NCBI GenBank assembly: GCA_025201705.1
Contig: MU616588.1
Location: 1 to 64,000, forward strand
Length of the DNA stretch: 64,000 nucleotides
From: Dissophora ornata
Lineage: Eukaryota > Mortierellomycota > Mortierellomycetes > Mortierellales > Mortierellaceae
Direction: 5' to 3'
A program made the translations under genes and the position numbers. The notes under the pieces were generated by a model. The model made no database searches. It saw only the letters and a program-made list of their open reading frames with translations, and was not told the DNA's origin. Positions 1 through 64,000 of the stretch are shown one piece after another (the stretch's first letter is position 1; each line of letters starts with the position of its first letter).

Positions 1-28
<28 letters not shown>
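1..28. repeat. A28 homopolymer at window edge
   Basis: The window opens with 28 consecutive A, followed by sequence with no coding signal up to the stop of the TFIIF gene at 267. Its true length is unknown because it touches the edge. Bases 29-266 are AT-rich, with further T runs, and are the likely 3' UTR and terminator of the minus-strand gene. Confidence 0.7.
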
Positions 29-31
<3 letters not shown>

Positions 32-266
32 GAGACGAACACCGACCCATTTCCTCACCCAAACCTCCCCCACATTTCGCACATGTTTACATTTGTTCCT
101 TTCATCGTTTTCGTTATTTTTTTTTTCTTCGGTTAAAGCAAATTGTACAATATATATTTTTTTTTTCCTTTTATCCTCTTTCATTTAAGGACAAGCAAAT
201 CGCAAGCGATATGTGGAATAATGATGCGCAGACAGTAGTTTGCTGCTACCCTGGCGCTGGGTAGCC

Positions 267-2717
267 TCACAAGCCCTCCTTGAGGACCAGGATGCCATCC
301 TGCTGAGTAGCCACTTTCTTGACGATGGTGGCCAGGATATTCTTGTTCTTGGGCTCCTTCCGCAACTTTCTCTTCAATTCTACAATCAAATCGCGAGTCG
401 TCACCTTTGGGCGGCTCCTAAGCAGCGCAATAACCTCGGCCTCGGTAATCAATTGAGAATCTGTAAAACACACAAAAACAAGGAAAGAGTTAGCCACGAG
501 AAAAAGAAATAAGCAAGGCGCATCACTACACAAGTACTGACCATCTCCTGCAGACGAAGACTCGGCCTGCATACTTGAACTTGATGATGAGGCTGCCTCG
601 GATGTCCGGGCATGTTTTTTGCTTGATCCTTCATCTCCTGCCTCTGCTGCATCTGCAGTCTTTTTTCGTTTCTTGTCGAGAGCAGCCCCCGCCGAGCTCG
701 CCTGACCTGCAACAGCGGCTAATGGAGAGGAAGCCTTGCCCGCTATATTAGAAGACCCAACCTTGGTCGATGACGATGCTGCAGATTTGGCTCCTCCCTG
801 GACACCAGCACTTGCGTTCCTTGGGGCAGGTAAGGGGATTTTTGTCTTCAAGGCCTTGGCGCTGACAGGCTTACTGGGCGCAGCTGTCTTGGTTGCACCT
901 GGCTTTTTGGCAATCAGGGGCGCACTCTTGGCGTTGGCCTTGCCTTTAGCCTTTGATTTTGAAGTCTCTTGAGACAGAGAGACCGATTCGTCCTCCTTCT
1001 TTGCATCCTTCTCTTTGTCAATCTCATCCAAGTCCGAGTCAGAAGAGTCCTTGTCCTGTGATTTTTTGAGTTCGAGTATTATTCGACAATGAGCGCAAAC
1101 GGGGGAAAAATATATAAGTATGGCGTTCAACAAGACAAAATGTAAGCTGGTGGTGAACCCGGCTTGATAAAGAGCTCAAGGACTTACACTGGCATACGGA
1201 TCTTTCTCGTCATCACTGGCATAAACTTTGTTTTTCTCCAACTTTAAGAGCGCCTTCTTCACCGCCTTTCCATTGTCTGTCAAACGTCCTTTGTCGTCTT
1301 CTTCGTCTTCATCTTCGTCAGAGTCCATTGCGGGTCCTTGTCTTCTCCGAGGCTAATAGAGTCCATCATTGCATGCAAGAAATGCGTGTCAATAACATTC
1401 TTTCACAAAAGCACATCTACATAAACGGAAAGCAATCCCTTTTTTTTCTTTCGATACGTACATCATCCTTTGCATCGTCCTCAAACCCAGGCATCTCTGA
1501 CGGCATTTCTTCATCATCTTGCCAGACTTCGTCAAAGTCCATCTCATCAACATCCCCGTGCTTTCCTCGCTTCTTCTTTCTCTCTTTGGCTTCGTCCTCA
1601 TCGTATCTGCTCGAGTTAAAATGAAATGGTAGAGTTAATATCTGCGCATCACACAGTGCGAGCTGGTAGCTGTCTAGAGGAAATACATACCCAACATCGT
1701 CTTCATGATCGACAGCCATTAAATGGTCGGCCTCGATATCCTCCTCTGCGTTCTCTTCTCCATCCTCTGTCTTGGCCTTGTTCTTTGATCGCATCAGCCA
1801 TCGAATACTGCTATTGTTCTGCTTTTGGGACTTTTGGAACTAAAAATGATGATAGTCGCGACAATATCAACAAGATGAGCATAGGATTGAATACTACAGC
1901 ATCAACTATCCTCAAGGATGAAGAGAAAACGCATCTGCCTATGCTTTACCTGTTCTTCGGCCTCCTCGGCGGTAAGGGTCGTATACTGGATCTTTGGCGT
2001 AAACTTGTACCATTTGTCCGCAGGGACGACCTTGAATCCATCATCTGAGAAAAGAAACAGGACATAGTTGGCATGCTGACCTCCCTCGAGTTGACCGGTC
2101 CAGTTGTTCTGACTGTCATAGTCCTCGACCACCCAGGGTGCAGCTTCGATCTCCTTTTTCTTGCGTTCCTCCTCATTGGCGATATAGATCTGTCGCGTGC
2201 GCTTCTTGAATAGCATCTGTTTGTTGCGAACGCCTCCTCCGTAGGGTGCAATTAACGAAGTGTCCGCGCCCGTGGCCGGTGCTGGCGCCACTGCCCCATT
2301 AGCGCCTCCACTTGCAGAACCAGAAGTCCCGTCTTTTTTATCGCCACCGCCACCAGCTGCTGCATCTTTGGCGTTGTTGTTGTTATTTTGGTTACTGTAC
2401 TTGTTGTTGTAATAGTTGAATCGTCCGTGATAGTGATTGTTTTCATTCCTTTTACGGTGCAGCTTGACTGGTGCAGCAAAGTTTGTTGGGTTGACCTCCT
2501 TATTGCCATGGAATCGCATGACATGGTGGAGAACATCATGAGATGTCGAAACGAGCTTGTAATCGTCGTAGGTGCCTGGCGCAGGTTGGGGCACTGGCTT
2601 TTCAATCTTTTTCTTGATAGCTGGGCCGTTGCTACTACCACTGGCCCCGACGCCGAGCGCCCGCTGTTGCTGGGTGCGGTTCGATTGCACAGGTGGACGG
2701 GAGCGCAGGAATGACAT
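267..2717 (-). CDS. TFG1: Transcription initiation factor TFIIF alpha subunit (RAP74/Tfg1)
   Basis: Large subunit of general factor TFIIF, which binds RNA polymerase II and helps it enter the preinitiation complex; nuclear. Six exons fit: 2717-1950, 1818-1691, 1606-1462, 1352-1188, 1055-542 and 460-267, giving 637 aa with consistent phases. Exon 1 carries the N-terminal dimerisation region, including a KRTRQIYIANEEERK stretch and a WVVEDYDSQNNWTGQLEG block typical of RAP74. The middle is acidic (runs of D/E), then Ala/Ser/Lys-rich linker. Residues about 573-637 form the C-terminal winged helix (ITEAEVIALLRSRPKVTTRD...). The start is the first ATG before the conserved MSFLRSRPP. A TATA-like element lies about 100 bp upstream. 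Identity is firm; the acceptor of exon 4 is the least certain boundary. Confidence 0.93.
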
Positions 2718-2818
2718 GATGAAAAACTGCGGTCGGCCACAAAAAAAAAGAAAGTCAAACACAAACAAGAACGGAGTGATGGCTGAAGATGCATGTAAAG
2801 TGCATCGCAAGTCAAGGC

Positions 2819-2826
2819 TATTTATA
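2819..2826 (-). promoter_or_regulatory. TATA-like box upstream of TFIIF alpha
   Basis: Reads TATAAATA on the minus strand, about 100 bp upstream of the proposed start codon at 2717. Position and sequence suit a fungal core promoter; no transcript data were available. Confidence 0.45.
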
Positions 2827-2989
2827 CCCTGCGGATACACCCCTTAAAAGTCAGCAGTCCCACAGTCGAGTCGATTACGGGCTTCGACGGTTGTTTCCCG
2901 AATAAAAGGAGCTACTCCAACTATATAACGAACTCGTCTGGATATCCAGCGCGCTCAGTGCTGGGAACACCGAGACATTAATTACATCG

Positions 2990-3990
2990 GGATATGTGTT
3001 ACGACATAGTCGAGAACGTCAACACGGCCATGGCTGACTTCGACTACTTCATCCATACCCCGACTATCAGTGTTGGTATTGATTATAACATTGAGGGACA
3101 CATTGACTAACGTTGTAGGCCTCTTCAGCACGCATAGCGACGTCGATGAGGAGACCTGTCAACAGATGATGCAGCGTGTCAGGCATGTCAAATCCAAAAC
3201 ATATCTAGTGTACGTAAATAGAGCCACAAACAACCTGCCGATATCAGGCCAAGGCATTAATGATTAGATCCACAACCAGTGCAACATAGTGACAGACAGT
3301 ACGAATAGGTAGCCGGGGCTTGCGCCGCGCGCCGGGTATAGTGGCTACATCTACATTAGTCGAAGATGACTTCTACAACCGTCTTGACACCAACATGCGT
3401 ATCAAGGAGAACCTATCGCGGAATGGCTTTATACAACGGTTCATGTAGCAGACAGACGGTGTCTGCCAGATATGCTATTCAAGCAGCGCAAGGACCCGAC
3501 TCTCAAGTCGCAGAAAGAAATCCTGGATACGATCAAGAAGGAGCGCCAACAGCAGATCGCCGATGCAAGGCGTCTAACACACGAGGCCTTCATGTCGCTG
3601 CGGCAGGCGAGAGAGCTGGTGCCAACGGATAAGCATGTAATCTCCAAGTACCTTAGACTTGATTAGCGCATGCAGATTTTTGGTCCTAGTCTGATAATCA
3701 AGTCATCAATTCTCATAAAATTGCAACACTATGCTCAATACGCTGCACCGCTCAGCCCAGGTGATTGTCCTTTTGACGCTGCCTCCAGATCAATCCACAA
3801 AACGTACGCTTTAATCCACTTCTTCTTGACGAAGTCATTAAGAAGCGTTTTAAATGGCTCGCTTTTGATAGGATGCCGCTTTGACACAGTAACCTGGAGC
3901 AGACGGTCGGGGGGCTATCAACATGTCCACGCAAGCGGAAGTGGGACTCTTGGGTACACAGAATGTCTTTCGAGCTACGCCTTCCTTGAT
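2990..3990 (+). other. Gene-poor stretch with short open frames, probably relics
   Basis: No intact gene is recognisable. Short plus-strand frames with protein-like composition occur at about 2996-3109, 3070-3267, 3362-3447 and 3472-3666 (64 aa, Lys/Arg/Gln-rich, helical in appearance). They are separated by stops and show no family motif I recognise. They lead into the damaged NTPase copy that starts near 3926 and may be earlier parts of that relic or of another dead element. Function is not assigned. Confidence 0.3.
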
Positions 3991-4620
3991 CTTGTCAAAA
4001 CTCATATCGAATGAACTACTGTCTGCTTATCCAGACGCGTTAATGTAATACTAATAATACTACTATTTGAACTGGTGTATCATTTGAGAGAGTTTATCTC
4101 CGTGGTGACGAAGCCTTTTGGACTGCCTTTGGCAATGCCCTCCGGTTCAACCACAGCAGTCTCGAAGCTATTGGAGCCTTCGTCGATTTTCTCAAGGCCT
4201 TCTCCCACAACGCCTGGGTTGAGAACGAGAAGATTGTTGTGTTAATCGCCGAGTTTGATTTGATGCATGAGGCAAGCGACAACATTCGCAACTAGTGTTT
4301 GAGTGCATTCCGAACAATCCGACAGAACAACGCTCGATATGCCATTGGCAGCATCATTGTGTGAGGGACTTTCAGCATTCAGCATTTGACCACGACAGAT
4401 CCGCATGCACCTCCTTTCAATACCAATGCAACTGTTAAAAACCCGTACTTTACTCGGGAGCAGACGCAACAGCTCTTCAATGAATATGCAAATGATGAGA
4501 AGATAGCAATGCTGATGGAATTGTTCGAGACATATTCTCCAAGTCAAATGGTTATGTTCAAAACATGGTTGGTGCGTTATTGCTTTATACGTGCACCGCT
4601 CTACTGGTTCTGAATAATGA
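3926..4620 (+). pseudogene. Damaged P-loop NTPase (Crinkler/AAA-like), plus-strand copy
   Basis: The conceptual product keeps SKLISNELLSAYPDALM, then (after an intron-like GTAATACTAATAATAC) LRGDEAFWTAFGNALRFNH, a Walker B-like IVVLIAEFDLM and, after stop codons, a PYFTREQTQQLFNEYANDE block. These blocks fit the STAND/Crinkler-associated ATPases common in Mucoromycota and Mortierellomycota. The P-loop is missing, and the Walker B motif reads LIAEFD where the neighbouring copy has LIDEFD, so a catalytic Asp is lost. Stops fall after the Walker B region. It lies tail to tail with the minus-strand copy. Family assignment is from motif memory, so moderate confidence. Confidence 0.55.
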
Positions 4621-5013
4621 ATCCTCTGGTTTGCTTTCTGTAGTCATCCCCTCGAACAATTTCATCAGCAATTGTTATCTTCTCATCATTTGCATACTCA
4701 TTGAAGAGCTGTTGCGTCTGCTCCCAGTGTCGTTGCTTGCTTCGTACATCAAATCAAACTCATCGATCAACACAACGATCTTCTCGTTCTTAACCCAGGC
4801 GTTGTGGGAGAAGGCTTTGAGAAAATCGACGAGGGTTTCAATAGCTTCGAGATTGCTGTGGTTGAACCGGAGGGCATTGCCAAAGGTAGTCCAAAAGGCA
4901 GCTTCGTCACCACGGAGATTGACTTCCTCAAATGGTACACCAGTTCATATAGTAGCATTATTAGTATTACATTAACGCGTCTGGATAAGCAGACAGTAGT
5001 TCATTCGATATAA
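4003..5013. repeat. Inverted repeat formed by the two NTPase copies
   Basis: Bases 4003-4275 and 4456-4533 on the plus strand match the reverse complement of 5013-4742 and 4728-4648 with scattered substitutions. The arms are tail to tail, with a spacer of about 114 bp (4534-4647). The plus arm has extra sequence (4276-4455) that the minus arm lacks. The arrangement could extrude as a long hairpin. Confidence 0.8.
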
Positions 5014-5263
5014 GTAACTTGCAACTAGGGCGCAGGTATAGCCGTGTTGTCTTTCCAGAGGTTCGCGCGCCTACAAGCATTATGAGCTTTTGCTCTTCAA
5101 TGCCCTTCAACATTTCATTATGTTCCCCACTATCCGCAGGATCCACGTAGTAGACCGATTGTGCTTCATTGAATCTGATTCCTCCATAGACAGTCCATTT
5201 CTTCTTTTTCGGGGCTGGTGGCGCTAACGATAGTGAAGAGAGGAACGAGACAAGGCTTGTCAT
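4648..5263 (-). pseudogene. Damaged P-loop NTPase (Crinkler/AAA-like), minus-strand copy
   Basis: Starting at 5263 the frame reads MTSLVSF..., then KKKKWTVYGGIRFNEAQSVYYV and a Walker A motif GARTSGKTTR, an intron-like gap, LRGDEAAFWTTFGNALRFNH and Walker B IVVLIDEFDLMYE. Both nucleotide-binding motifs look intact. Just after Walker B (about 4738) the sequence jumps directly to the EQTQQLFNEYA region, a deletion of roughly 180 bp relative to the plus-strand copy, and the frame is lost. Upstream of 5263 there is no clear promoter. A truncated gene is more likely than a functional short protein. Confidence 0.55.
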
Positions 5264-5589
5264 AAGTTGAAAAGAAAATCCCCTGTTCGTGATGTTGAGT
5301 ATAAAAAAAGATCTGAAGCTGTCGAGCACGTCTAATGCCTTGTACTGAAGAAAACGCCATTTTGATATTCAACGCGCACATAATGGCTCATTAATTCGCT
5401 TCCTCATTCACCATTGTCGTATTGCCATAGCTCCGCAACCCCACACGAAGCGGGTCTTTTCAAAAAAAGATAGTCTTCATTTTGATGCGAATATCAGTGA
5501 TGGGACAGAGATAGACTCGTAATGAACGAACTCAAGTTCAATGGACACCTGCATTTATTTGCTCAATGTGGGAGCTTCTTAAAGTTGTT

Positions 5590-6491
5590 ACGTCTTGCAT
5601 GCTGAAAGGACTTGACCCGCCTTGCTGAATGACCGCTCAGATTCCAATGAAGTCGCCTGAATGCAAAGGTATTGAACGCGCTACACGTGCCAACAGTCGC
5701 GAGTCCTCATCCTCCTTTTGGCTCAGCCAGAAGTTCTAAGGGGTGTCCGTGTAGCATGCGTAATCATCTGACTCCTCTTCAAACCTCACTTCTGTAGGTA
5801 TCCACCTGAAATGTTGCGATGGCTTTAGACACCTGTGCACCCTGCGGTTCCTTTGCCCTCTCATTGCCCTCCTTCTGTGAGGCTACAGCTGGTATAGCAA
5901 GGTCTCTTGCTTTGCCGCTGAGTGTGGAGCCGTCGCCGGATATCTCAAGCTTCATCACTACAAGTGACAAACAAGCACGGTTGAGAAAAATAGCAAGAAG
6001 CGTGGCATCGGGGATGCCTTTGAGTGGCCACGATTCCGTGATCAGTTTCTCCAGACAGGTGTGTAGCTCACGCGCTTCCGTCGTAACGAGCGAGCCAAGT
6101 GCCGGAAGCATCGCGTGGACCCTGCGATAGATGTGCTGGATTATTGGGTAGAGATTGCTTCAGCCCAATACGTGAAATCAGCTGCCGGTTGCAAAAGTCG
6201 AATGATTTCTCGAAGTACCTCACCCTGCCTTTTGCCTTATCGTCCTTTGTTCCAGACATCATAGCACTGTGGTTTGCTGCATGCGACGACTCTCGCTACC
6301 ATGGTGTAGCGCGAGTTCCATCGTGCTTGATTCATTGGAAGCGGCTTGTACCGCTTCGATAAGAGTCTACCCTGCTCCTTGTTGAGGATATCCATGACAG
6401 CGCTGTTACCCCGGAAACATGTGGCATCTGTCGAACAACCTATCAGCACGAGGAGTAAGTTCCCATGCCTTCCCTGCATATCGTCATGCAT
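5590..6491 (-). pseudogene. hAT-family transposase relic
   Basis: Minus-strand fragments in several frames spell parts of a hAT transposase. Near 6310-6340 is QARWNSRYTMVAR, matching the conserved RWNS core. At 5779-6111 is a frame with NRACLSLVVMKLEISGD. At 5600-5690 is the C-terminal dimerisation signature LARVARSIPL... followed in another frame by QATSLESERSFSKAG. Stops and at least one frameshift (about 5650-5665) separate the pieces, so the gene is dead. No terminal inverted repeats or 8-bp target duplication were identified, so element ends are not defined. Confidence 0.7.
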
Positions 6492-6782
6492 TTTCCAATC
6501 CCCGCTAATTGAGTACGGTGTACAAGACCAAAAATTAGTGCAGTGTCTAGAAACGCGTGTTAGGATTCTTACAACAGAACTACTCCAGATTGAGAGCGAC
6601 CATCATCATGCCAATAACCACTGTTGCCAACGTGAAGTCGGGAGTCATAAAATGACATGTCACACCAAGGTATTTCCTTCTATCGACACTGTCTACGTAA
6701 TAGCGCTATGATGCACAGGGCAATGAATGTGCTGTAGCACGTTGTTGTACAGAATGTGTGCCCTTGTGCATGAAAATCCGGA

Positions 6783-6866
6783 GGTGCCCGGAATGTCCGT
6801 AGGGCGAGCGGGGTGCCTGGAATATCCGTAGGGTGGACGGGGTACCCAGAATGTCTGTAGGGTTCG
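6783..6866. repeat. Three degenerate tandem copies of a 28-29 bp unit
   Basis: Units at 6783-6810, 6811-6839 and 6840-6866 share the pattern GGTRCCYRGAATRTCYGTAGGG plus a variable G-rich tail. They end 9 bp downstream of the histone H2A stop codon, which is on the minus strand, so they may lie in its 3' UTR or termination region. Confidence 0.75.
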
Positions 6867-6874
6867 GGGCAAGT

Positions 6875-7320
6875 TCAGTGATGGCTAGGCATTAGCACTT
6901 GATGTATATTTGGCAAGACGCCGCCTTCAGCGATCGTAACATTCGCCAGGAGGCTGTCCAACTCATCGTCGGTCCTGATCGCCAGCTGCAAATGTCGCGG
7001 GGTGATCCGGTGCTTCTTGTTTTCTCCTGCCGCATTCCCAGCAAGCTCCAGAATATCTGCGGTCAGGTACTCGAGCACAGCTGCCAAATAGACAGGTGCA
7101 CCAGCCTCGATCCGGCGCGCATAGTTGCCATCGCGCAAGAGGCGGCGCAGGCGGCCGACTGGGAACTGGAGGCCAGCCTCCATGGTTGATACGGCAGATG
7201 TAGAGTGTGTCAGGGAGAGACAGAGAACAGGCTCTAGAAGAGAAAGTTTGTAGGCGACGAACTTTAGCTGCTTACTTTGGCTGAGCGCGTCGAAGGCTGC
7301 GTGCCACTACTACCGGACAT
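6875..7320 (-). CDS. Divergent histone H2A variant
   Basis: Core histone that would pair with H2B in the nucleosome. Two exons, 7320-7276 and 7177-6875, join exactly to give 115 aa, with the junction inside the conserved [12 protein letters not shown]. The histone fold is complete ([57 protein letters not shown]). Differences from canonical H2A are clear. The 15-residue N-tail has only one Lys. NYARRIEAG replaces the usual NYAERVGAG. The acidic patch reads TADILE and TDDELDS. The C-terminus ends PSHH, without the H2A.X SQ motif or the usual Lys-rich tail. No H2B gene lies beside it. Family identity is firm; whether it replaces or supplements canonical H2A cannot be told. Confidence 0.92.
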
Positions 7321-7955
7321 GGCGCGGGTGTTGGCAGATGACAGAGAAAGAAAATGGGTGGCAATAGAAGGCGTGGGTGAGGTGCAGCTGTTGGTGGAGG
7401 TGATTGGGACGAGGCAGAGAAGCTTTTGTGATGCTCCTTGGCAGCTGTTGGTGGCAACGGTGACTGCTATGGCAGCGTGGCACACATGTGTTCTGCAATG
7501 GTGTCTGGCACGACGCACCAGGACGGTGCGAAAACAAATGCAGGGAGCGATAGCAAAGAGGCGAACGCCAGCTAAAAAACATTTAATTAAACAACAGTGT
7601 AAACAATGATCACCGCAATAGTGCGAGAGGAGGGCTCTCATCATCTCCCATCCTATCCTCATCTCCGCTGCTCTCGCGCTCTAAATGTCTGCACACTTAT
7701 ATTTATCTCTTCGCTTCGCGACTAGTGGGTGAGTGGGTGGGCGCGATGGCACCGGGGGGGTCGAGGGCTGTCAAGGGCCAGGGAGGGCCCTGGCCGCCCC
7801 TCTTTTCCGTCTCTCCCCTCCTCGCCTCCTTCTCTCTCTCTCTTACACTCTTCGTTGTCCATTGTCCATTGCCCTCTCCCTTGCCCGATCGTCCCATCTG
7901 CCGCTCCTCATTCCGAGCAAGGACAAAACTCCCACCCTATAACGGCTGCATCCTA
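7321..7955. promoter_or_regulatory. Divergent promoter region, H2A (-) and coiled-coil gene (+)
   Basis: 635 bp between two start codons facing away from each other. It includes an AT-rich ATATTTATCT segment near 7698 and a CT-rich leader at about 7795-7900 before the plus-strand ATG. The frame upstream of 7956 is open but has leader-like composition, so the coding start was set at 7956. Confidence 0.5.
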
Positions 7956-10271
7956 ATGTCTTTCGAATCACCCTCCCCTGCCCACCACCTGCACCACCGC
8001 CCTGGCCCCGCCAACGAGGCCCTGGCCGCCCTGAAAATCGCCGCCAGCGCCTCTTTTTTTTCTGACAACCACCAAAACAACTCTACCCCCACCCAAACGC
8101 CAGCAGCGGCAAGGCTGCCTGCCCTCCAACCCATCACCACAGCCATGTTCAGTCCCGTCCGCTCAACGCACCCCTACAATAAGCTTGATCATCCCCACCC
8201 CACGATGGTCCCCACCCGTGGCCCTAGTAAGCCCCTGACGCTCCAGCACCATGCAGCACCACACGCTTCTCAAACCGGTCTGCAAACCCCACAAACCCCA
8301 CACTTTCGCACACATCATAGCCACCCTCACATGTCCTCCTTGCCCTCTCCACCTCTCTCCTCCGTGGAACCTCCTCACAACTCTGGCTTCTTCCCAAAGT
8401 CGCCTCTTCAGGAACGCTGCGAGGCCCTGGAGACTGAGCTTTCGGCACTCAGACTCCGTCTCAAGCGCTCGGAGCGCTCTTCGACCTTTCGCGAGAAGCG
8501 CCTTTCGCTCTTCCAGCAGCAATCCTCCGATACCCAACAGTCCCTGCAATCCCTCATGCTCCAATACGAAACAACCCTTTCTCAGCTGCAAGATTCTCAG
8601 CAGGAGCTTAGCGAAGCAAAGGTCACGCTCTCCAACAATAAGGATCTCATCCGACAATTGGAGAACACGACACAAGAACAGGAAAGCAAACTCTGTGAGA
8701 TTCTTACTGAGCGAGAGACCCTTTCGGCCGAGATGATGGAGAGCTATACCGAAAACACAAAGCAACAGAAGCGACTCAACACTAGCACGGAAAAGGTCGA
8801 GAGGTTGCAGCAGGAGAACCGGCAGCTGATTGAACAGCTCAAAGAGCTTCGAACCAAAGTCGTAGAGGTCTCAGGTGCCCAGCTGGATGTTGTGGAATCA
8901 TTGGACCGCGAGAAGACGCGAGGTGGCCAAGCCGTCATCGAGCTGGAGAAGGAGGTAAACAAGTACAAGGCCGAGGTAGATAGGTTGCAGGACCTGGTGC
9001 TGATGATGGGCAACCGTCATGTCCAAGTCCAGGCACAACTCTCATTTTTCCAACAGCAGGCTCAACAACTCCAACAGCAGTTGGACCAATCCCAGCAGCA
9101 GACATCATTCGCTAATAGCCTGGAACACACAGCCGGCACAAGTTCAAACAAAGCACATTCGCCCAATTCGTCCACAACAGCGACTTCCACAGCAGCCAAG
9201 CACGGAAGTCTGATTATGGGAGATAGCACATTGACCTCGCTCTTGACCTCCGTTGCCTCCGTTGCTGCAACATCGCACTCTCGGCGGACAAAGCTCGCCC
9301 GCCGTTTTACAGTGAACGCGCCACGCAAGGACGGGGAGCTCACACTTGAGCAGCGCAAGTGTGAATTTCTGATGGACCAGATTTCTGTGCTCCAGCGCGG
9401 ATACGATGCCCTTCGCCAGGACAAAGTCACCCTCGAGTTGCAACTTGACCTTATGCAACGACAGCACCAATACCACCAGCAACAGCGACAAAAGCGCCGC
9501 GATTCGCAAAGACGCACGCTGGGTCACGAGCAGTCCTCAGCACTCTCAAAGGCGCTCGCCATCATGGTCTCTTCGTCAACTTCAACGCCCTCTGCCTCTG
9601 CCGCCAGTGGGCTATCCACCATTCCATCAACGCCCCTCCTGCCAACAATCTCGGCTGCAGAACAAGAGCGAGAAAAGGCCCGAATCCAGTACGAACTCGA
9701 GCAGGCACAGATCCGGGCGCAAAAGGAGGCCGAAGAGAAGGAACTCCAACGTCTAGCTGCCAAGGCTGCTGCAGAGGAGGCAGAACGAGAGGCCATTCGA
9801 CTCCGACGCGCAAAGTCCATTCATCTAAAGGAAACTCTAGCCTCGCTTGAATCAAAGCGGACGCGATCTGACAGTGCCACAATCCAATTTTCGAGTTCTG
9901 AGGAGCTGAAGCACTTGGAAAACTTCCGTCTCGCCAATGAACAATCACAAGTATCAGGAAGTTTCCATAGCGCTGCTGCAGCGCGTGCGAGTAGGCGGAT
10001 GGTGTCCCCTTTCTCTTCCAGTAGTCGCTCGTCTTCGATGTCGCCCTCGTTCCCCTCACCGTCTCCACTTTCGGCTATCACGACGCCAGGCCTGTCTTCT
10101 TCTTCTTCGTCATCATCGCCATCGTCACTGTCGCATTCCTTGCAGGCGAAGCAGTTGGTTCCTTATACCCATTCTTCCAAACATCAACACTCTGCCTCTC
10201 AGTCTCACCAGGCATATACCTATAATATCGACCAATGCAGCTGTTGCCTGGGCCCCATGATTGAGATCTAG
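7956..10271 (+). CDS. Large coiled-coil protein, function unknown
   Basis: Intron-free 771-aa frame. The first 150 residues are rich in His, Pro and Ser and look disordered. From about residue 155 to 380 there is a long heptad-like coiled coil (ERCEALETELSALRLRLKRSE..., QQENRQLIEQLKELRTK). After a Ser/Thr-rich linker a short conserved-looking block LTLEQRKCEFLMDQISVLQRGYDALRQDK begins a second coiled coil. A third, very charged helix follows (EQEREKARIQYELEQAQIRAQKEAEEKELQRL). The C-terminal third is Ser-rich. No catalytic motif is seen. It may be a cytoskeletal or septation scaffold, but that is a guess from architecture. A C10 run follows the stop codon. Confidence 0.8.
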   Translation: MSFESPSPAHHLHHRPGPANEALAALKIAASASFFSDNHQNNSTPTQTPAAARLPALQPITTAMFSPVRSTHPYNKLDHPHPTMVPTRGPSKPLTLQHHAAPHASQTGLQTPQTPHFRTHHSHPHMSSLPSPPLSSVEPPHNSGFFPKSPLQERCEALETELSALRLRLKRSERSSTFREKRLSLFQQQSSDTQQSLQSLMLQYETTLSQLQDSQQELSEAKVTLSNNKDLIRQLENTTQEQESKLCEILTERETLSAEMMESYTENTKQQKRLNTSTEKVERLQQENRQLIEQLKELRTKVVEVSGAQLDVVESLDREKTRGGQAVIELEKEVNKYKAEVDRLQDLVLMMGNRHVQVQAQLSFFQQQAQQLQQQLDQSQQQTSFANSLEHTAGTSSNKAHSPNSSTTATSTAAKHGSLIMGDSTLTSLLTSVASVAATSHSRRTKLARRFTVNAPRKDGELTLEQRKCEFLMDQISVLQRGYDALRQDKVTLELQLDLMQRQHQYHQQQRQKRRDSQRRTLGHEQSSALSKALAIMVSSSTSTPSASAASGLSTIPSTPLLPTISAAEQEREKARIQYELEQAQIRAQKEAEEKELQRLAAKAAAEEAEREAIRLRRAKSIHLKETLASLESKRTRSDSATIQFSSSEELKHLENFRLANEQSQVSGSFHSAAAARASRRMVSPFSSSSRSSSMSPSFPSPSPLSAITTPGLSSSSSSSSPSSLSHSLQAKQLVPYTHSSKHQHSASQSHQAYTYNIDQCSCCLGPMIEI

Positions 10272-13200
10272 AAACAGCGCCCCCCCCCCCATCGGTACTT
10301 TGATTCATTTTATAGCATTTAAAAAAAATTAGGAAAATTAAAAAAAAAATGAACGACTCTTGTAACTTTTGGATGCATCGCGTATATTCTGGGCCTGGCT
10401 AAAGCCGCAGGGAGAAAATTATTTCTCTGTGCAAATAACATCCCTCTGAGATGTATCTCTCTGACTGTGATATATTCATCGATGCTGTTACTGACTACTG
10501 TCAAAGGCGCCGTTCCGCTCGCTGATGCATGCACAATTGACCGATGAGCCCCTTGAGCCTTCTAGATCTGAACATTCCTTGTCCTCTAGTTTCGTGAACT
10601 GTTGGTTTGGTGACAATTGGCCGTGGTTCCTAAAACCGGAACATAACATAACATAACAAAACATAACGAGTACAGTTGAGAGATGCGGAATTCCTTTTTT
10701 CAGTTGTTTTGCTACTTGCGACTATAACCGAGCCTTCCGGTTCTCCATTTTAGAAACAACACGTCTGAGTGAGACTCTTCTTGAAGCTAGCTAGCCTCAA
10801 CAGCAAGTTATCCTTCGCATTGTTCATGATACGACGAAGGACAAACGCGATCCTTGTGTAACCTGTAGTCCCTTTTCGCCACCGGTTAGCTATTTGGAGC
10901 AAACAAGGGCCTTTGATTAATTCCATAATCATCGTCGTTGATGGCCACCCTTCTTTGAGATCAGTTACAACCTGTTCCACTGCACAACATCAACAAACGT
11001 CGGATCCAGATTCCATCGCGCTACACTCCTTTTTCGTCCGCACTGGACTGAATAGGATCATTTCGCCTCTCGCATGGACACCTCTTTTAGGATTACTTTC
11101 GGCAATTTTCCATTTCGGGCCGCTGTTATCAATTTCTCACTATGCCAGACCACGGAAAGTCCCCTCAAGAGTACCGAACATGGGCTGGTGGAGGAGAGAT
11201 CTCCTAGCACCTGCGACTAACAAGTCACGAGGCACTATGCTCTTTAACATGCAGAAGCTCGTAGTCGCAATTTTTTGGATGCAGGCCAGCGATTACAGTA
11301 GCGAGATAGCCTCGATGGAGCGACCGTCTGCTTTGCGGAGCTGGGCCATCTCCGCATGTTTTGATGCAGTGTTTTACGCAGCAGCTCCCTCTCTTTGATT
11401 TCCATGGAGCGATAGTCAAATAAAAAGCATGGGGTCTACGGAGGGAGGACTTTGGTAAAGAGCTCTCCCAGCCCATGCATCAGTCCAATAATACATCACT
11501 ACCGCATTGATACTGTAGAATGATTGGCCAGGATTGATCTTGCAACAAGCTTTGACGCTACTGCAAAGCCATTGGTTTGAAAGGACGAAGAGACGTGGAA
11601 TAAGAAGAGAACGTGGTGGAGGCAACAACAATACCGCTCAGATTCTGTACAAGAAGAAAAAGGTAGGAGAACTTGAGACAAGGGAAGGATATATCTCTCA
11701 GCAGAGAAATACGTCGATTTTGACGATTGAGAAAGGCCCCATGTTCGCCGTTCTACGCGCTTGTTGACAGAAAAGGCGTCACGCATGGCGTCATGCTATT
11801 CAAATTAAACGGACTGTGTACCTCGCGAGGCATACATATCGTACCTACTGACAAAAGGGCTGCCAGTCCACATAAACTACTATTGTTGCCAGCATGGTTG
11901 CGCTCGTGTGAGTTAATACATGGTGTTGGCTTACTTGCTCAGCGCTGTAGAACTTCTTTGAACTTTAGACTACTCAGGGCATCCAATCACAGCGAGGACC
12001 GCTGAAACCAAGCTTTTCTTTCTGTCCAGTCGTACAAACCCTGAAGGCCTATCTTGCGTGAGCATTTCTCCTGCTATCTCTCCCCTTTCCCAACAAACAA
12101 AATAATAATAATGTTGGTCTGTGAGAGGTCTCCCGTCAGAGCGCACCCCGGGCGCTGCAGCCGCAAATAAGCTCTCGACAAAGCGTGATGTATACCCGCC
12201 ACATTGCTCTTCCCTGGTCGACCAAACGGCGACTGATGGATTAAAAAACAAGGCTGTTAGCTCTTTTCCGCCAATGGGTCATCTCCACTAACAGAATACA
12301 GAACCTGAAGTTAGAGGCTGCAGACAGAGTCGTTTTATTTTGAGTCACCTCCTCCCCCCCCTCCCCGAGCACAATTGCCTTGTAGATCATAGTCAAGACC
12401 CAACTTTGTAGTGACTGAACTACTCTCCAAGCGCCACAGTCGCACGTTTATGATTTCTGAGCATTACGAAGGTGTGCCATCCATTTAGCGTACTTATACA
12501 GACTATGTGTACAGTAGTTTATCCAACTGTGTACCACACAAAGCGCGAGGAAAACGTGTTTCTGTACCACCATCTCGTCCCGACCATTTTTGGCAGGGTT
12601 GCGCATTTCTGTGGGCAGGATGACGGAATATCATTACTTAAAGTTACTCTACTCTGACATGGATGGATGGTGATGGGGATACGAGGGTATGATGCAGCTC
12701 ATGGAAATACCTCTCTCAGCAACTCCAGCGATAACAAACGTGTGTCTGCAATCGTGAGGAAAAAAGGCAGATGGCTATTGGTGTTGCCCGCAGATGGCCA
12801 GTGAGTAGGAGTATGGGACACATGGGAGATGAACATGGCGCAATAAATGGAAAAGGAAGTTTCTCTTTCCTAGATTATTCGGCTGTGCACAATAGAGAGA
12901 TCGAGGCAGGCGATCCACGCCGGACCCCGCTTTGAGACGGGGCCAATGGGGGGTGGACAGAGCGGTTTGGCAGCGGGGTTATTAAAACGTGGATAACAGA
13001 GGATGGGACCACCACAGGACCCTCTCCTGATTGCTGCTTTAGGTCTCAGTGGCAGTGATACCTCATCGCCTCGCCGACTGGCATGCCAGCTCGGTGCAGA
13101 ACATGGCATCCACACAGCGTCTCACGGAGGATGGCTGATGCAGACCAGCAAACCATATGCACACGTACTCAAAAACGTGGTACCCCTGGTTTGGTCTGGA

Positions 13201-16162
13201 AGGTGAGAGGATTCGCAGTTTAAGAGGATAAGCGCAAGTACATGTTACTTTATTTGTCCCTTTTTTTGAACCTTACGCCATGCTTCTTTCTACGTGGCCA
13301 CAAGTACTACGACTGCCATACCAGGTCTATTGCTATTCGCTGACAGGGAACGAACATGGCAGAAGATGACCTGAGTTTGTTGTGCAGCAATGAGACGCTC
13401 CGGGCGTCAGTTCCGGAGTCAACAGCAGGGCCACAAAACTAACCCTTTGCGTGAGCGCATCTGTTGCTTGCAGGTCCGTGTTTATTCTTAGGGCGCATGT
13501 GCTTTGGCCCCCAGATCTGCCTGGTGCTAGAACGACGAAGAGCGCACACACACAGCACTCAGCTATGCACATGCCATAGGGCCGCTTATCTCCGCAACCT
13601 GCGCAACTCGATTAGTGCGACCATGTTCTTCAATGGACCAAGACGCTCAGCTGTCGCTGTTTCTATAAATTATTCCGACGGGAGCGCCAGGAATACACAA
13701 CTCTAAACAGAGCTGTTCACATGTTGGCTATTGGCCACTCGATCCAGACACGGTCTCTTTTAATTAAAAGCTCATTTGCTCACGTTTAGTTAGGCGTTTC
13801 TAGGGTATAACGATGCAATACGCGGATGGCTCTCCAACGGAGTGGACAAACGATCGTTGCTATTGCAAGCTGGAAGCATGTTGCTATGTTCATGTAGAAC
13901 GTAGACTATCGCCACTCTCTAGCTTTTCTATGAATCACTGTGGTGTCCATGCCCTGTTGCAATTGGCTCCTGTGCACGTTTTAATTTCGAGAAGCGGCGA
14001 CGTCATGCAATTATGGGGTCTGGAGGATCGTCTTGTGGAGAGAACGAGCCCAAAAGAAGGAAAATAATAAAGAGCAGTGGTACAGAGGAGGAGGAGGAAT
14101 AAACCGAAATCGCCACGCGGGCCTTGGGCGAGGGAGAACGGGTGTTGGATGAATAAGCAGAGGGAACCAACGAAATCTCGCTTTAAATCGCAAGTACTCG
14201 CATGCATGCATGTCCGCTGTTATTTGATCGGAGCGAATCCTCTGCTTTGTTGATGATGCTCATGTAACTTGCATGGGACAGGGTCAATGTGTGCGAGCAC
14301 AAGAATTTTCCACTTTTTTTTTTAAAATAAAAATACCGCTGGTCATCAACTTCTGCCAATCCGACGGGAATATTCCCTGGACTTACCAACATGCTGTAAT
14401 CCACAGCACTGCTTGCGAAGGAAACCCGAGGACAATTGCTCCATCCGTACTCTAACCTGGAATGAGTCCTTGCAGCCGCTAGTGAGCGTACTTGGTTCTA
14501 TTTCACGGATGTCTATGCGCCACAACGGCGTGCATGCCAAAAAGCATACACCAGTGCAGGTAATCAAATAATAAAAAAAACTGCTCCAGCTGCGCTCACA
14601 TTTGGTTTGCTGATACTTGCAATTACTCTTGGTCTCGGATGCATTGCGTGCGTCTTGTGCTGATCAAAGGTTAGAGAGCCGCCATGGCACTGTCAAATTG
14701 CAGATTGGATCGAGCATGTTTTCTTTGTCCGCATTGTTGGACTCGCTTGTGGCCTGATCAAAGTAGCCACGTTTTTTTATGTTGTCAGCGCTTGGCGAAA
14801 TCGCTATCCTCAGGAAATGCAGGAAAAAAACCTCGACCCAGGGGTTGGCCCATGACGGCCAACGGAAAAGAAAATCCTCTTGTCGTTCTTCCCAAAACAA
14901 CCAATGGATACTAGATCAAAACAACACCCCCATCTGTCTACATGACCACTGCTACTCTTCCCGTTTCTTTATATCTTTATTCAATGAACACGCAGGGGGA
15001 ATCGGATGTCGAAGTGTGGCCAACGTCATGGTACAGATTGTCCGCATTCATGCCTACTTCCATGTTCTTCGAGGCACTAACATCGTCATCAAGCACAGGG
15101 AACACAGTGCAGACCTTGTGCCTGAAAAACGCTCACTTTTCCCCACCCCCGGTTCTTCCTTCGCAGGGCAATACTGATCGCAATGCCGCGTCTGTGGAAA
15201 GGAAGATTCCTCCAGGGTTTAGTGCGCGTTGGTAGTACAGAGAAAGAGAAGGATGGGAGTAAAATGCCTGTTCGTGCCGCGCGCGCCATTCCTGGTGGAC
15301 GGCCGTCCTCGTGGCTCTAGCGGTTGAACACAGACGTACGCGGACGCATGCACACAGACACACGAACAAGAGTCGCTGCAGGCAACGGTAAAACAAAGAA
15401 CAGAACAACACAACACAACACAACAAAACAAACAAATAAGAAGCATGCAACTCGGTGTTGTCACCGTCCACGCCTTGCTTGTCTTTTCCTCGCTGTTTCT
15501 GGATGGGAAGCAAGGCTCAATAAAGTTCTTGCTAAACAGCTCCCCTCATCTCCCTATGTGCAAGCAACCCTTTTTTGAATGAATACAAAACTCTGCTTAC
15601 TATTGTTAACCGATATAACTTTTTTTTACTCGAAACCCACTCTCCATCGACACTCAGTCCCACCCACCCGCTGGGTTCAGTGGTGGAAAACATCTGCTCC
15701 TGCTCTACTTTTCTCTGGCCCTGCCCTGACCTGCTCTCCCCTTCACACTGCAATCTATCTTTGTATCTTTCCTCTTCTTCCTTCTTGCTTCTTGTTTCTG
15801 TTTCCTTTTTTTATTGTTTTTTTTTTTTCTCTCAAACGATTAATTGATTCCCTGCACTACCTACCCTCACACCCCGCAATCTGTCCATTGCCCCAGTCGG
15901 ATCAAGCACAGATTCCCATTTCGAAATAGCACCACCTCCTACTGCACATCACAACACTTCTCTCACTCTTCCACCAGCTCAATCGCTATCTGCTTGCACT
16001 CGCAACAAGTCCTGTCCCTGATCGCACCAGCTTGGTTCATCGCATTTTTGGGCGTGCATCTGCTCTTCGTTCGTCCAACCGTCCCGTGCGCACAAAACTT
16101 GCCCGTCCTACCCCAACCCTTAATTTACTTTTTTGCACACCTGTCCCCTCTGTTGGCCAGCC
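10272..16162. other. 5.9 kb gene-free region with simple repeats
   Basis: No open frame here has convincing protein character. It contains an ACATA-type pentamer repeat at about 10640-10668, a C-rich run near 12350-12365, an ACAAC repeat at about 15404-15435, and a strongly CT-rich leader from about 15640 to 16160 preceding the zinc-finger gene. The right end probably carries the promoter and long 5' UTR of that gene. A non-coding RNA in the remainder is possible but not supported by any feature I can see. Confidence 0.6.
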
Positions 16163-18551
16163 ATGGATATTCGCAGTATGCTCAATTCTGGGCCTGAGGC
16201 CCAGCAAAAGATAAAGCAAGAGCAAGAGCTCGAGCGGGAGCAGCGGAGGCGTCAGCATCAGTCCCAGGAGGATCTCGACCTTGAATCGGACACTGATATG
16301 GATGAAAATCCAGAGGACGAGAACGAAAATGACATGGAGGACGTGGGCAAAGACAGCGGTAGTTCCTCAGAGGCGGAAGGCACCGTCTCAGAGAGGCCCT
16401 ATGAGTGCGTTTGGGAAGATTGTACAAAGTCGTTCTCTCGTCGATCGGATCTGGCCAGACATCGCAGGATCCACACAGGTGAAAGGTATAGTGAATGCAG
16501 CATGACCACAGCGGAAAAAAGAGAGAGGTTCAAAGCGATGACGACAAGATCAGAAGAGGCTACGAAAATCAATTGACTAGGAGATATATAAAAAGGGGCT
16601 GCATGCGGCGCATGATGGAACCAGCCCTGGAACGTGGCTGTGTTATTCGAGTTGGGCTGCTGTCCTGCATGATGCTCATCCATGGCTCGTTCCTCTCCAA
16701 CTCCACAAAAAAAAACATAGACCTTATCAATGCGACTGGGCTGGTTGTGGAAAGCAGTTCATCCAAAGATCAGCTCTCACAGTTCACTATCGCACACACA
16801 CCGGAGAGAGACCCCATGTTTGCGAGTACGAGTCCTGTCAAAAGTCCTTTAGCGACGTAAGTTTACTCTTCCTTGTGACCCTGTCTGCAATCTACACACC
16901 AGATCATGTATCCATGCGCAGGGGGTTTTTGTTGACGCAGGAACGCGTAGCACAGCATTGGGATTGACATGTGGACGTGTTTGTTCTTTGATTTGCGTGA
17001 TGTAGTCCTCGTCCCTCGCCCGCCACCGAAGAACTCACACAGGAAAGAGGCCTTATGTATGTGAACATCCCGGCTGCGGCAAGACCTTCACCAGACGCAC
17101 AACCTTGACCCGTCATCAAAAGGGACACGAGCCAGACATCAGGAGCTTCATCAGGTACGCACCATGCTGTCCGTCGCTATCTCGACTTCAGTGATTACGA
17201 CATCTTGGTTAGGCTGGGCCACACGATACTCTCTTGCTGACATGTTTACGTCCACGATGCTACGTCTGTCACGCGCTATAGCGAAAACAGGGAGCAACTT
17301 GCAGCCGCAGGCGTCCTCGACTCCCTCAGCTATAGCTCCAAATTACCCATTGCACAGGGTCGCCCGCACCTGCAGAGGTCCCATTCGCACTCGCTGGTGC
17401 ACTCCTCTCCTCCTTCGCCAGGTCCTCAAGGCCGCCCTTATGGCTCAGGGTTTCTTCCCCCTCTGAACCACGACCGGTTCGGAGCATCACCTCACGGATC
17501 AAAGTCGCTTGGACCTTCGTCCGCCTCCAAGTATTTTGGAACAAGCTCGCCGAGCTCGTTCCAACGGCCATCCTCGTCCCACTTCTCGGGCTATGGACAT
17601 TCGTCTTCGTATAATGGAGAAACTCCAAGTCTTCCTCGTCATTTGCAGCACCCTGGCCCCAACAACGCTGGTCATGGGTCTGGCCACCCTAATGACGGCC
17701 ACCATGCCTATCCTCAAGGTAGTCAGCATCACCACCATCGCCAGCAATCAGACCACGGTCAACCCCAGCACGAAATGTCCTCGTCCTTGCCTTCGCATTT
17801 TCATGTGCATCCATCGCCGTCAAGGCCGCCTGTGCGCTGGGAACCTCAGCCATCCGGCAGTCGGGGCCACGGTCACGCCAGTAGCTTGAGCCCAAAGACT
17901 GAGCCGATGGATACCACAATGTCTTCATCGTTGCCCTCGCTGCCGTCTCTGGGATCGAGTTATCCATCCTCACGCAGTGGTCAGCCGAGCATGTCCTATA
18001 GTCATCACAGAAGCAACAATAGCAGCACGCCTCCTCCTCCTCCTCAGTCTCCTTCGCACCCTCAAGCATCCCACCATCGCCCCCAGCACTCACAAGACGT
18101 TGGCCGGTCTCCACTGTCGAGTTCTTCCCATTTGAGCGCTCCCCAGGGCTATGAGACGGGGTCAGGGCACGCGTCTGGACACGGATATGGACATGGGCCT
18201 GGACACCAGCCTCACCATCAACACTCGCACTCCGGTAGTGGTCCTGGGCCTTATTCTCAGTCATTCCCCAACTATTCACCTATGCACCAGCACCATGCAG
18301 CTTCGTCTCGTCCACAATCGCCCCATTCCAGTCATCACAATCATTATTCCTCCTCTCCTTCGTCGTCATACTTCCCGCCCCACCCCTCGGCGTCGCCACT
18401 GGGATCATCGCACTCGTATTACCAGCAGTCATCATCGACATCTTCGTCGCAGCATCAGCAACAGCATCAGCCGCCACGCCGTGGATCTCCTTCCCCGATG
18501 GAGGAGCGCCGCTTCCATTCGGCACCGATCCCTGTCCGTCATCGTTCATAG
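16163..18551 (+). CDS. C2H2 zinc-finger transcription factor with four fingers
   Basis: Probable sequence-specific DNA-binding regulator. Exons 16163-16485, 16721-16856, 17006-17154 and 17282-18551 join in frame. Four contiguous C2H2 fingers follow an acidic N-terminus: [57 protein letters not shown] and [19 protein letters not shown], joined by HTGER/HTGKR linkers. Introns 1 and 2 each cut near or within a finger, so an annotation that skips the second exon loses finger 2. The long C-terminal half is His/Ser/Pro/Gly-rich and likely disordered. Resembles fungal four-finger stress or developmental regulators, but no named orthologue is claimed. The CT-rich leader suggests a long 5' UTR. Confidence 0.88.
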
Positions 18552-19311
18552 AACTAAGCACATAAGCACATCCTACCGCTAATTCCAAATCCTAATTAAT
18601 GTAAAATCAAGCGCGAATAATAAAAACCAAAGTGAAAATCGGCTTATGATTGATTTTCTTTGTCGTAAGCAACAATGTGCTCTCTTCTGTGGCATGTCAG
18701 AAAGGCAGATGTACATTATATCTACGAATAATGTAAACATGAGCTTCCTGTGACACCTGAGAGCAAGTTACCGGGGCTTCCTTCGTGCCGGCAGGAAGGC
18801 GATAACTGTGAAGCCAACTGGGGCACCGCAGATTGCGCCATCATGAACTCGCCATCACTGCCAGAGTGCACCTGTCCATCTCTCTCTCTCTGGAACACAC
18901 GGGTGTGTCCACAAAGCTATGTCGCTTTCCCGACATTCCCAGCCCCCCCTCCTCTCCACCAAGTTATCGCTCTCAAACACCGCACTTGTCCGAGGGGGAG
19001 GCGAACAATCCCCCATGTAACATATTGTTTTAGACGCCCCCCTCCATGCCTCTGCGAGCCACCGTGCCATGTCCAGTGCGGCACTTTCCCGCTTCCTCCT
19101 TCTACTTCATATCTTCAACTCTCAACCCTCTCCTCATCCTCATTCTCATCCGTCTCATCTCGACGCATGGCGGTACAATCCACATTCTGATTCTACCTCC
19201 CCTCCCTCCCCCTTCTTCCTATCCAACGGGAAACCATACTCTAGAATATTTTATATTTTTCTTGCCTGCACTTGTCCAAACCGCTCTATATACCACCATT
19301 TGTAGAAAGTC
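18552..19311. promoter_or_regulatory. Intergenic region and kelch gene promoter
   Basis: 760 bp without a supported gene. The first 200 bp are AT-rich and probably the 3' UTR of the zinc-finger gene. From about 18870 the strand becomes pyrimidine-rich, including a short TCTC run near 18873 and CCTCCCT blocks near 19195, as expected for promoters in this genome. Confidence 0.5.
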
Positions 19312-21495
19312 ATGAAGCTTTTGCAGCTATCGGGAGCATCGGCTCTCGCGCTTTTCATGCCTCTCATCATCATACAGACACAGGCACAAGCCCCACTTGC
19401 GCGCCGAAGATTGGCCTATGTTCAGGACGGCACCAAATTGTATATTCAAGGAGGATTCGCTGCCCAAAACTACACAGCCCAGACCAACGTACTGGACCTC
19501 TCCACCTCCTGGTCTACGTCTTCACCCGCCTGGACGCTGCTCGCGGATGGCCCCCTCACTGCACATCACAGGATGGTTGCGGTGAAACCCCCGTATGTGG
19601 CTGGTCTGGGAGCTGGAAGTCAGGGATATCTCGTATCCATTGGAGGCGCAGGCCCTAGCAACACCACCAGCTTCTGGAGCGATTTCAACCTGCAGGCTGG
19701 AACTTGGGCAACCTTTACTAGCGGCTTGACCCCTCCATACTCGGGACTGGAGGGTCATACAGCTGTAGCGAACCCCAATAGCGGCCTCGTCTATATTATA
19801 GGCGGATATTTAGGGAACACGACGTCTAACACCCTCACGGTCTTTGACCCATCGAGCCGAACGATTGTCTCCCAACAGCCAGCCAATGTGAATACCAGTC
19901 TGACAGACGTGGGGGCCGTATGGTCAAGTGTCAGGAACACGATCCTGACATTCGGAGGGTCCCGAGCACCTCCAGCTATAACAAACGGGATCGACCTGAC
20001 AACCCTCCAGGAATACGACCCCGCGACCAAGATGTGGAAGACCATGGTATGCCTAACAATGCTGCCGGCTATTTTTGTTTTTGTTTACTTTTGTTTTGAA
20101 AGAAAAAATTGCGGTCAAAACCACTAAATCTGTCGCTTACAATAGGTCACCGCTGGAGCAGTGCCGACGCGTCGCTTGGACCACTGTGTTGCCGCCTGTA
20201 TGTATTTCATGTTCCAGAGGTGTTGTTTTCTCCTGCCTTTTTTTTTCTTTTCTTTGTTGGCTTTGTTTTTGCAGCTTCCTAACACTCGGCGTCTTGCACC
20301 ATTGTAAACCGCAGCCGAGGATGGATCCAAGATCGTCGTCTTTGGAGGGTCTTTAGATATCAAGACTTACTTTTACGACATCCACATCCTGGACGTGGCT
20401 ACATCCACATGGACGCAGGGAACCCCGGCATCAAGTCCACGGACACGAATGGCCTGCGGGCTCCACTCTAACCAGTTTATTGCCTGGGGTGGATCTAGCG
20501 GCGACAGCAGGACAACCATGCTCGACAATGTCCCTATCGTTTATGACATGGTTAACAATGTCTGGGCCGCAAACTATTACGCAGCAGGACCTCAGTCACA
20601 AAACTCCTCATCATCAGGCAATTCGCCTAGCTCCCCATCTAGTAGCAAGAGCAATCTTGGCGCCATTATTGGAGGCGCTGCCGGTGGAGCCGTTGTCTTG
20701 ATTGGATGTGCGATCGTTATCTTTGCGGTGCGCCAGCGCAAGAAGCGAGAAAAGGAGGAGAAGGTTTACGACGATGCTAGAACAGCGACATCGTTAGCGG
20801 ATGATGAAGATGACCGATACTATCGCCGAGGACCTCTCGCGCCTCGACAGCAAGATTATTTGGTCATGGGCAGCACCGCTTCGAGCAGTGACGCTGGAGG
20901 AAGACGCACACCCAATGTAGGCGATCAGCGTCTAGGCAATATGCGTGCCTCGGATCACTACGCTGCAGCGGAAGCTCTCCGTGGTGGACGAGAGAGATTC
21001 TCGGGAGACAAGCCCTCCTCGGGGTATTGGGACAACCTCGCAGAAGGAAATGGGACGCCTATGCGGGCAACATCAGGAGGCAGTGCATATGATTACTCGC
21101 AACCGGGCGCAGCCGCTGGCTATGGAAGGCTTAGTCCTTCGAACGGATCAATGATGCAGTGGTCGGCGGAAGATCAGATGCTACATCAACGACAACAACA
21201 GCAACAACAGCAACAACAGCAACAACAGCAATTACTTCAACAACAGCAGCAACAACTGCATTTGCAGCAGCAGCGTCTACATCAACAGCAGCAGCAGCGA
21301 CCAAACTACATACCTCCTACGCCCCAAATGACCTACCCATACAAAGCGCCTTATGATGAGGACGACCACAGGAACAGCGTTATTAGCGACGCCACCTCTC
21401 ACCGCTACTCAGGAGGGCCGCAAGCCATGATCAATTCAGCCGGTTCTTATCCCGCGCAAGGGAGACCAACAAACTATGTACCTCCCCCATTGTAA
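19312..21495 (+). CDS. Kelch-like beta-propeller membrane protein, paralogue 1
   Basis: Type I membrane protein with an extracellular propeller. Exons 19312-20046, 20146-20197 and 20315-21495 join in frame. A signal peptide (LALFMPLIIIQTQAQA) is followed by kelch-type repeats (LYIQGGF, LVSIGGAG, VYIIGGYLG, ILTFGGS, IVVFGGS, FIAWGGSSG), several N-glycosylation sequons, then a Ser-rich stalk and one transmembrane helix (LGAIIGGAAGGAVVLIGCAIVIFAV). The cytosolic tail has basic RQRKKREKEEK, then a long Gln tract encoded by CAA/CAG. The middle exon is 52 nt, the same as in the paralogue at 47982. Fungal proteins of this form are commonly predicted in Mortierella; role unknown, possibly wall or sugar sensing. 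Ends 210 bp from the convergent channel gene. Confidence 0.88.
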
Positions 21496-21704
21496 CTTTG
21501 GACTTTCACATTGCCTGTCACCATTGCCACTAATATCTGGAAACAACGTTCTCGGTCTCAAAACCAGGCGGCGCCCAAATACTACTTTTCTTTAATTATT
21601 AAAATATAAACTCTCACATCTAAAAGTTCCGCTTCTAGTGAATGCATGCCCTGTTGCTGCCGCTGTAATGTTAGTTTGTCGTGGATTAACCCTACTTCAT
21701 CCAT

Positions 21705-24700
21705 CTATTCCTCAGACTCGCGCAAAAAGTTCATCGTCCGTTGAATAAGGCTCCCAGGCTGTCGCGTATCGTCGTTAGGTAGCGCCACAGGTGGATCGGA
21801 TACATCCAGGTGTGAAGGTGGTGCCGGCTGTCGTTCCTCCAGCCCCAATCCACTTTCGCCATCTACTGCAGCATGATTATCACCGCGACCACTCTGGCGC
21901 AGCCGACCGCCGTCATGGTCCTGCCCTTCCTCGTCATCGTCATCGTCATCGTCGTCATCGTCGTCGTCATCGTGATGATCATGGTTCGCGCGCCGACTGA
22001 GCCAGGCACTGCCTGTCTCATATCCAAACCGCTGCTTTTCGTCACAGTCTTCATGCCCATCATCATCGTTGTATCCGCCAAACATCATGTTCAGAAGTCC
22101 TCTAGTGCTCTTGGGCTGCGTCTGGTGGATTGAGTTACCAGAGACTGTGCCTGCGCCTGTGCCAGCGCCCATGGACAGATGGTTGTTTTGTGGATGAGTT
22201 GAGGCGACAGTGTGATGTGGCACCATGGAATCCGAGGTCTTGGAGCGCACTTGGATCGCTGAGCGTGACATAGTCGTTGCTGTATTCGTAGCGAAAACAC
22301 CAGGGCTTTGGGGGCAAGAGGATGGTACACGAGGAGAAGACCCCAGCCTGGAGACCTTTTCTCTGGATTGAGTAGTTCCGGCCACGACTAAAGGGGAGAC
22401 ATAGGGTCTTTGAGATATGTTCGGGACTGGCTCCAGAGGTATAGATAAGCGTCGCCTCGAACCAACAGGGGAGTTTGTTAGGTACATCGAGTACGTAGAC
22501 TGAGGGGAACCGTTGTTGGTGATCTGATGTCCCTCCGTCAGTCCATTCTGCGCTCGCATGGTTCCAGCGACTTCCAAAGCACGCCCCTGTCCGTTATTTG
22601 GCTTATCAGCGGCCTCAAAATCAGAATGTACCATGCAACCTTCCCAGATGGGCGAAACAGGAGCCTCTCCGGCCGTCTCTTCAAAGTTGGATCCGTCATT
22701 GTTGCGCCACATTTGTTGCCCTCCTCGGTCGAGCCGAGGGCTGCGAATAGTGCCATCTGTTTCCTGTGCTCGGAATTTGAACTTCCCATCAGTTGCCGAG
22801 CTGTTGAGCGTAAAGTCGATCTCAACAGTGTCGCTGAGATCCCAATGTTCGTAGAGAGGGTTTCTCGGGAGCCATAGCTTGCGGTTCAGGGGCTTGAGGA
22901 GAGCAGGATGGACATATGTCTCAAAATCAGATGTTTTATCCTGGTATACTATCCTGGACGACTTGTGCTCAAAGTGAGGAGCAACAGTTGGGTATGCATA
23001 CACCTGGTGGGGTTTCCCTAATGCGCTTGTAAAGTACCCGTCATCTGCGAGAAATCGCTCCTCGAAAGTTGAAATATTGTCTCCTGATGTGACCACAGCA
23101 GTCGACGGGATTTCATCCTTCACAAGGTTCTTTCCTTCCTCCACCTTGTGCTCATCAGGAATCTGTGTATAATCCCCTGTGATGCCGTCGCCGCTCAATG
23201 TGTCCTGGTTGGGTACTGCGGTGATATTTGAGAGAGCTGAATTTCCATGCCCCACCTTCTCATCCAATGTACTCTCCTCTATAACGTCGGCGCCACTGCG
23301 CTCTTCTTGAACCCCGCCAGATACATCCTCTGTCGACTCGCTGTGTACTAGTTTCTTATATCGGTCAGTCTGCCCTGCTGAAACACCCAGTCGAGAGAAC
23401 TTCCCGGACTGTCCAAGACTTGTCGGGCAGCTGTTAGAACCTCCGAGTGCGGCTAAACTTGCTGCGCTGGTGGGGCTTCCTCCTAATGCATCGGCTCCCT
23501 CGCCGTTGCTTCCTCTCTTTCGTTGGCGCAAGCCAGAAGGTTCACTGGACTGTGTCGAGATCGAGTCAGAGGCGTCATACTCAGGTTCATCGTCGAAGGG
23601 GGCGTGCTCGGAGCCAAAGCCTCGAAGACCAGTGTCTAAAGGCAGATACTTTGTACGGGACCTGAAAAGATCCGTGCATAGGATCTTGAAGTAGATGGTG
23701 AACCCTAGAAGGGCGACAATAAAGAACCCTCCGACGAGTGCCTCCTTCAGCCAGAGGACACCGATCATTGTGACCTGGAAGATGATCAACCCGTCCGAAG
23801 TATACTGAAACACATGCCGGAAGTATCGCCCGCTGTTCTCGTACTTGCGGATATAACAGTACGCAAACTGGTACTTGAAAATTAGCAGCGCAGACCCAAA
23901 GAAGAAGACTGCCGCCACAAGGATAAGGGGGCTGATGATTGAATAAATCAAGGTGATCACAAAGGCGAGGATATTTTGTGGATAATAGTAGTAGTACTGA
24001 AAGCACCACGGTTCCGTGGCCCGTTGAAGTGACCGTGGGGTGCGTGTTAGTTTCCGTGCAGTGACAAAGATATGAATGACGAGCTGGGCCCAGACCTGAG
24101 CAAGCTCCAGAAAGTGCGTACAGGTGTTGAAGACGATGTAAAACACAAAAAACGTCGATCCAGACGGCAAACTCTCTGCAAGCAGGGTGAAGATATTGGT
24201 GGGTTTTTGAATCAGAGTAATGATCGACTTAAGGACGGCAGTTCCGATCATGAAGACAAAGAGGACGTTGAAAATAATGAAGTGGTAGTATCGGCGCAAT
24301 ACTTTCCCTTCGAGTGCCGAGTGCGAGACGGGGAGCTCTTGCTTCGAAATGGCTACATGTAGGAAATTTACAGCCTGTTAGCCATGTGGTCGCTGTGTGT
24401 AGCGCATCACTTTGACAAGGACAGATGTTACTCTGAAGAACTCACCAAGGATGATCACAGGCGCGAGAGCCAGAAAAACCGTGACAAACACGATGGGCAA
24501 CACGTTCTGAAGCAGCGATTGGATTAATGGCGATGCCTCGAGGATCGGCTTAAGGAACGTAAATCGTTCAGAGAGCGGACCGAGCGACGTCAATAGCAAG
24601 AACGAGGATGTTGGGAAGATCCAAAACACGATAAGAACCCTTTAAGAAGAGAGAGAGAGGAAGAGCGAAAGTTAGAGGTGGCGGAACGTAGACTGATCTT

Positions 24701-26371
24701 AGAACTTGCTTCTGCTGCCGTACCATATGCTTAGATTGACTGCTATGGAGCGCGTGAATCGGTTCCTGAAGCTGGCAGTGAGGTTGCTCCATAGCACATC
24801 CCTCGGCTCCATAGCCAGACACACGCTTAATCCCTGTGGCCTGGAATCGATCTTGCTTTGGGCGCAGAGCTGCGCTGAAAGATGATGTCTGAATGTCACG
24901 AACCCAAAGGACGTCGACTTGTACCGCAGAGAGCCATCGCGGAGCTCCTCTACTTTTCTGTCCAGGCGATTGTATTTCTTCAAAAAGTAGTCGATAGAGT
25001 CGATCCGACTGCCACCTTTGAACCGCTTCTCTGATCGTGTGGGCTGGAATACGTCCAAGCTTTGGCGAGATAATGCTGCAAGGAGCTGCCAGACTGTGAC
25101 GTTCGGATGGCTTTTAAAGTGGCCAGGCTCTCCATCTGTGTCCAAACCAGAGTCTCGTTGGTGGACGACGATATCGATAGCATCATGGTGAGTTGCTTCT
25201 GGGCCAGAGGACAGAGATGCGCTGGCCAATGCCTCAGGCGCAATCCCTGCCTTTGTCTCTGCTACTGCATCTGTCTTTGACTCCAGTGCTGGTTCAGCGT
25301 CTGATTGTGGTTCGATTGTGCGAGTGCTGCTGCCGCCTGTGGTGTGGCGCTTTTTCGCAAAAATCGATTTCCGGGTTTTGTTATACTGCTTCTTGTCCCC
25401 GAACAGCTCGAGGGCCATTTCACGGACAGATGCGTAGTCGGTGATGGTGGCTGCTTGGGCAGCATCTGTATTGGAAAGTCCCACAGAGAACTGGCCAGAT
25501 TTGATAGCGCATAGGACGGAACAGGCTAGCTCGATGTGCGCCTTTTCGAGCATGTTGAGAGCACTCTCCCGCCTGTCGATCTTCTGGCTGAGTCTCCCGC
25601 AGTGTTGCACCACTGTCGCAAACTCGACAGGTCCCATTTTAAGTGACTCGAAGTACTGCCTTAGTGCCTCGTCTGACCGCAGGTTGGAGGGCAACCGACT
25701 GATAAATATAGAGCGCTCTGCAATTTCCCCTTGCTGGATGCGCTGGAGAGTGTATTCACGTCGGAGATCCATCCACTGCCAGTAGTTTTTGAAAAGGAGG
25801 AACATCCAACTGACAGTGATAAGATAGGTGAGAACAACGTGTGCCCACAAGAGGTTCGAGTCGTTTGGAACGTTTGCGATGCTCAGTCGTGGGACTTCGT
25901 GGAGACCTCCCCCGGCTGTGTAGTGGATCGGAAGAAGGATGATGCCAACAATGATGCCATTGAAGATGCAAAACTGTAGACACATCTTGAGGAACCTCAG
26001 ATACATGACAGCATCCAACCCGACTTTCTCGATATAGAACTCTTCTGGTATTCGTATTGTGGGCATGATCCATCCAAAGAAATTGCGTGATACAGGCGGG
26101 GAGGGATTGCTGATATAATGCCAACAAATCAAAACGTTAGCGAGATGGCAAGGAGTCGGCTGTCGCCAAGAGGAGAGCCGGGACAGGATGCGAGGTCTGG
26201 CACTTACACACTCAAACGACATCTCGGGGAGTATAGGTACTCCATGGTTTTTTTTCGGCGGTTGTATTCAAAGACGCCTGCACACACCACACTGACACCG
26301 ACGCTGAGGCCAATCTGTGCAACCAAGCCATTGAAGGTGGGGACTAGATATCGAGTCGAGTAGTCCGTCAT
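21705..26371 (-). CDS. CSC1/OSCA/TMEM63-type cation channel (DUF221)
   Basis: Predicted osmo- or mechanosensitive cation channel. Four exons, 26371-26208, 26109-24724, 24639-24446 and 24352-21705, give 1463 aa with perfect phase. The first exon encodes TM1 (VAQIGLSVGVSVVCAGVFEY). Exon 2 carries the next TMs (CIFNGIIVGIILLPIHY, VVLTYLITVSWMFLLF) and the cytosolic RRM-like region beginning with RSIFISRLPSNLRSDE. Exons 3 and 4 supply the C-terminal TM bundle (VLIVFWIFPTSSFLLL, FIIFNVLFVFMIGTAV, ILVAAVFFFGSALLIF). About 620 residues of cytosolic tail follow, with a poly-Asp run near 22000-21925. The tail is far longer than in yeast Csc1 (about 780 aa). A second start at 26049 would drop TM1 and is less likely. 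Confidence 0.9.
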
Positions 26372-26929
26372 AGCGAGGCAGAGCAGGCGAGGATGTGGGC
26401 GTGTTTAGAGAATGGCAGGGACAGGAGGGTGCGAAAGAGTGCGAACGCTGGAGTCGAACGCAAAGGAACGCAAGGAAGGGGACACAAGGGACCGTAAAGA
26501 AAACGGCGCCAGTTGGACAGCGTCCGTTGGTACCAAGGAGCTTGCACCCAAGGTATTCAGGAACTAGTCAGTTGCGAAGAGGGAGAGAGGGCAAGCGAGA
26601 GGGCGAGAGGGCGAGAGGGCGGGGGGAGAGGGCGAGAGGGCGGGGGGAGAGGGCAAGGGCGGCAGTGGAACTGGCCCGAATGAATATGTCGGTGGAGCGA
26701 ACGAATGAACGAATGAACGAATGAACGAATGACGAGAAAAGAGATGCAACCAGCAATGACCCCCATCGACCGCCTCCGTGCTTATCTTTGTTAAACAATT
26801 GAGGCATGACATATGGACACATGGGTTTCGGTTCCCATCACCGTCGCACACACAAAAGTCGCACATCACATCCCACATGCTTCATTTTGTATTCGTTTCT
26901 GCATCCTCATTTGTTCATCGTCGCCCGTC
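26372..26929. promoter_or_regulatory. Divergent promoter with tandem GA-rich and GAATGAAC repeats
   Basis: Lies between the channel gene (-) and the F-box gene (+). At 26580-26655 GGCGAGA-type units repeat with interspersed G6 runs. At 26699-26733 the octamer GAACGAAT/GAATGAAC repeats about four times. Strongly purine-rich on the plus strand, which is pyrimidine-rich for the channel gene leader. Confidence 0.6.
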
Positions 26930-29032
26930 ATGCCCAACCCGCTGCTCATCCCAGAGATCCTCTGCGCCATCTTTGATTTGCTTGACACCCATTCGCTCCT
27001 CTCAGCAGCAGCCGTGTGCAAGACCTGGAACCGCGGCGCGGTTGAGGCGCTCTGGAGCGATATTCAGCAGCTCCGGCCAGACGAAGCGTTCTGCAACCTT
27101 GCACAAAAGTACGGGCACCATGTCCGCAACCTCAATATCATCCTCGATGCTCAACCGTTCCTCCAAGTCTCTGGCAAGACACTGCTCACATGCGTACTGC
27201 AGGAGACACCCCGTCTCAAGAAACTTGCCGTCGAATTCTTGGGCGGCTGCACCAGGGTGATGCTCTCGACTGTCTTCGAGGTCATCAACGATTACGTCGC
27301 TGGGAACCTGATGTCTCTCAGCCTCTCATTGAATGTCCTCCGAGGCTCCGATAGGGCGTTCTACAGAATAGCTCCCGAGGATGCCTTGGCCTTCCTACCT
27401 GCTCTCGCACACATGACAGAACTCCACCTGGATATCTCTCCTACAGATGAGACGATCGCCGTACTGGTTTCCCTGTTGCCGAACCTTGCCGTTGTTACGT
27501 TCAATGAACCGGCTGCTTCCAGTGAAGACGCTGAGTACTTTGGTGATGACAGCCTACAGTTGATAGGTCAAAAGCTGGCGCACCTCCGTGACATCACCAT
27601 CAACTTTAACCACCACATCACCTCGACAGGACTGATCGCGTTTTCAGTCCACTGCAAGACCTTAGAACGACTCGACCTTCGCCACTGTCCACAACTTGAT
27701 GCTGCCTGCCTCGAAGCTCTGGTGGAAGCCTCGCCTCTATTGACAAATATCCACTTGGACGGCAATGCAACCAACGACGAAGTGTTGCTTAAACTTGCAT
27801 CCCCTCCAAGAGCTGCTCGCTTGAAGACCTTATGGATCGGGCACTCTCTTGATGTCACCACTACAGGCGTTCAGAGTATTGTCGGGTCCTGCTCTGGATT
27901 GTTGGAGCTGGAGTTTTCTTTCTGCCCTAATGTCTCGATGGATTTGTTCGCGGGATCGGATTGGGAATGTATCGGACTCAGGACCCTCATATATAACGGA
28001 GTTCGTCAAAGCACAGTCGGGCCAGGGAGCGTAAGGACTCGAAGAACTATACAAGAGGACCTCGCCAATATGTACAGACAACTAAGGCGACTCTCGCGAC
28101 TCGAGGAACTGGATATGAGCGCGCTCCCTTTCGAGCCGCGACTCTTTGAAATGGGTCGGTCAGCGATAGAGAGCATGAAGAGGTTGGACAGATTGGTTCT
28201 TACCGATCGAAAGGACATGATCGAGGATAAGGAATTGATATGGCTAGCAACATGTCTCCCAAGCCTGAGGACATTGCAGGTCAACTCCGACAGAGTGAAG
28301 TACGGGCTAGTGAAGGATCTGAAAGAAATCAACAGCCTTCTTGACATCGAGTTGCTAGAAAGATGGCCAGTGATGACCAGCGATATGGATGACAGCTCAG
28401 AGGACTCGGAGGGTCTGAATACTCATTCCTACATGTCCACCATCTCTGAATTCCCTGAGGACTCTGATAACTCTGACGATTCTGATGAGTCTGATGGGTC
28501 TGGCCGTTTATACTCCAGCGATTCACAGGGATCATCAACCATTCCTAACACGTCTGGTGGTTTCGAGGCCTCTGAGGCTTCGGAATCTTCTGAGGCTTCG
28601 GAGTCATCTGAGGCTTCGGAGTTATCTGAGGTTTCTGATACATCTGATGCATCTCTGGCTTCTGAGGACTCTGGAATGTCTGATATATCTGAGGCTTCTG
28701 ACCCATCTGAGGACTCCGAGTCAACTGGTGAACCTAGTTCATTAGACCAAGCTGACCTTTCTGATGAATCAGATATGTCCAACAATTCAGAGACATCAGA
28801 CACTTCTGGCGCATCTACGGTAGTTAGCGTGTCTGAGCTGTCTGATGACTTTGATGAGTCTGTCGACTCTGAGGTATCTGCCGAATCTGCCGAATCTGCC
28901 GAGTCGGATGTCATTGAGGACTCTGGAAGCTCTGACACATCGGATGACTCTGACATTTGTGAGGACTCTGAGGACGAAATCGTGTACGATGGAGAAGGGG
29001 AGGATGAATCCTCTGATAGCGATAGCGACTAA
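26930..29032 (+). CDS. F-box/LRR protein with Ser-Asp/Glu-rich tail
   Basis: Candidate substrate receptor of an SCF ubiquitin ligase. Intron-free, 700 aa from the ATG at 26930; upstream in-frame sequence looks like leader. Residues 1-45 form an F-box (IPEILCAIFDLLDTHSLLSAAAVCKTWN). Residues about 60-470 hold leucine-rich repeat-like segments (LVSLLPNLAVVTF, CKTLERLDLRHCPQLDAACLEAL, LLELEFSFCPNV). From about residue 485 to the end the protein is an acidic tail built from Ser-Asp and Ser-Glu dipeptides, a possible multisite casein-kinase-2 target. Such F-box proteins form large families in Mortierella. The tail derives from TCN-GAN hexamer expansion, so its length probably varies between strains. 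Confidence 0.85.
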   Translation: MPNPLLIPEILCAIFDLLDTHSLLSAAAVCKTWNRGAVEALWSDIQQLRPDEAFCNLAQKYGHHVRNLNIILDAQPFLQVSGKTLLTCVLQETPRLKKLAVEFLGGCTRVMLSTVFEVINDYVAGNLMSLSLSLNVLRGSDRAFYRIAPEDALAFLPALAHMTELHLDISPTDETIAVLVSLLPNLAVVTFNEPAASSEDAEYFGDDSLQLIGQKLAHLRDITINFNHHITSTGLIAFSVHCKTLERLDLRHCPQLDAACLEALVEASPLLTNIHLDGNATNDEVLLKLASPPRAARLKTLWIGHSLDVTTTGVQSIVGSCSGLLELEFSFCPNVSMDLFAGSDWECIGLRTLIYNGVRQSTVGPGSVRTRRTIQEDLANMYRQLRRLSRLEELDMSALPFEPRLFEMGRSAIESMKRLDRLVLTDRKDMIEDKELIWLATCLPSLRTLQVNSDRVKYGLVKDLKEINSLLDIELLERWPVMTSDMDDSSEDSEGLNTHSYMSTISEFPEDSDNSDDSDESDGSGRLYSSDSQGSSTIPNTSGGFEASEASESSEASESSEASELSEVSDTSDASLASEDSGMSDISEASDPSEDSESTGEPSSLDQADLSDESDMSNNSETSDTSGASTVVSVSELSDDFDESVDSEVSAESAESAESDVIEDSGSSDTSDDSDICEDSEDEIVYDGEGEDESSDSDSD

Positions 29033-29639
29033 TCTGTGAATAAATAGCACGTTGCATTTTTATGATGAGAATAAGAATATTGGCGCGATGTGTCCATTCT
29101 AGATTAAGGCACGAGCTAGACACATGTGCAAAGGAAAGGAGGTCTCACACGGACTCGATTATCGCCATCGCACAACATCGCGAGACGTAGGAAAGCGATC
29201 CCCAACAACGACAAGCATACATTGTTGGCGAACGCTTGCGCGTGTGTGTGTGGTCCATAATGTTGCAGAAGCAGGAGGAGGAGTTTTGTGCAATACGCGC
29301 CGGATATGCGAATCATGTCCTCGGGCAAGAATTAGCCCAGCACACTTGCTGTTCGCTGCGTTTCTCAAAAACTTTATCGGTTTCATTTTTTTGTTCCTGA
29401 ACAATTATGTATATGCGAGCGAGGGCTGAGAACCAACATTCCTTCCAATAGTGCGACTCCTCCTACGCGTCAACAAGCCGCTTTCTTGGCAAATACAACA
29501 TATTTGGCGATGTCAGTGGTGATCAGAGAGGAACCAAAGCTAGGATATATCCATGTTATCGTTCCTGACCCAACTTGAAGAGTATTTGAGTATTCTGTAA
29601 GACGTTTGGGTCTGTCAACGCGTGTTATCCTTTGAAAGG
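29033..29639. other. Intergenic region, nothing recognised
   Basis: About 600 bp between the F-box stop and the S41 pseudogene. No coherent coding frame or repeat seen; contains a short GTGTGTGTG run near 29240. Confidence 0.4.
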
Positions 29640-31030
29640 GTTGCCTCGCTACAGGTGCATCGCAGTCCCAATATTAAACTATCCCCATAAGGCATTCGGG
29701 CTTGAGTCCAATGACGGCGCAGCCACTATTAGAGGGATAGCGTTGAATAATGTAACAAACTGGATTTGCTGGAGTCTGGTAGAGGAAATCCGACTAAACG
29801 CGACAATCGCGACCGGTCATAGCTTTGAGGGCTGCGATGTTCTTGGGATCGCTGGTGAAGATGTGCACCCCTACATCCAGACCTGAGCCGACAAACACAC
29901 GGGTTTCTAAAGAACGCTAATGTTCAATAACGCGCTGCTCCCATAGAGTTACGACGCAGACACTAAAACATGGTACCCAACGCCTGGAGCCTTTGCTCAG
30001 CGTGGCCTTCCAGAGCCTGACTATGTTGACTATCGGTTAGATGTGATCGTCTCAAGGGGCAAGACCCAGAGCAAATGCAGCGTTGACATCTGTGGCTCAT
30101 GGGCTGTCGTTGCCTCGTCTCTGACTGGGACTTTCATGGACAAGGCTTTGTTTCTGAAGAATCTCTGTGTCGCCACCCCTAAGTCGGATTCTAAACACAC
30201 TGGCTCTGAAGTATATCTGGGGCCAAGACGACAGATTCTGGTTACTGAGAGCAAGGTGTAACGGGCACGCAGGCGTGAGCTCCACCCGCAACGCGACCTT
30301 GGTTGTACCAACCACAAATGTTGAAGCTCTATCCTTTGAGCCCATTGTACTGCAAATAATTTTCTTAGATCTCATCAACATGGCCATCAATGATCGCATG
30401 GCCCAATACACAGAGGGGTTTTAAATGGACTATAATCTGACTGCCCTGGATCAGTCGATGACCCACCCTTGGTCGGGTGATGCTTCCAAGGCCATTCTAC
30501 TGACGGACGGCCAGTGTGGCTCTGCTCGCGGTATGGCTAGTGAGCTGCTTGCGAGTAAGCATGGGGTTGAGGCGGTAGCGGTGGGTGGGCATACTCGCAA
30601 AGGTTGTTATGTTCTCATTTGCTTGTACAGGACGTCATTGTAGATGCATTCGAGACGTTCAAAATTCAGCCCAATCAGCTCAATCAGCCCAATGGCACGA
30701 CTGCCGTGATGAACATGAGGTTCAGCCCACAATGACACAGTTGCCGTAATGAACACATCCAACAATGTGAATCGAGAGGTGTACGATCGTGCGCATTATG
30801 TTGCGGCTCGCCGGCTGGACTNNNNNNNNNNNNNNNNNNNNNNNNNNNNNNNNNNNNNNNNNNNNNNNNNNNNNNNNNNNNNNNNNNNNNNNNNNNNNNN
30901 NNNNNNNNNNNNNNNNNNNNNNNNNNNNNNNNNNNNNNNNNNNNNNNNNNNTACGCCGGATACAGCTAGAAACCACGATCAGCTATGGGGCGCCATGGCG
31001 GAGACAGCATGGGCTGGAGACCAGGCTTGG
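29640..31030 (+). pseudogene. S41 family peptidase pseudogene
   Basis: Degenerate relative of the intact S41 gene at 41968-44466. In one frame it reads HSFEGCDVLGIAGEDVHPYIQT, then YDADTKTWYPTPGAF, parallel to FNADTKEWTLNPGLF in the intact protein. That frame has stops at 29884, 29908 and 29944 and ends at 30261. A second frame carries NATLVVPTTNVEALSFEP, a stop at 30422, and the catalytic-serine block AILLTDGQCGSARGM (intact: TDGACGSACGM), then TPDTARNHDQLWG near 30952. The central domain between about 30400 and 30430 is deleted. The 130-base assembly gap lies near the 3' end. With several disabling changes in sequenced parts, the gap alone cannot explain the damage. Confidence 0.8.
30822..30951. 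other. Assembly gap, 130 N
   Basis: A run of N inside the S41 pseudogene. Just upstream, 30681-30750 carries two imperfect copies of a CAGCCC-AATGRCAC...GCCGTRATGAACA unit, and a repeat there may have caused the gap. Confidence 0.99.
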
Positions 31031-31060
31031 TCAGGGGCTATGTATAGACTTATGAAAAAA

Positions 31061-31794
31061 CAGAGCATTCAATATGGAGCAGAATACGTACAGTGCATGG
31101 CGCCTTGTTGCGGCCCCTGTCCCTGTGTTTTGAGTTGGCTAGAAATGCCTGTCTAGAAAAAATATGGAATGATGGCCGTAGCAGCCAATCAGAGGGCACT
31201 GGAAACATCTTGGTTTGTCTCGAGCGGGAAAGCGACCAACAGGAGGCGCGTCGACATGTTCCGCCCGCACTGTGCGGGAGGACTCAAGTGTGCAGAGTGT
31301 ACGTGTGCCCGGTTCCTGTTTGTCCGGCGTGCTCCCTCGCTCCCTCGCTCTCTCTCGAGACAACGACATGGCCGACGCATTGCAAAGACAGTTGTAATAC
31401 ATGGACAGTAGTAGTACAGTACTGCATATGTGAACGTCGTCAAAGCACGAGAGTGAAGGCCAACCCACCAATGGCGTGAATACAACCCTGTGTGGCCATC
31501 TTGCCCAAGCGTGCCGCTCGACAATGTTATGTCGGATAAAGTTGTCTTATCAGGTCCGCCTCGATCAAGTCTAGGTCCCACAATGGAGTGGATGGTTGTC
31601 GCTCTCCCGTACACACATCTTGTCGATTTGGGCTCCGCGCTGCCACATTCCCTGTAGCTCGTTTCTTTTGTCGACTTTCTCCTGTTCCTTTTCGCTTTTC
31701 TTTTCTTTCTTTCTTCTCTTTCCCTCTTCTCTTCACTTCTTTCCCTCACACCACCCCCACCCTCACACCTCCTCCTCCTTCACCGACCACAGAA
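31061..31794 (+). promoter_or_regulatory. Promoter and CT-rich leader of the sterol reductase gene
   Basis: No gene found. From about 31665 to 31794 the plus strand is almost pure pyrimidine (TTTCTTTTCTTTCTTTCTTC and similar), directly upstream of the ATG at 31795, typical of highly expressed fungal promoters. Confidence 0.5.
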
Positions 31795-33739
31795 ATGGCA
31801 GTGCAGCAGAGGAAAGCCCTGGCCCAGGATGTCAAGGCCGAGAAGAATGTCGATGCCCAGGTTGGCAAGACCTGGGGTCGCGATCGAGGTAATAGCCTGA
31901 CCATCTCCTAATCATCAGCACCCAGGTTCTGTACACCAGGAATATCGAAGGCAGAACGCAGACAACAGCGGCAGCAACAGCAGGACAGGATCAGTTTTGC
32001 TTGCCATTCATCATCTGTGATGGGCAAGCATCACAGGCGGCCCATCGCAGGCAGTGCACAGAACACAATAACCGTTGCGCTGGCTTTGTTGGCTTTTCTG
32101 CCCTGCATTTTTGTTTGTCCAATCATTGCAGTCGTTCGCAGCGTCACCAATGAAGCTGTACCGCCCATACTAAAGCCTTTTCGCCTTTGGCTTCCTCTTT
32201 CTGTACTTAGATGTCTCCTTCGGCACCATCTTGATCTCGCTCGGAATCCTGGTCATGTCCCCTCTTTGGGTTCTTTACACTTACATCTCTTGCAACGGCT
32301 ACTCCTGCGCCATGTCCGCCCCGGCCCTCGAGGTCTACAATGCGTCCAACCACCTCGAGGCCCTTACCACCCTCTTGATCCGCGAGTTGCCAAAGTTCTC
32401 GCCCTATGCCATCCGCATCGCCTTCACCTGGTTGATCTTCCAAGCTGCTCTCTACGCGTTCTTGCCTGCCACCATCGGATATGGTCAGCGCACCCCTGCC
32501 GGTCATCTTCTCCCGTACAAGGTATGCATCTAGAAACCAAAAGAGCCCCTTTTTTTCCAACAGCCCAGAAAGACAATCAGACAGTCGCTAACTACGCCAA
32601 CCGCACTCCCATACGTCTTCTCTATCCACTCTAGGTCAATGGGTTGTTGGCCTGGACTATTTCCCACGCTATTTACGCCGCTGGTGGTCTTTACTTTGGC
32701 TGGTGGAACTTGGCCATTATCCAGGAGAACTGGGGTGGTCTCTTGATCGCAGCCAACATCTACGGATACTTCCTGACGTTCTTCTGCTTCATCAAGGCCT
32801 ACACCTTCCCCTCCCACCCTGCTGACCGCAAGTTCTCGGGATCGTTCATCTACGATCTCCTCATGGGTATCGAGTTCAACCCCCGTTTCGGAAAGCTCTT
32901 TGACTTCAAGCTGTTCCACAACGGTCGTCCTGGAATCGTAGCATGGACGATGATTGACCTGTCCTTTGCCGCAGCTCAATACCAGCAGCTTGGCTATGTC
33001 ACCAACTCGATGATTCTCTTGAACATGCTCCACGCCACCTACGTCCTGGACTTTTTCTACAACGAGGACTGGTACCTCCGCACCATCGACATTGCTCACG
33101 ACCACTTTGGCTTCTACCTCGCTTGGGGTGATTCTGTCTGGCTGCCCTGGTTGGTGAGTGTTTGTCTGTTCGCCATGTTGTTGAGATAATGAGATCCTGA
33201 GATCCTGGTCTGGATGTTTTCGTTGCACTAACCCCGACGCACTTACTCTTTGACAATCGCAGTACACCCTTCAATCCCACTACCTCTTCCGCAACCGCGT
33301 CGACTTGACCCCTGTCCAGTTCGCATTCGTCTTTACTGTTGGCTACGTTGGATACTTCATCTTCCGCTCAGTCAACCACCAGAAGGACATTGTCCGCTCG
33401 ACCAACGGCGAGTGCATGATCTGGGGCAAGCCCGCCAAGGTTATCCGCACCTCGTTTGTGACATCGGATGGCAAGACTCACAAGTCGCTCCTTCTCTGCT
33501 CCGGCTACTGGGGCATCTCCCGTCACTTCAACTATGTCGGCGATTTGCTGATCTCCCTTGCCATGTGCATGACCTGCGGCACCAAGCACCTTTTGCCGTA
33601 CTTTTACATCATCTACATGACCATCCTGCTGCTGCACCGCATCCAGCGCGATCATACCCGCTGCAAGGGCAAGTATGGCAAGTTCTGGGAGGAGTACGAA
33701 AAGGTTGTTCCCTACAAGCTGATCCCTTACATCTATTAG
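31795..33739 (+). CDS. DHCR7: 7-dehydrocholesterol (sterol delta-7) reductase
   Basis: Integral ER enzyme reducing the C7-C8 double bond of sterols with NADPH. Exons 31795-31888, 32211-32521, 32635-33153 and 33263-33739 give 466 aa, close to human DHCR7 (475). Intron 1 is 322 bp, with a TACTAA branch-like element about 40 bp before the acceptor. Eight to nine hydrophobic segments are visible. The signature [29 protein letters not shown] and the terminal [35 protein letters not shown] and [10 protein letters not shown] blocks are those of DHCR7. The fungal Erg4 and Erg24 relatives lack the first block. A delta-7 reductase has been described from Mortierella alpina. A broken copy lies inverted at 40370-41020. 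Confidence 0.95.
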
Positions 33740-34053
33740 AATTAGAAAATAAATATGCTGTTATTATTATTTATCGTAATACGGTTTTGTGAACCTGTTT
33801 GCATGCACGCTCATGTCTTTCATTCCATCATGATCGATAATATGTCGTCTTTCCAGCTCCCGGAAGACAATAGGCTGATCGAAGCTCCCAAGCATGACGC
33901 GTTAACGTTCATCAACCCCGCTTTCGATCGCTGTCTGGAACAAGCGGGCAGATTTTTTTTTTCCTTCAAGCCCGTGCATTCCTCCTTTTCCCCTCCTGTC
34001 TTCGCTCATCGTCTCTCCATCTCATCCCCATCCGCGCAGCAACACATCAACCA
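33740..34053. other. Intergenic region conserved between duplication arms
   Basis: 314 bp between the sterol reductase stop and the next start. Most of it, including GTCGTCTTTCCAGCTCCCGG near 33845, recurs in the right arm (40079-40340), so it was copied with the genes. It ends in a CT-rich leader. Confidence 0.6.
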
Positions 34054-34842
34054 ATGTCCATTCCAAAGAACTCGTGCTTGATTCTCGGTGGAACAGGTGC
34101 TGTTGGCAAGTGCCTGGTCCGCGACGCTCTCGCCTCCAATGCCTTCACCCGCGTCTTATCACTCGGCCGCCGGCCTGTCGCCACCAACGACACCTTTACA
34201 AACGTTAACGTGCTCGAGCAAAAGACGGTGGACTTTGAAAACATCCCCGCAACATTCCCAGAGTCAGACCTACCCCAGGTCATCTTTTGCTCCCTTGGTA
34301 CCACCCGTGCTGCAGCAGGATCGGCGGCAGCCTTTAAAAAAATTGACCAGCAATACGTCCTCGACTCGGCCCGTTATATTCATGAGAAGGCGCCAAAGGA
34401 CCCAGAGACAGGACTGTCCAAGGTGCATTTCCTCTACTGCTCGTCCGCTAACTCCAACGCCAACTCGTTCTCATTGTACCCAAAGACCAAGGGCGAGACG
34501 GAGAAAGCGCTTGCTGAGATTGGGTTCGAACGGGTGAGCATCTTCCTCCCCGCATTCTTAAAGGTGGTCGAGCCACGCGAATCTGGCAGTCGCATAGCCG
34601 AGTGGTTTTTGGATAGAGTAGTGCCTCTGCTGGAGTTTGTGTCCGAAAGGTCGACGACTGTCAGTGTTGCAACCGTAGGCAAGAGCATGCGAATCGTTGG
34701 CTCCAGCGACAACGTCGAGGTCGAAGGTGTTACGCCCAAGAAGGTGGAGGTGAACCCCGTCTCCAAGACTACGGTGGCGTTCTATAGCAATGCAGACATC
34801 CACGACATTGCGCAGAACCATGAAGCGTCCTCCAAGCTATAG
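34054..34842 (+). CDS. HTATIP2/Fmp52-like NAD(P)-binding protein, left copy
   Basis: Atypical short-chain dehydrogenase/reductase of 262 aa, intron-free. The Rossmann glycine motif GGTGAVGK lies at residues 12-19, and a YPKTK sequence matches the YxxxK active-site pattern near residue 149. Other blocks (LGTTRAAAGSAAAFKKIDQQYVLDSA, FLYCSSANSNANS) match the HTATIP2/TIP30 and yeast Fmp52 family, the latter mitochondrial outer membrane. Substrate is unknown. A second intact copy, about 94% identical, lies inverted at 39290-40078. It stands 314 bp behind the sterol reductase, same strand. Confidence 0.88.
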   Translation: MSIPKNSCLILGGTGAVGKCLVRDALASNAFTRVLSLGRRPVATNDTFTNVNVLEQKTVDFENIPATFPESDLPQVIFCSLGTTRAAAGSAAAFKKIDQQYVLDSARYIHEKAPKDPETGLSKVHFLYCSSANSNANSFSLYPKTKGETEKALAEIGFERVSIFLPAFLKVVEPRESGSRIAEWFLDRVVPLLEFVSERSTTVSVATVGKSMRIVGSSDNVEVEGVTPKKVEVNPVSKTTVAFYSNADIHDIAQNHEASSKL

Positions 34843-34986
34843 ACTGAATAAACCCCATAATATTTCCAAGCTGACCGGATAAGCATTTGTATGGCGACAG
34901 TGCAGCTCGGCCGAGCTCTTCCCACAGACGGGTCCGTACCATATTTGTAGGGCAACTTTACGCAACCTACAAATCCTCCCACACCA

Positions 34987-35129
34987 TGACCCCCAGCGAC
35001 ATGAATGAACACCCTGCAGTCACCCGCTTCCGCGAGTATCTGCGCATCAAGACCGTGCAGACTATGCTGACAGTGCCACCTTCTTGATCCGCCAGGCCGA
35101 GGAGATTAGCATATGCCCTATAAAATTGT
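34987..35129 (+). pseudogene. Aminoacylase-1 5' fragment
   Basis: Begins with [25 protein letters not shown], nearly identical to exon 1 of the intact gene at 39113. It then loses 10 bp (the segment encoding PKPD in the intact copy) so the frame shifts, and it ends within the exon at the duplication breakpoint. Not functional. Confidence 0.85.
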
Positions 35130-35352
35130 ATGGTGAACAATAGCCACCCCAACGACACGCGACCCAACGGTCGAAATTTCGGTCGCGTTTTGATGTAACA
35201 CAGCCACCCCTGATATTCGTCTTCATTCTGACATTGCAGAAGCATGATGTGTCTGCCACTCTCGTTCGCTTTGCCCATAATCCGACGAATGGTGAACAGA
35301 GATACAAGCTCCAGGCCCGTGTATGTGTAGAATATCCAACGGTGTATTTTAT

Positions 35353-35421
35353 TTACTTGCTTGGGTTGATTTCGCCCAGGAACATTGTTTTGTCAGTACT
35401 ACAGGAGACAACTGTAACGTG

Positions 35422-35455
<34 letters not shown>

Positions 35456-36977
35456 AGTGGCAGGACAACGTTGGGTGATTAACAATCGCGCGCCGAAACT
35501 GTAGCTTAGTCTTACCAATTGGTTCCTTGGGATGAAAATCAACCTCATTGACACAGCCCTTGTGGCCCGGTAATTTGTACAGAATTTTGCGCGTTAAGGT
35601 ATCCCAGATAACCATCGTCCGATCCCCTGCACCAACACCGATCATGGAGCCATCTTTGGACCACGCAGGCCGGATCAGGTTCTTTTCGAACCCATGAGGA
35701 GCTCCTTCAAATGTCTTGAGGTGTCTGTTTCCAGTCGCTGAAAATGGCTTAACATCCCAGATCCTAACTGTGTTGTCCATGGCATTGGACAAGAGCTGGT
35801 TGCCATCCGGTGATAGACTGATGCCAGAAATGGTGTCCATGTGTCCAGCCAGTGAGTATGATACCGCCTTCTTGCGCATGTCCCACGCTGCGATGTTGTT
35901 ATCAATTCCACCTGCAAAAACGAGATCGCCAGCGTCTGAGAAGGAGACGGATGTGATCTGATACTGTGATTCAAAGCTTTCTACGGCAGTCTTGGCCCTG
36001 AGATCCCAAATCTAGAGATGCAACACACGTTCAGTAGCTGCGTTAGCGCTATCCATGACTCCGCATCGGCACTCACGGAGGGACCACTTAAACATACCTT
36101 GACAGTGCCGTCGTCTGATCCGCTGGCAAGCAACTCGGGTCCTCTCCTTGCAGGCGAACAGCTGTTGACAAACGATGTATGACCCTTGAACCTTTTGATC
36201 CTTTCTCCAGTCTGAACATCGAATACGCCGCATGACTTGTCTGTGCTAGCTGTAAAGATCATACTGTGATGCCGGACAGTTCCGTTATAAAGTGAACATA
36301 GGGCTAGTCAGAGGATGCCTGCCAGATCGTCTGCTATACCACGATCTTGTCATAGGCAAGCTCGATGTACCTTCCATCTCTTGACCAGTGAAGCTCCAAG
36401 ATTGCTCCTGTGTGTCCCTTAATGACGCCGTAGTTGATGCAGTCTCCGTATGTGTTCCAAAGATCTAACGTTGACGAGATGTGTGAGATTCGTTTCTTGG
36501 TCGTTCTCGAGATCAATGTGCGAGACAAATATTCCTCTGAGAGTTATGGCAAATGTCAGATAGAGTCCAAAGCAACTTACAAACGCTCTTTTCGGCTCCG
36601 GCAGATGCAATATGTTCACCGGAAGGACTGAATTTGCAGGTGTAGAGCTCTGCAGATTGACCCTGTAGCTGCATAATTGGGGCCTTCAAGGCAGATGTGC
36701 GCTTCACCTGAGATATCGAATACAAAGAAAAGAAGAAAAGTGCGTGGTATGAGATCCTGGTTCTGATAAAGAGATGGGTCCTCAAGCACTTTACTGCAGA
36801 CGAGTAGAGATCGCAGCTCCTGCGAATAAGCAAATGCCATGGTACCGTTTGAATGAGCGCGCCACTCGCACCCTTTGTCTGGATAGCCACGGCATTGGCT
36901 GATGAGGCTACATCATCAGGCTTCTGTCGTTTAACAAGCACGCCCTCTGTGGATGGTGCGTCCTTCCGTTTGTCCAT
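35353..36977 (-). CDS. SNRNP40: U5 snRNP 40 kDa WD-repeat protein (SNRNP40/Cwf17)
   Basis: WD40 spliceosome component of the U5 snRNP. Six exons: 36977-36846, 36707-36581, 36464-36371, 36263-36098, 36011-35516 and 35411-35353. It opens with a Lys/Arg-rich tail (MDKRKDAPSTEGVLVKRQKP) and APIMQLQGQSAELYTCKFSPSGEHIASAG. WD repeats follow, with IKRFKGHTSFVNSC and LLSNAMDNTVRIWDVKPF as in human SNRNP40, ending HPKEPIVVSCSTDKTMFLGEINPSK. The last exon of 59 nt is easy to miss because a T32 tract precedes its acceptor; ignoring it gives a false C-terminus at 35454. The stop lies 224 bp from the left duplication breakpoint, yet the gene is intact and single copy here. Confidence 0.93.
35422..35453 (-). 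repeat. T32 tract in the last SNRNP40 intron
   Basis: 32 A on the plus strand, which reads as T32 in the sense of the minus-strand gene. It sits 10 bp before the CACGTTACAG acceptor and would serve as an extreme polypyrimidine tract. A poly-A tail of a retroinsertion is the alternative but does not fit the splice arrangement. Confidence 0.8.
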
Positions 36978-36984
36978 GTTTCCA

Positions 36985-37061
36985 GTAGGTGGGGGTGTCG
37001 ATGAATGGGCTTGGCTGATGGATGCGATCAACACATTCCACTCATCGACACCCCCACCTAC
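36985..37061. repeat. Perfect 20-bp inverted repeat at the SNRNP40 leader
   Basis: GTAGGTGGGGGTGTCGATGA at 36985-37004 is matched exactly by its reverse complement at 37042-37061, with a 37-bp spacer. Pairing continues imperfectly inside. It begins 8 bp upstream of the SNRNP40 start codon and lies in the 188-bp gap to aminoacylase-1. Confidence 0.9.
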
Positions 37062-37165
37062 TTGCAATTTTATCGACGTCACCGATTTTTTTTTCCTTAC
37101 GCGCAAATCATCACTAGTCGATTTATATTTTTTTTTTTGTCTATGAAAAGAAGAACCTCTATGAT

Positions 37166-39113
37166 CTACTTGATAAGGGTGGCCTCGACTTGCGCGGCGG
37201 TGATATCGGAAAGTCGAGTGATCAGCGTTTCGTAAAAGTCGATGCCTTCCAAGAAAGTGTCCTCGTGCATATATTCATCGTGGTCGTGGAGAAGCAAGGG
37301 CGTGTTTTTGAGATAAGAAACACCCAGTGCAGGAATACCGACTTCACGAAGGTAGCGCGAATCCGTCGCAGCTGTGATACAAACAATAGCGTCCATACAA
37401 ATTAGAGAGAGCGAGTTTTGGCAAAAACTTGCTACTTGAACATCACTCAAACGATTATTTTTTTTTACCTGGGAAGATCTCTGTTTCGTATTCAATGTTC
37501 ATTCCCTTGCAGGCGTCGCTGAAGACTGTCCACCAAATGTTGGACTCATCAATGGCAGTGAGGGTGTTGTCAAAGTGTCCGTTCACAAACTCCATGGTCA
37601 CGCTATGGCCGGAAAGATATAACAAAGCTCAGAAACAAGGATACAATGTATGGTAGGTGACGGATGGCAAAACACAATGAGAAAAGAAGGTGCGAGTCTT
37701 ACCCAGGCTGTGAGGCGACGAAGCCCTCGAGCTTGGCCTGGAACTCCTTCATGTCGAAAAAGGGACTGACACGAATGTCGAAGCCGCAGGTGGCTTCCAT
37801 GGGAATCACATTAAATTGGATGCCACTCTACCACACAGCGCAGAATAGGAACAGTGGGGGTTAGAGATCATATAAAGAGCAAGAAAGATAGACTCATTCA
37901 CATCGCCATTATATGGTACCTGCAAGAAGGTCAGGTTGACGGTGGTTACATCTCCAAGAGTGTAACGCTTGCCGTCATGGTGCAATCCGACCTCAAGCAG
38001 CTTCTCCTGTTCGTTGCGCAGGTTCATAAACTTCTCAATGACCTTGAGCAGTTTGGTTGGTGCAGTGTCCTTGATGAACTGCGATCCATGGCCAGTAGGT
38101 CCCGTCGCGGTCACCTTGATCCACCAGGGCATACGCTCGCCGTAAAAGACCTTCAGAGCATCTTTGGGTGATGCAATACCCTCGTCAAGAGCAAAGGCAA
38201 CATTCAGACGCTTGAACTCTTCGTGGTGAACGAGTAATTTCATGCCCTCCACACCTCCGATCTCCTCGTCTGTGAATCCAGTACATAAATGTACGGGAGG
38301 TTGATTAAAGAGGGACGATGTCCATTAAGAGTAAGATTGGTAACAGAGTATGTGAGGCCTGTGAACTCGATTCCGTTTAAAGACACAATCTAAGCTAGCT
38401 CAAGTGTCATGTACATGTGGTTTCACTACTCTCGTCGGCGGACACAAAAAAAAATAGCAAAAAACTTGCCTGGGACCCAAGTGAGCTGGATGGTCCGGAG
38501 CGGCTTCTTTCCTGCTGCACGGTAGCGGCGAAGGACTTCCAAGTAGCTATGGGACAAATGCACGCAAATGACAAGCAATACAAAGGGTCGGTAAGTCATG
38601 CCAAAGTCAGATCGTACGGGCTCCGTGGTGGATACGCCGCGGGATGCGCAGGCTCTGGGGCCCCATACCTCATTCCGACACACTTCATGTCCTGAGAACC
38701 GCGGGCATAGATGCGGCCGTCGACCTTGTTGGCGGCAAAGGCATCCTGGGTCCACTTCTCAGGGAAGACAGGAACCACATCTGTGTGACTGTTGAGCAAC
38801 AGCGACGGCAAGCTCGGGTCGGTGCCTTCAAAGGTCATGATCACGGTAGGTTTGTCTGCAACGCACTGCCGAATGGAGTAAACTGCAATGAGTACAGTCG
38901 AGACGGATGGGGCTCGCTGGAAAAGATCCCTCAACTTGACTTTTGTGTGATGCATACCTCGACAATTTTATAGGGCATGCCAATCTCCTCGGCCTGGCGG
39001 ATCAGGAAGGCGGTACTGCCGGCATAGTCTGGCTTGGGCTGCACGGTCTTGATGCGCAGATACTCGCGGAAGCGGGTGACTGCAGGGTGTTCATTCATTT
39101 CGCTGGGGGTCAT
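37166..39113 (-). CDS. ACY1: Aminoacylase-1 (M20 metallopeptidase)
   Basis: Cytosolic zinc enzyme hydrolysing N-acyl-L-amino acids to free amino acids. Seven exons: 39113-38958, 38865-38669, 38546-38470, 38269-37920, 37827-37703, 37602-37469 and 37371-37166, giving 414 aa (human 408). Key residues are present: zinc ligand His79 in NSHTDVV, bridging Asp111 in ARGSQDMKC, the Glu pair in VPDEEIGG (145-146), [10 protein letters not shown], and [11 protein letters not shown] near the C-terminus. Intron 3 begins GC rather than GT (CCCAG|GCAAGT) and is needed to keep VPDEE in frame. Lies inside the inverted duplication; this is the only complete copy. Confidence 0.93.
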
Positions 39114-39289
39114 GGTGTGGGAGGATTTGTAGGTTGAGGGAATGAAGAAGAAAGAGGAAAGAAGGTTGCGTAAAGTTGCGTTACAAATATGGTACGGACC
39201 CGTCCGTGGGAGAGCTTGCTCGAGTTACACGGTCGCCATACATATGCTCATTCGATCAGCTTGGAAATATTTGGGGTTTATTATTCAGT

Positions 39290-40078
39290 CTACAGCTTGG
39301 AGGACGTTTCATGGTTCTGCGCAATGTCGTGGATGTCCGCATTGCTATAGAACACCACCGTAGTCTTGGAGACGGGGTTCACCTCCACCTTGTTGGGCGT
39401 AACACCTTCGACCTCGACGTTGTCGCTGGAGCCAACGAGTCGCATGCTCTTGGCCACGGTTGCAACGCTGACAGTCGTCGACCTTTCGGACACAAACTCC
39501 AGCAGAGGCACTGCTCTATCCATAAACCACTCGGCTATGCGACTGCCAGATTCGCGTGGCTCGACCACCTTTAAGAATGCGGGGAGGAAGATGCTCACCC
39601 GTTCGAACCCAATCTCAGCAAGCGCTTTCTCCGTCTCGCCCTTGGTCTTTAGGTACAATAAGAACGAGTTGGCGTTGGAAGCACCGGACGAACAGTACAG
39701 GAAATGCACCTTGGACAGTCCTGTCTCTGGATCCTTTGGCGCCTTCTCATGAATATAACGGGCCGAGTCGAGGACGTATTGCTGGTCAATTTTTTTAAAG
39801 GCTGCCGCCGATCCTGCTGCAGCACGGGTGGTACCAAAAGAGCAAAAGACGACCTGGGGTAGGTCTGACTCTGGGAATGTTGCGGGGATGTTTTCAAAGT
39901 CCACCGTCTTTTGCTCGAGCACGCCAACGTTTGTAAAGGTGTCGTTGGTGGCAACAGGCCGGCGGCCGAGCGATAAGACGCGGGTGAAGGCATTGGAGGC
40001 GAGAGCGTCGCGGACCAGGCACTTGCCAACAGCACCTGTTCCACCGAAAATCAAGCACGAGCTCTTTGGAATGGACAT
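39290..40078 (-). CDS. HTATIP2/Fmp52-like NAD(P)-binding protein, right copy
   Basis: 262 aa, intron-free and uninterrupted, same length as the left copy. GGTGAVGK is kept; the YxxxK motif reads YLKTK where the left copy has YPKTK. About 16 substitutions separate the two proteins, several of them conservative, and no stops have arisen, so both copies are probably under selection or the duplication is recent. It is head to head with aminoacylase-1 only in layout: both lie on the minus strand, with this gene's stop 176 bp upstream of the aminoacylase start. Confidence 0.88.
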   Translation of the reverse strand: MSIPKSSCLIFGGTGAVGKCLVRDALASNAFTRVLSLGRRPVATNDTFTNVGVLEQKTVDFENIPATFPESDLPQVVFCSFGTTRAAAGSAAAFKKIDQQYVLDSARYIHEKAPKDPETGLSKVHFLYCSSGASNANSFLLYLKTKGETEKALAEIGFERVSIFLPAFLKVVEPRESGSRIAEWFMDRAVPLLEFVSERSTTVSVATVAKSMRLVGSSDNVEVEGVTPNKVEVNPVSKTTVVFYSNADIHDIAQNHETSSKL

Positions 40079-40369
40079 TGGTTGATGTGTTGCTGCGCGG
40101 ATGGGGATGAGATGGAGAGACGATGAGCGAAGACAGGAGGGGAAAAGGAGGAATGCACGGGCTTGAAGAAAAAAAATCTGTCCGTTTGTTCCAGACAACG
40201 ATCGAAAGCGGGTGGATGAACGTTAACGCGTCATGCTTGGGAGCTTTGATCAGCTTACATGTCGTCTTTCCAGCTCCCGGAAGACAATTATCGATCATGC
40301 TGGAATGGATGACACGAGCGTGCATATGAAAACAGGTACCGATAAACAATAATAATAAAAGCATATTGA

Positions 40370-41020
40370 TGTAGCAAAAGGTGCTTGGTGCCGCAAGTCA
40401 TGCACATGGCAAGGGAGATCAGCAAATCGCCGACATAGTTGAAGTGACGGGAGATGCCCCAGTAGCCGGAGCAGAGAAGGAGCGACTTGTGGGTCTTGCC
40501 ATCCGATGTCACAAACGAGGTGCGGATAACCTTGGCGGGCTTGCCCCAGATCATGCACTCGCCGTTGGTCGAGCGGGCAATGTGGTTTCTAGATGCATAC
40601 CTTGTACGGGAGAAGATGGCCGGCAGGCAAGAACGCGTAGAGAACAGCTTGGAAGATCAACCAGGTGAAGGCGATGCGGATGGTATAGGGCGAGAACTTT
40701 GGCAACTCGCGGATCAAGAGGGCCGTAAGGGCCTCGAGGTGGTTGGACGCATTGTAGACCTCGAGGGCCGGGGCGGACATGGAGCAGGAGTAGCCGTTGC
40801 AAGAGATGTAAGTGTAAAGAACCGAAATAGGAGACAAGACCGAGACTCCGAGCGACATCAGGATGGTGTCGAAGGAGACGTCTAAGTACAGAAAGAGGAA
40901 GCCAAAGGCGAAAAGGCATTAGTACGGGCGGTACAGCTTCACTGGTGCCGCTACGAATAGCTGCAATGATTGAACAAACAAAAAATGCAGGGCTGCACAG
41001 AGAAGGAAAGCCGACGCAAC
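40370..41020 (-). pseudogene. Truncated sterol delta-7 reductase copy
   Basis: Contains the end of intron 1 and exon 2 equivalents ([42 protein letters not shown]) up to LPYK and the first bases of intron 2. At about 40580-40585 it jumps to the exon 4 segment [19 protein letters not shown], losing exon 3. The 3' end is fused at about 40368-40375 directly to sequence downstream of the stop codon, losing the conserved [12 protein letters not shown] and PYIY blocks. No exon 1 is present. It cannot encode a working reductase. Confidence 0.9.
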
Positions 41021-41136
41021 AAGTCAGATCGTGCGGGCTCCGGGGCGCCATGCCGCATTCCAACACACCTCATGTCATGAGAACCGCGGGCATAGATGCA
41101 GCCGTCGATCTTGTTAGTGGCAAAGGCATTGGAGCG
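41021..41136 (-). pseudogene. Stray aminoacylase-1 exon 2/intron 2 fragment
   Basis: Reads NAFATNKIDGCIYARGSHDMRCVGM, matching [25 protein letters not shown] of the intact gene, and continues into matching intron sequence (AGTCAGATCGT and CGGGCTCCG, with about 30 bp deleted). Same orientation as the intact gene 2.4 kb away. Adjoins the sterol reductase copy without spacer. Confidence 0.85.
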
Positions 41137-41967
41137 GGTGCAGAAGCTCGCTCGTGATGGGTTCGGCATCCGCCCCCTTTCTCGATACCAGTCGAGTATA
41201 CTGCAGTAAATCAAAGGCAGGACAGACTACATGGGCTCTTAGTCAGGCATGTCCCCCGCCTTCCTTGATCGTCCACACCAGGGCACGTTCATCCAGCCGA
41301 GCATTTGCTGGCTCTCCATCTTCATCTTCAGCTGTTTGCCTTTCTCTCTCTTCCTTTCTCTCTCTCCTTGCTCCGTTGGCCCAGACATCACTGCGATAAC
41401 CTAAGAGCGGTTGAGGGAGCGGGCCATCCGCGACGGGGTAGAACTATTTTAAAGCGCGGACTATCGCTTCGACATTCTTGGATTCTTCACTTCCTTATTC
41501 CGGTCTATCATTCCGTTGTTTCTATTTTTTGACACGTTTGACGCGCCTTTTAATTTACACATTACACAAAAGTCATTTTGCACAGCCACCTATGCTTTCC
41601 CTGATTAGGGTACTGGCGGTATGGACGTCAGCACATGGTCACATCAATGTTACGAGTCGGTTTACGATCAGATCGTGAGTAGTAGGATTTTGGCGTAGTT
41701 GAACCCCCCACAAAATATACTCGACATACACAACTTCCGCCAACAAATAATCGCCAGCAAACAGGCGCTTGCGAGATTTGACGCACTTTAGTGGGTTGTA
41801 AAATAATATTGTTACCCAGTGGTGCCCAACAACGTCAACAGTTGGTTATATTTAGTGACCTGGAAAAATATCAAAGACAGTTGATTGTTCTCGTTGATAA
41901 AAATTACTCGGCGGGTTCATATTACATTATTATTATTATTGTTACAGTTTTTTTGGGGGTTCGTTTG
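41137..41967. other. Intergenic region, nothing recognised
   Basis: 830 bp with no credible gene. A CT-rich block at about 41325-41370 resembles promoter leaders but no coding frame follows. An ATT trinucleotide run lies at about 41925-41940 next to the S41 3' end. Confidence 0.45.
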
Positions 41968-44466
41968 CTACTGGAACAGCTTCTTCTCGATGGACGGATC
42001 ATCACCCGTCTCACCGTCTTCCCGCCAGTGGTTATTTGCGACAATCTCCCACAGAACCTCATGGTGCCTTGCCGTAACGGGGGTATAATCGAGGTGGAAA
42101 TCGGCTGTGTAGAGTTTAGGGTTGTACTCAATAGGCACAGGGTCTCCCTCCTGGAAGAACTCTAGGATAGGCACACGAAAGATGCCCTTGTATCTTATCC
42201 GCTGCATTGGCGAATCCACGCCTAGATTCTCGAAATCATTCAGGAGAGAATCCAACCCGTAGACTGAGGCTCCAGGAAAAGAGAACATGGAGAGATCTTC
42301 TCCAACCCTTCCACCGACTGCATAGGACTGCACCCCATGGGTGTTCTTGAGGCGGTTCAAACTCATTCCACAGGCAGAACCACAGGCACCGTCCGTCATG
42401 ATGACTATCCGCTGTGCGTCATTCTGCCAGGGCATACCCATCTCCAGTGCGCCCAGGTTATGGTTCATAAAAACCTTGGGGGTGTAATTAAGCCGACGGT
42501 GTGCTCGCCGGATGAGTTGATCCTGCAGAAAAAAGTTCGTCTCAAAGTCCTTATGCGTTCCAATGTCCGAGAACGAGCTAGGGTTGAAGTAGCTTGAGTA
42601 GTCGTCGTTGGTTAAATCCACTTGCGCTATTGCCTTGGCACTCATGGACGCCCGGAGGTCGGACTGGTAGACTGAGGTTTGGTTGTCCGTCGGGAACATC
42701 CAGTCGACGAGATCGTACGCAAAAGTGACATATCCGCCGCCGTTGGAAGTCATGTCGAGGATCACATTCCTGACACCAGACTCGTAAAGCCGCTCAAACC
42801 CTTCAACCATGATCTTGCTCTCGATCTCTAGGTTGACAGAATGTGTGGGAATAACAACTACGCCAATGCTGGGTCTCTTGGCGAGTTGGTAAAAGGCGGT
42901 TGTGGTGCCATTGAAGATCATCCACGCGACTTCATCCTTCACGTACTGCCGTTTTTCAATGCTTGGCAGCGACTTTATAGTTTCATGCCGAGGGATATCG
43001 ACTGCCTCCTGAACAGATCCTTCCCATGCAGGCTTCCATGATTCCTTGACTTTGCGCCGCTCTTGTGAGACGCGTCCGGAATGCTGACGGGTGCTCTTTT
43101 TAGGGTTGGGATCCGTGTCCGAGTAACAGTTACGGTTTAAGAAGGACTCTGTGCTTTCAAAGCTATTCCAAGACACAAGTCTGTAGACTTCCCAATCGAC
43201 ATTCAAACGCTCCTCTCTTCCATGCGGGTGAGCCGCCGAAGCTGGGCATTGGATATGGTAGACCATTGTTTGTCGCTCTGGCAGGGTAGCTCTTGATGTA
43301 AACAGCCCAGGATTGAGAGTCCACTCCTTGGTGTCAGCGTTGAAGGTATTAGCGGTGAGGGCTTTGTTCAGTCGCACTCCTGCATCCTTCGATATGGCAG
43401 AATTGACGTCTATGTAGTTCTGGATGGCGTCCAAAGCGTTAATCCCGTCGATGGTGAGGACTTGACACTCCTCCAGGTCGTTAAAGCTCTTGTCCACAAG
43501 AATTCGTACAGTCTAATGATTTCATAGCACAGCGCGTGAGTTACATTTTGCATGATGATGTAAACCCCCCCTTTGTACGCCCACCAGTAATCCAGTGATG
43601 GTATTTTTGGTGCTTTACCTGGACATTGTTGGCTACGGGGGCGTAGAGCTCAAATGGTTGCACAAAGAGGTAGTGACGATAGCAGAAGGCTAGAAAAAAA
43701 AATAAAGAGGACCGGCTATCAGATATGCACTTTGCATTTGCAGGTACAGCACGGGTCTCTGGTTGGTTTCCTGCTCAACGACAAAAAACTTACCGAGGTA
43801 GTTTGCGTGTGCGTCGTTGAGTCGGCTGACTAGAATCTCCACATCCGTTTGGAACTGAAAGTCGCTATGGTATTCTTGCTGGGAGATGAGGTCAAGACCC
43901 TGAAGTATGTCGACTGGTGGATTTGTAAAAGGTTTCGGCTGGTTCTCAAGCATGGCCATGTCCAGAAAGATATAATAGTCTCGGTAGAGGGTATAAAGGG
44001 TGGAAAGGATGGTGTTCGCCTCGGTCACATTGTAGGGGACGTTCTCGTAGCATTGCTGGACATGCGTCCAGGTAACATAGGGCTCTTCCAACTGTCCGAG
44101 GATCCTGCACGGATCCTCCTCCGCCTGAGGCCTTCCTCCTCCTCCCAGCCGAGAAGGGATTTGCCGTTTGTTTTGGGATGACAAGTGCTGTACAGGCGTG
44201 TGGCGTGTAAGCGGCGCAGCGGAGGCTAGTGCTGGCGAGTGCAGGCCGTGCTCACTGCTGCCTACTATTGACAGGGCGAGAAGGACGGCTGCAGTGGCAA
44301 GAGATAATACAATCCTGGAGCCAGGCGTGAGGCGGTGCTTTGAGGACATATACCGACTGCGTCTAGGCGAATTGGCGGTAGTATTGTCGTCCTTTGCTGT
44401 GGCTGCTGGTTGATAGGAAACGACAGCAGCTGAGAGCATGCTGGGGTTGCAGTTCCTGGTTTTCAT
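41968..44466 (-). CDS. S41 family peptidase, membrane-anchored or secreted
   Basis: Serine peptidase of the C-terminal processing (CPAF-like) type. Exons 44466-43794, 43689-43619 and 43512-41968 give 762 aa. The ATG at 44466 was chosen because it precedes a hydrophobic segment (GSRIVLSLATAAVLLALSIVG) acting as signal peptide or anchor; an upstream in-frame start at 44610 adds 48 leader-like residues. A Cys-containing N-terminal domain (DPCRILGQ, HVQQCYENV) is typical of fungal members. The catalytic region has NVILDMTSNGGGYV and MTDGACGSACGM, with Ser627 the likely nucleophile. Substrate unknown; probably acts outside the cell. A dead relative is at 29640-31030. Confidence 0.88.
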
Positions 44467-44823
44467 GACCACAATATAAATGAGTGTGAAGCTAGTGTTC
44501 CTGCACTCCTGAAAGGGCGGATAATCAGTCCGCTTGTGTACAAATCGATCTTCTGCTGGGTTGGCAGAGGATGCAGTGTGTTTACAGGTGTGAGGTCGGC
44601 GTGGGGGCAAGAGTAGATGGGTTTAGGTGGAAGCAGCAGGAAGGAGAGAGAAGAAGCAGAGGAGGGGGGGGGCGGCGTATGAGTGGGTTCTTTTTATTGT
44701 GAGCGCCACTAGACCAGTGAAACTGAGAAAAGAAAGAAGCATCGCTGCAAGCACTCTTGGATGATCGAATGATTGAATGGCATCTGCTCTCTCGGTGAGA
44801 CATGCCCTCCGCTGGCACCTCTC
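44467..44823. other. Short intergenic region with G/A-rich tract
   Basis: 357 bp between S41 start and the Rtc5-like stop, same strand. Purine-rich on plus (GAAGGAGAGAGAAGAAGCAGAGG near 44640, then a G8-type run), that is, pyrimidine-rich for the S41 leader. Confidence 0.4.
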
Positions 44824-47395
44824 TCATGAAGACTGTTCGACAGCGCTCTGCCTCCGTGCGTGGCGATGTCCCCGATCAGGATCAAGCACCCCTGCCATTT
44901 CCTAACGCAATTCGGGGATATACAAACAAAACGGAGGGTTCAGAACGGACACAGCAACAATCACAGCAAACTATAATCCACAACAGCAGCAGCAACAAAG
45001 CTGACTTGTCCTTTCACTTACCAGCAAATCTCGGTCAATATCCTGCTCGCCATCCTTGCCTCGGAGATGGATCGACGCCCGTCGATTGGCTTCGCGCTGC
45101 TCAAAATCCCACTCCTTCTTCTGCCTTGCCTTGGCCTCGGGTTCACCTAGACCCCAGACTTCGCACTCAACCACCTCAAAGTCTATCTCAAAGCCTGACT
45201 GCCGGTTTCCGCCAGCACTCATGTATACGTTTCCGCCAGCAAAGTCTTGCCGGTAACTACCAAAGCGTAGATTGTCGTCCACGTATAGCAGGCAGCTCTC
45301 AGATTCCTGTCCTCCAAACCCCACACCAGCGTTTTTGAGAAAGTGGATGTAGTGCCGATTCTGTGAGCTCGCTGTCGCCGCCACTGGCGCAGCAGAAAAT
45401 GGATCCCTGGCACCGGCTCGACCGGGAATGGGTCGCGAGGATGCGGATGGGCCGTTCGAGGAAGATTGACGGGGACTAGACTTTTTCGCTGGAAAGACTT
45501 CAAAGCAGGGTGACAGCTCAAAGATAGCGAATAAATCGTTTCCCCATCCAGCCTTGGAGACTTTCCACGTCTCCGTTACATATGCTCCGAGGACCATCCT
45601 CTGTCGTTCGTTCTTCCTCAGTCCCACTGGGACGGATGTAACATCAGTCGAGCCTCTCTGGTGGATTGGAAGTGAGCTTTGCGTCTCCGCCGGCTCATCC
45701 GTGATCATTGGTTCGCCGTCAAAGATCGTGCTCAATGCACTTCCTGTGGGAGTCGTAGTGATTGGACTGCGTCCCGCCTGCTTTTCGAACGAGGACCTTC
45801 TGCCATCCATCGTCCGGTACGCACTGTATGGAGGCGAGTTGCTGCTAATCGAATGTCGATGGCGCGAGGAGGCGCTACCGAACGAGATGGACTGCCTCCT
45901 ATTTATTGTAGGAGTTCCAGCAAGTTGCTGCTCGACTAACAGCAGGAGCAAACTTGGGGCAGGGTACTTGCAGACATGGACCTCGAATTGGTTCATGCTG
46001 AATCCGTTCTCGCTCCCAGTGTAGAGCTTCGTAAGTGTTGGGGTTGCTTTTTGTAGTGGCAGGAACCACGATACTACAGCAAGGTCCTCAGAAGTGAGGA
46101 TCGTCGAGGGAGAACCCAAAACGGGGACCGCCGAGATGCCGGGCAAGACCATGTTTTCCTTGAAGCCCGAGTCTGCTGGTTTGAGGAGGTTACCAATAAG
46201 GAAGAGACTGTAAAAATACTGGGACAAAACTTCAAAAAGATTTGGCGTGTTGCGAGAGACATATTTTGAAAACATGCTAAAGTCGATTGACTCTGAGGCC
46301 AGATCAACAGGCGTATGGTTAAGAGTGGCGCTTCTGCTGTAAAGAACGATATGATCCACCATCGACGTGGCTCTGAGTCGATGTGAAAAGCTCGAGCTGT
46401 GGTTTAAAGCTGCGCCTGCGCTTGGAGGCCCATGGCTTTCATCCACGTCGCGGCCTTTGGTGATTTTTTCTATCAGCCAGAAGAGTCCATCCAAGATCTC
46501 AACCAAGTCTCCAGCCTTCACTTTGGGTCCGACCTCCGCGGCGGCGTCGTCCTCTGGGTTCCATTCAAAGTTCGTATGAAGCGTCAGGTCTCTGAGCGAA
46601 TCCTCCATTGTCCTTGTCCGCTGGAGCATGTTCTGCCCTTCAGAAGGCGGCGAGTCACCTCTGTCAGGATTTGGAATCCCGGAAGTGGCCATGTTTTCAA
46701 CCGGAGCTGTAGGCAGCGCCACTCTCTCGGCAAACGATTCAAAGATTGCCTTGAGCGGTTTCACATCCATGAAAATGCTTTCGTCCACCTTGTGGCAGTA
46801 GAGTGCCAAGGGCTTGATGAAATCCCTGACAGTCAAATGGGGAGGCAGCTCCCGGCTGGGCAACGCGCTTGGGTCATCGGGATAAACTGAGAGGTTGCAA
46901 AACGATCGAAAGAAGAGTTCGCCAGCGCGACACCTGCTCGTGGGGATTCCAAGGTATTCCTAGAGTGACAGGCAGGCAGTGGTCAGTCTTGGGTATTTAT
47001 TCTTGTGGTCTGAGGCGTCGTAATAATCAGCTCAAAGTTACCACAAAGGTTGCTTCAGTGATGCCAGGGATTGTTCGGAGCTCCGACTGGTGTGGTTTGG
47101 TGTTGGGCAATTGGGCTTGTCCTTCGGCAGCAGTGGGCTGGTTTTCTGCCTCTGCGGTTTGCTGAGTATGAACTTTGGACCCCGCGTTGTCCTGACAGCG
47201 CTTAAGCTGCTGGAATACCTGGCGCAGCGACAGTATCTCGAGCTCCGAGAACTTGCTGGCCATATCCTTCTGCATTTTGCTGCTGGTCCAGGAGAGACCG
47301 GGCTGTTGGACATGTCGAGGACGACTGCCATTGTCTGATGTGGACGCGAAGGTTTGCTCAGCCTCGCCAGAGAGGAATGACTGAACGGCGCCCAT
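44824..47395 (-). CDS. RTC5: TLDc-domain protein, Rtc5/mEAK7-like
   Basis: Homologue of yeast Rtc5, a TLDc protein linked to V-ATPase disassembly. Exons 47395-47042, 46959-45022 and 44901-44824 give 789 aa with exact phase. The N-terminus MGAVQSFLSG has Gly2, suitable for N-myristoylation as in Rtc5 and mEAK7. The TLDc region includes GWGNDLFAIFELSPCFEVF, NAGVGFGG, LLYVDDNLRFGSYRQDFAGGN and FEVVECEVWGLGEPEAKARQKKEWDFEQREANRRASIHLR. The short last exon restores DLLEMAGV, matching the Rtc5 end; without it the frame would run into an artificial poly-Cys tail. Ser-rich insertions about residues 440-520 are extra to yeast. About 585 bp divergent promoter to the kelch gene. Confidence 0.88.
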
Positions 47396-47981
47396 TGTGT
47401 GGCAGTGCAGGGCAGTTGCTGTTGACAGTTGTCAGGCTGGAAGCTTACGGAAGACGAGTGCTGGCAGTGACGGTGGTCTAGAAGGGAGGGGGAAGTGAAT
47501 GGGTCGATGTATGATGTCACGGTCAACGCATAGGCCAGCAGTCCAGGTAGTGGTGTTGTGGTCTTGCTGGTCTTAGTCTCGTGTAGTCCAGTCTAGCACA
47601 CAGGGGAGGAGATTGAAAAATGGGACTGGCACTCTGTGAGCCATTGGAGGATGGAGAGGCTCTGGAGGCGGGATAGAGGGGGTGGTGCAATAATGTCGAT
47701 GGCGCAAGTCAAATAAACACTTGCATCTGCATGCGGGTCTGAGAGCCTCAGCCCAGTGTTGCTTCCACCCCTGCAGCAATGGTCATATACTCTCCGCAAC
47801 CGACCTCCTCTCCTCATCCACCCACCTTCCCCTCCCTTCGCCTCGTCATCTCCACTCTCTCGCCATCCCTGTCTGTGGCAGCACAAGGTCATCGTCGCCT
47901 TCATCTCCGATCGCGCCGATCAGCGCACACAGCACTAGACGACCCTCTCTTATTTTCCTTATCATCCGCCCAGTATACAAC
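47396..47981. promoter_or_regulatory. Divergent promoter, Rtc5-like (-) and kelch paralogue 2 (+)
   Basis: 586 bp between divergent starts. Plus-strand CT-rich leader at about 47800-47865 (CCTCCTCTCCTCATCC). No regulatory site could be named. Confidence 0.5.
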
Positions 47982-49959
47982 ATGAACAAATCCTCCCTCC
48001 GCAGTACATGTACAGCGCGCATCTTACCTGTCGCTGCTACCGCCATTCTCCTCTTTGCCTCCCTCACACTGCCCTCACACGCACAACTATCAGCCGCTCC
48101 CGTCGCCGTGTCGGGCCCTACGTTTGCCAGGACGTCCACGCGCTTCTACATCCAGGGCGGCAATGATGCTAATTCCGGCCAGACCATCAATGTTGGCCAG
48201 TTTTTCTACCTCGATCTCTCTATCCCCTGGAATGTTACCTCACCCGCCTGGAACCAGCTTAATGACGGTCCTCAACAAAACATCTATCCCTCAGTGTTCT
48301 CCGCCGATCAAAAGTCCATGATTACCTTCCACTTGCCCGGCACACCTTTTGCCTACCGTTACTCGGTCACATCCGGACAGTGGTCGGCCTCGTCCCTGAA
48401 TGTTGCCTATGGTGCCTACCAGGGCGTGAACGCTGTCACGGACCCCGACACAGGGCTCGTCTATTTGGCGGGCAGCTACACAGACCCCTCGCGCAACTCT
48501 ATGGATATCTACAGCTTTGCAACGGACACGATAGTATCAAATGCTCTACCCAATGCATCCGTGGTGTTTGCAGCCAGGTCGTATTACAGCAATGTGTGGA
48601 CACGGAAACGAAATAGCATCCTCTATTTTGGTGGCTACAACAGCACGTTACAGCAGATCCCGAACGGCAATGTCATCACAGAGTTTGTGCCCTCATCACA
48701 ACAGTGGAGTACTATGGTAGGCCAGTAACCAGGGTCTTTTCGATGGATAGGCCTTGCAGTGGAGCAAGAGGAAAATCACCAGCATTTTCCTCGGATGCCG
48801 GAAGAATGAACGTCTATGTATCCCTACAATATCGCTCACTTTTTTCTCTGCTTTGCTCTATTTTCTTATTCTACCATACTGAATAGACCACGACTGGGAC
48901 TGGTCCATCAATGCGAGCTGACCACTGCATGGCTTCGAGTAAGTAAAGTGCATTACACAGCCACTCAGCATACTAACATACGTCAGCATGCTTTGCTAAT
49001 CACAAATACTCTTCATCGTAACAATAGATGACGACGGCTCGGTCATGATAATCTACGGCGGAAGGCTTCTCAATAACACCTTCAGCGGCGAGATCTTTAT
49101 GTTTGACACTGTCAAGCAAGTCTGGACGCAGGGTAACTCGGGCCCTGTTAGAATTTATACGGCCTGCACCATTGCTGGAGATCAATTTTTGGCCTGGGGT
49201 GGCGTCGACAGCACTAGCAATATTGCCGCAGCCACTATTCTGATCTACAACATCACTGGCGGCAACTGGGCCACACAGTACGTCCCGCCAGCATCCTATA
49301 TCGCAAACGTCACTGTAACCTCTACAGCCACAGCGTCACCTACAGACGGTAGCACGACCCCACCATCATCATCAAGCCACTCAGGCGCGATTGCGGGAGG
49401 GGCTGTTGCAGGTATCGCGGTGATTTGTGCAGGAGTTCTCTTCTTCCTGTTCAGACGTCGTCGTCAACACAGAGCAGCTCCTGTCCAGACAACAAGTGAC
49501 CATGACGACGCAGCCTTTAAGGACCCGTCAATCTCAGATCAAGGCGAGGAGCTGCACAGAATGCGGGTGCAACTGCACAATCAGCAGGAGCAGCTCGAGC
49601 TTCAGCGAAGGCTTTTACAGTTACAGCAGCAGCAGCAACAACTGAATTTGCCAGTCCAGCAGCCTCAGTACCAGGATGCGACTTATAATTACCAGCCGCC
49701 TATTGTCTACTCGCCCTCCGGGTCGTCAAATCCAGTCACAGTAACTTCATTAGGCATGGATCCTAACTCTTCACCAGACTCGATCAAAGCTTTAGCCCCC
49801 AGCAGTGGCCTCGCTCACTCCGGTTATATCGATGGCAACAATCAATATGCGGTGACGCATGCGGCGACTCCAACGATCTACACTCCGGCTGTAGCCAAAC
49901 ATGAAAGCAGTTATTGGGATCAACGGCGTGGCAACCCTCATGCTCTCATCGAGACATAG
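47982..49959 (+). CDS. Kelch-like beta-propeller membrane protein, paralogue 2
   Basis: Exons 47982-48716, 48887-48938 and 49029-49959. Signal peptide (ATAILLFASLTLPSHAQ), propeller repeats (FYIQGGND, VYLAGSYTD, ILYFGGYN, MIIYGGRL, FLAWGGVDS), N-glycosylation sites, Ser/Thr-rich stalk, one transmembrane helix (GAIAGGAVAGIAVICAGVLFFLF) followed by RRRRQH, and a cytosolic tail with a Gln-rich coiled segment. Exon 1 is 735 nt in both paralogues and exon 2 is 52 nt in both, with the splice points in the same places (after W-x-T-M and inside DHC-x-A-S). So it shares a direct ancestor with the gene at 19312, though sequence has diverged widely. Function unknown. Confidence 0.88.
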
Positions 49960-50145
49960 ATAGTCTATCAATACGCCACCCCAACAGATTTTTTTTCTGC
50001 ATTTCTTCTCTGCTTATTCAGCAACCACAATTATATACCTTGCGTCAACCATTTACACGAATAAACCAGAATAATGTCGCGTGTGGCAATACACATGGGC
50101 CGCATGTGCTGCTGATCTATTACTTTGTTTTGAGTGATGTACTAA

Positions 50146-52403
50146 CTAAAAGAACTTCTTTGGTGCATTTAAATTTAACCACTTATTAGCCGCCTCAATA
50201 TCAGTCTTTTCAGCCTCCATAGCTTTGACGCACCACCCAAAAGCATAGTGCTCCTTCACGCTCTCAAACAAGAGTTCCGCCATAACCTTCTTCTTTGTTG
50301 TGCCCTCATCAACACACAACCACGTCTTGCCTCCTTCAGAGGACCCAACCTTGGCCTCCTTCAAGATACTCATCATCTCAGTGGCCGCGGTTGTTGCATC
50401 CATCTCTTGACCGCGGAACGTGGCACAATACAGATTCCGACACCATTTGTTTTTGCAACCCACCATCAGTTGCGAATGATAATTCCTTGCCAACCGCTGA
50501 ACCAATTTCTGATTCTTAGGATCCTCCGTCGGGACCCAATACGGGCCAAAGCAACGCTGACAGAGTCCTAGAACATTCGTCGACTTTTCTCGCACGCAGT
50601 TTTGGTTAGAGCAAAGCTGCGGCGCCGCCTGGTTCTGACGCTGGTATTCATGGTTTTCGGCATGGACTTGAACATCCTTCAGAGAAACCATTTGAGAGCA
50701 TTTCTGGCATTGAATTGTACGGTCGCCACAATAGGACTCGTGTGAGGACAGCCCACGGATACGATCACGCGCATTGGACGCGGGCGCGCCCTGTTGAACA
50801 AGTGTATGGCAATAGCGGCAGATAATAAAGCGGTCTGGGCAATTGGTCCGACGATGTCGCGCGAGTTCTGGAAGTGCTGGTGATTCAAAAGTTTCACAGG
50901 TGCATTGATACCACCCGTGATAGATCTCAACATGCTTCATTTTTTCCAGGATGTGTCCATGCTGTACGACCATAATTGAAGGGAGATTTGTCGTTAGATA
51001 ATAGATTTTAGAAAAGACACTATTGACACTTTAAGGGTGAACTGAACGCTGTCCATACATACCTTATCGCAATGATCACAATGAAAATGATTTACGAGTT
51101 CCTCTTTCTTCATGACATCGCCACAACGATCGCATTTGGCATTGTTACGGAAACAAAAGTTGGTATGAAGCATCATTGTCCGCTCCAGAATCCAAAAGTT
51201 GCAGTTGCTGCATTCCTGGTATCCTGCGACACCTTTGTTGGGGATATCCTCCGTGAATGCTGTCGTTAATGGGGATGAGGATACTGTGGAGGACGCCGAT
51301 AGCGCTGACTCTTCGCTGTCGTGATACTGAGCAAGGACAGAATAAGCAACTGTTCCCGTTGGACTCGACGATGTAGATACAGGAGCCGAAGACGCCCGTC
51401 CATATACACTGATATAGATTTCATGCGAGTCCTGCTGCTTGCCATACTCCTGGTCGTTGGCTGGTATGACAATCGTCCTTGGATTTAGTGATGTAAAGTC
51501 GGCCCAGTAATGGTCCAGCAATGATACAGGTGCCACTGTTGAGACAAGAACATCCACATCTCCTGGCTCTTGCACATTAACACGGATGCTGAGGCCAGAT
51601 CTCCTGTTCGGAACGTTAATAGTCCAGCGTTGATATTCGCCAACGACGACGTTTCCTTGAGACTCGCCCCCGATCCGTAGCGACCGATCATTTGTAGGTA
51701 TCCCACCGGCTTGCGATCCGTTGCTGTAAATATGACTTCCTACCGACGTTTCAACCCCAGGCATGTCGGTATCTAGAGGTTCGATGTCGACTTCTAGATC
51801 AGTGTCCGTAATACAGACAGCAAGCCCTGGCTCTGGCTTGAGCTCCTCTACTACAAAGCCAAACTCCTTTGCTCCCTGATGGACCTTGAGAACCTCTCCC
51901 CTTGTGAGGGTGGTGTAGTTCGTCCTCAAAGCGGCCTCTAATAGCGCTCGAAAGTTGAGGATCTCCATGTAGTCAGGCGATAGAGGGCGGAACTTTGCCC
52001 AGACACCCTTGAGGAGCGGCATGTACTTGACCATGACCTGATCGCCTTCGGAGAGCGACAACGAGGACATCATCCATGCCGGTAGGCGCACTTGTCCTTC
52101 TGCCGCAGAGAACTCTTTGACACCGCCATGTGTAAGGAGTCGGTTTGCGGGGTTGCGAATCTGGAAGGTGAGCGGCGAGGGCAGCTCCTGTGATTTCCCG
52201 CTATGGCTCTGGTTGTGCCCATCCTGTGCGCGGCTGTCCCAAGAGGGTTCATTGTCCCCATTGGGTTGTATTGGAGATGAAGGTGAGGCAGAGTGAGCCT
52301 GTATGATAGATTCGAGCGCTCTTTGAGGAAGGATGATTTTGTCCCCCTTGGAGTTCGATGCCGCAGGGCCAACAGTGAAAGTGGATGACCAGAAAAATGA
52401 CAT
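50146..52403 (-). CDS. UFD1-domain protein with Cys-rich zinc-binding C-terminus
   Basis: Related to Ufd1, the Cdc48/p97 cofactor that binds ubiquitin chains. Exons 52403-51063 and 50961-50146 give 718 aa, about twice Ufd1 length. The Ufd1 double-psi barrel region includes DKIILPQRALESI, PLTFQIRN, GVKEFSAAEGQVRLPAWMM and FRPLSPDYMEILNFRALLEAALRTNYTTLTRGE. Residues about 405-560 hold spaced Cys/His (CSNCNFWILERTMMLH, CDRCGDVMKKEEL, CHTLV, CGDRTIQCQKC) like TRAF/XAF1 zinc fingers. The C-terminus has an AZUL-like CSNQNCV...LGLCQRCFGPYW...CKNKWCRNLYC. Likely a ubiquitin-linked regulator distinct from canonical Ufd1. Confidence 0.85.
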
Positions 52404-52529
52404 TTGACGGAGATGTGTATTGCAAATGCAGAGCAAGCTCTGTGCGCATGCCTCTTTATGTTCAATTTGGCTGCGACTACGTAGCCCCAGAACGAACGAC
52501 GTGGAAGCCTTACGTAATTATTCTGAGAC

Positions 52530-53695
52530 TCATTCATCCAGTCGCTGCAGCAGATACGCGACCTCGACCTCCTTGGTCAATGGGATTACAAAGCGCTCGT
52601 ATAAATCTACAACAACATCCGCGTGTATCTTTTGATTCTGCTGAATTTGCTCAAGGCTTTCATCCAGCACAATCTCCCCCTTCTCAGTGATATCATGTCC
52701 ATAGATCATGGCCTTGCGTCGTAATCTCCTCAGAAGCGCAGCCTCGACCTGTCGGTTAGTTAGCAGTTCCATGATACCCTCACGATCCTTGGCTTGGATC
52801 AGGCGAATGAACGTGGCTTGTTGTGAAGGATCCCTAAACTTGGCCTCCGCAATGAACTTGCCTATACCAATGATATGGGTGAATTGACTCTGTCAGTCGC
52901 CAATCAGCGCAACTGATCAACGGGGGAGAGAGGACCCAGTCCTGTTTTACCGTAATGAATGCGTTTGCTCAGTGCCTGCAGGCACTCGACGTCCCTTGTG
53001 GCTGAAGATCCATAGTTCATGTCATCGCCCGGTGCACAAATCTTTGGTACAATGTCCTGCAAGTATCGATCCATGATATCACTGTTTACATTGATGTCGT
53101 TCTTGTGCAGAGTCGGGGGGAAGTCGAGTGTGGGTAGAATCGGCGCTGGCAGTGGCGAGGTGAACGGATACTCATCTGGAGACGTGTAGCGACGAACACG
53201 TGCTGGTTGGCCATCAAATTGACACGTAAAATGTTAGTCTTTCTTGAACAAGGTAAGGAGGCCATGCATCAAGATAGAGCGTTAACATACCATGAACTTT
53301 CTCCATCTCATGCAAGAAGTATCCTAGGAAAGAGCCTTTGAATCCATCGTCGTAATCATAAACACCTGGCTGGTACGTGTACTCGTTCCATGCGAACTGA
53401 GCGCGCTCGATCAGGGCTAAGCAAGCATGGCAGCATGCAGTTCCAATGAGTAACGAGAAGGGATCAGCTGTACAATCCACGAGAAATGAATGAGCGATAA
53501 GGAGTGGTACGACTTACCGAAAATGATTGTGTCTTCGAGTCGAATCAAGACATCGCGAAGCTTTGGTCCATGGAAATGGGGAGTAAGGGGTTAGCATTAG
53601 TTGCCAGCCGCCTCGGACTTGGCCATGTCCTGCTCCCTGCTCCCTTTCGTTACCTTGGCAAGACTGAGGGCCTCATCCTTGTTGAGAAGATCCAT
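52530..53695 (-). CDS. ARO7: Chorismate mutase (AroQ/Aro7 type)
   Basis: Converts chorismate to prephenate for phenylalanine and tyrosine synthesis; cytosolic. Exons 53695-53654, 53560-53518, 53416-53291, 53202-52951 and 52861-52530 give 264 aa (yeast 256). Landmarks shared with yeast Aro7: [86 protein letters not shown] and [19 protein letters not shown]. The allosteric-type loop between helices is present, so Tyr/Trp feedback is plausible by homology. The initial exon is only 14 codons. It is 127 bp upstream of the UFD1-type gene on the same strand. Confidence 0.94.
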
Positions 53696-54066
53696 ATCGG
53701 TATCTTGAAAGGTGCACTTTGAAAGGGAAGCTGAAGGCGTTGGTGCAGGGAGATTGGGCAAGAACAAACAGCGACATCTTACAGCGAGGAGCTTTGATTT
53801 TTTGTATTTTTTTTTTTTTGAGTCACCGTGATTGACTCTTCATCCATCTACCTTCTCCACACGAACAGCGCCATTGAACCCCGAGTCAATTACCTATCGA
53901 AAACTTGAGAACGAGTCGTTCCTCGTCTCTGAATCCAACTTAGTTACCCTCTTGGAGGCTAGGCCTCAGCACTGACCATACACTATGAGGTCTACCCTTC
54001 ACATCACTTTATCACCTTTTCTCCATCGATTCCTCCTTTTTATTATGCAGCTAAATTGTCGTTATA
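53696..54066. other. Intergenic region between SRPRA and ARO7
   Basis: 371 bp, including a T11-type run near 53808-53820. It should contain the ARO7 promoter and the SRP receptor 3' UTR. No ORF of note. Confidence 0.4.
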
Positions 54067-56509
54067 TCACTCCTTCAACAGCGAGGCGACTACGTGACTG
54101 ACTTTCATGTTTTTCAGGTCGGTATATGTCTGACCCGTGCCCACAAACAGGATTGGCTGTCCGGTAGTATAGGTCATCGACAGTGCAGCACCGACTTTGT
54201 CGTCAATCGTGTCAAATTTTGTCAAGATCATGCCATCGATATGTCGAGGGTTGGCCATGCCTGAAAAGTCTTTTAGTGCTGCATTGAACTTTGTCAACTG
54301 ATCCACAGCTTCGTTGCCAACCAACGCCTCTCCCACAAAAATGATCTTGTCGGGATTGTTAACGGTCACGAGCTAAATATGGATGCCACAATAGTTAGAC
54401 CAAGGAAAGCATAGCTGTGATAACACTACATGCTACATACGAATAGGTATCTGAAAAAAAGTTCGGTACCTTGGCGAGTGCACGCATCAGCGGATCATTA
54501 TCCTGCATGCGTCCCGCAGTGTCAACTAGAACCACATCATGTCCCGTAATCTTTGCTGAAGAAATAGCCTCCTTCGCGATTGCCGCAGAGTCCTTCCCGT
54601 AGCCCTTCTCGTATAGATCCACCACCGCATTTTGCTCCAGAGCCTTCAGGTTGCGGACATGAACTCGTAACTGCTCGACAGCTCCAGAACGAAAGGTATC
54701 ACATGCCGCAATCAAAACCTTGAGATTGTTTTGCAGTAGCCAAAATGCAGTTTTGGACAGATTGGTTGATTTTCCTACGCCATTGACACCAATAAAGACA
54801 ATGGTGTACGGTCGCTTCTCAGCTTGAGCCTGAGCAATATCGCGCAGAAGGTCGACTGAGGTCTTGGGTGTCAAGATGCGCTTCAACGCCAGCTCCATGC
54901 TCTGCCGCACATGTGTCTGCACACCTGCATAGAAACATAAGAAATAACATTAGCAACGTTGGCTTGCTTTAAACAGAGCTTGGCGCTGTGAGGGTCAAGT
55001 ACAAATTTGACGGGTTGTTTGCTCACTCTTAAAACTGCCCAGGGTCTGACCAACAAGACCTTTGGTAACAGAGTCGCACAAATGCTGGGCAATATCAGCG
55101 GCGACATTCTTGTTGACCAAATGCTCCTTCATCTTGCTCATAATCGGCTCAAGACTCTCGGGGGTCATTTCCTTTTGCCCTGTCATGTTTTTAAAGAACG
55201 ACAGCAATCCACTCGACGCCGCTGCAGGTTTTTTTGCTTGGAGAGACCGAGCGGAAATTTTAGTGAATTCTTCCTCAAGTTCGTCAGAGCTGTAACTGTC
55301 CTCGTCGCTAGCCTCCAAGTCAGCGACGTTATAGATGCCGTCCTTTCCGTGATGCCCCATTCCACTCTGGTCCACCTTTTGGTTTATCCGTTATTCATAC
55401 AGAGTGTTAAAGCATTAGATATCACTCTCACGTCTTGACCTGCAAAATCAACGGAGAATTGGTTGAACATTACCAGATGATCTGCGTTGGCAACCTCAGT
55501 TGCATCAGAGTTACTGTAGTCTAGACTCTTAGCATCTTTGGCAGAAATTTTGCCATCCCATTTTCGCCCTTCCTTGATCTTCTTCTTGGAGTCGTCCATC
55601 CCAATAACTGGTGATGCAATAGGCGATTTGGCACCCTTGCCTTTTCTTCCACCCACTCTGGGTGAGGCTGTTTTCTTCTTGAGCAACTCCATATTCCTGC
55701 GAAACTCGTCTTCGTTCAACAGCGGCGAATTGGAGGTTGTCTTGGCGTCTTCTACATGAGATCCATGTAATGACCATGTTAAGATTGAGATAGAAATCAA
55801 GTTTGGCGTGGGGCCAGGGCACACATATTGCTTACCTGGCTTGGCCTTGGCATATGCTAATGAATTTGAGTAGCCAACAGTATCTTCGAACTTGCGTGGT
55901 TGTCTAGATTTCTTGGACTAAGATTCTCGGCGGTGGCGGATAAATGGGGCGTTAGATGGGGATAACCTGGTTTTCGAAGGGTTCAAGATAGAACCTCCTG
56001 ATCTGACTACATTGAGCTTCGACTCACTAAATCCTTACCAATGAGTCCTGGTCCTCGACCGTCTGGAGCAGTGCCTCAAAATGCACGCCCCAGCCCTTGA
56101 GCAGTGGGATACCTCCATTTCTGTGCGATATCACGTCGCCATAGAGCTCGCTGAACTGTACGCTGGATACCGTCAACAACGTGTCGATATAAGTCAATCC
56201 TAAAGCTTTCGGAAACACGGCCTAGCGGCAATACAACAGAGGTATCTATATTAGATGGCATCTACATATTATTTTATCCAATGACGTTCCTAGTTTTCCT
56301 AGTTTCCTTACGATGAAGATGAGGTCGAGATCATTGACAAAGGTCCACTTGACAGCATAGTTGTCCTTGTAGTACACCTGTGTCGATGAGCGCTCCTCGA
56401 TGAGGACTTCGTGGATGAGATTGTTAATGGGTGAGGACTGGGTCGGACTATAAGCTTTCGACCAAAGGACGAGTCCACCCTTGGTGGCGATGGTGAAAAA
56501 GTCGAGCAT
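54067..56509 (-). CDS. SRP101: Signal recognition particle receptor subunit alpha
   Basis: ER-membrane GTPase that docks SRP-ribosome complexes (SRPRA, yeast Srp101). Seven exons: 56509-56312, 56221-56039, 55917-55836, 55751-55474, 55375-55027, 54924-54470 and 54372-54067, giving 616 aa. N-terminal SRX domain starts [21 protein letters not shown] charged linker follows, then the NG GTPase domain: P-loop GVNGVGKST at residues 409-417, [20 protein letters not shown], and [13 protein letters not shown] near the end, with [10 protein letters not shown]. All SRP-GTPase motifs are intact. It forms a run with ARO7 and the UFD1-type gene on one strand, with separate promoters. Confidence 0.95.
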
Positions 56510-58271
56510 TCTTGTGAGAGACAAGCTAGCAATGTGGATGGTGCTGGCTCAATATGTTCGTGCAGAAGAGGGCCATTCTACTTCATTCCACTGCCGCTGC
56601 AAAGAAGCAACAGTCACGTGTTCTGTTTTTAATGGCCGACCTTGGGCGTGTTGGCCGGTGCCAACATACAACGATTACTCTTCAAACTTGCTTGTCAAAG
56701 TCACGAAGGTTCCATATTAAGGGAGGCCAGCCCCGAGTAGCAACGAGGCCATCTAGCTCTCTGCTCTCTGACAGAATCTAGGGGATATTTCACTCTACGG
56801 AGCTTCTGATTCAGATCGCCAGGTGTTTTATTCATCAAACAGAGGTCATGGAAATAAAGGATGATAAACTTGTCTGTGTGTCCCCTTGGCTCTTCCATGC
56901 TGCGGCTCTGGGGGTGTGGTGCCTAGGTTCGCTGCGACATAGTGCTACCTACAGGCTAAGTGCTTAAGCCTTTGCAGATCGAGTCCCTACTCATGAAACG
57001 CGATGGAGCCCCATGCCATCAATTCCTTTCCTCTTCTTCCTTGTTATGAGTCCAGGAACTGGTATCCGTCGACCTTCTAACGACCTAATCTGCTGACCAT
57101 GCGTTGTTTGGCCATGCAGGCGCTATCGGTTCCATCTGTAGCAAGCTTTGATCTGACTGTGGGTGGCCACCGGCTTTTATGCCCCATGTGTTGCTTGAAG
57201 TCTTAACTGCGAAGGTTTTGAGCTGCTTGAGGACTGATATTGACAAGGATATACTTGGTATTGATGTACGCCATCGGGGTTCCCTTCGTGCTGCGTCCTG
57301 AGTTCACAGGTGGCAAACACATTTGTTTAGCTCGCTGTAGATCATCCAGGTCTAGTGTAAAGTGGGTAGGGTGGCCGATAAGCAAAACCACCCGTAGATA
57401 TACGTCCATATCACAGTCATATCAAATGGCTTTGATGGTCCTGGCGGTGTCATGCCATTGATCCCGCCGTCGAGTAGCCTAAAACAGGCCTGTCCAGTAG
57501 CAGCATTGCATAGTTGATTCGTTCTCCAGGTGCCGCGTTGGTCTAGAGAATGATCCGGATGCTCTTAGCAGAACGTGCGATGGTGCGAGGAGAAGGTAGG
57601 AAGGGAAGACTTTCCTGGGCACAACAATGAGCCCTCTCGCGCTACACAAAGCATGTGGCACTATGACGACATGAGAAAAAAAAATATGGCCACGAGGCCT
57701 CCTCCCTCCATCCGAAAAAAAAGAAAAAAAAAGGGGTAAAAGGGTGCGGGAACACGCGTCTGGCACTGGACACGCTTGCATCTCTTTCCATTCAGCCATC
57801 TCTGTCTCTTTCCCTCCATTCCTGCCTCCTCCCATTGATCAAATATATCCCCATCCATTGGCTATTTGTTCATCACCTCATTACCTATACCGTTGCCGAT
57901 CCCCACAGCTTTCTCCCATTGGTCCTTGGCGTCCATCAACCTTACTCCTGGAATCAATCCGTGGCTGCGTACAAGAGCATAAGTCCGTCAACGCCTCCTT
58001 ACTGCCCGTCCACAACAGACACTGTCCAAGCTCAAGGAGAGGCCCCGCCCTTATTTATACCCAGAAATGTATCATTCAATGGTGCAAGGAAACGAGGAGA
58101 TGGATGAACCCCGTTGGAATGGTAAGCACAACCTATTCAGTTCATTTGAGTGTCTCAGCATCATATTCTACGCGTGCAGGTTCGCAGTTGTTTTGTACTT
58201 TGCTTGATATACGAACGCAGAATGAAGTTGACAAAGCCTGGATTTTACTTACGATAGAGGTGTTACGGTTT
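56510..58271. other. 1.8 kb region without a supported gene
   Basis: Contains only short frames in either direction. Probable promoter of the SRP receptor at the left. At the right, CT-rich sequence (about 57780-57840) lies ahead of the membrane-protein gene, and an ATG-containing segment at 58100-58120 followed by GTAAGC could be a non-coding or short upstream exon of that gene. Confidence 0.45.
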
Positions 58272-59975
58272 ATGCCAGGACAGAGCCGCAACAATCGCTC
58301 CTCTACCTCACTCGCCTCCAGGGCAGTTACAATCTATGATGACGATGAGACATCTCCGCTGCTATCCAGCGGGCTGATTCCAACACGGAGACAGGTCTCG
58401 CAGTGGACCAACAGCATATGGAAGCGACAACTGGTGCTTTTAATTCTTCCTGTCTCTATCGTACGCGCAACCAACTATTTTTTTTTTTGGTCTTCTGCTG
58501 TCCCCTACTTCAGATACTCTTGTTGATACACCAGTCTTAATTTCTTCGCACTGCTCGCATAGGTCATAATGTGGTGTGCAGTGCCCCTACGGACATATCC
58601 GGACGATCCTGAAGGTGGCGACGACTCCAACTCGACCTTGCCATGGGATAGGTTTCCATGGAGCCCACCATCATATCCAGACACCAACAGCACGACAGTC
58701 ACAGCAGCAACAACAGGCATAGGAAGGATAGGTGGATTAAACGGCGTGATGTCAGGAAACATGAGCAACATCAACACACTCCCAACAGCACCGCCGCAAC
58801 CATCAGTGTTAATCAACTTTTGGTTCTTTTTGTGGTTCTACTACGGCTTTTACAACGCAATCGCACTCCTACTTATCACCAAGATCTTCAACATCTACTC
58901 TCTGAACTGGTGGCCTAAGGCTCTGGGTGGTCTCATCTCGTACTTTATCTTTTGGCTCTCGACGCAGCTCATGGGAATCCTGGTCTACTACTTTACAGGA
59001 CTTGAAGGCTATCGGCTTACTTGGGTCTTCTTGACATTTTGCACCATGACCATTCCGCTTCTCGTCGCTTTCCTAGTCATCCGGTCTGAAAACAGGAACG
59101 TCTATCGGCACTCGCTTACAGTCGCTCAAAAGACCTTTCTCTCAGCGCCTTCCATCGAATCCCGCATCCCAGCGTCATACATCCGGTTTTTGTGGTTTTG
59201 CGTTGCCCTAGCCATCGCCTTGAGCACGATTGTGACAGGAGAAATGTATGCAGAGCAGTTCCAGGCGCCGCGCCCCACCCCGCACACAACTATCGAGGGC
59301 TTGATCTATGTATATTCCTGGGTCGGGACAATCTATATTCTGGACGCCGTCACTGACTACATTGTCGAGACACGCGTCCGCTCCTATCCGTTATCATCCA
59401 TCTTCAAGCTATACTACTTCATGATCTACTTCATCTTCTACCGCAATCTCTTCGTGCGCCTTCGATCATACGAGCAGTTCCTGGTGATCCAGCTGGCATC
59501 CTCATTCTGGGTGTGCATATTCCATCCTATCTGCATGACACGCACGGTTTATCGGACACTGGTGTACCTCTTTGGAATCACACGGACCTACGAGGAATAC
59601 AAGCGACAAGTCGGCCGAGGATTGTTTTTGAGAAACCTGGCGGAGAATGTCACGATGCTCGCGTTTCTATGCTGGGTCAACATTCTCTACTATGGTCCCA
59701 ACTCGAAGATTTACCCGTACTTCAAATTCAAGGATCAGAACTGGGAATACAGCCACGACGTTACTGTCTATGCGTCGATTGGTATTTGGGCTACCGAGCT
59801 GATCTCGAACTTTATCAACCGGTTCATATGCAAGAGGTTTTTGGGCCACCATGTCACCAAGGAGGCCCTAAAGGATTTCAAAGAATACCCAGAGTTGATC
59901 ATCGCATTCGTCCTAGTTATGGTCCATATCTTGCAAGACATGTTACTTTCATTACTTCAGCTCAACTTTGCCTAG
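58272..59975 (+). CDS. Multipass membrane protein, family not recognised
   Basis: Exons 58272-58460 and 58563-59975 join in phase to give 533 aa. After an acidic N-terminus (YDDDETSPLL) there are about nine hydrophobic segments, among them LVLLILPVSIVIMWCAV, NFWFFLWFYYGFYNAIALLLI, GLISYFIFWLSTQLMGILVYYF, FLTFCTMTIPLLVAFLVI, FCVALAIALSTIVTG and ELIIAFVLVMVHILQDML. A loop after TM1 is rich in Ser/Thr/Asn with several glycosylation sequons, so it is probably lumenal or outside. No transporter signature or catalytic motif is visible. A further 5' exon upstream cannot be excluded. Confidence 0.75.
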
Positions 59976-60285
59976 CGATAATGTATAACAACCAATAAGT
60001 TAGAAATGCTAGAATTTTGGATGAATGTTTATACCCACGCATTACACTTTTTTTTGAACGTACACTGTGGATGGATTTGCAAATCAGCTCAAACCGTTTT
60101 ACAAAACCAGCATAAATCCTTTGGGAAAGAGCACAAACCGCCTTATCACAACCAACCGCATGCACTTTTAGGGGAAAAAAGACCATAAAACTGCAAACCA
60201 TTCTTGACAATTGGCACAGCAAGCCGCTCAGAGTCCTCAGACTAGACAAGTCTTTTTGAACTAGTCTTCCGTATATGCATGCAAG

Positions 60286-60322
60286 AAAATTCTATTGCCT
60301 TTTTTGGAGGCAATAGAATTTT
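60286..60322. terminator. 14-bp perfect hairpin in a convergent intergenic region
   Basis: AAAATTCTATTGCC pairs exactly with GGCAATAGAATTTT across a 9-base T-rich loop. It lies midway between two convergent genes (stops at 59975 and 60556). It may affect 3' end formation of either, or be a relic of a small inverted-repeat element. Bacterial-style termination is not implied. Confidence 0.6.
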
Positions 60323-60555
60323 GTTGTGTGCATTAATGGAATGCTCGCCTTCCCACAGGCCTCCTGGGAGCAACCCCAAAAAATTATTTTTGTAGCAAAG
60401 TGCGTCATTGGAGACAACGGAAAGGCTACACTATGAGAAAGGAAACGTCGCCCGGAGCGGCTAATATACATTATAGAGTTTACGTGCTGGAGCCTGCAAT
60501 TCAGTTCCCGTCGCTTGGTAGACTATTTACAAGTCGACTGCAGGTTGGCGCAAAG

Positions 60556-61149
60556 TTAACGTCCATGTACATTCGAGCTGCTCCACCAATACGATTGCGT
60601 TCCCCCATTCAGTGGTTCGAACTTCTGTCTGCCACAAGTCCTCGGTGGAGGGATCCAGTGTCTGTCTTTTTTCACTTCTGAGACCACTCCAGCTATCGTC
60701 ACCTCAATACATGGACATTTTTTGGGCCTTGGGGGCAATAGGGCCGACAGGAACTTTTCTGGTACTGCAAAATGATTCAGAGTGTATTCATCATCATCCA
60801 CATCCTCGTATAAATATCTAAATAAATCTTGGCAGAGTATTTCATCACCAGTGGGTGATCTGCAAAAGCTGGTTTCTCGGGTGACGGGAGCTACCCGTTT
60901 CGGTTTGGTGAGGGGAGATCTGATGCAAGGTTTGCCGCCGCAAGCAGTGTTGGGATCGATAGGTTCGCCAGCAAAATTGACGTCCCAACCGTTATCCCAG
61001 TCTTGCAAGAGTTTATGTGACCAGACGCTCTTGTGCGTCGAGTTCTTGTTTTTCGAGACTTTATCGTTCTTGATCGTCAAGGCTGTGGCGAGAGTGGCAA
61101 GGGCCAAGGACACCAACAACACCAAAACCGTGTTACGTAGAGCTGACAT
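60556..61149 (-). CDS. Small secreted protein, Cys-containing, unknown function
   Basis: 197 aa, intron-free from the ATG at 61149. A clear signal peptide (TVLVLLVSLALATLATALT) precedes a basic segment and a mature part with seven Cys, including TACGGKPCIRSP, TSFCRSPTGDEILCQDLF, and KKCPCIEVTI. Acidic stretch EDVDDDEY in the middle. No domain recognised. Could be a secreted effector-like or wall protein; that is only inference from size, signal and cysteines. ORF upstream of 61149 lacks protein character, so this start is preferred. Confidence 0.7.
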   Translation of the reverse strand: MSALRNTVLVLLVSLALATLATALTIKNDKVSKNKNSTHKSVWSHKLLQDWDNGWDVNFAGEPIDPNTACGGKPCIRSPLTKPKRVAPVTRETSFCRSPTGDEILCQDLFRYLYEDVDDDEYTLNHFAVPEKFLSALLPPRPKKCPCIEVTIAGVVSEVKKDRHWIPPPRTCGRQKFEPLNGGTQSYWWSSSNVHGR

Positions 61150-63505
61150 CTTGTTCTTAATAATGGATGAATAGAAATGTTCACAAACATTTAGTTCGAA
61201 GGAGCTATGTTGGGTTTTTTCTTTTTTCTGGCGTAACAATTCAAAACTTACCTAGAGCCGGAATGGATAAAGAAGGCAATCAGCAGGGAAATGTGATGGG
61301 GTTTAACGGAGGCTGATCCGTCAGAGGTGTACAGGGGAAAAGGAAGGAGAAAGGGATAGGAGATTGGAGGCAATGGTGACTTTGAGAAAATGGAAGAAGG
61401 AGGACACACATTATAGAAAAACTGCCCCTCGCCCTTGTGCACTTTCTACTGTTGATTTTGAATGTAGGATGTAGGGCGACTTACTGTTCATCCTCAACCA
61501 TGAAAACTTCAAAGTTTGTTGAAGGCGTTGCAGATCAATAGCTCGGCCTATGTTATTGTCAGGTCAAAAACAAAATAAACGAGGCATTCTCGTAAGGTCT
61601 TGTTCCTTCTGCGCCTTTTTCTTTCTTTGTCTGACACATGCTTTTGGAGAAGGTATTTTTTCCCCACAGACTTCAAAGAATAAAGAGTATAATACGCGAC
61701 TTTGAGCTATCAGTCAGCGCAGTCCAATAGGAAAAGTAGCCGGCAAATCAGTTTCAGCTGTATGTACCTTTTCGAGTCGCAATTGCCTGCAAAAGGTGGC
61801 CTCTTTCGCCTGCATGGTCGTCCATTCTCCGAAAGATTACACTTTGCAGACTTTTATTATTGATCGATGGAGAGTCCATTGAGCACCAATCTGACTCGCT
61901 ATCCCAGCCCTTTCCATTTCTGAGCAATTGGCTCTGTCCACGCCTGCGTTATTCGTTTATTCTTTGAGCCCTGGTTCAAGCTGACGTTTTGTATAGTCTA
62001 TACAAGTATGCTCTGCCGATCGGTCGTCAATATCGATCATGGTTGCACAAAGAACATTTCAAGGGAACTGCGGGGGAATGGAGGCTCTGTAAAAAGACAA
62101 CATGTGTGGGCCACTTGTATTTGAGCCAATAGGGATAACTGGCTTGCGGCAGCCAAGCAACGTTGCTTTTTGATCATTCGATATTGGCTCTGTCTCCCTC
62201 GGTAAGTAAATGCACTTGGCCAAAAAAAAAAATTCCTTCGGTAGAAGTACCGTACTGTTCCAAGAGCCCAACTCTATTGTGTACAGCACAGCAATACACC
62301 ATTAACCAAACAACCCAACTCTAATTCGTTCCTATGTCACGATCTAATAAGGCAAGGAAGTTCTTGGGAAGGTGTAACGGTTTTGCGACTTGGCAAGACG
62401 ACAAGAGATTAGAACAAGAGGAAAAGACTAGAGTGTGTTTTTGTATATGTTTAGTAAAATTGGAGTTCGAAACTACTGAACTAACTAGGCACTGACCATT
62501 GCTATTTATACGTATTCAGGAACCAGCTTACTAATCATGGTTCCCGTGAACTAGCCTGGCGACCCTATCCAACCAGATAGCTTGACCAATCCTGGAGTTG
62601 AGTTGGATTAGTCAGCGTCGTATGACCTCGACGTTATTGGGGCGTGATCGTGATCATACATGGGGAGTGGACCAGAGAGCTGACACTCTGATAGAAGGGA
62701 ATTTCGGCTATCTTTCTGTACACAGCATACTAATTTGCGATCGGAGGATGCATGTAGTTGCATGGGACTGACACGAGGGGATTTGAATGGAGAAATCTGG
62801 ATGTGTGCCAGTATCTTGGATGGGCGTCGGGAGAAGACCCATTTTTGGTCAGGTCTCGGATGTGAACGGAGTTAAATGACCAACATGCAGAGGTACTGGG
62901 CGTAAGTACCCATGAGGATGCTTGGTGGTGATAGCCCAGGTGAGAGTGCTGTGCTGGCAGGGTTTCTTGGTTCATGCATAGTGAGCTATTTGTGGTATAT
63001 GGTCTCCGACAACCTGAGCCCAATTTCCACTCCTCTTGGGGGTTTGTGAGCTATTGCAAGTGGACGGTCGATTCTCGGCACGACGGGAGATGCAAAGACA
63101 TTGCTGTTGCACTCGCACACAAAAATACGTATAAATATAGTCCACAGCTCCTCAAAAAAGTTTGATCCTTACCTAGTAACTTGAATACTTCGTCTGTACC
63201 CTCCGATATCCTCCACCTTCTTAGTAACCTCGAGCCATATCCTTCGCAAGAGCTATCCCACACAGACATCTCCTTCACAGGGCCCTCGCAAAATCGCCAC
63301 AGACCCATATCAAGAACATTCACAGGAGCATACAACCCCTGAACGAACCTGCAATTCTTGACCAGACTCTTGTAAGGCTATCTTGTTGGACTTTCGCGAT
63401 TATTTTCAAAGGGAGCGGTGAATATTCATACTGACCTATTCTCACTATCTGACATATCCCTTTTATTGCTTACTCTATGTAGTGGTTATGTATCATCTTG
63501 ACACC
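61150..63505. other. 2.4 kb region without a supported gene
   Basis: Short frames only; none has conserved-looking composition or intron signals. CT-rich and AT-rich patches alternate, and an A10 run lies near 62222. The right 300 bp probably include the promoter of the secreted-protein gene at the edge. Confidence 0.45.
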
Positions 63506-64000
63506 ATGCGCGCGTTCATTGTCTTGTGTTGCCTTGTCGCAAAGGCGGCAGCATACTCCATTTCGCTCTCATATGCCAGCGTTAAACACATCGAAAGAGA
63601 ATTTACGAACTTGAAGCCAGCTTTCGAAAGAATGTACGAAGCCATGAAACCAAGATTGTTGCGTGATCCCACCAAAAGATATACAGAGCATAATTATTTC
63701 AACGAGGTTGGATATGGAGTCATGCTAGAACTTTCATGGAAACCGGGAGATGGAAACAATGGACTTTTTGCGCCCATCGCCCTAATCACCAGCTCAGAAT
63801 CAACTGCATTGTCCAGAAGTTTTACCAGATCAACGTCCCACTCATCGACACTGCAAGAGACTAAGTTAGTTGATTCCTGCGATCGTGGTGGTTTCATGTC
63901 CCTTGAAATTATCTGGGGGCGCGATCTCAAGACAAGAGCCACCAACAGCCGCCAATCCAAGCCAAAGATAACCCTCCAACCAGGAGATCGAACCAACGTA
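63506..64000 (+). CDS. Secreted protein gene, 5' part, runs off the window
   Basis: An uninterrupted 165-codon frame from the ATG at 63506 to the last base, no stop reached. The first 17 residues form a short signal peptide (MRAFIVLCCLVAKAAAY). The mature part begins with charged helical sequence (VKHIEREFTNLKPAFERMYEAMKPRLLRD) followed by a possibly beta-rich part (EVGYGVMLELSWKPGDGNNGLFAPIALITSS, GGFMSLEIIWGRDL). No family recognised. Minus-strand frames over the same bases (63493-63675, 63694-63996) are shorter and look like shadows. An intron further on cannot be excluded. Confidence 0.6.
   Translation, partial: MRAFIVLCCLVAKAAAYSISLSYASVKHIEREFTNLKPAFERMYEAMKPRLLRDPTKRYTEHNYFNEVGYGVMLELSWKPGDGNNGLFAPIALITSSESTALSRSFTRSTSHSSTLQETKLVDSCDRGGFMSLEIIWGRDLKTRATNSRQSKPKITLQPGDRTNV

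What the first reader, a model, noticed from the sequence alone, without database searches (positions are those of the whole stretch)
32074..41020. Inverted segmental duplication with reciprocal gene survival
Two arms (32074-35129 and 38962-41020, opposite orientation) carry sterol reductase, HTATIP2-like gene and aminoacylase-1 sequence. In the left arm sterol reductase survives and aminoacylase is broken. In the right arm the reverse holds, and the HTATIP2-like gene survives twice. Only single-copy sequence (SNRNP40 and the body of aminoacylase) lies between the arms. Each arm has kept what the other lost, a small clear case of reciprocal loss after duplication.
Basis: seen in the sequence. 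Interest (0 to 1): 0.75.

Follow-up and report, generated by a model that had tools for sequence, protein, structure and literature searches.

The report
Tandem gene duplication, later partly inverted
A roughly 3.4-kb stretch of a Mortierella-like fungal genome was most likely copied head to tail with its ends inside two genes, so that each copy was born with one complete and one cut gene, and an inversion then turned the copies to face each other; it is an ordinary, well-preserved duplication scar rather than a case of genes being lost in turn.

Summary
The arms are real, at the stated coordinates, inverted, 86-99% identical by block, with no N between them. This joint, aminoacylase intron 2 to sterol-reductase intron 1, marks a head-to-tail duplication. 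The broken aminoacylase thus lies in two non-overlapping, colinear pieces, one at each end of 35130-41129. Simplest history: a ~3.4-kb direct duplication ending inside two introns, then a 6-kb inversion with one break inside the truncated aminoacylase. The right sterol reductase never had exon 1 and the left aminoacylase never had its 3' half: truncation at birth, not reciprocal loss. Sterol reductase (466 aa) and aminoacylase (414 aa) are each complete once. Both HTATIP2/Fmp52-like frames (262 aa) are open, but 18 nonsynonymous of 29 differences do not depart from neutral (p = 0.28), so selective retention of both is unproven. A flip between the arms, natural or by assembly, could give the same end state and is not excluded. 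Known kind of event; interest low.

The parts
31795..33739 (+). SR1: complete sterol reductase (7-dehydrocholesterol-reductase type by hit names, ERG4/ERG24 family); exons 31795-31888, 32211-32521, 32635-33153, 33263-33739; 466 aa
   Evidence: 88% to Dissophora globulifera, whole length
32074..35129 (+). Left arm of the inverted homology; begins inside SR intron 1, ends 4 bases before the end of aminoacylase exon 1
34054..34842 (+). HT1: HTATIP2/Fmp52-like open frame, 262 aa
34963..35129 (+). ACY1a 5' piece: aminoacylase leader and exon 1 (ATG at 34986), 10 bp shorter at one place and 2 bp longer at another than ACY1b
35129..35130 (.). Left inversion junction: ACY1a exon 1 to single-copy flank of SNRNP40
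35454..36978 (-). SNRNP40 (U5-40K, WD40) gene, inside the inverted segment; limits read from stop and likely start codon, exon model not built
37166..39113 (-). ACY1b: complete aminoacylase-1; exons 39113-38958, 38865-38669, 38546-38470, 38269-37920, 37827-37703, 37602-37469, 37371-37166; 414 aa
   Evidence: (94% to Mortierella claussenii)
38962..41020 (-). Right arm of the inverted homology
39290..40078 (-). HT2: HTATIP2/Fmp52-like open frame, 262 aa, 94% protein identity to HT1
40374..41020 (-). SR2: sterol-reductase remnant; no exon 1; exon 2 with a 30-bp deletion; equivalent of 32540-33386 deleted; 210 bp of exon 4 left; equivalent of 33597 to about 33748 deleted
41020..41021 (.). Head-to-tail duplication junction: SR intron 1 (32074 equivalent) abuts ACY1 intron 2 (about 38604 equivalent), no inserted bases
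41021..41129 (-). ACY1a second piece: 3' part of exon 2 and part of intron 2 (28-bp deletion), same + orientation as 38605-38744
41129..41130 (.). Right inversion junction: ACY1a exon 2 piece to single-copy sequence
35130..41129 (.). Segment inferred to be inverted (6.0 kb): SNRNP40, ACY1b, HT2, SR2, ACY1a second piece
   Evidence: inference from the three junctions

Best explanation
The ancestral order was SR - HT - ACY1 - SNRNP40, all on one strand (inferred). Step 1 (joint shown, event inferred): about 3.4 kb, from SR intron 1 to ACY1 intron 2, was duplicated head to tail with a blunt joint. The first copy kept a full SR, HT1 and an ACY1 cut after exon 2. The second copy had an SR without promoter or exon 1, HT2 and the full ACY1. 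The joint made an ACY1-exons-1-2 :: SR-exons-2-4 fusion that is out of frame if spliced across the hybrid intron (phase 2 into phase 1, from the exon lengths). Step 2 (both junctions shown, event inferred): a 6-kb inversion with one break inside the truncated ACY1a and one beyond SNRNP40 turned the second copy to face the first; 217 bp of ACY1a are missing at the break. Step 3 (shown): the dead pieces decayed by deletions and substitutions. HT alone stayed open in both copies, by selection, gene conversion or chance.
For: (a) ACY1 intron 2 and SR intron 1 meet base to base at 41021/41020. (b) The two ACY1a pieces do not overlap, lie in ACY1 order and cap the two ends of 35130-41129: the first ends at the equivalent of 38962, the second starts at the equivalent of 38744. 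The 217 bp between have no other match at E < 0.01 in the window, and a DNA search with all of ACY1 found no place in the assembly outside this locus. (c) Neither arm has native sequence on both sides (SR exon 1 only at the left, ACY1 3' half only at the right), so neither is a plain inserted copy. (d) SR2 exon 2 differs from SR1 at codon positions 1/2/3 in 8/4/5 sites, as for a dead copy: p = 0.48 against one third at position 3, p = 0.0007 against 70%. (e) HT1 and HT2 are sisters with 100/96 support, so the event is specific to this lineage unless conversion made them alike.
Against: No DNA of a relative could be read, so the ancestral order is not shown. In most of the species compared the genes are not on contigs of equal length (10 of 14, 4 of 5, 2 of 3); several of those contigs are short, but in Lobosporangium transversale (HT 514 kb, ACY1 538 kb) and Linnemannia elongata they are long, so linkage is not universal. 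The two-step order is inferred from junctions; one replicative event could make all three. Divergence is uneven: SR exon 4 fragment 1.4%, SR exon 2 5.8-6.0%, intron and intergenic stretches 11-19%, 0 of 95 aligned sites upstream of HT; heterogeneity over 8 segments p = 2e-17, SR exon 2 against exon 4 fragment p = 0.017. A single age does not explain this without constraint or conversion.
Confidence: 0.7

Rival explanations
1. A head-to-tail closed circle (or its replicative equivalent) carrying SR intron 1 to ACY1 intron 2 was opened inside ACY1 and inserted in reverse orientation downstream of an intact SR-HT-ACY1-SNRNP40 cluster. Homologous exchange between the now inverted copies then flipped the interval between them, spreading the complete genes over both arms.
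For: If the interval between the arms is flipped on paper, the dead pieces form one contiguous block (ACY1 exon 1, HT, SR2, ACY1 exon 2 piece) that is a circular permutation of the copied unit, inserted between 35130 and 41130, and SR-HT-ACY1-SNRNP40 becomes one intact cluster (inference). The three longest identical runs, 127, 106 and 106 bases, lie in and just upstream of HT, as exchange or conversion could leave; 55 of 2000 shuffles of the aligned sites gave a run of 127 or more. Duplication by circular intermediates is reviewed in PMC3420103 (passages seen).
Against: Needs a rarer duplication route plus a homologous flip. HT likeness can also come from shared constraint, and the dead SR exon 4 fragment is more alike by percentage (1.4%) than HT coding (3.7%). 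Same end state, so not separable with this one sequence.
Confidence: 0.15
2. Inverted segmental duplication followed by reciprocal loss of functional copies.
For: The arms are inverted repeats, with one complete SR on the left and one complete ACY1 on the right.
Against: Leaves the ACY1 exon 2 piece abutting SR2 unexplained; no trace found of SR exon 1 beyond the right arm or of ACY1 3' exons beyond the left arm; neither arm has both native flanks.
Confidence: 0.08
3. Assembly error: the interval between the arms is turned round by a mis-join within the arms, or the arms are merged haplotypes.
For: Identical runs of 106-127 bases exist in the arms, so a short-k assembly could cross over; no reads were available.
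Against: No N in the locus. The remnants differ from the complete genes by deletions, frameshifts and 1.4-19% substitution by block, which an assembler would not invent. The ACY1/SR joint is outside the long shared runs. Haplotypes would not lie inverted on one contig. A mis-join would turn the interval but not remove the duplication.
Confidence: 0.06

Closest known systems
Tandem duplications with ends inside genes, giving partial copies and chimeric genes (Rogers, Shao & Thornton 2017, PMC5460883; abstract and outline seen)
   Same: A head-to-tail joint fuses the 5' part of one gene to the 3' part of another, and each copy carries one cut gene (the detail of cut genes is general knowledge; the abstract speaks of chimeric structures)
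   Different: Here the fusion is out of frame, the copies were later inverted, and the remnants are decayed; a fungus, with no expression data
Saccharomyces flip/flop region on chromosome XIV (PMC9731477; abstract and outline seen)
   Same: Inverted repeats holding a frequently duplicating, fast-evolving gene around an interval that could flip by homologous exchange
   Different: There the repeats are 4 kb and almost identical and both orientations are known; here the repeats are diverged and no second orientation has been seen
Duplication through circular intermediates (cattle, tilapia vasa; reviewed in PMC3420103, passages seen)
   Same: A copy made by way of a circle; a circularly permuted block with a head-to-tail joint would fit
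   Different: Only one of two readings here; insertion would be beside the source, inverted

Membership tests
Tandem (head-to-tail) segmental duplication | A joint linking the 3' end of the copied unit to its 5' end | tested here: met
   41021/41020 joins ACY1 intron 2 to SR intron 1 with no bases between
Tandem (head-to-tail) segmental duplication | Copies in direct orientation when formed | tested here: inconclusive
   HT1/HT2 and SR1/SR2 are now inverted; the ACY1a second piece and SR2 are in direct order at the joint; direct copies follow only after undoing the inferred inversion
Inverted segmental duplication | One copy retains both native flanks | tested here: not met
   SR exon 1 flanks only the left arm and the ACY1 3' half only the right arm; the right arm's outer flank is an ACY1 piece
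Reciprocal loss after duplication | Both genes were complete in both copies before loss | tested here: inconclusive
   No remnant of a second SR exon 1 or second ACY1 3' half found in window or assembly; clean deletion cannot be fully excluded
Retained functional duplicate pair (HT1/HT2) | Purifying selection on both copies since duplication | tested here: inconclusive
   dN 0.031, dS 0.060, Fisher p = 0.12; 18 of 29 differences nonsynonymous against 0.69 expected, p = 0.28; 0 gap events in HT against 11 per 86 substitutions in the rest of the arms tested, p = 0.049
Chimeric gene from tandem duplication | In-frame fusion | tested here: not met
   ACY1 exons 1+2 end in phase 2, SR intron 1 is phase 1 (exon lengths); transcripts not testable

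The most novel reading that the evidence does not exclude
The inverted copies act as a flip switch: exchange between HT1 and HT2 turns the SNRNP40-ACY1 interval back and forth, so that some strains carry one intact SR-HT-ACY1-SNRNP40 cluster plus one dead inverted copy and others the split arrangement seen here, with HT kept alike by repeated conversion.
Probability: 0.12. Interest if true: 0.45.

Novelty: new member of a known kind. Interest (0 to 1): 0.22.

Why it matters
It shows how a pattern that looks like reciprocal gene loss can be fixed at birth by where duplication ends fall, and how a later inversion can disguise a head-to-tail duplication as an inverted one. Scans that count 'reciprocal loss' or 'inverted duplicates' should look for such joints first. 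Otherwise it is a local curiosity of one fungal genome.

Tried and rejected
Extending the arms outward to the S41-peptidase-like genes on either side (about 29.3-31 kb and 41.97-43.5 kb): matches of 27-49% protein identity over stretches of 55-140 residues and no blastn match at E 1e-3, so taken as old paralogues, not part of this duplication.

Finding the missing 217 bp of ACY1a (38745-38961 equivalent) elsewhere: no other match at E < 0.01 in the window (best other 0.035); a DNA search with all of ACY1 found no place in the assembly outside this locus.

tRNA genes at the breakpoints: none in the window by ARAGORN (bacterial-code setting).

Polarising the 16 amino-acid differences of HT1/HT2 with 40 homologous proteins (of P0002-P0043, P0024 and P0039 were dropped for length): at near-invariant sites HT1 deviates at 77 and 209, HT2 at 81, both at 134. 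Counted from the rows, with Gamsiella as outgroup 5 changes fall on HT1 and 6 on HT2, with D. globulifera 2 and 8; no clear faster copy, although the tree gives HT2 the longer branch (0.052 against 0.018).

Papers: eight term searches. Three found no paper (the last for 'Mortierella', 'tandem duplication' and 'inversion' together); five gave listings, from which three papers were opened. The 6 papers holding 'Mortierella' and 'segmental duplication' are, by title, not on this locus (listing only).

First splice attempt had wrong sites and broken frames; corrected.
Full report
OBSERVATION. Block by block the aligned differences are: SR intron 1 and flank 12.6% (18/143), SR exon 2 5.8% (16/278), SR exon 4 fragment 1.4% (3/210), SR-HT intergenic 19.2% (37/193, inflated by a 30-bp local inversion), immediate HT upstream 0/95 (one length difference in a T run), HT coding 3.7% (29/789), HT-ACY1 intergenic 11.3% (16/142), ACY1 exon 1 4.9% (7/142). 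The only N run is 30822-30951, outside the arms.

GENES. SR1 (31795-33739, four exons, 466 aa) is a complete enzyme of the 7-dehydrocholesterol-reductase type by its hits. ACY1b (39113-37166 on the minus strand, seven exons, one intron with a GC donor, 414 aa) is a complete aminoacylase-1. The middle gene is U5-40K/SNRNP40 by one exon; its exon model was not built. HT1 and HT2 are 262-aa frames of the HTATIP2/TIP30/Fmp52 kind; Pfam itself gave only a sub-cut-off match for HT1 and none for HT2. Other ERG4/ERG24 matches lie on contig C145 and, below the cut-off, on C131; no further HT or ACY1 place was found in the assembly (protein search; DNA search).

41021-41129, directly outside the right arm, is a piece of ACY1 exon 2 and intron 2 in the same + orientation as the real gene: 88% over 97 bp plus a further 21-bp match beyond a 28-bp deletion. 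Its last base and the first base of the sterol-reductase homology are neighbours (ACY1 intron 2 | SR intron 1). That is the joint a head-to-tail duplication leaves. The left ACY1 remnant stops 4 bases before the end of exon 1. The two remnants do not overlap and are in order; the 217 bp between them have no match at E < 0.01 elsewhere in the window and none was found outside the locus.

HOW IT AROSE. Undo an inversion of 35130-41129 and the locus reads SR1 - HT1 - ACY1 (exons 1 and 2, cut in intron 2) | SR (cut in intron 1) - HT2 - ACY1b - SNRNP40. This is a plain tandem duplication of about 3.4 kb with its ends in two introns. Two events explain three junctions. The cut genes were cut at birth: the second SR never had promoter or exon 1, the first ACY1 never had exons 3-7. 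The fusion at the joint would be out of frame (ACY1 exons 1+2 = 353 nt, phase 2; SR exon 1 = 94 nt, phase 1; lengths). SR2 exon 2 differs from SR1 without third-position bias (8/4/5 at positions 1/2/3; tests), as expected of a copy that was not under selection. Later deletions removed most of SR2. Shown: the joints, pieces and decay. Inferred: the order of events and the ancestral gene order. The linkage hint from relatives is partial. Among Mortierellaceae species named in both lists, contig lengths are equal for HT and ACY1 in 4 of 14 (Gamsiella, M. claussenii, Actinomortierella ambigua, Podila epigama), for HT and SR in 1 of 5 (Benniella), for SR and ACY1 in 1 of 3 (Lobosporangium). In Gamsiella the protein numbers of HT and ACY1 are close (460504, 460510). 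Equal length is taken to mean the same contig, which is an inference; only the best 120 hits were listed for ACY1 (of 3214) and SR (of 882), and species outside the family were not counted.

THE HT PAIR. HT1 and HT2 are sisters (support 100/96) in a tree of 39 rows: 37 of the 73 hits other than HT1 itself, picked by hand, plus HT1 and HT2. The duplication is specific to this lineage unless conversion has made them alike. dN 0.031, dS 0.060, ratio 0.52, synonymous against nonsynonymous p = 0.12; 18 of 29 differences are nonsynonymous where 69% is expected without selection (p = 0.28). HT coding divergence (3.7%) is not clearly lower than that of the dead exons (4.2%; p = 0.59). Random substitution of 29 sites leaves the frame open in 2,670 of 5,000 trials, of 15 sites in 3,613 of 5,000. 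For retention speak the lack of any gap in 789 bp (0, against 11 gap events per 86 substitutions in the other arm segments, the micro-inverted stretch and the 95 bp upstream of HT left out; p = 0.049) and the match of 95 of 95 aligned sites upstream (chance about 1e-6 at the noncoding rate, 0.03 at the HT coding rate). So both frames are open, and whether both are kept by selection is undecided. The 0/95 upstream and the 1.4% SR exon 4 fragment, set against 11-19% in nearby noncoding sequence, suggest conversion or constraint and remain unexplained; the longest identical run (127 aligned sites) was reached in 55 of 2,000 shuffles.

RIVALS. A circle-like permuted copy inserted inverted, then flipped by exchange between the arms, gives the same end state and cannot be told apart here. 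Assembly turning of the interval between the arms is possible in principle because of identical runs up to 127 bp, but would not make the diverged remnants. A simple inverted duplication with reciprocal loss leaves the ACY1/SR joint unexplained.

COMPARISON AND VERDICT. Gene-cutting tandem duplications are well known (PMC5460883, abstract and outline seen), and inverted repeats that flip an interval are known in yeast (PMC9731477, abstract and outline seen). This is a clear small example of the first, possibly with potential for the second.

Noticed in passing
33842-33871 and 40259-40288: A 30-bp stretch is exactly reverse-complemented between the two arms: a micro-inversion around a short hairpin, of a kind discussed with template switching (papers seen in a listing only).
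   Followed up: partly
36979-37067: Near-palindrome (41-nt arms, 7-nt loop, 80%) between the 3' end of ACY1b and the start of SNRNP40.
   Followed up: no
4000-5015: Another inverted repeat (4000-4284 / 4728-5015, 90.6%, plus 4452-4529 / 4651-4728).
   Followed up: no
29336-31000 and 41968-43512: Two distant S41-peptidase-like paralogues (27-49% identity over short stretches) face each other on either side of the locus.
   Followed up: partly
35422-35453 and 1-28: Long A runs (32 and 28); the first lies directly behind the SNRNP40 stop codon.
   Followed up: no
   Followed up: partly
one search hit names: Many Mortierellaceae aminoacylase-1 orthologues are named 'adenylate cyclase' in public records, probably a misread ACY1 symbol.
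   Followed up: no
28447-28972: Low-complexity stretch built on a 9-bp unit (15 overlapping copies in a 58-nt register); Ser/Glu-rich if translated, by eye.
   Followed up: no
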